This document shows positions 1-35,645 of a stretch of 35,645 nucleotides of DNA, in pieces. Within the stretch, counting starts at the first letter, position 1; the number at the start of each line of letters is the position of its first letter. Origin of the DNA: a bacterium (GTDB taxonomy: Bacteria > Vulcanimicrobiota > Xenobia > Xenobiales > JADMJV01); assembly GCA_030149525.1 (NCBI GenBank), contig JASBRJ010000062.1:1-35645 (forward strand), written 5' to 3'. Under the pieces are notes generated by a model. It saw only the letters and a list, made by a program, of their open reading frames with translations. It was not told where the DNA came from and ran no database searches. Made by a program: the position numbers and the translations under genes.

Positions 1-522
1 GAGTTCTTCGATTTTGGCGACGATGCGGCGTTGTTCGTTGAGGGGTGCTACAGGGATCTCGTACGCCTTGAGTTTAGAAAAGTCGATACTGCATACGGTT
101 GTTCCAGCCTTGCGACATTCGTTGAGTATACGGCTTGCGGATGCTCGCAAAGCTGCGACAATATAGTCGACGTTCATGCAGTCTGCCGGAATAAGGGCCT
201 TGAGGTCCTGATTAACGGTAACTTCTTTGACGGTCTTGGCGACGGGTAGGGAATGCAGCAGAATTGCACTTCGGGTCACGAGCAGAACTGTGCCGGTGGG
301 GTACAACTTAGCACTTGAATTTTCAACGGCATTCTGGGTTATCAGGTCTTGGCTGTTCTCAATAACGTCGAACTTCATGTCCTTTGGTGACACCCACGGA
401 ACCGTGCCATCCGTCCAGAATGCGGGCTTGGACTTGCTTGGCGTCCCGCCTCCTCCCCAGTCGCCGAGCTTACCGAGTGGAACCATTGTCCACCCGTTTG
501 GCAATTCACAACTCGCCGTCAC
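1..522 (-). CDS. hsdS: Type I restriction-modification specificity subunit HsdS (partial, N-terminal 174 aa)
   Basis: HsdS recognises the DNA target for the type I methylase and restriction complex. I translated this by hand from GTG at 522-520; the frame stays open to the window edge, so the C-terminal half is missing. The N-terminus has the family signature LPNGW, then LGKLGDWGGGGTPSKSKPAF and PWVSPKDMK. The end of the first target-recognition domain is also typical: LKAYEIPVAPLNEQRRIVAKIEEL is split here into LKAYEIPVAPLNEQ and RRIVAKIEEL, which leads into the conserved central helix. The start overlaps the hsdM stop by four bases (GTGA), the usual sign of translational coupling. Missing parts are the second recognition domain and the distal conserved helix. 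The family call is secure; the target sequence cannot be read from this. Confidence 0.95.
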   Translation of the reverse strand, partial: MTASCELPNGWTMVPLGKLGDWGGGGTPSKSKPAFWTDGTVPWVSPKDMKFDVIENSQDLITQNAVENSSAKLYPTGTVLLVTRSAILLHSLPVAKTVKEVTVNQDLKALIPADCMNVDYIVAALRASASRILNECRKAGTTVCSIDFSKLKAYEIPVAPLNEQRRIVAKIEEL

Positions 523-1940
523 GCAGTGACCTCCAACAACTCCGTCAGGGCTTCCATCTCTTCCATCGCCACTTGCAAATGCCCCAGAATCTCCGCCGCT
601 ATTTCATCAGGCTCGGGCAGATCATCAGCATTCTCTGCATCCTCATCCCGGAGCCAACTGATATCGAGGTTTTCGCCGCGCGCCGCAATCTGCTCCCGAC
701 TGAAAACCCGAAACCGCCCCTCTTCCCCCTGATCAACTCGCTCTCCGCAGGAGTAGCAAGACTCAAACTCGGAAAAATGGTTTCGTGTGAGGGGTGTGCG
801 TTTACCAAAGCTCGGCATGTTGGTCCGCATGTCGTAGACCCAGACGTTTTTGGTGTTGCCTTCATCGGTCTTCCCTCGGGTAAAGAAGAGCACGTTGGTC
901 TTCACACCTTGAGCATAGAAAATTCCGGTGGGAAGGCGTAATACGGTGTGGAGGTCGCACTTGTCCATGAGGTCGGCGCGAATCTTGGCACCGACGTTGC
1001 CCTCGAACAAGACGTTGTCCGGCAAGACCACCGCTGCTCGTCCACCCGGCTTCAATCCTCGATAGATGTGTTGCAAGAAGGCGAGCTGTTTGTTGGAGGT
1101 GGGAAAGGTGAAATCGTCGCGGGTGGGTCGCCCTCCACCCTTCTTGGACCCGAAGGGCGGATTGGTGAGGATGACGTCGGCCTTGGGGAGCTGCGCTCCG
1201 CCCGGTGCAAGAGTATCGCCGTACTCCAAACCGCCTTCGATGTCGTGCAGCATGAGGTTCATCAGGGCCAGGCGGTGGGCGTCTCGAACCAACTCCATAC
1301 CCACGAAGGCTCGTTGCTTCTGAAATCGCTGCTGGTCTTCGGAGAGGTCGAAGAGATCGTCGGTCTTCTGCTTGATGTAGTGATCGGCGGCCACCAGAAA
1401 TCCACCGGTTCCGGCGGCGGGGTCTTGAATGATCTCGCCGGGCTGGGGGTCGAGAAGCTCCACCATGCAGTCGATGAGGGGTCGCGGCGTGAAGTACTGT
1501 CCGGCCCCCGATTTCTTCTCGTTGGCGTTCTTCTCCAAAAGGCCCTCATAGAGGTCGCCCAGACCTTCGGACTTGGCACTGAACCAGTCCAGGGCATCGA
1601 TGCTTTCGGTGAGGGTCTTCAGGTTCCGGGGTACGGTGAGCGAGGAGTTGGCGCCGGCAAAGATGGCCTTGACCCGCTCGGACTTGGCCTCGGTGCCCAG
1701 GTGCAACAACATTCCCCGGTAGTACTCCAGCTGGCCCAGACCGTCTCGCTGGGCCAGGTCCTTCCATCGATAACCTTCGGGCAGTTTGCTCTCCCGCTCC
1801 GTCTCCTGGGCCATCTTCAAAAACAACAGATAGGTCAGCTCGGTGACGTACTGGTGATAAGTGATCCCATCGTCTCGAAGGACATCGCAAAGCGACCAGA
1901 GTTTCTGGACAATATCGGTCGTGGTGGCTGTTAAGGACAT
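519..1940 (-). CDS. hsdM: Type I restriction-modification DNA methyltransferase subunit HsdM
   Basis: This 473-aa protein is the N6-adenine methylase subunit, which uses S-adenosylmethionine and pairs with HsdS. An N-terminal HsdM helical domain (about residues 8-130) precedes the methylase fold. The SAM-binding motif I reads DPAAGTGGFLV near residue 174, and the catalytic motif IV reads NPPFG near residue 260. FVGMEL, another conserved stretch, lies between them. Length is normal for the shorter HsdM class. Start is ATG at 1940. No strong Shine-Dalgarno sequence precedes it, and the 94-bp gap to the upstream toxin gene holds two small hairpins. The gene is followed directly by hsdS with a 4-bp overlap. 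No inactivating lesion is visible. Confidence 0.97.
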   Translation of the reverse strand: MSLTATTTDIVQKLWSLCDVLRDDGITYHQYVTELTYLLFLKMAQETERESKLPEGYRWKDLAQRDGLGQLEYYRGMLLHLGTEAKSERVKAIFAGANSSLTVPRNLKTLTESIDALDWFSAKSEGLGDLYEGLLEKNANEKKSGAGQYFTPRPLIDCMVELLDPQPGEIIQDPAAGTGGFLVAADHYIKQKTDDLFDLSEDQQRFQKQRAFVGMELVRDAHRLALMNLMLHDIEGGLEYGDTLAPGGAQLPKADVILTNPPFGSKKGGGRPTRDDFTFPTSNKQLAFLQHIYRGLKPGGRAAVVLPDNVLFEGNVGAKIRADLMDKCDLHTVLRLPTGIFYAQGVKTNVLFFTRGKTDEGNTKNVWVYDMRTNMPSFGKRTPLTRNHFSEFESCYSCGERVDQGEEGRFRVFSREQIAARGENLDISWLRDEDAENADDLPEPDEIAAEILGHLQVAMEEMEALTELLEVTA

Positions 1941-1977
1941 GGGTACCGATTTCTCAACTGGCAGAACGATCCCTTGA

Positions 1978-2005
1978 GACAGAAACTGTCACCAGGTTGT
2001 CCTGG
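1978..2005. repeat. Two adjacent small inverted repeats between toxin gene and hsdM
   Basis: Two perfect 5-bp stems lie side by side: GACAG/CTGTC with a 3-nt loop (1978-1990) and CCAGG/CCTGG with a 4-nt loop (1992-2005). They sit in the 94-bp leader of hsdM. They could attenuate transcription, bind a regulator, or be chance; neither is followed by a T tract on the minus strand, so they are not standard terminators. Confidence 0.3.
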
Positions 2006-2034
2006 ATTGAGCGACCTAAAGATGAGACTTAACG

Positions 2035-2427
2035 TCAGAAAACCAGTCCGGGCAACGAGTAATCCTTGAACACCTGGTCGTCCGAGATCAGGACCAGATT
2101 TTCTATGATAGCCTGGCTGATCAGAAGCCGGTCGAAGGGGTCTCGGTGAACCGGCGGCAGCGAATGAACCCCCGCAGCGTGGGAGAGATGAACGGGGAGA
2201 ACGGTGAAACTGCTTCGTTGAGCCAGGGCCTCAAAGAAAGGGCCGGGCTTGCCGGGTAACGGCATCTTTCCCAGAGCGGATTTGATAGCAGCCTCCCAGA
2301 CACTGACAACGCTCAAGAAGATCGTGTTGTCCTTGCTCTTGATGATATTCTTAGCAGGCTCCGATAGACGCGAGCTACCGGCGGCCCACCAGAGCGCGGT
2401 GTGAGTGTCGAGTAAGTAGGACCTCAC
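2035..2427 (-). CDS. PIN-domain ribonuclease toxin (VapC-like)
   Basis: A 130-aa protein of the VapC/PIN family, predicted to be a metal-dependent RNase kept in check by its antitoxin. The PIN acidic residues are all visible: YLLDTHTALWW at the N-terminus, E in SVVSVWEAAIK, D in HRDPFDRLL, and D in LISDDQVF near the C-terminus. The HRDPFDRLLISQA stretch is typical of the subgroup paired with Phd/YefM-like antitoxins. It overlaps the antitoxin gene by four bases (ATGA), as toxin-antitoxin operons usually do. The pair lies between hsdR and hsdM, so it may help keep the restriction locus or simply have inserted there. The RNA target is unknown. Confidence 0.92.
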   Translation of the reverse strand: MRSYLLDTHTALWWAAGSSRLSEPAKNIIKSKDNTIFLSVVSVWEAAIKSALGKMPLPGKPGPFFEALAQRSSFTVLPVHLSHAAGVHSLPPVHRDPFDRLLISQAIIENLVLISDDQVFKDYSLPGLVF

Positions 2428-2654
2428 TCGAAGTGGCTCAAAAATTCTTCGTCCATGGGTTCGAAGAAAGCCTCGGGCACCTCGAACTCCTCTTTGAATG
2501 GGCCAAACTCCCTCTCCGCGTTCGGGGCTTGATATGGGCTTAGAACAGCCACGGGCTTACCGGCTCTGGCGATGATGACTTCCTCACCCGCTCCGACCAT
2601 AGTTAGGATTGCCGAGAACTGGGTTTTGGCTTCGTGGACGTTGAACTGCTTCAC
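2424..2654 (-). CDS. Phd/YefM-family antitoxin
   Basis: A 76-aa protein that begins MKQFNVHEAKTQFSAIL and continues with EEVIIARAGKPVAVLSPY, the standard Phd/YefM fold that binds DNA and neutralises the partner toxin through its C-terminus. The acidic C-terminal tail (EEFEVPEAFFEPMDEEF) fits a toxin-binding region. The start is GTG at 2654. The preceding promoter-like sequence (2661-2689) would start transcription at about the first base of this codon, so the message may be leaderless. Antitoxin comes first and toxin second with a 4-bp overlap. Such antitoxins usually repress their own operon. Confidence 0.92.
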   Translation of the reverse strand: MKQFNVHEAKTQFSAILTMVGAGEEVIIARAGKPVAVLSPYQAPNAEREFGPFKEEFEVPEAFFEPMDEEFLSHFE

Positions 2655-2660
2655 TCTTTA

Positions 2661-2689
2661 AGGATAAGGTTAGTCCGGGGGTTAGTCAA
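2661..2689 (-). promoter_or_regulatory. Sigma70-like promoter for the toxin-antitoxin pair
   Basis: On the minus strand TTGACT (2689-2684) is followed after exactly 17 bp by TATCCT (2666-2661). The antitoxin GTG begins six bases past the -10 hexamer, where transcription would be expected to start. The pair matches the consensus in 5/6 and about 4/6 positions. This would let the pair be transcribed independently of hsdR. Inferred from sequence only. Confidence 0.5.
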
Positions 2690-2691
2690 TC

Positions 2692-2705
2692 GTTCCTCTA
2701 GGAAC
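2692..2705. repeat. Small inverted repeat just after hsdR
   Basis: GTTCC/GGAAC arms with a 4-nt TCTA loop, straddling the stretch between the hsdR stop codon and the antitoxin promoter. There is no T tract, so it is at best a weak terminator; it could instead be an antitoxin operator half-site. Confidence 0.25.
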
Positions 2706-2706
2706 T

Positions 2707-5700
2707 TTACGCCACATCATCATCCCAGGCAGCTTCCTGCAAGTCGGCCAGAATGGCTTCCATTTGACCGCCGAAAATCTTATTCAATCGGTTGAATCCG
2801 CCGTTAGACTTGAACTGTCCCTGATTCAGGGCGTCTCGGTCCACAACGGTCTCTTGCTTCATCTGTTTGGCGATCCGCTCCAGCCAGTTCTGTTGAGGTT
2901 GGGTCCAGGCTCGCTTGGCAAGAATCTTCTTGAGGGCCCGGTCCACCCGCTCTTGGTAGGAAACAAGAGGACAGCCGAGGGCTTGTTGGCGGATAAAACC
3001 GATGATGCTGGCTGCGATCTCCACGTTGGTGGTCTCTTTCCAGGCGCTTCTCAAATGGGTGTCGGTGAAGCCGTCCAGGGCGAGGGTTTGTTGCAACTCT
3101 TTGAGCTGAGCGCGAGTGAGGTCGCGTGGGCGTTGGGTCACGACCAGTAAGGCGGGAATCTTGTTCAGGTTGTCTTTGATGAAGCTTGCGAAGTCTTCCA
3201 GATAGTCGTCGGGCTTTCGATTTTTGGCGCCGTAGCCGCGCTCTACTCGACGCACCTTGTCTTCATGTTCTGAAACAATGAACTTGGTGCCGTCGCCAAC
3301 TGTGGAGTCTAAAAAGTCGGGAATGGTGGGGTGGGCGGCCAACCAGTCGGCCACCGCTTCAGGCGTACTCTTGCGAAAAAAGTCTACCACCTCTTTCACC
3401 GTCATCTGGGTGAGGGTCTCGAACTCTTGACGGGCCGACTCGGTCAACTTCTTGCGCTGGAGCTTTGTGATTAGTTGCTCCAAGAACTCCTGTTTGGCCG
3501 CAGGGTCCGACACATGAGCAAGCTCTTGGGCTAACTGAGCGTAGGTGACGGTGGGCGTCGTCACAACGGGCTTCATATCGGTGTAGTCCTGCATGGCCTC
3601 GTAGAGCTGCACGGCGTCGAAGATACGGAAGACTTTCTTGTCGATCTCCTCGCACAGCCGGGTGGCCCGACCCATCATCTGTTCATACAGAATTCGGCTC
3701 CCCACTCGTCTCAAGAAAACCAGATTGACAATCTCGGGGACGTCGATGCCGGTGGTCAGAAGATCCACCGTCACGGCGATGCTGGGATATTGCTCGTTTT
3801 TATAGCGGCGGATAAGCTCTGCAGGTTTGTCGGCCGCTCCGGTGATCTTTCGAATGGCCTTATCGCTCACACCACCGTAAGCCTCGTCCATGGCCTCGGT
3901 GAGCAACCGCACGACCATGTCGGCGTGGACATCGGTGGCACAGAAGATGAGGGTTTTTCCAGGAAGATCCGGGTCGATATGTTGGGCTAACTCCTCACAG
4001 ACGACTCGGTTGAAATTCTCAGTGAGAACCTTCTTGTTGAAGCTTTCAATTTCCATTTTCACTTCGTCGGGAGCGTGCACCAGATCGAAGCTTCGTCGCT
4101 TCACATGGTAGATCTGCATGGGCTCATGCACCTTCCAGGTGATCCCGTCTTCGGCCAGCGCCGTGACGATCTGGAGAGGCGGTTCGTGGTCCACCAGAAA
4201 ACCGTCGATGACGGCCTGGCGGTAGCTGTACTGAAAGGCAGGCTCGCCGAAGATCTCCACGGTGTGCAGAGCCGGAGTAGCGGTGAGCCCGATACGGACG
4301 GCATCAAAGTGATCCAGCACGCGACGGTATTTGGAGATGTAGTCGTCTTCACTTCGAAAAGAAAGCTCGGCGTCGGACATCTCTTTGTCCAGGTTGTACC
4401 CGCGATGGCACTCGTCCACGATGACGCAATCGTACTGATCGACGGTGGCCCCGCTCCCGTCTTGAGGGTAAAGACACCGTTGAACCATGGCCTGGACGGT
4501 GGCCAGATGAACTCGAGTGGTGACCTCGGGGGAGAGGTCGCCCAGACCCTTGACCTCGTAGATGTCGGCGAAGGTCTGATAGTTCTCCATCTTCACATCT
4601 TTGAAGGCGTTGTGGGCTTGCTCACCCAGTGACGTGCGGTCTACCAGAAAGAGAATGCGGTTGAAACGCTTGGCCTTGAGAAGACGGTAGATGAGGCCGA
4701 TGGCGGTTCGGGTCTTGCCCGTTCCGGTGGCCATGGCAAGGAGGATGTCGCGCCGGCCCTGGGCGAGGTTCGCCTCCACCGCTTTGATGGCGTCGTTCTG
4801 GTAGGGGCGTAGACCGAGGTAGTCCAGCTCCTCTTGTTCGAGGGCTTTGGTGGCTCCGGCAATGTCTTTTTTCAGGTGAGCCATGAGGCCGTCGGGGGTA
4901 TACCAGCCTTCCAGCGCGCGGGGGTGGTTGGTGGGTAGGCGGACGTCTTGGAACCAGATCCCTGAGAAGTCGATAAGTTGGCGGAGAAAGCCTCGACCGT
5001 TGGTGGAGAAGAGAAAAGGGATGCGGTAATCTTGCCACGGTCCCCCGGGGGATTTGAGATCCTCGGGTAGCTTGATCCCTTCGCTGTAACGTTGGGCTTG
5101 CACAATGGCCGACTTGACGTTTTTATTTCTTCGCTTGGCCTCCACCACGGCTATCGGCATCAGACCGATGAAGAGAACATAGTCGGCGGGGCCAGATTCC
5201 GTGGGCCATTCGGCGATGGCCAGGTTTCGGTTCTTCTGGGGGCGGACTCCGTTGGCGTAGCGTAGAGTGGCGGAGTCGGCTTCCCAACCGGCATCTCGAA
5301 GGTGTTGGTCGATGATCTCCCGGGTGGCGTTTTCATCCAACTCCAGGTCGTCTAAACCCGCGTCTTTCTTGATGACGGCAATCTCGTCGGCAGGTTTGGC
5401 TGCGGCCTCCCGGCGCAACTCCTGGAGCCTTTGTTTTTGAAGTTGTCGCGCCTCTTCAAGCTGCTTTTCGGTATCCTGGGCCAGGCTCTCCCAAATAGCT
5501 TTTTCTTCCCTTGCCAGAGCGGCTTCAGCCTGGGCCTTGGCTCGGCGTTCGGCCTCTTCGGCTGCGAGTGTCTTCGCCTCCAGCTTCTCCCGCTCGGCGT
5601 CTTCGAGCCTTTTTCGCATTTCGGTGAGCCTGTCGTCCACCTCTTTGGCCACCTTGGCAGGGTCCGGCGGCGGCACGAAAGGGTCGAGACGAAAATCTCG

Positions 5701-6114
5701 GTTCCCCTTCATCCGGTGGTACTGGGCACCGAGGGCTCGGGCAACTTGAAGAAGGGTGAGCGCCTCGGCATGGGTGCCTTGGACGCCGTGAACGGCTTTG
5801 TTACCGATCTTTCGAATCAGGTGAAAGGCGTCGGCGGCTTGCTCACTCAGGACGTTCTCGTAGCGGAGGGCGTTGATGGCTTCTAGGAAGCTCCCGTTCG
5901 GATGAAGGGGAGTGTTGGTGACCGCAGCCATCTGTTCCACCAGTATCTCGCCAAACTGGCGCAGCTTACCGATAGCCGTACTGGGGTCGTCGGCGTAATA
6001 CTTCTCCGCGAGAAGGCCAAGCTTGTGAAGCAGCGGGCTGTGCTCCATCAAAAAGCCGAAGTTGGTATGTGACTCGGTGGTGCTGCTCATCCCCTCATCT
6101 CCCGGAAGTTTCAT
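2707..6114 (-). CDS. hsdR: Type I restriction endonuclease subunit HsdR
   Basis: The 1135-aa motor and nuclease subunit translocates DNA using ATP and cuts unmodified DNA. Domains in order: a DUF4145-like N-terminal region (about 20-140), a charged coiled coil rich in E, A, K and R (about 155-240), the HSDR_N nuclease (PADYVLF with VVEAKR, the D...ExK core, about 300-325), and the two-part helicase. Walker A is MATGTGKT near residue 465, the DEAD-type motif VIVDECH near 568, and GLTATP near 610. A C-terminal EcoEI-type region follows. The start is ATG at 6114 (GGAAAG four bases upstream) or ATG at 6090, which has GGGAG at better spacing. The frame is intact. It heads the minus-strand restriction locus. 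Confidence 0.96.
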   Translation of the reverse strand: MKLPGDEGMSSTTESHTNFGFLMEHSPLLHKLGLLAEKYYADDPSTAIGKLRQFGEILVEQMAAVTNTPLHPNGSFLEAINALRYENVLSEQAADAFHLIRKIGNKAVHGVQGTHAEALTLLQVARALGAQYHRMKGNRDFRLDPFVPPPDPAKVAKEVDDRLTEMRKRLEDAEREKLEAKTLAAEEAERRAKAQAEAALAREEKAIWESLAQDTEKQLEEARQLQKQRLQELRREAAAKPADEIAVIKKDAGLDDLELDENATREIIDQHLRDAGWEADSATLRYANGVRPQKNRNLAIAEWPTESGPADYVLFIGLMPIAVVEAKRRNKNVKSAIVQAQRYSEGIKLPEDLKSPGGPWQDYRIPFLFSTNGRGFLRQLIDFSGIWFQDVRLPTNHPRALEGWYTPDGLMAHLKKDIAGATKALEQEELDYLGLRPYQNDAIKAVEANLAQGRRDILLAMATGTGKTRTAIGLIYRLLKAKRFNRILFLVDRTSLGEQAHNAFKDVKMENYQTFADIYEVKGLGDLSPEVTTRVHLATVQAMVQRCLYPQDGSGATVDQYDCVIVDECHRGYNLDKEMSDAELSFRSEDDYISKYRRVLDHFDAVRIGLTATPALHTVEIFGEPAFQYSYRQAVIDGFLVDHEPPLQIVTALAEDGITWKVHEPMQIYHVKRRSFDLVHAPDEVKMEIESFNKKVLTENFNRVVCEELAQHIDPDLPGKTLIFCATDVHADMVVRLLTEAMDEAYGGVSDKAIRKITGAADKPAELIRRYKNEQYPSIAVTVDLLTTGIDVPEIVNLVFLRRVGSRILYEQMMGRATRLCEEIDKKVFRIFDAVQLYEAMQDYTDMKPVVTTPTVTYAQLAQELAHVSDPAAKQEFLEQLITKLQRKKLTESARQEFETLTQMTVKEVVDFFRKSTPEAVADWLAAHPTIPDFLDSTVGDGTKFIVSEHEDKVRRVERGYGAKNRKPDDYLEDFASFIKDNLNKIPALLVVTQRPRDLTRAQLKELQQTLALDGFTDTHLRSAWKETTNVEIAASIIGFIRQQALGCPLVSYQERVDRALKKILAKRAWTQPQQNWLERIAKQMKQETVVDRDALNQGQFKSNGGFNRLNKIFGGQMEAILADLQEAAWDDDVA

Positions 6115-6229
6115 TCTTTCCGTGAGTATGGTGCACCTGTAGGACGGATTCTGTCAGTGGGGGCTGCACGAAATCGCATAAGGAAATCCCCAAGCAGGTA
6201 ACCCCCCTCCCCCCAAAAAATCTCACCTC

Positions 6230-6700
6230 ATGACCAACCCCTGGAATCTCCCCTGGCAAGGCGGCTGTCGTTGCGACCGCGTCCGTTTTCAAGTGACCGG
6301 GGCACCTATTCTCTCCAGCGCCTGTCATTGCACGGGTTGCCAGCGTATGACGGGCGGCCCTTACTCTCTTTCCATCGCTGTTCCGGCTGAACGGTTTGAG
6401 GTGATTGAGGGGGAGCCGGTGCTTGGAGGGCTTCAGTCGTCGGAGCTTCGCCATTTTCACTGCCCTTTTTGCAAGAGTTGGCTCTACACTCAGCCTGCAG
6501 CGCTTGAGTTTATGGTGAATATCAGGGTGAGCGCTTTAGACACCAGGCTGTGGGTCGTCCCTTTTGTTGAGACCTGGACACGGGAGAAGTTCCCCTGGGT
6601 GAGTACGCCTGCTGAGTACAGTTTCGAGAGTCTTCCGGAGCTTGAGGCTTGGGAGTGGATTATGAAAGACTTTTCTCTCCGAGGAACCCGCCCGTCTTGA
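6230..6700 (+). CDS. GFA/CENP-V family zinc-binding protein
   Basis: A 156-aa protein of the GFA family (named for the glutathione-dependent formaldehyde-activating enzyme). Zinc ligands are visible: GGCRC (C13, C15), CHCTGCQRMTG (C32, C34, C37) and CPFC (C78, C81). The spacing matches the single-domain family, and the length is normal. Many members have no proven reaction, so glutathione or formaldehyde chemistry should not be assumed. No clear Shine-Dalgarno sequence precedes ATG 6230; the leader contains C runs and an A6 stretch. The gene stands alone, divergent from hsdR and convergent with the hydrolase gene that ends eight bases away. Confidence 0.9.
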   Translation: MTNPWNLPWQGGCRCDRVRFQVTGAPILSSACHCTGCQRMTGGPYSLSIAVPAERFEVIEGEPVLGGLQSSELRHFHCPFCKSWLYTQPAALEFMVNIRVSALDTRLWVVPFVETWTREKFPWVSTPAEYSFESLPELEAWEWIMKDFSLRGTRPS

Positions 6701-6707
6701 GCCTCAA

Positions 6708-8114
6708 CTACCCCGCCAACTCAAAAAACAGATCCCAACAGGTCTTCACAAAATCGGGCTTCTCCAAGTAGTTGGTATGACCGCCTCCGGGAATCTCTTG
6801 ATAGCGGTGGGGGATGTTTAACTCCTCAAGAGTTTTGCTGAACTGCTGAGTGGTCTCTCTGAGCCCGAACTCATCCTTCTCGCCTACAAAGAGGACGAGT
6901 CTGTTGGAGAAGGTTTCTCGGGCCTGTTCGGGATGAGCCCTCACCCAGCCGTCCATTTCGTAGCCCTTCCAGATATCCCAGACCTCCGGATCTTTGGCAC
7001 CGGTCTTCGGGTCGAAGGGACTCAGAAAGGGCAGTCCCGGGCGGTCCGGCTGAAAAGGCGAAAAGCAAGCCATAAAAGCTGAATACTGCCCGTAGGAGTT
7101 GGTGATCACTTCGGTCTCCACCATGCTTTTCATGGAGAGACCGTAGTCTGGGCATAGCATTCTTAGAGAACCATCGCTTTTCACAAAAGCGTTTCCATTC
7201 GTCCCGAACCACCATGAGTCGAGTACCAGAGGGTCAGGCCCGGTGGCCACGGCTCCAGCGAAGAGTTGAGGCGCTTTCTGCAAAGCGGAGATAGCCGTCC
7301 ATCCACCGCTCGACTGACCGTAGATCACTCTTTTACCGTTGCTTCTGAAATAGTGGTCGATGTAGGGGACAAGCTCTTTGGTGAGGACGTCGAACCTGGG
7401 GCCGTTGGCTTCGGAGTTGAGGAAGAGGTGATGGCCGAACCGGCTGTTGGAGTCTAGACTCACGAGAATCATGGGCTTGTCGGTCATCATTTTTCGCCAC
7501 TGGCGGTATCGGTTCAGATAGACCCAGCGATTTCCGCTAAATCCGTGGGTTACGAAGAGGACAGGATAGGTTTCGTCGGTTTGCCAGTAGCCCGGTGGCA
7601 AGCCTACCAGAAACTTCAAGGTCGCTTCATCACGGTCAAAGCCCGCCTCCAACATCTTTGAACTGATGAAAGAGTGCTCTTTGAGCCAGCTTACGGTGGG
7701 AAGTGTTCGAGGCTTTCTCCGTGCATCCACCTTAGTGAAGAGCTTTTTGCCCTTCCCGGTGACCAGCAGCTGTGAGGTGTAGTACTCACCGGGGCCCGGA
7801 TAGCATGTCCCCATAAAGTCTTTGTTCTCGTCGAGATAGGCTGCTATGTAAACAGGCGTCTTAAGGCTCCCCACCTCCACCTTCACGGTGCCTCCCGGCT
7901 TCAATTCCAGGTCTTCCACCACGGCCAATCTTTCTTGCCAGACGGTGAGAATTCCCGGCCCGGTGGGAGGGAACTTCTCCTTGGAAATCACCACGATAAG
8001 GTTGCCTTTTCGGCTCTCTTGCTGCTCCGGAGAGAACTTGACCTCTAAAGTCTCGGCCGAACATACCGTCGTCAGGAGGAAGCAGAAAAATATCAGGACA
8101 CGAAAAGCTCTCAA
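6708..8114 (-). CDS. Secreted alpha/beta hydrolase (esterase-like)
   Basis: This 468-aa protein begins with a hydrophobic signal peptide (RAFRVLIFFCFLLTTVCSA, cleavage before E). After an N-terminal region of about 150 residues, probably a beta-sandwich, comes an alpha/beta-hydrolase domain of the esterase D/feruloyl-esterase type. The nucleophile elbow is GQSSGG near residue 266. EKDEFG probably gives the acid residue and GGGHTNYLEK the histidine. HGFSGNRW fits the oxyanion strand. The likely start is TTG at 8114, because an in-frame TAG, the stop of the upstream gene, lies three codons before it; no Shine-Dalgarno sequence is visible. It follows the M14 carboxypeptidase by nine bases, so the two are probably co-transcribed. 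The substrate is unknown. Confidence 0.85.
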   Translation of the reverse strand: MRAFRVLIFFCFLLTTVCSAETLEVKFSPEQQESRKGNLIVVISKEKFPPTGPGILTVWQERLAVVEDLELKPGGTVKVEVGSLKTPVYIAAYLDENKDFMGTCYPGPGEYYTSQLLVTGKGKKLFTKVDARRKPRTLPTVSWLKEHSFISSKMLEAGFDRDEATLKFLVGLPPGYWQTDETYPVLFVTHGFSGNRWVYLNRYRQWRKMMTDKPMILVSLDSNSRFGHHLFLNSEANGPRFDVLTKELVPYIDHYFRSNGKRVIYGQSSGGWTAISALQKAPQLFAGAVATGPDPLVLDSWWFGTNGNAFVKSDGSLRMLCPDYGLSMKSMVETEVITNSYGQYSAFMACFSPFQPDRPGLPFLSPFDPKTGAKDPEVWDIWKGYEMDGWVRAHPEQARETFSNRLVLFVGEKDEFGLRETTQQFSKTLEELNIPHRYQEIPGGGHTNYLEKPDFVKTCWDLFFELAG

Positions 8115-8123
8115 TGGAAAAGA

Positions 8124-9356
8124 CTAAGCGCTTCGGTCGCTCACGAGCCGGGGCGGCAAAAGCCCCTGATCGTCCTTTGTGATCATTTCATCGATGAAAG
8201 CCAGCGACGATTTGGAAACTCGCTCGGTGGTTTCGGGAATCGTTCTTGGATTCGGTTGGAAGCTCCGACCCATTTCGATAGTGAAGTTGAGGATGCCGTT
8301 TAGGTCATGGGTGTCGTCGGAAGTGCCTGAAGCAGGATAAAGCCCTACACTCTGCTCCAGATCCCAGCCGTAGCTGGCGTTCTGCATCTTTTTTCCGATC
8401 TCTTTGTAGAGTGCGGCGTTGGGCGATTCTTGCCGGGTGTGGCCGTAGGGGTAGAGAATGGTATCTCCATAGGAGTGGTAGTCTAGAACGCCGCGGATAT
8501 TGGGATTGGAAAGCTCCAGGTCCAGCAACGCTTTGACTTCCGGTTCGCTTCCCCCGAAAGGTCCGCGATAAGTGTCGCTTCTGGGGTTGTCGCTGGTGGC
8601 GGAAAAGTCGTCTCGGGTGTTCCCTGGAGTGTCGCCGGGCGGTCGGTAGACATACATGTGCTCGGGGTTTCCGTCCCAATAGTTGCGGTTGAGATCCACT
8701 CCCACGGCGCTTGTGGGCTCCCCGTTCTGATCCACTTCCAGAGGGCGGCGATTCTTTCTCCACCAACTGTTTTCGTTTCGAGTGAATTCGTAACCGTCGG
8801 GATTCACAATGGGGATAACCCAGAGTTCCGCTTCTTTCAAACGGTTTTGGTTTTCAGGGGTGGATTTGTTGTCCAGAATGTCGTGAACAAGCTTTAGGGG
8901 CGCTTCCACCGTCATCCACTCTCGAGCATGATGGCAGCCCGTCACCACCAGGCCGGTCTTGTGACTGGTGTTTCCTTGGGCTCCTTCGGAAATTTTCAGA
9001 GCCCAAATATCACGACCTTCGGAAGTTTTTCCAAGGCTTTTGAGTTGCACTTCCTCGGGGTGGGCCTTGGCTAGTTCAAAAATTTCTTTTTCCATCTGCT
9101 GGAAAGAGTGGTACCCCTCGGCGTTCGGATTGGGGAGCCCGGCCATCCGACTCTTGAATTCCTGGACCAGATCTTGTCCTTCTGTCTGGTTGAGTGAAAC
9201 GGAGTCTCCCAGCACGGCGGCTGCCACTTCGTGATTGTCTAAATACCCGTTGCCGTTGGTGTCCATCTCTTTAGCGTCGTTGGAGAAGGCTTTGGAAACC
9301 GAAACGGTTTTGCTGCCCAGGGATAGGCGGTAGGAGCGGTTGTCATTCACAAGCAT
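8124..9356 (-). CDS. M14-family zinc carboxypeptidase with N-terminal EF-hand
   Basis: A 410-aa metallo-carboxypeptidase. The M14 zinc site is clear: HHAREW (HxxE, near residue 143) and the later LDYHSYGD histidine. The substrate-binding NPDGYEF and DLNRNYW segments are present, and the catalytic Glu lies in FTIEMGRSF near residue 360. An EF-hand loop, DTNGNGYLDNHE, sits at about residues 32-43, before the peptidase domain. No signal peptide is visible at the called start, although the family is normally exported. The start codon ATG at 9356 has no good Shine-Dalgarno sequence. It is the first gene of a likely two-gene operon with the hydrolase. Confidence 0.93.
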   Translation of the reverse strand: MLVNDNRSYRLSLGSKTVSVSKAFSNDAKEMDTNGNGYLDNHEVAAAVLGDSVSLNQTEGQDLVQEFKSRMAGLPNPNAEGYHSFQQMEKEIFELAKAHPEEVQLKSLGKTSEGRDIWALKISEGAQGNTSHKTGLVVTGCHHAREWMTVEAPLKLVHDILDNKSTPENQNRLKEAELWVIPIVNPDGYEFTRNENSWWRKNRRPLEVDQNGEPTSAVGVDLNRNYWDGNPEHMYVYRPPGDTPGNTRDDFSATSDNPRSDTYRGPFGGSEPEVKALLDLELSNPNIRGVLDYHSYGDTILYPYGHTRQESPNAALYKEIGKKMQNASYGWDLEQSVGLYPASGTSDDTHDLNGILNFTIEMGRSFQPNPRTIPETTERVSKSSLAFIDEMITKDDQGLLPPRLVSDRSA

Positions 9357-9689
9357 GTTAACGAATGTAGAGAATTGAGAACCCCGGTAGGTGTAAGAAT
9401 TGTTACAAGCGAGTTAATCGGACCATTCCAGTTCTGTCACACCTACCTCCTATAGTCTTGTTTTGACTCGAGCAGGAGGCCGCTAGTACAGAGTTTTGAA
9501 ATTTCGTCTCTACCCAGAATCCCGGATCATCTCCACTATGCTCACTTCGCCTCATTCACGTGTGCCCGACACGCGCAATCGGACGAAGCAAGCATCGTCG
9601 AGCGCCCGAAATCCCGGGCAGGGACGAACTTTCAAGACGCTGCACTAGTCCGCCTGTTCCGTCCTATGCTAGCTGTTGGAGGGAAAAAA
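9357..9689. other. Intergenic region between divergent carboxypeptidase and pseudopilin operons
   Basis: I see no convincing gene here. It holds a promoter-like pair facing right (9463-9492), a small GCCCG/CGGGC inverted repeat (9604-9619), and the strong ribosome-binding site GGAGGG (9678-9683), six bases before the ATG at 9690. A short in-frame extension to ATG 9666 exists but lacks a ribosome-binding site. The leader from the candidate promoter to the start codon is about 190 bases, long enough to hold a regulatory RNA, but I recognise none. Confidence 0.5.
9463..9492 (+). promoter_or_regulatory. Candidate promoter for the first pseudopilin operon
   Basis: TTGACT (9463-9468) and TACAGA (9487-9492) are separated by 18 bp. 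The -35 box matches the consensus in five of six positions and the -10 is moderate. Orientation and location fit the operon starting at 9690. Sequence inspection only. Confidence 0.3.
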
Positions 9690-11747
9690 ATGAGGGGACT
9701 CTCTCGCAAAACAAAAGGTTTCAGTTTGATGGAGTTGATGATGGCCATCGTTATCGCTCTTATGGCCGTTGGATTGGGTCTGAAGGGGCTCACAAAAGCT
9801 CGAACCTCCGGAAATTCGGTAGGCTTGGCCACGGCAGTCGGCGCCGAATTTCGCTACGCCCGCGAGAAAGCCATCGCAGGAGGGAGCCCGGTGGCTGTTG
9901 TCATTCCGGCTTCTGTGAGCCGGTCGCTTTTCTGGTTGGAAGGCACCACAGAGCCGGTTGTTACCAGAACGGTAAACTACGAAGGGGACTACCCGAGAGG
10001 TGCCCTCACCGTGGCCACCTATCCCGGGCCCTCTTACCAGAAGAACGCTACTATGCCGGGGTTCAAGTCGAGTGCCTGGACCAATCAATTGGACAGTTGG
10101 CTGCCTTCAGAATATAAGAACGACTTCGTCTTCCTGTTCACTCCGAACGGCTCGGTGATCAGCAACGACCTCCCTGCATTCGACGGAGGATACAGTGTCG
10201 TCGTGAGTACGGGAGCCGAAGTCAGTGCCACGGCAGCCCCGGGGAGCGGGCCCGAATGGGTGAGTGGAAGTGGAGTTTACTATCGGCTGGATTCCGCCGG
10301 GGAGCCTGTCACTGTGAATCTCAGCCTTTCCGGCGCTGTGGAAGTCCGCAAGGGTTTACTTGGCTGGAACGGCGCGGGAGTGGAGGAGCAGGGAGCCCCG
10401 CACGCTCCGGCTTCCAAGCCTCCCAACCCCGAGGTGGACTACACCCCCAAGGCACCCAACATCATTTTCAGTCGAATCACTCCACCGGCCGAAGAGGTGG
10501 ACGGGCAGATGGTTCATGTTCTCGATAAGGGTGAGTATCTGACCCTGGAAGTTTTTGCCCGCTCTGGTGACGGCAAACCGATCTTTGCAGCCTGGAATGA
10601 CGTCCCCATGACAAAGGGTGGCGACCCCGATTTCAAGGGCAGATTTTCTGTTCCTAACGGTCAACCGGAGAGAATGGAGTTTTATCCCGAGTTTGATATA
10701 GACGACGACGGGACGATGGAGGAGAACATCTGGCGCTCGGTCTGGACTTGGACGCCACCGAAAGATGCTGAGGCAGGTGATCGCTATCGATTGAACGCCG
10801 ACGTGAGCGACGCCAAAAAGTCGTTCTCGGCCACGATACCCAACATCCCGCCCGTCGATGTGGCGCCTCCCGGGGAGATTGTCTTCGAACGACAACAAGG
10901 GGGACGCTGGCACCTTTTCACCATGTGGGCCGACGGGAGCCGGGTGAAGCGATTGACCGAAGGCCCCCACAACTATCGTTGCGCTTCTGCTACGGCCAAC
11001 GGCAAGTTCATCGCTTATGAGAGGGACGGAAACGAAGTCTGGGTGATGAATTCCGACGGGTCGGGGGCGCTAAGGGTCGCCAACGGGAAAGTCCCCACTA
11101 TCAGTCCCACCGGGAGTGCCATCGCTTACATGGTGGGCGGCAATCTCACAATTAAGAGGCTGGATAGCGCCAGTGGCGTGGAAAGAGTCGTTTCTTCCAG
11201 CATAACCCAGGTGGCAGGCGCGCCGGCTCCCAGCAACCGGGTGGCCTGGAGTCCCGGGGGCGACTGGATCTACTACACCGACCCCGGAGGCGGAACTCTG
11301 CTGGGCACCAAAATCTCCTATCCCGGCGACAATCTCATCCTGGGGGCCACCAGTCCGGGTGCTCCCATCACCAACGTCATCAGCACTCCCCAACTGGGCG
11401 GGCTGTTTTCCGACCGAAGCGGCCACTTCGTTTTTTATCACGGAGACCAGAGCGACCCTTACTTGGGGCGATACGTCCTTGATACCAGTACCCCCGGAAG
11501 CCCCGACTACGGAAGACCTCTGTACGCGGGTCCACCGAACCATCGAGTCTCTAGCGGCCAAAATGAGTTTTATCCCGCCATCTCTCCCGACGGTCGCCTA
11601 CTGCTTTTCACTCAAGAGGTGGGGGGAGTGTCTCAGATCTTTCGTTGCCCCATCACGGCCTTCAATAACTCTGCCGTGGAGACCCAACTCACTAACGGTC
11701 CGGCGAGCATGAGACCGGCTTGGATTCGCCAGCGGGAAGGGTTCTGA
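9690..11747 (+). CDS. FimT/GspH-like pseudopilin fused to a TolB-like beta-propeller
   Basis: A 685-aa protein. The N-terminus is a type IV prepilin leader and helix: TKG followed by FSLMELMMAIVIALM, with Glu at +5 after the predicted prepilin-peptidase cut. The next segment (AEFRYAREKAIAGGSPV) resembles FimT/GspH. A middle region of about 250-390 looks Ig-like or beta-sandwich. The last 300 residues carry PD40/TolB-type repeats such as FTMWADGSRVKRLTEGP, VWVMNSDGSGALRVANG, AWSPGGDWIYYT and YPAISPDGRLLLFTQ. Minor pilins usually have about 150-200 residues, so this one is greatly extended and could form a pilus tip or surface sensor. Start ATG 9690 has GGAGGG six bases upstream. It begins a four-gene cluster; the next gene starts two bases after its stop. 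Confidence 0.88.
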   Translation: MRGLSRKTKGFSLMELMMAIVIALMAVGLGLKGLTKARTSGNSVGLATAVGAEFRYAREKAIAGGSPVAVVIPASVSRSLFWLEGTTEPVVTRTVNYEGDYPRGALTVATYPGPSYQKNATMPGFKSSAWTNQLDSWLPSEYKNDFVFLFTPNGSVISNDLPAFDGGYSVVVSTGAEVSATAAPGSGPEWVSGSGVYYRLDSAGEPVTVNLSLSGAVEVRKGLLGWNGAGVEEQGAPHAPASKPPNPEVDYTPKAPNIIFSRITPPAEEVDGQMVHVLDKGEYLTLEVFARSGDGKPIFAAWNDVPMTKGGDPDFKGRFSVPNGQPERMEFYPEFDIDDDGTMEENIWRSVWTWTPPKDAEAGDRYRLNADVSDAKKSFSATIPNIPPVDVAPPGEIVFERQQGGRWHLFTMWADGSRVKRLTEGPHNYRCASATANGKFIAYERDGNEVWVMNSDGSGALRVANGKVPTISPTGSAIAYMVGGNLTIKRLDSASGVERVVSSSITQVAGAPAPSNRVAWSPGGDWIYYTDPGGGTLLGTKISYPGDNLILGATSPGAPITNVISTPQLGGLFSDRSGHFVFYHGDQSDPYLGRYVLDTSTPGSPDYGRPLYAGPPNHRVSSGQNEFYPAISPDGRLLLFTQEVGGVSQIFRCPITAFNNSAVETQLTNGPASMRPAWIRQREGF

Positions 11748-11748
11748 T

Positions 11749-12666
11749 GTGAGGAGCTTGAGCCGGCGCGGCGTCAGTTTATCGGAAGCGATCATAGCCT
11801 GTTTCATTCTGACCTTTGCCATGATGATTACCGCCTCATTATTTCACAGCGCTCTGAATCACTCTGTGCGTATCGACCGCAAGCAGAAGGCGGCAAGAGT
11901 CGCGGAGCAGCAAGTGGAGCTGATACGAAGTTGGTCGAGGGCACATCACGGTACCAACGGGGATCTTAGCTTCGTGGAGGGCTGGTCCGCCTACGACGGG
12001 GTTGTGGCCGAGTCCCCCGATAATCCCGGATACACAGTTGCGACCACCGTAGAGCCTTATGAACTGTTCAGTCCTTCCAAGGAATTTGAAAAGATCAACT
12101 TCGCTGCCATGGAAGACGAGAATTTCCCCAACGACCAGATCGACCCTAACGATCCGAGCGACAAACGCAAGTTGGCGGACTCGGCCTACCTGGTGACGGT
12201 GACGGTTTCCTGGGGCACAAGGACGGGGGAGAGGCTCACCACCAGAACTCTGGTGACCGATCCGGTTCGCGACCACGGCTGGGACGCCAACAACGCTTCC
12301 AAGGCGATCACTTTGGAGTACCATACAGGAGGGTCTTGGGGAAATTCGGCGCCAGGGTTCCTGGCCAAGAACGCTTCCTTGAAGTTGCGGGCTTTCGTAG
12401 AGGACCGCAAGGGAGAGGCTGTGGACAACGCCGTGGTCACCTGGTATGTCGACCCCGATTGCACCGGGAAAGGCACGATTGTGAGTCTTCCGCAAAACCC
12501 GGAGAGGGCTGTCTTTACAAATATGGTTAAGATCGATCAGGACCCGGATGTCACCGGCGAGGAACTCACCGTTCATACGGGAGGGCGGGTCCGCCTGGTG
12601 GCGCGCGTGCGACTGGGTGGCATTGAAGCGGTCAAGAAAACACCTTACATCCAGTTAGGCGAGTGA
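11749..12666 (+). CDS. PilV/GspI-like pseudopilin with Ig-like C-terminus
   Basis: A 305-aa minor pilin. The leader SRRG is followed by VSLSEAIIACFILTFAMM, with Glu at +5. The helical segment RKQKAARVAEQQVELIRSW fits the PilV/GspI pattern. Residues from about 210 (KNASLKLRAFVEDRKGEAVD, then NAVVTWYV) resemble a bacterial Ig-like domain. The start is GTG at 11749, since the overlapping ATG is immediately followed by TGA; GGAAGG lies eight bases upstream. Its stop overlaps the next gene region, so the two are closely coupled. The role is inferred: priming or tip component of a type IV pilus or type II secretion pseudopilus. Confidence 0.85.
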   Translation: MRSLSRRGVSLSEAIIACFILTFAMMITASLFHSALNHSVRIDRKQKAARVAEQQVELIRSWSRAHHGTNGDLSFVEGWSAYDGVVAESPDNPGYTVATTVEPYELFSPSKEFEKINFAAMEDENFPNDQIDPNDPSDKRKLADSAYLVTVTVSWGTRTGERLTTRTLVTDPVRDHGWDANNASKAITLEYHTGGSWGNSAPGFLAKNASLKLRAFVEDRKGEAVDNAVVTWYVDPDCTGKGTIVSLPQNPERAVFTNMVKIDQDPDVTGEELTVHTGGRVRLVARVRLGGIEAVKKTPYIQLGE

Positions 12667-12668
12667 AT

Positions 12669-13259
12669 ATGAGAAAGAGAAAGAGCCCTGCCTTTACCTT
12701 GTTGGAAAGCTTGATAGCGATGTTTATGCTGTCGCTCGTCCTAACTTTTACGGCGCTTCTTTTCCACAAATCCTATCAAGTGACGAGAAAGCTCGACGAA
12801 AAGGAGCGAACTCGCCAAGCGGCTCGGATGGGTTTAGACCGAATTACCAGCGAATTGCGGGAAGCCGTGGAGATTACCGATTCAGGCGGTGGGGTTTTGG
12901 AGTTCCTAAAGATCGACCCGAACGCCACCATTGTTGAGCCGGAGGCTGAACCGGAAGACCCCGAGGACGACTTTGAGCCTGCCCCCTATAACGCGATGAT
13001 TGCCTACCCGCTCTCCTCTCGTTTACGAGTGCGCTATCGGACCGAGAACGAGAAACTTATTCGAGAGGTTCGTCGGGCTTCGGGAGGCGGCTGGGTTGGC
13101 CAGGTTGTGGTGGTCGGGGTCAATTCTTTCCTGTGTGAGCAGAATCCGGACAATCGGGGAGAGGTGGATGTGACAGTGTCGGTGTTGGACAATCGGATTG
13201 TGAAGACCATATCAAGTCGGGTGTTGTGCCCGTGTATTCGGGAGGAGTTCGGAGTATGA
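12669..13259 (+). CDS. PilW/GspJ-like pseudopilin
   Basis: A 196-aa minor pilin. MRKRKSPA precedes FTLLESLIAMFMLSLVLTF, so the predicted cut follows Ala rather than the usual Gly; Glu at +5 is kept. The segment RQAARMGLDRITSELREAVEI is typical of PilW/GspJ. An acidic loop (EPEAEPEDPEDDFEP-like, about residues 95-110) follows. I chose ATG 12669 because GGCGAG lies at usable spacing; a GTG six bases earlier would be too close to it. The gene sits third in the cluster and overlaps the next gene by four bases at ATG 13256. Confidence 0.85.
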   Translation: MRKRKSPAFTLLESLIAMFMLSLVLTFTALLFHKSYQVTRKLDEKERTRQAARMGLDRITSELREAVEITDSGGGVLEFLKIDPNATIVEPEAEPEDPEDDFEPAPYNAMIAYPLSSRLRVRYRTENEKLIREVRRASGGGWVGQVVVVGVNSFLCEQNPDNRGEVDVTVSVLDNRIVKTISSRVLCPCIREEFGV

Positions 13260-13747
13260 TGAGGATCTCAAGGGGCCACGGTTTCGTGCTTGTGGCCATG
13301 CTATTGATCTCGGTGATTCTTCTTGTCTCCGGGCTTGGTATTATGAGTGCTCAGGCCTCTCGCTATGCCGCCTCTGCTGTGATCTCCGAGGGTCTTCAAG
13401 CCCGTAACGCCGCCCTTTCCGGGCTTGAGGATGTGAGGGTGAAGCTGGCCAAAGATGTCAAGTTCCCGCCCCGCAAGAGTAAGGATCGCGGTCAATCAAA
13501 ATTCGCCTATTCCGAAGACCTCTCCACCGACCCGGAGGTTTCCTACTCTGTCGTCGTCGACTATGGATTGGAGCGAGAGGTGAACGTGCCCAGCCGCTTT
13601 GAGCCCTTTCGCTGGGGAATCTATCGTATCACCGTGAGTGGTTATGTCGGTCCTCGCAACGAACCGATAGCTCAGTCTTTGATCTATGCTGAATACGATA
13701 TCGGTTCAGGGGCCTTCATCCGGTTTGAGGACCGGGGGAGTCTTTAA
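13256..13747 (+). CDS. PilX/GspK-like pseudopilin
   Basis: About 163 aa. MMRISRGHG is followed by FVLVAMLLISVILLVSGLG, a prepilin helix without the +5 Glu, as is usual for PilX and GspK. ASRYAASAVISEGLQARNAALSGLEDVRVKL matches the PilX pattern in which helix residues follow the membrane segment. Start is ATG 13256 or 13259; GGAGGAG at 13241-13247 is eight bases before the first. The longer reading from 13226 lacks support. It is the last gene of the cluster. Only 22 bases separate it from the convergent M23 gene, with a GC-rich CCGGCCGG motif but no clear terminator. Confidence 0.82.
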   Translation: MMRISRGHGFVLVAMLLISVILLVSGLGIMSAQASRYAASAVISEGLQARNAALSGLEDVRVKLAKDVKFPPRKSKDRGQSKFAYSEDLSTDPEVSYSVVVDYGLEREVNVPSRFEPFRWGIYRITVSGYVGPRNEPIAQSLIYAEYDIGSGAFIRFEDRGSL

Positions 13748-13769
13748 GCCCCCCCGGCCGGCCAAGGCT

Positions 13770-14468
13770 CTACAGCTTCATCACTTGCTCGGGGTTGATC
13801 TGACGCCCCGACTTGTCCAGAACTTCGAAGTGCAGATGAGAGCCGGTGGAGGTTCCGGTGCTTCCCATTTTTCCGATGACCTGACCGGCTTGAACCTGAG
13901 AACCCACTTGAACATCGCGACTATTGAGATGGCCGTAACGAGTTTTGGTGCCGTCGGCGTGCTGGATCTCAATCCATTTGCCGTAGCCTGTGGCCTGATC
14001 TTTGGAAACGGTGACTCTTCCTGCTTTGGCAGCCCTCACCGGAGTGTTGAGAGGAGCGGCAAGATCGATCCCCTTATGGTAAGTGCTGGCCCCGGCAGTG
14101 GGGGCTTTTCTCGGTCCGAAACGGCTGGAAATCCGATAGTTATCTACCGGAGAGACAAAACCACCCCCCACAGACTTCGCATCGCCTACGGGTGCGCTTG
14201 AGGCGGCACCACCGGCACCACCGGCACCGCTGCTACCGAGGAAATTGCCGAGAGGGCTTCCTCCTGCGTGGAAGCCTCCTCCGGAGCCGAAAGCGGGGCG
14301 AGCACCGGAGAAGGCGGCTTGCCCGGATTCTCCCGCCACCAGGGCGAACACGGTCATCATCATCTTCATCATCTGGCTGAGCAGGAGCATCTGCATGCCC
14401 AAACCCATCATACTTTGGGCTCCGAAGGTCGGCGGCGAAAAGGGTGAGAGAGGTTGATTGATATACAC
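13770..14468 (-). CDS. M23-family (LytM-like) peptidase
   Basis: A 232-aa protein with a C-terminal M23 domain that normally cuts peptidoglycan cross-bridges. SRFGPRKAPTAGASTYHKGID gives the HxxxD zinc ligands (H and D of HKGID), YGHL the next conserved His region, and SHLHFE the HxH motif. All key residues are present. The N-terminus is unusual: a Met- and Leu-rich hydrophobic stretch at about residues 17-45 (GLGMQMLLLSQMMKMMMTVF) instead of a standard signal peptide, followed by a Gly/Ala-rich linker. This may anchor it in the membrane. Start is GTG 14468 with AAGGAG six bases upstream, partly inside a hairpin (14472-14495). Confidence 0.9.
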   Translation of the reverse strand: MYINQPLSPFSPPTFGAQSMMGLGMQMLLLSQMMKMMMTVFALVAGESGQAAFSGARPAFGSGGGFHAGGSPLGNFLGSSGAGGAGGAASSAPVGDAKSVGGGFVSPVDNYRISSRFGPRKAPTAGASTYHKGIDLAAPLNTPVRAAKAGRVTVSKDQATGYGKWIEIQHADGTKTRYGHLNSRDVQVGSQVQAGQVIGKMGSTGTSTGSHLHFEVLDKSGRQINPEQVMKL

Positions 14469-14471
14469 GTT

Positions 14472-14495
14472 GGACTCCTTGTTGGATTTGAGTCC
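14472..14495 (-). promoter_or_regulatory. Inverted repeat overlapping the M23 gene ribosome-binding site
   Basis: GGACTC and GAGTCC arms pair across a 12-base loop in the message. The 3' arm contains the last three bases of the AAGGAG Shine-Dalgarno sequence, so folding could reduce ribosome access. Six base pairs with a large loop is modest, and the effect is inferred. Confidence 0.3.
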
Positions 14496-14564
14496 AGATT
14501 ACGGATTGCCGCTGTGACCTATGAGGAACCGGGCGGGTCTTATGTTAAAAAGATGTAAATCGGC

Positions 14565-16172
14565 TTATTCTTCCGGGTGGGCGTCGTGGTCGGGGTCTTC
14601 TTCGCGAGCCATCTTGATCTGTTCCTCGGCCAATTCTTTAGTGAGGATTTCCAAGACCGCATCGGAAATGAGCCCCCGTTCGTAGGCTTCCCTCAGAGTC
14701 GCCAGTTGGGCGGTCATGAGGTTCTTGCGAGCGTCCCTAACCTGCTCCTGGCGGATGCTGATCTGTTTTGTGCCCAGTTCTTTCACCTCTTCTTGTAAGC
14801 GCAACATCGCCTCTTCGTGAGGCGCAGCCAACTCGTCAAAGACATCCACACTGATACTCAAACGCGCCTTCATACGCCTCAGCTCTTTGAGGCAACGCTG
14901 ATGCATCAGCATCTGACCGAGTTTGATTTCGTAGTTGGTCACTTCATCGGACTCCTGGCCGATGATCTTGAGGCCTCTTAGAAGTTTCGGCATGGTGAGG
15001 CCCTGGAGGAAGAGGGAGAGAATCACAACCCCAAATGTCATGAGGAGGATCTGGTCTTTGTACTCGCTTGCCGGAAGTCCGATGGCAAGAGCCATAGAGA
15101 TCGAGCCTCTGAGCCCGGCCCAAACAATCACGGTTTGCCAGGCAGCCGAGATGGGGCGGTCTATTTTGCCTGCCAGCGGCACAAGGATGAGCATAACCAA
15201 GAGTCTTGCCAGCACAACGCACACGAAAGCGGCCAGAATCTCTCGCCAGTTGTGAGCCATCTGTCGCAGGTCCACCTGAGTTCCGATGAGCAAAAAGACC
15301 AGCGAATTCATCAGAAAACCGGCATACTCCCAAAAGGCTGCCATCATCACCTGGGTGTTGGGCGACATCCCGATCTCTTTTCCGTAATTTCCGTAGATCA
15401 GACCCGCTGCAATAACTGCCATCACTCCCGAGACTCCCAGGTGTTCGGCCGCGATGTAGGAGCCGTAGGCCAGAATCGTGCTCAGGGTTATTTCGATGAG
15501 ATGATCGTCGATCATAGCGGTGAGCTTCGAGATGACGTAGCCAAGGAGAGCGCCGAGAAGCAGTCCACCCACGGAAACGAGAAGGAAGCTGAAGAAGGCG
15601 GAAGTCAAAGAAAACTTGCCGGTGATCGCCAGGGCCAGGAGAATTTTGAAGACCACAACGGCGGCACCGTCGTTGAACAAGCTTTCTCCCTCCACCAGAA
15701 TGGAAAGTCGGGAAGGGGCTTTCAGTTCTTTGAACAGGGCCAAGACCGAGATAGGATCGGTGGCGCTCACCAGGGCTCCAAAAACAAGCGTCCAGGCAAG
15801 GGGAATACCGAACCACCAGTTCAGACCATAGCCCACCGCCAAAGAGGCCAGTATAACCCCGGGAATGGCAAACAGTGCTATCGGTTTGGCGTTCTCTCTC
15901 AGATGTTTGACATGAAGATTGATGGCCGCCTCAAATAAGAGGACGGGGAGAAAAATTGTGAAGACAAGCTCCGGGGTGAGAACGATCTCGAGATCGATAA
16001 AATGTTGAGCCCGCAGAATGCCGACCCCCAGTCCGGCAGCCACCAGGGCGATGGAGTAGGGCAGCCTGACCCACTTCACAAAAATCGCCACAGCGGCGAT
16101 GATCATAAGTTCTGTGACCAGAACCGAGGAGCCTAATTCCGTCGTGACAGCATCTGCTAGGAAGAACATCAC
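14565..16172 (-). CDS. CPA1-family Na+/H+ antiporter
   Basis: A 535-aa inner-membrane cation/proton antiporter of the NhaP/CPA1 group. About 12 hydrophobic segments cover residues 15-405. Diagnostic motifs are FLPVLLFEAAINLH, SATDPISVLALFKEL and EGESLFNDGAAVVVF, including the NDG acidic transport site, and WAGLRGSISMALAIGLP near residue 345. A cytoplasmic tail of about 120 mostly helical, charged residues follows (LKELRRMKARLSISVDVF onward) and may regulate the channel. The start is GTG 16172 or ATG 16169. It exports Na+ (or K+/Li+) in exchange for protons; the ion is not predictable. The M23 gene lies 96 bp downstream in the same direction. Confidence 0.95.
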   Translation of the reverse strand: MMFFLADAVTTELGSSVLVTELMIIAAVAIFVKWVRLPYSIALVAAGLGVGILRAQHFIDLEIVLTPELVFTIFLPVLLFEAAINLHVKHLRENAKPIALFAIPGVILASLAVGYGLNWWFGIPLAWTLVFGALVSATDPISVLALFKELKAPSRLSILVEGESLFNDGAAVVVFKILLALAITGKFSLTSAFFSFLLVSVGGLLLGALLGYVISKLTAMIDDHLIEITLSTILAYGSYIAAEHLGVSGVMAVIAAGLIYGNYGKEIGMSPNTQVMMAAFWEYAGFLMNSLVFLLIGTQVDLRQMAHNWREILAAFVCVVLARLLVMLILVPLAGKIDRPISAAWQTVIVWAGLRGSISMALAIGLPASEYKDQILLMTFGVVILSLFLQGLTMPKLLRGLKIIGQESDEVTNYEIKLGQMLMHQRCLKELRRMKARLSISVDVFDELAAPHEEAMLRLQEEVKELGTKQISIRQEQVRDARKNLMTAQLATLREAYERGLISDAVLEILTKELAEEQIKMAREEDPDHDAHPEE

Positions 16173-16255
16173 GGCAACTTGGCCCTGGGAGGCGGAAGGC
16201 CTTCTGTCCGAACTCCCAAGGTAGGGGCATCGTGGTTGGCCGAGAAGCCGACGGT

Positions 16256-16714
16256 ATGAGGTATTTTTTTCTAGTTCTGATCCTGGCCGAGTGTGTACTA
16301 GCCTATCCTACTCGCACCAAGCCCATGACCTTCGGCGATTTTGGAGAGATCGTGCAGGCTTCTTACACCACCAAGCACGGCGGTTTACGAGTTGAGGCGG
16401 GCTCCTTACCTTTAGGACGTCTCACCGACGAAGGTTGGTCCAACGAGTATCCCTTGATCAAAAATATGGGACTGACCAAACAGAGTGTTCTCTCCCTAAC
16501 CTCCGCGCGTCCCACTACGATCGAGTCCGGGAAATTGACCCTGAAGTCGAGTGCGGGCAAGACGGTGACGATTCTGGTTCCTCGCCTGGTGGGGAAGTAC
16601 AAAGAGGGGCACTTTCTCTCAGACGGCAGCAAGCTTCCGGACGGTAGGCTTTACATTGGACGGGACAAAAAGCTGTACCTCGACAAGCAGTGTACAAAGC
16701 GAGTCAAGATCTGA
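16256..16714 (+). CDS. Small secreted protein of unknown function
   Basis: I do not recognise a family. The 152-aa reading from ATG 16256 begins with a good signal peptide (MRYFFLVLILAECVLA, cleavage before Y). The mature part is basic and mostly beta-like, with GKLTLKSSAGKTVTILVPRL and DGRLYIGRDKKLYLDKQ segments, and a single Cys near the C-terminus. A longer GTG start at 16232 would put charged residues before the signal peptide and is less likely. The ribosome-binding site is weak. It lies between the divergent antiporter and a lipoprotein gene 38 bp downstream that may be co-transcribed. Confidence 0.7.
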   Translation: MRYFFLVLILAECVLAYPTRTKPMTFGDFGEIVQASYTTKHGGLRVEAGSLPLGRLTDEGWSNEYPLIKNMGLTKQSVLSLTSARPTTIESGKLTLKSSAGKTVTILVPRLVGKYKEGHFLSDGSKLPDGRLYIGRDKKLYLDKQCTKRVKI

Positions 16715-16752
16715 CTCAAAAGAGTTAAGGTTTAATCAAAGGCAAAATCTGT

Positions 16753-18405
16753 ATGTTCCCGGAAGTCTTGAGAACTATGAGGAACATACGAAACTGCAAA
16801 GTCACCATTTTAGTGGTCGCCCTGGCCGCTCTTTTCTTCTCCGGCTGCAACAGAGGGCCTAAAGAAAAGGGCATCGAGGGGATGGCGGGGATGGTCCCGT
16901 CCAACGTCCTGGGTTTTATCGGATTAGATGTGCGCGATTCCAAGAATTGGAACGCCTTTCAGGAAGGCTACAAGCAGCATTCCGATCACCCGGAGTTGGA
17001 ATCCAAAGTAAAGACGTTGGATAGCCAACTCGGCTGTAAGACCGACGATCTGTTGGCGGGAGTTGAACCAGCGGGTTGGCTTGCGGTTCTTGATGGGGGC
17101 GGGAAAGGGCAGCCGTCCGATGCGGCGGCGGTCATGGCTTTCGTGGTTCGCGACAAGGCCCGAGCCGAAGCCTGTATCAAAGATCTCGCCCAGCAGGCCG
17201 AGCCCAAGGTAACCCAGTCCGGCGACCTGACTTTGAAAACCTATCCCAGAGGTTTTTCCGTGTGTTTCCACGGCGGATTCGTCTACCTGGGCACGAGTGA
17301 GGCCGGTCTAAAAGCCGTGATCGAGCACAAGGGTGAGAAGCTGAATCAGAAAGCTGAGTTTCTCGAGGCCCGAGGTCGGGTGGATAGCGGCAAGAGCGAT
17401 ATCTTTGGGTATGCTCCTATGGGAGAGGCCCTCAAACTTGTTACCCAAAGCCAGGCTGATCTGTCCACACTGGGCTATCTGGCGAGTGGGATCCATTCCG
17501 ATGGGTCGGAGAGAGTCCAGGTCTATATGTCGGTGAAAGATTCCGATTCGCCCCTGGGACAGGCCCTTCTGAAGTCTCCTGAAACCTCCGGTGATCTGGC
17601 CAGGGTTGTTCCCCAAGATTGGGTTTTCTTTATGATGAACCATCTGGGTTACCAATTTCGGGTGGGTGGAGAGATTTGTCGGACGAGTCCCGAGGGTCAA
17701 GAAGTTCTCGAAGAGATGTCGGTGGCTCTCTCCAATATCGACTCCAGTTTCGATGAGCTGGATAAGACTTTCACGGGGGAGATGGCTCTTGCGCTCGATT
17801 TGGAAGATTTTTTTAGCGGCATCCCTGAAACATCGCCGAACGGTACCCTCACCTTTGGCCTGAAAGACTTGAAGCTTTTCAATCAATTTTGGACGAAGCT
17901 TTGTAAGGCCGGGGGAATCTCTCCTCAAAGCACTGTCAAAAATGATGTGAGAATCGATAGCTTTAACGGGCTACCGAATCTGCTCATCGTCCAGTTGGAA
18001 GAGCCTCAACCTACTGCTGTTCTTGTCTTCGGGGCATCACCCATGGATGTTCTCGCCGAGATAACTGCGATAGAGGAGGGCAAATCACTGGCCGACTTGC
18101 CTGATGTTAAATCGTTGCTGAAACCTGCCAACTTTTTCACCCTGCGCTACCGTCTGGCCAAGACCATGAAACAACTGGCAGCGACCGGTCTGTTGGCTCT
18201 GTCACCCGAGGGCCAGGGGATCCAGGCGGCAATTCAGGGCGACAACGATGAGATGTGGAGCGGAGATATGTCTCTTCGGGTGGAGAACGACGGATTGCTG
18301 GCAGACGGCAACAAGGTCACCATGATGGTTGGGGGAGTGATGACCGGCGCGTTCATCTACGTGTATCTGGAGGACCAGGGAGCCTTACCTACTGAGGCCG
18401 AGTAG
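16753..18405 (+). CDS. Lipoprotein, DUF3352-like
   Basis: A 550-aa predicted lipoprotein. VTILVVALAALFFSGC is a signal peptide ending in a lipobox, with the lipidated Cys at residue 32 (residue 24 if ATG 16777 is used). The mature part has features of DUF3352: MVPSNVLGFIGLD near the start, a KTDDLLAGVEPAG segment, then alternating strands and helices, with AYVYL-like hydrophobic ends. No enzyme motif is seen. ATG 16753 has AAAGG ten bases upstream; ATG 16777 gives a more compact signal peptide. The role is unknown; envelope location is well supported. Confidence 0.75.
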   Translation: MFPEVLRTMRNIRNCKVTILVVALAALFFSGCNRGPKEKGIEGMAGMVPSNVLGFIGLDVRDSKNWNAFQEGYKQHSDHPELESKVKTLDSQLGCKTDDLLAGVEPAGWLAVLDGGGKGQPSDAAAVMAFVVRDKARAEACIKDLAQQAEPKVTQSGDLTLKTYPRGFSVCFHGGFVYLGTSEAGLKAVIEHKGEKLNQKAEFLEARGRVDSGKSDIFGYAPMGEALKLVTQSQADLSTLGYLASGIHSDGSERVQVYMSVKDSDSPLGQALLKSPETSGDLARVVPQDWVFFMMNHLGYQFRVGGEICRTSPEGQEVLEEMSVALSNIDSSFDELDKTFTGEMALALDLEDFFSGIPETSPNGTLTFGLKDLKLFNQFWTKLCKAGGISPQSTVKNDVRIDSFNGLPNLLIVQLEEPQPTAVLVFGASPMDVLAEITAIEEGKSLADLPDVKSLLKPANFFTLRYRLAKTMKQLAATGLLALSPEGQGIQAAIQGDNDEMWSGDMSLRVENDGLLADGNKVTMMVGGVMTGAFIYVYLEDQGALPTEAE

Positions 18406-18699
18406 TGCGTGGACCTCTCAGTTCGCCAGCCAGATGATAGAGACTTTCAGCCCTCAAGGAGCGAGAGCTGCGAGCCTTCACCAGAAGGCTCTTGACCGAC
18501 GTAGAGACAGCAAGTTGCGAAGGTGGCTGGGGCGTCTCTTTCCGGGCGGTAAGCATAGGAGGATGTAGGATCTGGTTTAGTCTTAAATGAGTGAATCTCA
18601 TACTCCAGGAGTTCGGTTCCAGTTTACACAGCTGTAACTTGTGGCGCCTTTCGCCAGCTTAATCTTAAGTAGCTGAATCCCTATTCGAAAGGCCCCTCC
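18406..18699. other. 294-bp intergenic region before the first subtilase
   Basis: No convincing gene. It holds an 8-bp perfect hairpin (18472-18491), an ATGAG/CTCAT repeat, TTACA/TGTAA arms around CAGC (18624-18637), and GGCG/CGCC arms (18643-18655). Several small inverted repeats in one gap could mark a regulated leader or regulator sites, but I cannot identify a known element. Confidence 0.4.
18472..18491 (+). terminator. Hairpin downstream of the DUF3352-like lipoprotein gene
   Basis: GAGCCTTC and GAAGGCTC form a perfect 8-bp stem with an ACCA loop, 67 bases after the lipoprotein stop. Only two T residues follow, so termination would be weak unless protein-assisted. Confidence 0.35.
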
Positions 18700-20643
18700 G
18701 TGAATATCTCCGCTCGCCAACCCTCCCGTGAACTTCTCCTCAGAGTAAAGAACGACGGTAGCTCCCAACAGCTGCTGAAGGAATACGATGCCGAGCTTGT
18801 GGAGCGTGTCGACGCCCCCAAGCTTGAAGGAGATATTCTTCATATCCGCCTTAAAGGAGATACCTCAGAGCAAGCGGCTTTGAAGAAGTTGCGGCAGGAT
18901 GCCCGCGTCATGCGAGCGGCTCCCAATACCCGGGTTCAGAAGATGGAGGGTCTCCCTGGGGATCTGAACTCGGAGTTGTGGGGCCTCCATAATACAGGGC
19001 AGGATAAGGGAACTCCCGATGCCGATATCGATGCTCCGGAGGCTTGGAGAATCACCACCGGCAAGCGGGAAGGTGGTCCTGTGATCGCTGTTATCGACAC
19101 CGGCGTTCAACTGGATCATCCTGATTTAGACGCTAACATTTGGACCAACCCCGGTGAGATTCCCGGAAACGGCATCGACGACGACGGAAACGGTGTCATC
19201 GACGACGTCCACGGCTTTGATGCGACTTTGAACAAAGCCTATGTCTCCACCAAGCATTCCCACGGCACCCACTGTGCCGGGACCATTGCCGCCGAGGCCA
19301 ATAACGATGAAGGTGTGGTGGGAGTGAATCATCACGCTCAGATTATGCCGATCAAGATTTTCCCCGACGATGGCGAATCCGCCACCGCTGCTACTATCAT
19401 CCGAGCCGCCCTCTACGCCGACAAGATGGGGGCTCGTATCACCTCGAACTCCTGGACCGGAGGCGGTTATAACCCCGTGGTCCGAGATGTGTTCGGCTCC
19501 TCGGATGCCTTTCATATCTTCGCTGCCGGAAACGACGCTACCAACAACGACGAAGTTCCCAGCTATCCCGCTTCTTTCAATCTCGATAACTCCGTGGTTG
19601 TGGCCGCAAGCGATCGCAACGATCAGTTAGGCTACTTCTCCAACTACGGCAAGAAGAGCGTGAACATCGCCGCTCCCGGCGTGGCTATCAAGTCCACGGT
19701 TCTCGATAGCAAGTACGCCACCTACAACGGTACCTCCATGGCGACTCCCCATGTGGCTGGAGTGGCCGGTCTGATAGCCTCGGAGTTTCCGGATATCAGC
19801 AACCAGCAGCTGAAAGACCGTCTTCTGTTCGGAAGCGACGCCAAGCCTCAATTCGCCGACAGAGTGAGCAGTGGTGGACGATTGAACGCCGCCAATTCCG
19901 TCTCTCGAGACGCTCTGCCGCCTGCTGCTCCTGCCGACTTCAAAGCCGGTGGAGGAGCCGCCACTGTGCGCATGCGATGGACTCCCACCGGCGACGACGG
20001 ATTCTGCGGTAAGCCGTCGGGTTACGAAGTGAAGTTCTCCGACACACCCATCACCGCCGAAAACTGGGACGAGATTCCTCTGCTGGAGAGCGGTCGGACC
20101 AATCCCGTGGACGGGCCGGAGACGAAGATGTACGATGTGGTTCCGTCGGCTTCGGGTAGAACCATGTACGCCGGTATCAAACTGGTGGACAAAGTGGGCA
20201 ACCGCAGTGAACTGAAGAGCTCCGAGGTGAAGTTGAGCCCGGGCACGGTTCGATATGAAGGTGGAGATTGGACGAAGACGGGTGAGTGGGATGGTCTCTC
20301 CACCAGGTCCTCCGGTTCACTCACCAGCCCGCCCATCGATATGTCCGGTCTGGGCGATGTGGCCATCCATGTGGAGAGCGATTACAACCTTGAGCCCCAC
20401 TACGATAGGGTCATTGTAGAAGCCAGAAGTATCGGTGCCGAAGCGTGGAGAGAAGCGATTCGAATGGACGGTGGACAGGCCAAAGGCAAAGTCTACCGAC
20501 TTCCCGTTCACTCCCTGGACGGCGGAGAGATGGAATTGCGCATCAGAACGGAGATCACCGGACCCGCCGGTGAAGGCGAGTTCACCTTGAAGCGAGTGGC
20601 TGTTTCCGGATACGGTGTGGGAACCCAGGAGCCTCTGGCCTAG
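18700..20643 (+). CDS. S8-family subtilisin-like serine peptidase with C-terminal accessory domains
   Basis: A 647-aa subtilase. Residues 8-85 resemble a propeptide (ELLLRVKNDGSSQQLLKEYD). The catalytic triad is intact: Asp in AVIDTGVQLDHP (about 131), His in HSHGTHCAGT (about 189), Ser in NGTSMATPHVAG (about 345), with oxyanion Asn in FAAGND (about 279). A calcium-binding-like loop, NGIDDDGNGVIDD, follows the Asp. After residue 400 come an FN3-like domain and a beta domain. GTG 18700 is the first possible start, because TAG lies ten codons upstream in frame. Despite the propeptide, no signal peptide is visible. It leads the cluster with TPR-CHAT and a second subtilase. Confidence 0.93.
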   Translation: MNISARQPSRELLLRVKNDGSSQQLLKEYDAELVERVDAPKLEGDILHIRLKGDTSEQAALKKLRQDARVMRAAPNTRVQKMEGLPGDLNSELWGLHNTGQDKGTPDADIDAPEAWRITTGKREGGPVIAVIDTGVQLDHPDLDANIWTNPGEIPGNGIDDDGNGVIDDVHGFDATLNKAYVSTKHSHGTHCAGTIAAEANNDEGVVGVNHHAQIMPIKIFPDDGESATAATIIRAALYADKMGARITSNSWTGGGYNPVVRDVFGSSDAFHIFAAGNDATNNDEVPSYPASFNLDNSVVVAASDRNDQLGYFSNYGKKSVNIAAPGVAIKSTVLDSKYATYNGTSMATPHVAGVAGLIASEFPDISNQQLKDRLLFGSDAKPQFADRVSSGGRLNAANSVSRDALPPAAPADFKAGGGAATVRMRWTPTGDDGFCGKPSGYEVKFSDTPITAENWDEIPLLESGRTNPVDGPETKMYDVVPSASGRTMYAGIKLVDKVGNRSELKSSEVKLSPGTVRYEGGDWTKTGEWDGLSTRSSGSLTSPPIDMSGLGDVAIHVESDYNLEPHYDRVIVEARSIGAEAWREAIRMDGGQAKGKVYRLPVHSLDGGEMELRIRTEITGPAGEGEFTLKRVAVSGYGVGTQEPLA

Positions 20644-20682
20644 AAGCGAGGACCTCCCCCCTGAGAGCAGAACCCACTCAAA

Positions 20683-23496
20683 GTGGAGCTTCAAGCCAAA
20701 AAAGCCATATTGCACCTTCTTCTTTTGGGATCCCTGGTGGGGGGCGCCTTTGCCCAGAGTCGGGAAGAGTCGAACGCTAGGTGTTGGGATTTGTACGAAA
20801 AGGCTCAATATCAGCAAGGTCTTGAATTGGTGCAAGGGTCGCTTGAGGCCAATCCGACCGAAGATCTGGTGGCGGCCGAGAGTCATCATGTGATGGGGGA
20901 ATTGTTGTTCGGGTTGGCCCGCTATGACGATGCCATCAAGGCATATACTCGAGCTTTGGAGATTCGGAGAGCGAAGTTGCCGGGGGACGACCCGCTCATC
21001 GCTCAGACCCTGGTGGACCTGGGTCTACCTCACAAGAAGCTGGGGGATTTTAAAAAGGCGCGTCAGTTTTACGATGAGGCTCTCGCGTTGGCCGAGAAGA
21101 ATTTTCCCAAGCATGCCACAACCGCTCGAATTCACAATAATCTCGGAGCTCTTTTGGACATGGAAGGCTTTGTTCGGAGTGCTGAAAAGCACTATCAGAA
21201 AGCCCTGGATCTGAAAAGAGAGTTAGGGGAGGGGCCGGTCAGTCTGGCGGCGACCCTGTCGAATCTGGGAGAGGTCAGTCGACGGCAAGAGCGCTTGGAT
21301 AAGGCTACCGAGTACTTTTCTCAAGCCCTTAAGCTCCGTGAGAAATCACTCGGTCCGGAGCATCCCGACACTCTGATCAGTCGACAGAATTTAGCTGTCA
21401 TCCAAATGTCTCTGGGTCAGTGGGACACTGCGAAAGCCAGTCTCGAGCAATGCCTTGAAGGAACGAAGAAGGCGGTCGGATTGGAGCATCCTAAAACGGC
21501 CACTCTCTTGGCCAGCCTATCTGTGCTTCACTCGCGTCGATATGACGAGTTGAAGGAAAAGAGTGATCTGGAGCAGTCGACCGTTTACCGCGAAGAGGAG
21601 CTTCGGATACGGAGAAAAGTCCAGCCGAAAAGTCCGCTTACGTCCGATTCCATTCTGGAGTTAGCTCTACTTCGACAGAAGCAAGGTCAGCAGAATGAGG
21701 CGGTCGCTCTTATGAGCACAGCTCTTCATAATCGTGCAGGTCAGTCTCAGTCGAACCTGTTGGCCAGGCTCTCTTACCTTATGGCTGATTCATGCTTGAG
21801 TGAGGGAGAGCTCGACGACGCACTCAAGCATGCGCGCAATAGCCTGACTCTCTACAGTCATACCACCGGTTTCAAGAGCATTTCGGCGCTCAATGCTGTG
21901 ATTCTCTACGGACGCATACAGATAGCCAGGCAAGACAAGGAGAAGTCTTGGAGCGCGACCAGCAATTTCCTGAGGTATTATGAGGAAAACGTGGCCGAAG
22001 TTTTCAGCTTCGCCTCTGAGAGTCAGCGGCTCGGTTATGTGAACAACGTACCGGTTTATAAGTTGGTCTCCCTCTACGGAAATGCACCGCTGATGGCCCG
22101 CACCGTCCTTCGGCACAAAGGGCTGGTTCTCGATTCTCTCTTGGAAGACATGGATTTGGCCCGAATGGACCCCGAGTCGGCCACTGTGGCTCTGAGGCTT
22201 CAAGAGATCGGCGAGGAGTTGGTCCGGCTGGAAATGGCAGGAGAAAAATCCGCTCGACTCACCGCTCTTCGCCAAGAGTTCGGGGAGCTTCAGGGGAAGC
22301 TTGCCCGTCCCTTTGCTCAGCGAACCAGGCGCGCGCTTCAGGTTGAGCCCTGGGAGGTTCAAAAGAAGATTCCCCAGGGGGCCAGGTTGGTTGAGTACGT
22401 CCTCATCGATAACAGTGAGTATGGCGCGGTGATTCTGTCCAGGGACGATATCCGATGGGTTCCCCTCGGTCCGGTGACTCCTATCCACTCCGCCCTGGCC
22501 GATGCCCGGCGATCTTTGAAGAGATTCGATAGAGGCTTGGAAAGTGACCTCAAGAGACTCTATCAGCTTGTTTGGGCTCCTCTCGTGCCTGCCCTGGGTG
22601 AGAGCCGGCGGGTTATTGTGAGCCCGGACGGCCGGCTCAACTTTGTGAGCTTTGCCACTCTCCTGACCCCTGAGGGCAAATTTTTGATCGAAGATTTCAG
22701 CCTTGAGTATGTGGCCAGCGGGAGAGACCTTCTGAATCCATCTAAAGCCCACCGTCAGGATGCTCGTCTCATCGGCAACGTGGCTTTCGGAGAGCCCGCA
22801 AAGCAGACTCCGGTGGCCAGGGATCGAGGCTTCGTTTCCCTCAACTTGAGCCCACTCCCCGGCACGGAAGAAGAGTGCCGAAAGTTGGGTGGGCTTCTGG
22901 AGACGCAAAATTGGAGACAGCATTTCAGCAGCGGCGAACAAGCCAGCGAAAGCCTGGTTCGCGATTTTCAGTCACCTGGGATTCTTCATCTGGCCACCCA
23001 CGGTTTCTTCCTTCCCAAGGGAGAGCGGGGCCTGGAGAACCCCATGCTTCGAAGCGGACTTGCCCTGGCCGGTTCGGCTTCGAGTATAAAGAGCCGCCTC
23101 GCCGGAGGCGCTCCCGCTCCTGATGGCGACGGTCTGCTCACCGCTGAAGAGGTAGGTCGCCTGGAACTCCAAGAGACCTGGTTGGTTTGCCTGTCCTCCT
23201 GTGAAACAGGTCTGGGCGAGGTGGTCGAAGGGGAGGGCGTCCTGGGCTTGCGACGAGGTTTTATTCGCTCGGGGGCCCAGAACCTCATGCTCACTTTGTG
23301 GCCTATCGACGACACTCAGACCGCTGATTTCATGGTAGATTTTTATGGAGCCTGTTTGGAGAGTCGTTCTCCCGGACGGGCGCTCAACAAGGTTCAGCGA
23401 GACTGGCTGGTTCGTTTGAGAGACGAGGACGGTTTGGCTCAGGCCGTGTTTGTGGCAGGGCCCTTCATTCTCACAGCTCAGGTCGATCTGCAATAA
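20683..23496 (+). CDS. Exported TPR-CHAT protein (caspase-like protease domain)
   Basis: A 937-aa protein. Residues 1-25 form a signal peptide (ILHLLLLGSLVGGAFA, then QS). Several TPR repeats span about residues 60-300 (YDDAIKAYTRALEIR; FKKARQFYDEALALAEK; SAEKHYQKALDLKRELG; LDKATEYFSQALKLREK), and a helical linker reaches about 600. The C-terminus is a CHAT domain, a caspase-fold peptidase: catalytic His773 in LHLATHGFF and Cys840 in LSSCETGLGE, with GAQNLMLTLWPIDD after them. The full dyad suggests activity. Start is GTG 20683, placing the signal peptide correctly. It lies 39 bp after one subtilase gene and 41 bp before another. Confidence 0.92.
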   Translation: MELQAKKAILHLLLLGSLVGGAFAQSREESNARCWDLYEKAQYQQGLELVQGSLEANPTEDLVAAESHHVMGELLFGLARYDDAIKAYTRALEIRRAKLPGDDPLIAQTLVDLGLPHKKLGDFKKARQFYDEALALAEKNFPKHATTARIHNNLGALLDMEGFVRSAEKHYQKALDLKRELGEGPVSLAATLSNLGEVSRRQERLDKATEYFSQALKLREKSLGPEHPDTLISRQNLAVIQMSLGQWDTAKASLEQCLEGTKKAVGLEHPKTATLLASLSVLHSRRYDELKEKSDLEQSTVYREEELRIRRKVQPKSPLTSDSILELALLRQKQGQQNEAVALMSTALHNRAGQSQSNLLARLSYLMADSCLSEGELDDALKHARNSLTLYSHTTGFKSISALNAVILYGRIQIARQDKEKSWSATSNFLRYYEENVAEVFSFASESQRLGYVNNVPVYKLVSLYGNAPLMARTVLRHKGLVLDSLLEDMDLARMDPESATVALRLQEIGEELVRLEMAGEKSARLTALRQEFGELQGKLARPFAQRTRRALQVEPWEVQKKIPQGARLVEYVLIDNSEYGAVILSRDDIRWVPLGPVTPIHSALADARRSLKRFDRGLESDLKRLYQLVWAPLVPALGESRRVIVSPDGRLNFVSFATLLTPEGKFLIEDFSLEYVASGRDLLNPSKAHRQDARLIGNVAFGEPAKQTPVARDRGFVSLNLSPLPGTEEECRKLGGLLETQNWRQHFSSGEQASESLVRDFQSPGILHLATHGFFLPKGERGLENPMLRSGLALAGSASSIKSRLAGGAPAPDGDGLLTAEEVGRLELQETWLVCLSSCETGLGEVVEGEGVLGLRRGFIRSGAQNLMLTLWPIDDTQTADFMVDFYGACLESRSPGRALNKVQRDWLVRLRDEDGLAQAVFVAGPFILTAQVDLQ

Positions 23497-23537
23497 CCTT
23501 TCAGACCCCTTTCAGGCCACTCATCTAAGATAAGACC

Positions 23538-24917
23538 ATGCAGCTCAATTCTCAACTCAAAAAGAATCCATTCAACCCTTCCCTGAAACGTATGGAACGG
23601 CCGACCGATTCGATTGGTGAGTTGGAAACGACCGGTGAAGGCGTTGGGGTGGCCGTCTTCGATTCTGGTATCTTTCCTCACCCAACCATCGACGATAATC
23701 TTGTGGCCGCAGTGACGTTCGGCAAAACCTCTCACGGTCCCGACACCGACAAGAAGGGTCATGGAACCGCCACGGCCGCGGTGATTGCCGGCACCGGTAA
23801 GGGGTCGAACGGTCAGATCAAAGGAGTTGCACCCGGGGCCAAGCTGATCAACGTTCAGGTTCTCACCGAAGAGAAGGGCCAGGATATCGTTGACGGTTAC
23901 TCATCGTTTCTCGGCGCCATCGACTGGACCATTGCCAACAAGGACAAATTCAACATTCGAGTGATCAATATCTCCGGCGGATATTCTCTCATTCCCAAAC
24001 AGGACGAGAACGGCCAAATTTCAAGTTTCATCGATCCCTTCGGGACCTCCATCAAAAAGGCTATCGACGCCGGTATCGTGGTCGTAGCGGCCGCCGGCAA
24101 CGACGGCCCGGGTCCGGGAACTGTTCTGCGCACTCCAAACCACAATCCTAACGTCATTACCGTAGGGGCCCTCGACACGAAAGGGACCCAGGATGACTTT
24201 TCCGATGATACGGTAGCCGGCTTCTCCAGCCGCGGCCCTACGCTGGCAGGAGACCAGAAGCCCGATCTGGTTGCCTCCGGAGTCGCCATAATGTCGGCCC
24301 TGGCACCCAACTCAGAGGCGGCTCGCAACAACCAGGCGAAAATCGACAATTTTGAAAAGGTCAAAAACCTCTCCGATCAGGAGGTCCTCCCGTATATTCA
24401 GTCTGAGAGAGAGGCCAAGCGTCTCAGTGCGGAGAGTCTCAGCGAGGCCGTTCCCTCCATCCTTCCGGTGCTGCCGGAGAAGTTTCAAGCCTTCATTGCC
24501 AGTCGGGAGCCCAAAGTACAAGCCATGATGGCTCTGTCTACCCTGGAGAAGCTAACGGCCAAAGGCGCCGTGGACACGGAGAGTGAGGCTTTCAAGAGCG
24601 CCCTTCAGGGGGTGCGCCGTGTTCTGGAAGACAAACTAGAGCCGCAGCCTACGGCGGGTTTCCTGGATAACGGGGAGGCGGCGTTCCTCGGCTGGGACGG
24701 CACCTCGTTCTCTGCTCCCATCGTCTCAGGCGTCATCGCCCATATGTTTGAGGCCAATCCAAATCTTACGCCCGCTCAAGTGAAAGAGATTCTGACCAGC
24801 ACGGCAAGGCCCGTTCCCAACGCCGACCCCACAGCGGTGGGAGCAGGCGCTCTGGATGCCCGGGCGGCGGTGGCCAAAGCACGCGCCCTGTCGGAAAACG
24901 TGATCGCCAACGACTGA
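23538..24917 (+). CDS. S8-family subtilisin-like serine peptidase with a large internal insertion
   Basis: A 459-aa subtilase lacking both signal peptide and propeptide; the catalytic domain begins within 40 residues. Asp42 (AVFDSGIFPHP), His75 (KKGHGTATAAV), Asn188 (AAAGNDG) and Ser390 (DGTSFSAPIVSG) are all present. About 120 residues are inserted between SGVAIMSALAP (about 252) and the nucleophile region. The insert is largely helical and charged (EAARNNQAKIDNFEKVKNLS; YIQSEREAKRLSAESLSE). Simple subtilases have only a short loop there, so this may be a regulatory or binding element. ATG 23538 has only a weak ribosome-binding site. The next gene starts 13 bases after the stop. Confidence 0.93.
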   Translation: MQLNSQLKKNPFNPSLKRMERPTDSIGELETTGEGVGVAVFDSGIFPHPTIDDNLVAAVTFGKTSHGPDTDKKGHGTATAAVIAGTGKGSNGQIKGVAPGAKLINVQVLTEEKGQDIVDGYSSFLGAIDWTIANKDKFNIRVINISGGYSLIPKQDENGQISSFIDPFGTSIKKAIDAGIVVVAAAGNDGPGPGTVLRTPNHNPNVITVGALDTKGTQDDFSDDTVAGFSSRGPTLAGDQKPDLVASGVAIMSALAPNSEAARNNQAKIDNFEKVKNLSDQEVLPYIQSEREAKRLSAESLSEAVPSILPVLPEKFQAFIASREPKVQAMMALSTLEKLTAKGAVDTESEAFKSALQGVRRVLEDKLEPQPTAGFLDNGEAAFLGWDGTSFSAPIVSGVIAHMFEANPNLTPAQVKEILTSTARPVPNADPTAVGAGALDARAAVAKARALSENVIAND

Positions 24918-24930
24918 ACGGGGGGCTGAA

Positions 24931-26118
24931 GTGGAAGAAGCTCTCCCTGAGACAACTCGTCAGGCCCGGGAACCTATCCGGTGGTTGTTGATAGGTCTAC
25001 TTCTTGGCCTGTTGGGAGCAGCTTTTTACGTTATTTTTCGACCCTTCGTCGGCCCTGTTTCCTGGGCGGCCATTGTGGTCTTGGGAGCCTGGCCTCTGCA
25101 CAAACGGGTGAGTGAACGCCTGCCGCGATGGCCAGCCTTGTCGGCCACCCTGAGTTCTGTGTTCATGCTGATAGTGGTCATCGGTGGTCTCATTCCTGTC
25201 CTTCGAGGCCTGGGCCCGGAGTTGAAATCGGCGGTCTCAAGCGTCACGTCCTACGTGAACTCCAACCAGGACTCTCTGGTCGAACGAGCCGCCTCGTTGC
25301 CGTTGATCGGTGAGACTCTGGCTCGAGAGCTTTCCAATCTCCAACAGTCCACAAAACAGCTTGGACCGCTGCTTCAGGAATATTCCCAGACCCTGCTGGG
25401 AACGGCCTCGGTCGCCGCTCAGGGACTCGCCCGTCTCTTCTTTGAAGCGGTCACCTTTTTGGTCGCCGTTTTCTTCCTGTTTTACTACGGACAGACGCTC
25501 TCCATCCAGCTCCGGAGGGCACTTCTTCGGGTCGACAACGAGACGGAAAAGCTTATGATTTTGGTGGAGAAAACTGTTATCGGCGTGCTCTACGGAATCG
25601 TCTTCACGGCTATAGCTCAAGGGCTCTTGGCGGGCATCGGATTTGCCGTTGCCGGCGCTCAAGCTCCTATTCTGTTAGGACTCACCACCATGTTTTTCGC
25701 GGTCATTCCTTTTGGACCTCAGTTGGTTTATCTGCCGGTCTCTGCGGCCTTTCTTTTGAACGGACACCCGGTTCGAGGGGTTTTATTGGCTCTCTGGGGC
25801 TTTCTCATCGTGAGCTCCGCCGACAACGTTCTCAAGCCTTATTTCATCGCACGTCAAGCCAAGCTTCCCCTGCCTCTGGTTCTCATAGGTGCCACCGGCG
25901 GAGTGCTCGGCTTTGGTGTCATCGGAGTTTTCGTAGGGCCTGTGGTCATCGGATTGATGCGCTCTCTATGGCTTGGGTGGGTCCATCCTGAAGCCGTTTT
26001 TGAGGAGCCGGAGGAGCTGCAAGTCGACTCTCCGCAGGCTCCCGAGGAGAAGTCTGAGCCTGAACCGGAGAGCCCTCAGACTCTCAGCGACTCGGGTCCC
26101 ACTCTCCCACAAACCTGA
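24931..26118 (+). CDS. AI-2E/PerM-family membrane transporter
   Basis: A 395-aa integral membrane protein of the AI-2E transporter (PerM/TqsA) family, named for autoinducer-2 export but with diverse or unknown substrates. About seven to eight hydrophobic segments are present: [20 protein letters not shown] near the start, [20 protein letters not shown], and [20 protein letters not shown] toward the end. [12 protein letters not shown] is a typical C-terminal family motif. A Glu/Pro-rich cytoplasmic tail follows (about 345-395). GTG 24931 follows the subtilase stop by 13 bases with a GGGGGGC upstream, so the two are probably co-transcribed. The 3' end overlaps the convergent oxidoreductase gene by 43 bp. 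Confidence 0.88.
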
Positions 26119-27083
26119 GCCCCGATTTCATAGGAACGAAGTCTTGCCTGAGGGTCGTAGATGTGGCTTGCCAGAATAATTTCGTCGGCCTGCGTCTCTT
26201 CCACGATCTGCTCCAACTGTTTTTGTACCGTCTCGGGGGAGCCTACAGCCGAGTAGGAGAGAGCGCGTTGAGCGGCCTCGAGATGGAGGGGGTGAACTTT
26301 GCTACGAATATCTTTTACCGGCGGGGGCAAACGGCCCGGATTTCCGAAGCGCAAGGCCGCAAACATCTGTTGCACCGAGGTGAAGAGGTAGCGGGCTTCT
26401 TCATCGGTCTCCGCTGCGTAGAGATTCATGGCGACCATGGCGTACGGTTTCTCCAGGACGTCGGAAGGTTGAAAGAGACCTCGGTACACTCTGAGGGCTT
26501 GATGAAGTTGCGCGGGCGCAAAGTGGGCTGCGAAAGCGTAAGGTAGGCCTTTGACGGCGGCGAGTTGTGCGCTGAAAAGGCTGGAGCCCAGCAACCAGAT
26601 GGGCACCTTCGTCCCTGTCCCGGGGACTGCCTGGATAGGCCCGGGATTGTCGCTCAGGTACCTTTGGAGCTCTTCCAGGTCGTTGGGAAAAGATTCCGCG
26701 TTGCCCGCCAGGTCTCGGCGAAGGGCGGCCGCGGTCTTCTGGTCGGTTCCTGGAGCACGACCCAGACCCAGGTCGATTCGTCCAGGGTAGAGCGTCTCCA
26801 GGGTGCCGAACTGCTCGGCGATAACCAAGGGAGCGTGATTGGGCAGCATAATGCCACCGGCGCCGACCCTTATGGTCTTTGTGCCTCCCGCCACATGGCC
26901 TATGACAACAGCGGTGGCGGCGCTGGCGACTCCCGGCATGCTGTGATGTTCGGCTAGCCAATAGCGGTGATAGCCCCAATCCTCGGCTCGTCGGGCGAGG
27001 TCGAGGGTGTTGGCGAGCGCTTCAGAGGCGTTCGAATTTTCGGCGATGGGAGTGAGATCAAGTATAGAATATGGAATTTGCAT
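26076..27083 (-). CDS. LLM-class (luciferase-like) flavin-dependent oxidoreductase
   Basis: A 335-aa protein with the luciferase-like monooxygenase fold, which uses reduced flavin. Family marks: [12 protein letters not shown] at the N-terminus, [20 protein letters not shown] (the conserved EHH), [21 protein letters not shown], and ERY-region equivalents [15 protein letters not shown]. The sequence belongs to the MsnO8-like subgroup. ATG 27083 has AGGA seven bases upstream; an overlapping GTG at 27086 is less likely. Substrate unknown. It is convergent with the PerM-like gene (43-bp overlap) and divergent from the thioredoxin-like gene. Confidence 0.93.
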
Positions 27084-27182
27084 CACTGTGTCCTAACCGA
27101 GAAAAAACGAGATGGTTCCTCCGGGGTTATCCAGGACGGAATTCCAGGAAGGCATTTCGAAAGGGTCGAGTCAGGAGGTACG

Positions 27183-27848
27183 ATGAGAAAAAAGACGTTG
27201 ACATCGTTCATCCTCTTCGGTTTTGTTGCTCTTTTTCTGGCAACGGCATCGGCAGAGGATATTTACGTCAAAAACAGAGTCTTCAAAGGTACAGTTGTGG
27301 GCTCTGGAATGACGTCGGAACTCAATCTTCAGGAGTTAAGTAAAGCTCTTGAGCTTGAGTACAAGGAACAAAACGGCTTGTGGAAGCTCGGGGACTACGA
27401 AGTCCCCGGGCGCGAACAAGACGGCATGATCCTTGTCACACTACAAGACTTGAAGAATGCCGGGCTTTACGTCAAGCATAGCCCGGATCTGGGAACGATC
27501 GACATCGCCGTCCCGAAGGCGAAATCCGAGGTGGCGAAGAGTTCCGGAGGAGCCTGGGGGGGATCCAATAAGCCTACCCTGGTCTATTTCGGGGCGAATT
27601 GGTGAGGTGCTTGCCGAGCTTCCAAGCCCGGCCTGGCTCAGTTTGAGTCCAGTACATCAGCCTTTAACGTCGTCCACGTGGACATGGATCGGAAAGGATC
27701 TGCCGAATATAGAAAATACTCCAGATTCTTCAAGGGGAACGGCATTCCGTTTTGGGCCGTCCTCAACGCCAAAGGGGAACCCGTTCACAGTTTTGTGGGC
27801 GGGCAAACCTACGACAGCCTGAACCAACACACCAGAAAATACAAGTAA
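27183..27848 (+). CDS. Putative selenocysteine-containing thioredoxin-like protein with in-frame TGA at the active site
   Basis: Read through TGA 27603-27605, this frame gives 221 residues ending at TAA 27846. Residues 1-22 are a signal peptide (LTSFILFGFVALFLATASA). Residues 25-120 resemble a stalk/copper-amine-oxidase N-like domain (weak). The rest is a thioredoxin fold: KPTLVYFGANW, then U141-G-A-C144, then RASKPGLAQFE, VVHVDMDRKG, and the cis-Pro strand GIPFWAVLNAKGEPV. The TGA falls exactly where the first Cys of CxxC belongs, and 80 more codons continue the fold. A strong AGGAGG lies four bases before ATG 27183. The alternative is a single TGC-to-TGA mutation that truncated it recently. 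Sec machinery genes are not in the window. A thiol-disulfide reductase outside the cytoplasm is the likely role. Confidence 0.8.
27633..27652 (+). promoter_or_regulatory. Candidate bacterial SECIS element
   Basis: Downstream of TGA 27603, arms 27633-27640 (CTGGCTCA) and 27644-27652 (TGAGTCCAG) pair in 8 bp around a GTT loop, with one bulged T at 27648. The loop begins 35 bases after the TGA and starts with G, and a bulged U is part of the stem. These points fit published bacterial SECIS descriptions, from memory. The free energy was not computed. Confidence 0.55.
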
Positions 27849-27858
27849 AACAAACCTC

Positions 27859-27893
27859 AAAAAAGAGCAGTTCTCAAAGGGCTGCTCTTTTTT
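27859..27893. terminator. Strong intrinsic terminator, probably bidirectional
   Basis: AAAAAAGAGCAG pairs perfectly with CTGCTCTTTTTT across an 11-base loop. The T run on the plus strand ends the thioredoxin-like gene; the A run gives T's on the minus strand for the PilX-like gene, whose TAA stop lies at the terminator's edge (27892-27894). Confidence 0.9.
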
Positions 27894-29838
27894 AACGCGC
27901 GCCCAGGGGTGTCCACCGCACTTTGTGGGCGACCTTCGGTGCAAAGGGAGCTGCGCTCAAGCCACCGGCCGCCGAAGCAAGATTCGGGTCGTATTCAAAG
28001 TCCACTCCGATTTGACCATCGATGATGTCGTCCGGTGGAATGTAGAACGACTTCACGATCCACGGTGTTTTCAGATTCGAGGCATCGCTGTTGTTGAACT
28101 CGGCCATATCGGCGATCCGCAGATGGGTAATGCTTCCGGTGCCGCGGATTTTGATGTTTTGTAAGTTTTCCAGAAAGTCTTCCGATTGTGGGAAAGCCAC
28201 CTTGAGCTCCGAGCTTGAGGTGGGGAGTTGTTTGACCTTTCGATTCAGATTTCCCAGTAACGGATTCTTGATTCCCGTGTCCGGTATGTAGGCAGAATTG
28301 TCCGGGTCGTCGACCCAGGGTCGAACGTCGTTGGTGGGTGTTCCATCGATGAGGGCCGCGTTCACTTCCAGAGTGTCGGTTTCATCGCCGGGGTAGAGGG
28401 GGGGATCGGATTTCTCCGGCATACCTGTTCCTGCAGCGAGTTCCAACAGACTGGGATAGTAACTGGAGGGCGTGTCTTTGAAACTCTCGGTGAGACGGTA
28501 GATTCTGTCGCTGGTCATGATAGAAACAGGTTTGTGTTGCGGGGTCCCGGCCGACCTGGCCGCCGCGTTGGGAAACTGTTTGTTAAAGTCACCTTTGATG
28601 TAAACAGTGGAGGCTGAAGCGACGGAGAACTCGGCGGGAATGCTCGCTCCGTTGGACAGACGCAAGGGCACTTCCGAATAGATCAAACCCTTGCTCGGGA
28701 AGGCACCGTCGGCATACATTTTCTGGATGTCCAGCTCTTTCACGGTAACCAATCGCTCCTCAGCCTGGTTGTAGAAGGTGACGTCTTTAACGTAAGAGGC
28801 GGAGGTGGTGGAAGTGATCGTCAGGGTGGCCTTGCTGGCGTAATAGCCGCCCGGGGCAAAGGTTTTGCGGTTAGGAGCGGCCACCACTTTGCTTCCCAGA
28901 TTTCGGTCGGCCACGGCACCGTCCCATCGAGAGATGGCACCGTTGGAGCCGGTGTCGGTCCAGTCTTTGTGGAAAGAGTCGTAGGCGTTTCCTTTACCGT
29001 AGGCTCCCTCAGCCGAGCCTTCCATCAATCTGGTGGCGCCGGTCTTAGAGTTCGTAACGCGAACGCTTCCTCCATCATCGGATTGTGACCAGATGTCGGT
29101 ATGGCGAACGACGTTTCCGCCCGCCGTCATTTCATCGGTAAACACTTCCAGGGTGGGGTTGGTTTTGCGCATGACAACGATGTCGGGGAGCAAGAACAGC
29201 TCTTTCTCCAGGCCGTCTGTTTTGTAGGGCCGTAGATACATGTCGCCGTTGGCGTGGATTTTGCCGGCCAGTCTTTCGGTGGAAGAGCGGGTGAAGTCGG
29301 CCAGATCTCCGTTGTCGAAAATAGCGTAGTTGAGAGGCGAATCCACCACGCCTTCCAGTTGGTGACGAGCGACTCTCCGGCCAACATAGGCTTCAGCGAT
29401 GATTCGATAATGACCAGGTGGGTCGGTGTTCGGGAAAAGAATTTGAAAACGATATCGTTCTTGCTTGCCGGAACGGGTGAAGGAGTCGTCGATATCGTCG
29501 CCGGGGTTCCACTCCCAAGCGTACCAACCGTCACTGTCTAGCGTGAGGTTCGGTATGTCCATGGGCATGAGCAGGTTCGGATCGCCGGAGCTGAGTTTGC
29601 CCCCGTCGGGCTTGTGGGTGTAGCTGCTAAAATTGTTGGCGGCAAAGAGATTGAAGGCGACGTTGAGAGCAGACTCCGCCACATAGAAACTTTGAGACTT
29701 CAGCTGTTCCTGTTTGGCAAATCCGGCTCCGTTCAGGGTGGAGTTCACGACCGCGAAAGCCATGAGGACGGCCAGCGGAATTGTGAAGAGAGCGAAAGCA
29801 AGAAGAAATCCACGGGCTGATAAGCGAAATCGTCTCAT
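27892..29838 (-). CDS. Large PilX/GspK-like pseudopilin
   Basis: A 648-aa protein. MRRFRLSARG is followed by FLLAFALFTIPLAVLMAFAVV, a prepilin-like helix without Glu at +5, as in PilX. The segment KQEQLKSQSFYVAESALNVAFNLF (split: KQEQLKSQSFYVAESALN, VAFNLF) has the PilX AESAL feature. The remaining 570 residues are beta-rich, with VPLRLSNGASIPAEFSVASA and Gly/Asp loops, and no recognised domain. PilX proteins are usually about 150-250 residues, so the long extension may be an adhesive or tip domain. It overlaps the PilW-like gene by four bases (ATGA). ATG 29838. Confidence 0.78.
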   Translation of the reverse strand: MRRFRLSARGFLLAFALFTIPLAVLMAFAVVNSTLNGAGFAKQEQLKSQSFYVAESALNVAFNLFAANNFSSYTHKPDGGKLSSGDPNLLMPMDIPNLTLDSDGWYAWEWNPGDDIDDSFTRSGKQERYRFQILFPNTDPPGHYRIIAEAYVGRRVARHQLEGVVDSPLNYAIFDNGDLADFTRSSTERLAGKIHANGDMYLRPYKTDGLEKELFLLPDIVVMRKTNPTLEVFTDEMTAGGNVVRHTDIWSQSDDGGSVRVTNSKTGATRLMEGSAEGAYGKGNAYDSFHKDWTDTGSNGAISRWDGAVADRNLGSKVVAAPNRKTFAPGGYYASKATLTITSTTSASYVKDVTFYNQAEERLVTVKELDIQKMYADGAFPSKGLIYSEVPLRLSNGASIPAEFSVASASTVYIKGDFNKQFPNAAARSAGTPQHKPVSIMTSDRIYRLTESFKDTPSSYYPSLLELAAGTGMPEKSDPPLYPGDETDTLEVNAALIDGTPTNDVRPWVDDPDNSAYIPDTGIKNPLLGNLNRKVKQLPTSSSELKVAFPQSEDFLENLQNIKIRGTGSITHLRIADMAEFNNSDASNLKTPWIVKSFYIPPDDIIDGQIGVDFEYDPNLASAAGGLSAAPFAPKVAHKVRWTPLGAR

Positions 29839-30479
29839 ATGGTGTTCCTTAAAGCGAGTGTGGTTTGGTAGTTCGACTGCTGCAGTTCTCCTCGCGCTTC
29901 CTGACGCCTGAGATGGAAGGCGAAGCGTACCGCGTGATAATCGTTGGTGATTTCCGTTACGAAACCGTCGGAGTCGGCCAGGTAGGCGTCGAAGACTTTC
30001 TTCCCACCCGATAGAGGAAGGGTTTCCAGATCAATTTCTCCTGGGAGATCGGAGGTCGGAGGGTCCACGCCGGTGGCCTTAAGGTAAACCAGGGTTCTAG
30101 CCTTGGGATTGTTGATATCAGTCTTCTCTCGGGGTTTGGTGTAGACCACGACAACCGTGTAGAGAATCGGAGAGACAGAGTTCTCCGGGATGGCAAACGC
30201 CAGGGCGTCTCCGGTGGAGCCGGGAGCTGGAATCTCAATCTTGTCACCGTTGTCCAGGTCGTAGGAGCCCGCCGGAAAAAGGTAGGCGGCCTGGCGGAGA
30301 TCTTTTTGCAGGTTGCCCAGGGCCGCTCGAAGCTGTTTCCGTGGTTCCTGGCTCGCATTCACATTGAGAGTGCTGGTTCGCAAAACCTTGATGCCGGCCC
30401 AGATAACTCCCATCAGAAGGAGCGACATAGAGGCCGCCACCATCACTTCCACCAGGGAAAATCCTCGTCGAGACATCAC
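29835..30479 (-). CDS. PilW/GspJ-like pseudopilin
   Basis: A 214-aa minor pilin. SRRG then FSLVEVMVAASMSLLLMGVIW gives a standard prepilin cut and Glu at +5. RKQLRAALGNLQKDLRQAAYLFPAG is typical of the PilW class, followed by a beta-rich C-terminus. The start is GTG 30479, overlapping the PilV-like stop by four bases, or ATG 30476. It is the middle gene of the second pseudopilin set. Confidence 0.86.
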   Translation of the reverse strand: MMSRRGFSLVEVMVAASMSLLLMGVIWAGIKVLRTSTLNVNASQEPRKQLRAALGNLQKDLRQAAYLFPAGSYDLDNGDKIEIPAPGSTGDALAFAIPENSVSPILYTVVVVYTKPREKTDINNPKARTLVYLKATGVDPPTSDLPGEIDLETLPLSGGKKVFDAYLADSDGFVTEITNDYHAVRFAFHLRRQEARGELQQSNYQTTLALRNTI

Positions 30480-30892
30480 GGGTTGGGTTCTCCTACGATA
30501 ACAGCCATGCTCACCGCTTCGCCTTGTCTCGGTCGGGAGAGGTCAACGACGCCGGGGTTGTCTCTCTTGGAGAAAAAGAGGCTGATGCTCACTTTCTTGA
30601 GCCCTCCTGCCACGTCGGTCACAGTTTGAGTGTAAAGAAATTTGGCATCGGAGGTTGGAGTCAGGGCGACATCAGCCAAGCTTTGATAGCCTTCGTAATG
30701 GCGGGCCTTGTCGATCTGTTCCTCAATGATCCGCTGGGCCAGAGCGGTCATTTGTGTGTTGACTTCCTCTTGTGCGTCCAGGCGCGCGCTCTGAATGAGC
30801 AAACCCAGCATGGCCAGGCTGAACATTGCGAATAGAGCAAGGCCAATCATGACCTCGCTCAAAGTTGCTCCGAAACGGTTTCCACGTCCCAT
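30476..30892 (-). CDS. PilV/GspI-like pseudopilin
   Basis: A 138-aa minor pilin. MGRGNRFG precedes ATLSEVMIGLALFAMFSLA, with Ala at +1, Glu at +5 and a long hydrophobic helix. AQRIIEEQIDKARHYEGYQS matches the PilV-like helix. The rest is short and beta-like. It is the first pseudopilin of the second set and lies 54 bp after a lipoprotein gene in the same direction. The ribosome-binding site is weak. Confidence 0.86.
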   Translation of the reverse strand: MGRGNRFGATLSEVMIGLALFAMFSLAMLGLLIQSARLDAQEEVNTQMTALAQRIIEEQIDKARHYEGYQSLADVALTPTSDAKFLYTQTVTDVAGGLKKVSISLFFSKRDNPGVVDLSRPRQGEAVSMAVIVGEPNP

Positions 30893-30946
30893 AAGAAGAG
30901 TCTAGCAGAAAAATCTTAAAGAACTATGAAGTGTCGATATTCGGGC

Positions 30947-32167
30947 CTATTTATAGGCGCCGGCCTTGATGTTCTTGATGTCGTATCGCAGCCCGGCCTC
31001 GGCCCAAAGCTTATACTTGGTGGGGGGGATTTCCGGCTTGATAACCATCATTCGCATCACTCGACCCGGCTCTTGAGGCATAGGCGGCATCTGTTTCTCA
31101 AGACCCCATACCAGATCGTACGGTTGAAGAACCGCGATGTCGTTGTTGGCGCGCACCACTTCGCCTACCGACGGTTTCGGTCCCGTGAGGAGAGTGGTGA
31201 AGTCGGCTAGTAAGAACTCGAACTTATTGCCCGGGTCATTGATCACCAGAACATGCTCTTGATCCTGAGGCACGACGTCGGCGACCTTGAATTCTCGAAG
31301 GACGGCTCCTGAGACATCACGATCGTCACCGGTGCTGTGGAGAAGAGAGAGCTTGTCGTTGCGATTGGCCGATAACCAGCGAGAAGTTGAGCTTTTGGGA
31401 ATCACCACCCCGACTTTATTTTCGTTCTTTCGAAAAAGAACCGGGCTCGGCGTTGCGTTGAACACAGTGATGGAGACCTGGTCTCCCTTTTTGAGAACGT
31501 CCGAGTCCGGAAGCCAGGTGACTCCAGGCATAAATCGACGGTAACGGTTGTGAGAGTTGAAATAGCTCTGATCTCCGGCGAGCTGCTTGTTTTGCAGCAT
31601 GAGTTGCATCTCTTTTTGCAGGTAGTTCTGCCACTCAGATTCGGCCAGTCCTTCGGGAACGGGCACCACTCGGACGGGTTTGCCTACGGAAGCTCGATCG
31701 GGCAAGAATCCCGGACCGGCGAACTGAATCTTGCTGGTTTGGTCCACCGCCATAAACTTGCCGTCGACTTTGCCGTAGATTTTGATTTCCGGATTTTCTT
31801 TCGGCTTTTCCCCCTCTTTGGTGTAAAAGTCCGAGTAATCGGCCACCAGAAACGGGCCGCTTTCGCCCAGCACAATCACGGCGGATCGCGCTTCGTTGAG
31901 AGAATATTCGCCCTCTCCCAGAACAAAGTTCGTCACTTCTGCTCCGTCCGGACTTTTCACCACAACTTTCTTGCCGCTCCCGATCTTTGAAGGGACACTC
32001 GATGTGGGGTTGACCGTCACGGGTTTTTCTTGGGATTCGATGTCCACGGTCAGGGGTTGAGCGGTGGGGTTCACCAAAATGACGGCGAGGGGGTTTTGGC
32101 TTTTACAGCCGGTCAACAATGTCAGAACGAGCAAGGTGACGGCTAGGCGATTCAATCTCTGAAACAT
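30947..32167 (-). CDS. Lipoprotein of unknown function upstream of the second pseudopilin set
   Basis: A 406-aa protein with signal peptide RLAVTLLVLTLLTGC; Cys21 fits a lipobox. No recognised domain. The mature sequence is beta-rich: VILVNPTAQPLTVDIES and VKSPDGAEVTNFVLGEGEYSL look like repeated sandwich elements, and an inner region (ESEWQNYLQKEMQLMLQNK) is helical. It probably sits in the outer or inner membrane. It lies 54 bp upstream of the PilV-like gene on the same strand, so co-transcription, and a role in pilus or secretion function, is possible but not shown. It is divergent from the fused synthase-like gene. Confidence 0.72.
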   Translation of the reverse strand: MFQRLNRLAVTLLVLTLLTGCKSQNPLAVILVNPTAQPLTVDIESQEKPVTVNPTSSVPSKIGSGKKVVVKSPDGAEVTNFVLGEGEYSLNEARSAVIVLGESGPFLVADYSDFYTKEGEKPKENPEIKIYGKVDGKFMAVDQTSKIQFAGPGFLPDRASVGKPVRVVPVPEGLAESEWQNYLQKEMQLMLQNKQLAGDQSYFNSHNRYRRFMPGVTWLPDSDVLKKGDQVSITVFNATPSPVLFRKNENKVGVVIPKSSTSRWLSANRNDKLSLLHSTGDDRDVSGAVLREFKVADVVPQDQEHVLVINDPGNKFEFLLADFTTLLTGPKPSVGEVVRANNDIAVLQPYDLVWGLEKQMPPMPQEPGRVMRMMVIKPEIPPTKYKLWAEAGLRYDIKNIKAGAYK

Positions 32168-32245
32168 AAAAGGGGGCTTTTTCCTGGAACGAGAAGTTCC
32201 CGCTAGTCGGCCGTAAGGTTTAGGGCCGAGAACGAAGGATCTATT

Positions 32246-35200
32246 TTGAGATCAGGTGCAAGCGCGCGCGCCCCGATCGACCTCTCGCGGGCAGCGATCA
32301 TACTCTTCTTTTTGTCCGGAATGACGGGGCTGGTCTACGAAGTCTTATGGACTCGTCGTCTGGGTCTCGTTTTTGGTCACACGGTGGTGGCTGTTAGTAC
32401 CGTACTGGCTTGCTTTATGGCCGGGCTCGGTTTGGGCAGTTGGATGGGAGGAAAGAGGGCCGACGAAGCCGCCTCGGCCGGTGATACGAAGTTTCTCAGA
32501 ATTTATGGAGCCTTGGAGATGGCTATCGGCGTCTGGGCTCTGCTTTCCATTCCCCTGCTCAATCTCGTTGAGTCCGGTTATCTCAAGTTAGCTCACTCGA
32601 ACGTCGACGGTTTGCCGCTGTATCTTGCCAGTCTCCTGGGAGCTATGGTCGTCCTGTTGCCCCCCACGACCGCCATGGGAGCCACTCTTCCGGTCATGAG
32701 TCGCCTCCTCGTTTTAGAGAGAAGAGAAGTGGGCTCTTTGTTGTCTCGACTCTACGGATTCAACACGCTAGGAGCTCTCTTCGGCGCAGGACTTGCGGGC
32801 TTTCTCCTGATTCCACACCTGGGCTCCTTCTTGTCCCTGAGCCTCACTGCTACGCTCAACTTCGGGCTCGGGATCACGGCCTCACTGCTGGCCAAGCGAG
32901 AGCAGTCTCAAGCCCAAGAGGAGCCGCAACCGGAAGAGCAAGTTCAGGAGCGGTCCGACTCCAGATGGGGCTGGCTGCTGCCTCTGGTTTTTGCCCTCTC
33001 AGGGGTCACCTCCATGACATTTCAGATCGGCTGGACCCGGGGGCTCGCTCTGTCGCTTGGTTCCTCGACCTACGCTTTCACCATCATACTGGTCACTTTC
33101 TTGGCAGGCTTGGGAACCGGAAGTCTCTTCTATTCCAAGATTTTTCGTCGAACAACCCAAACATTGGAGAGCTTGGCCTGGCTCCAAGTGGGGATCGGGT
33201 TTTTCGGAGCGCTTTCGGTGCCTCTTTTAGGCCTGCTGCCCCTAATTTTCATCATGATTATCCGGCATATCAACATTCTCCACTCCGGGCTGTATGCTGT
33301 TCTGGGTCTGGATCTTGCGCTGGCCGGCGCCCTGCTGCTTCCTCCAACCTTCCTCATGGGCCTGACCTTCCCCCTGGCCAACCACCTCTACTCAAGCGGG
33401 CTTTCCAACCTGGGGCGAAGTGTGGGGGAGATCTATGGCAGTAACACTCTCGGCTGCATTTTAGGCTCGCTCCTGGCCGGATTTGTTTGTATCCCGAATC
33501 TTGGCGCTCAGCTCACCCTGCAGTTAGCCGCCGCACTCAGCTTGACCCTCGCTCTGGTTCTCTTCAGCTTCGGTTCTTCCCAGGGGAAACGTTTCAAAAT
33601 GGCCGCTCCGGTCGTGCTCTTGATCGCGGTCTTTATGCTTCCGGCTTGGGAGCCTGGTCTGATGACAGGTGGAGTTTCCTTTTCGGCGGCAAAGTATCTT
33701 CAGCCAGGCTCGGAAGAACGCTTGTATGAGCGACCCGCGTATTACCGAGACGGCCTTTCCGCAACCGTGACCGTGGGGCTCCAGGGGGAAGATAACCTTT
33801 ACATGAAGATCAACGGTAAGGTCGATGCTTCTTCCAATAAGAGAGACCTCCACAACATGTATCTCACCGGCTATCTTCCGGTCCTTTCTCACCCGGAACC
33901 CAAGGATGTCGCTTTGGTGGGCCTGGGAGCCGGCTTCACGGCCGAAGCGGTGTTGGCTGTTCCCGGAATTGAGCGACTCGATGTTATGGAGCTTGAACCT
34001 GAGGTGATTGAGGCGGAGAAATATTTTTCCGCTCTCAACGGTCGGGTGGCGGAAGACCCGAGATACCATATCCACGAGAAGGACGGTCGAACCTATGTCA
34101 TGGGATCACCGAGACGTTATGATGTCATCATCAATCAACCGTCCAACCCATGGCTTGCCGGGATCGGGAACCTTTTCACTCTTGACTACTATGAGCACTG
34201 TTCTGATCGCCTCAAGAAGGGTGGGGTCATGTGTCAGTGGTTCAACCTCTACGCGGCTTCTCTTGAGGAGACTTATCTTGTCCTCAATACTTTTTACTCC
34301 GTGTTTCCCCACGGGTCGGTGTGGATGTCCAGCTACGGTGACCTCATTCTTCTCGGCTCCAACGAACCTCTTGAACTCGACCGGAAGCGTTTGAGAGAAG
34401 CTTGGGAAAAGAGCGAGGCCATGCGCGGCCATTTCTTTACCATTGATCTCTTTGAGCCCGACGTGATCTACGGCCAGTACCTTTTCCCTCGTGAAAAGAT
34501 AGTCGGCATCAATCCCATCGAGCGCAAGAATACCGACGACAGGCCTCTCCTCGAGTTCACGGCTCCCTTTAACCTCTACAAGCCGAGCGAGATGGCAGAT
34601 ATTATCGGGACTCTTTTCCGTCTGGCAGAGCCGCATCCCGTGGCGGAGGCCGTTCAAGCGGAGAGCCCATACACACTTCTCCACGGTCATATCAATATTT
34701 TCAGAACCGAGGGGTTGCCCAAGGAAGTTCTTGACGCCCAAACCTCTGAATCCGCTTTTCTCCACGCGCGCCTGGCTATGCTCCTTGAGCCGGGCGCCAG
34801 AACTGAGCCGGTCCGCTCTCGATTGAACCTGGCTCTACAGCTTGATCCAAACGATTCGCTGGCTCTCACTTTCGCTGCTTTTCTGGAATTGGAGCAAGGG
34901 AATTTTCCCATAGCCGAAGTGTTGGCCGAGCGAGCCTTGGTCGACCCTCCCCCCGGCGCCCGGAACAAGCTCGTGGAGGGTTTGGTGGCGGCTCGTTTGC
35001 AGCAGGGGAAACTTGATCAGGCGCAACCTGTTTTGGAAGACTACCTGAAAGCTCACGGCGAGTCTTACAAAGCTCATTTTCTGATGGGTCAACTGATGTT
35101 TAAGAGGAAGAAATTTGAGGAGGCCAAGACGCATCTTAGCCGTGCCGTGGAGCTCAATATCGCCTCACCCGAAAGCTATTGGGGCCTGGCTCAGGCCAAC

Positions 35201-35419
35201 CTCGAGCTCGGTCGCCTTGAGGAATCGGAGAATGCGCTTCTTCAGGTCTTATCCCTGACTCCTTATGACGTCAGAGCTCACTTTCATCTTGGTCTCTTGA
35301 GAATGAAAATGGGTAAAAGCGCCGAGGCCCGCGAGTCTTTTCAGCAGGTCCTTGAACTGGAGCCGGGCAACGCTGAAGCGCGGACCCTCGTTTCCACTCT
35401 GCCTAAGAGTTTTTGGTAG
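32246..35419 (+). CDS. Fused membrane transporter-like, spermidine-synthase-like and TPR protein
   Basis: A 1057-aa protein. About 12 hydrophobic segments (residues 10-480) resemble the MFS/spermidine-synthase fusion family: FLSGMTGLVYEVLWTRRLGL, FMAGLGLGSWMGGKRAD. Next is a spermidine-synthase-like Rossmann domain: VALVGLGAGFTAEAVLAV (about 553-570), DVMELEPEVIEAEKYF, and NQPSNPW near 632 where true synthases have a catalytic Asp motif. The last 200 residues hold TPR repeats. The start is TTG 32246 with AAGGA six bases upstream. The lost catalytic Asp argues against polyamine synthesis; the reaction is unknown. It is divergent from the lipoprotein gene. Confidence 0.88.
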   Translation: MRSGASARAPIDLSRAAIILFFLSGMTGLVYEVLWTRRLGLVFGHTVVAVSTVLACFMAGLGLGSWMGGKRADEAASAGDTKFLRIYGALEMAIGVWALLSIPLLNLVESGYLKLAHSNVDGLPLYLASLLGAMVVLLPPTTAMGATLPVMSRLLVLERREVGSLLSRLYGFNTLGALFGAGLAGFLLIPHLGSFLSLSLTATLNFGLGITASLLAKREQSQAQEEPQPEEQVQERSDSRWGWLLPLVFALSGVTSMTFQIGWTRGLALSLGSSTYAFTIILVTFLAGLGTGSLFYSKIFRRTTQTLESLAWLQVGIGFFGALSVPLLGLLPLIFIMIIRHINILHSGLYAVLGLDLALAGALLLPPTFLMGLTFPLANHLYSSGLSNLGRSVGEIYGSNTLGCILGSLLAGFVCIPNLGAQLTLQLAAALSLTLALVLFSFGSSQGKRFKMAAPVVLLIAVFMLPAWEPGLMTGGVSFSAAKYLQPGSEERLYERPAYYRDGLSATVTVGLQGEDNLYMKINGKVDASSNKRDLHNMYLTGYLPVLSHPEPKDVALVGLGAGFTAEAVLAVPGIERLDVMELEPEVIEAEKYFSALNGRVAEDPRYHIHEKDGRTYVMGSPRRYDVIINQPSNPWLAGIGNLFTLDYYEHCSDRLKKGGVMCQWFNLYAASLEETYLVLNTFYSVFPHGSVWMSSYGDLILLGSNEPLELDRKRLREAWEKSEAMRGHFFTIDLFEPDVIYGQYLFPREKIVGINPIERKNTDDRPLLEFTAPFNLYKPSEMADIIGTLFRLAEPHPVAEAVQAESPYTLLHGHINIFRTEGLPKEVLDAQTSESAFLHARLAMLLEPGARTEPVRSRLNLALQLDPNDSLALTFAAFLELEQGNFPIAEVLAERALVDPPPGARNKLVEGLVAARLQQGKLDQAQPVLEDYLKAHGESYKAHFLMGQLMFKRKKFEEAKTHLSRAVELNIASPESYWGLAQANLELGRLEESENALLQVLSLTPYDVRAHFHLGLLRMKMGKSAEARESFQQVLELEPGNAEARTLVSTLPKSFW

Positions 35420-35645
35420 AGAATCGGAAAGTTCTCTCCGAGTATTGGACCATCTTTTGATATTCATCTGTTCCGAAATGAGCTTTCGTATCGGGAGTGA
35501 GCGGGAACACCTGGTGATGAGGTTTCCACTCAAAGATCTCACCTTGCTCGTCTACCACTCGTCCGTCATGAATGGCGTGAGAGGTCGCGGCTAATCCCTG
35601 GGGCATCAGATCGCGGACCAGCGCTCGAAACTGACCTTCCACCTT
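35403..35645 (-). CDS. Partial gene of unknown function at the right edge
   Basis: An open frame running into the window's right end on the minus strand, so its N-terminus is missing. The visible 80 residues include FRALVRDLMPQGLAATSHAI, GRVVDEQGEIFEWKPHHQVF and DEYQKMVQYSERTFRF. I recognise no family. It overlaps the convergent fused gene by 17 bases at the stop codons. The frame is plausible because it follows the opposite gene directly and its composition looks protein-like, but the call is weak. Confidence 0.5.
   Translation of the reverse strand, partial: KVEGQFRALVRDLMPQGLAATSHAIHDGRVVDEQGEIFEWKPHHQVFPLTPDTKAHFGTDEYQKMVQYSERTFRFSTKNS

Follow-up and report, generated by a model that had tools for sequence, protein, structure and literature searches.

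We predict that the gene at positions 27183-27848 of the analysed stretch of DNA (35,645 nucleotides, referred to as the window) encodes a genuine selenoprotein, an apparently exported two-domain thioredoxin with selenocysteine (Sec) at its active site, and from the sequence evidence we place the probability of this reading at about 0.92-0.93. The strongest evidence for the proposed Sec codon is a conserved, covarying hairpin with a GUU loop downstream of the in-frame TGA.

Reading frame and genomic neighbourhood

Translation of the gene (Table 1) gives a single in-frame TGA in the context LVYFGANW-U-GACRASKPGLAQFES (also given as LVYFGANW-U-GACRASKPG), followed by 80 sense codons up to the TAA at 27846-27848. 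The first-pass annotation had placed the TGA exactly at the first Cys of a thioredoxin CxxC (U-G-A-C), which the translation confirms. Its claim that the fold carries on to the TAA and includes the cis-Pro also holds: the PF00085 (Thioredoxin) match crosses the TGA with 33.8 bits against a gathering cut-off of 23.5, and a cis-Pro-type IP is found in GNGIPFW, in a column at least 90% conserved among the aligned homologues. The WCxxC-type motif reads W-U-G-A-C with the resolving Cys present, and PF13098 (Thioredoxin_2) also exceeds its cut-off (28.4 versus 27).

Table 1. Coordinates of the gene, its predicted elements and its flanking signals.
Feature	Position	Strand	Remark
Complete Sec-thioredoxin gene, predicted	27183..27848	+	221 residues, Sec = residue 141
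Sec codon TGA, predicted	27603..27605	+	nucleophile position of UGAC
Shine-Dalgarno-like AGGAGG	27173..27178	+	just 5' of ATG, from sequence
Signal peptide, predicted	27183..27254	+	MRKKTLTSFILFGFVALFLATASA, by eye
N-terminal domain	27255..27518	+	putative distant kin of Cu_amine_oxidN1 (PF07833), via homologues
Thioredoxin domain	27564..27830	+	residues 128-216, spans TGA, PF00085 match
SECIS hairpin GGCUCA-GUU-UGAGUC, predicted	27635..27649	+	loop GUU 27641-27643, 35 nt past UGA
Terminator-like inverted repeat	27859..27893	+	T6 end, directly 3' of TAA

Codon-position GC is similar before (0.54/0.39/0.61) and after (0.51/0.45/0.62) the TGA. A perfect 12-bp inverted repeat (27859-27870 and 27882-27893) starts 11 nt past the TAA and ends in TTTTTT, as expected if the gene ends at the TAA; a consensus terminator scan did not return this repeat because its loop is 11 nt. 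The pattern TGG-TGA-GG-NNNN-TGY has 13 sites in the genome (8.27 Mb), and since only two of the 13 fall in thioredoxin frames, here and at C147:22209, the TGA in such a frame is not a matter of chance. The gene is flanked by those of a luciferase-like monooxygenase (26076-27086, upstream) and of a 648-aa protein (27892-29838, downstream). Both lie on the opposite strand, as do pilin-like genes downstream, and the Sec-thioredoxin gene appears to be monocistronic. Elsewhere in the window (18700-24917), a protein with TPR-like repeats and an apparent CHAT-type protease end, assigned by eye, lies between two subtilisin-like proteases.

Domain architecture and export

The thioredoxin domain is best fitted by thioredoxin/TlpA-like models rather than by those of DsbA or peroxiredoxin. 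The protein, which has two domains and a predicted signal peptide, scores 31.9 bits against the 96.8-bit cut-off of the thioredoxin equivalog TIGR01068, and none of the NCBIfam models reaches its own cut-off on it. The N terminus (MRKKTLTSFILFGFVALFLATASA followed by ED) resembles a signal peptide by eye, and the protein is thus apparently exported.

The N-terminal domain of the window protein has no PF07833 match by itself (gathering cut-off 24.2 bits). Among nine homologous N-terminal domains four match PF07833 at E<=1 (best 1.1e-6), and one of them exceeds the cut-off when scored within its full-length protein (27.8 bits). The domain has the pattern VxNxPFxG and in paralogues (e.g. on contig C242) is joined to other C-terminal regions. 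A single-sequence AlphaFold model of the whole protein was poor (pLDDT 51) and was set aside; the N-terminal domain modelled alone reached a pLDDT of 74.9, and a Foldseek search with this model returned nothing convincing (best E 0.2).

A conserved and covarying SECIS hairpin

Folding of the 48 nt past the TGA in 14 Sec homologues gave a hairpin with the loop GUU, or with GUU inside a 5-nt loop, and its loop G lies 35 nt past the UGA in 13 of the 14. In an alignment of 15 sequences, registered on the loop G and with 13 rows sharing the same UGA distance, 8 of 8 pairs are changed on both sides; the covariation is 0.614 versus 0.219 +/- 0.040 in shuffled alignments. Given this registration and the kinship of the rows, the shuffle counts are not to be taken as probabilities. 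For this reason the covariation argument is carried by the slide control, in which moving the partner by 1-3 columns leaves a covariation of at most 0.20, and by the compensatory pair types (G-C, A-U and G-U at 7/19; G-C and U-A at 6/20; U-A and C-G at 9/17). The 13 rows of identical 35-nt spacing give 0.484 versus 0.224 shuffled. The motif [CU]CAG[GU]U is found in all 14 Sec homologues versus none of 14 non-Sec homologues.

The same genome encodes a second predicted Sec-thioredoxin (G000:C147:22209; L062:1501) with the site WUGACRQ, a putative lipoprotein with the lipobox VCGCSG. Its gene has the same CUCAGUU-GAG hairpin 26 nt past the UGA, three codons earlier with respect to the protein alignment, and this shift argues that the hairpin is no by-product of protein conservation. 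The selD gene has a hairpin GCAG-GUU-CUGC 33 nt past its UGA.

The published bSECIS model (PMC13188914) describes a loop of 3-9 nt with G in its first two places and a stem of 4-16 bp, located 16-37 nt from the UGA, with an energy threshold of -7.5 kcal/mol. The window hairpin fits in spacing (35 nt), in its 3-nt loop of G then U, and in its stem, which has only 6 bp including one G-U pair. Unlike the model, the isolated hairpin falls short of the threshold (-4.7 kcal/mol); the 28-nt fold containing it reaches -9.7, and most Sec homologues are below -7.5 in such a fold. The 48-nt fold after the TGA (-15.2) is within one standard deviation of its shuffles. The hairpins of this lineage also differ from the general model in their nearly constant CUCA-GUU-UGAG core.

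A covariance model of the hairpin ranked the C147 gene first and the window gene joint second over the genome; both thioredoxin hairpins went into the model, so that this ranking measures rarity in the genome and not independence. The search, which missed selD and is thus not exhaustive, added no convincing pair of UGA and hairpin to those of the two thioredoxins. The site C20:3282 was considered as a further Sec gene and rejected: it has the motif but lacks a suitable open frame. Rfam has no SECIS family at the hairpin position.

Homologues and variation at the catalytic site

Of the 58 relatives searched, G001-G006, G015, G017 and G019 contain homologues whose frame has exactly one TGA. In 12 of 12 inspected homologues the TGA is at the same codon (WUGAC, WUGPC, WUGSC, WUPAC and TUPMC), and homologues with TGA at this codon come from four families (f1, f2, f4 and f6) within the same phylum. 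The two-domain architecture together with Sec is also found in G005, G006, G017 and G019. A sister family contributes four genomes (G010-G013) in which the site reads WCPAC, and a paralogue in the same genome as the window gene (C369, L036) has WSPAC. Five proteins from G001-G005 (L024, L032, L039, L048 and L049) have WAPA(A/S) with both cysteines lost, a form kept in all five genomes of this sister genus. The paralogues with Ser at the site (WSPAC) or without cysteines (WAPAA) are possibly non-catalytic binding proteins.

The orthologous proteins are divergent, with about 30-36% identity, and the search turned up no second genome of the same genus. The tree of the thioredoxin domain is poorly resolved and has five state changes, of which the well-supported branches force at least two for Sec; with such resolution neither a Sec-first nor a Cys-first order is favoured. 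Scanning genome contigs with the Sec-thioredoxin protein returned distant Firmicutes thioredoxins only, and a plasmid search gave no match.

The presence of Sec at the site goes together with selA, which is found in every genome with an inspected TGA-thioredoxin (G000, the genome of the window, through G006, and G015, G017 and G019). Four genomes of the same order (G007, G008, G009 and G014) have no selA and no tRNA-Sec over threshold, and no homologue at all, hence none with a TGA, was recovered from them. In G010-G013 the machinery is present and yet the site holds Cys, so a genome equipped for Sec need not use it there.

Selenocysteine machinery

The genome that contains the window is a draft of 8.27 Mb in 398 contigs (97% complete, 4.5% contamination). 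Contig C390 carries selB, selA and selD side by side, with matches of 329 (cut-off 242), 489 and 342 bits, respectively. SelB is full-length (636 aa), with EF-Tu domains and a C-terminal SelB-wing_3. SelD has an in-frame TGA of its own (KCAG-U-AS); active recoding thus has the support of at least one canonical selenoprotein. A tRNA-Sec with the anticodon tca is found on C119 (73 bits versus a cut-off of 47), and a second, divergent tRNA-Sec(tca) on C223 (L014:1501-1592; G000:C223:1600) scores 53 bits; this genome is the only one among 19 with two copies over the cut-off. The C223 copy has a C-C mismatch in the acceptor stem and is a candidate duplicate, pseudogene or contaminant. A complete DsbD (701 aa, with DsbD_N, DsbD_TM and thioredoxin parts) is encoded on C44.

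Two observations concern selA in relatives. In G004 a selA gene (C21:69523-70815) contains one in-frame TGA. In many distant relatives a Cys-thioredoxin gene adjoins selA (G053:C8:41600-43185, G037:C11, G055:C1, G025:C1, G041:C71 and others), which suggests a thioredoxin dedicated to selenium metabolism.

The Sec reading of the first-pass annotation is supported by this machinery, by the TGA homologues and by the covarying SECIS hairpin, which that annotation did not contain. The genes selA, selB, selC and selD, for which it proposed a search, were all found in the same genome, and the homologues have TGA or Cys at the site (Ser or Ala in some paralogues) with the frame continuing beyond it. 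The outcomes that it had named as contrary to Sec, i.e. no machinery, a misread TGC or truncated homologues, are each contradicted.

Alternative readings and proposed mechanism

The TGA could be a real stop, arising from a nonsense mutation or from an assembly error (TGC misread) and leaving a pseudogene or a truncated protein. The exact gene is represented by one genome copy, and the site does change, to the point that active-site cysteines are lost in the WAPAA paralogues of G001-G005. Against this stand the same-codon TGA in homologues of several families, a frame that is open and conserved for 80 codons with a terminator-like repeat past its TAA, the SECIS hairpin, and the like codon-position GC on both sides of the TGA, and we consider a real stop very improbable. 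Still less credible is recoding of UGA to another residue, by a Trp code or by general suppressor read-through. In principle the frame could be rescued by whatever tRNA decodes UGA, and the genome has two tRNAs with the tca anticodon; however, both are called tRNA-Sec, UGA is an ordinary stop elsewhere, ending 12 of the 25 genes of the window, the hairpin fits a bacterial SECIS, and the residue at the site in non-Sec catalytic homologues is Cys, never Trp.

For decoding as Sec, we propose that SelB with Sec-tRNA-Sec would bind the GUU-loop hairpin, so that the UGA is read as Sec, and that the signal peptide would take the precursor out of the cytoplasm. There the N-terminal domain may serve as a binding or spacing module, which is a guess. 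Thioredoxins attack with the first Cys of CxxC, the residue that Sec would replace here; the U-G-A-C site would then act as a thiol/selenol-disulfide oxidoreductase, with the selenolate of Sec attacking the disulfide of a substrate and Cys144 as the resolving residue. Electrons would most likely come from the inner-membrane DsbD of the same genome, the most plausible source for an exported UxxC protein.

We lean, by sequence-based reasoning, towards such a DsbD-fed reductase. A selenoprotein with another role, oxidative or isomerising (DsbA/DsbC-like), peroxide-reducing, or in metal or selenium handling, is a serious possibility, to which we give somewhat less than even odds: the predicted signal peptide and the UGAC site are compatible with exported thiol oxidoreductases of every kind, no role can be read from the N-terminal domain, and no neighbour points to a substrate. 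The fit of the thioredoxin domain to thioredoxin/TlpA-like models, and not to DsbA or peroxiredoxin, argues against these roles, as do the complete DsbD and the low redox potential that a Sec nucleophile usually confers, which favours reduction.

Relation to known selenoproteins and significance

Two UxxC selenoproteins have been catalogued (PMC9312934, PMC13188914): a Sec-thioredoxin with PF00085 (WP_010956703.1, Kim et al. 2015) and a Sec 'thiol:disulfide interchange protein' with PF13098 (WP_011366075.1). With the former the window protein shares Sec as the first residue of UxxC, a UGA with a downstream SECIS, and Cys homologues; it differs by its predicted signal peptide and extra N-terminal domain, by a score far below the equivalog cut-off, and by a lineage for which no report was found. 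The latter has a thioredoxin-like domain with UxxC as well, and is set apart, by description, by the lineage and the N-terminal domain of the window protein. The C-terminal thioredoxin part also weakly matches the rhodanese/DsbD fusion-like selenoprotein TsoB (NF045694; E 2e-4), from which the window protein differs in its score (19.5 bits versus a cut-off of 805) and in having no DsbD membrane domain.

Among the papers searched, none joins selenocysteine with Eremiobacterota, the phylum tentatively assumed for this genome. Sec-thioredoxins are already known; as far as searched, what is new is a two-domain Sec-thioredoxin with a predicted signal peptide in a little-studied phylum, and the variation of the same site between Sec, Cys, Ser and Ala within that phylum, with no new principle involved. 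We tentatively suggest, as an idea that we hold to be possible rather than probable, that a phylum-level lineage may have moved Sec into envelope redox through exported two-domain thioredoxins and thioredoxin lipoproteins, their catalytic position repeatedly switching between Sec, Cys, Ser and Ala and their SECIS being of near-fixed sequence and relocatable within the gene.

Standard annotation ends such proteins at the active site, and a conserved class of exported selenoenzymes has thus probably been missed in these genomes. The compact SECIS signature CUCA-GUU-UGAG can be used to seek further selenoprotein genes of the lineage. Finally, the family provides a natural series of Sec, Cys, Ser and Ala variants of a single catalytic position, and it bears on the question of what advantage Sec may have outside the cytoplasm.
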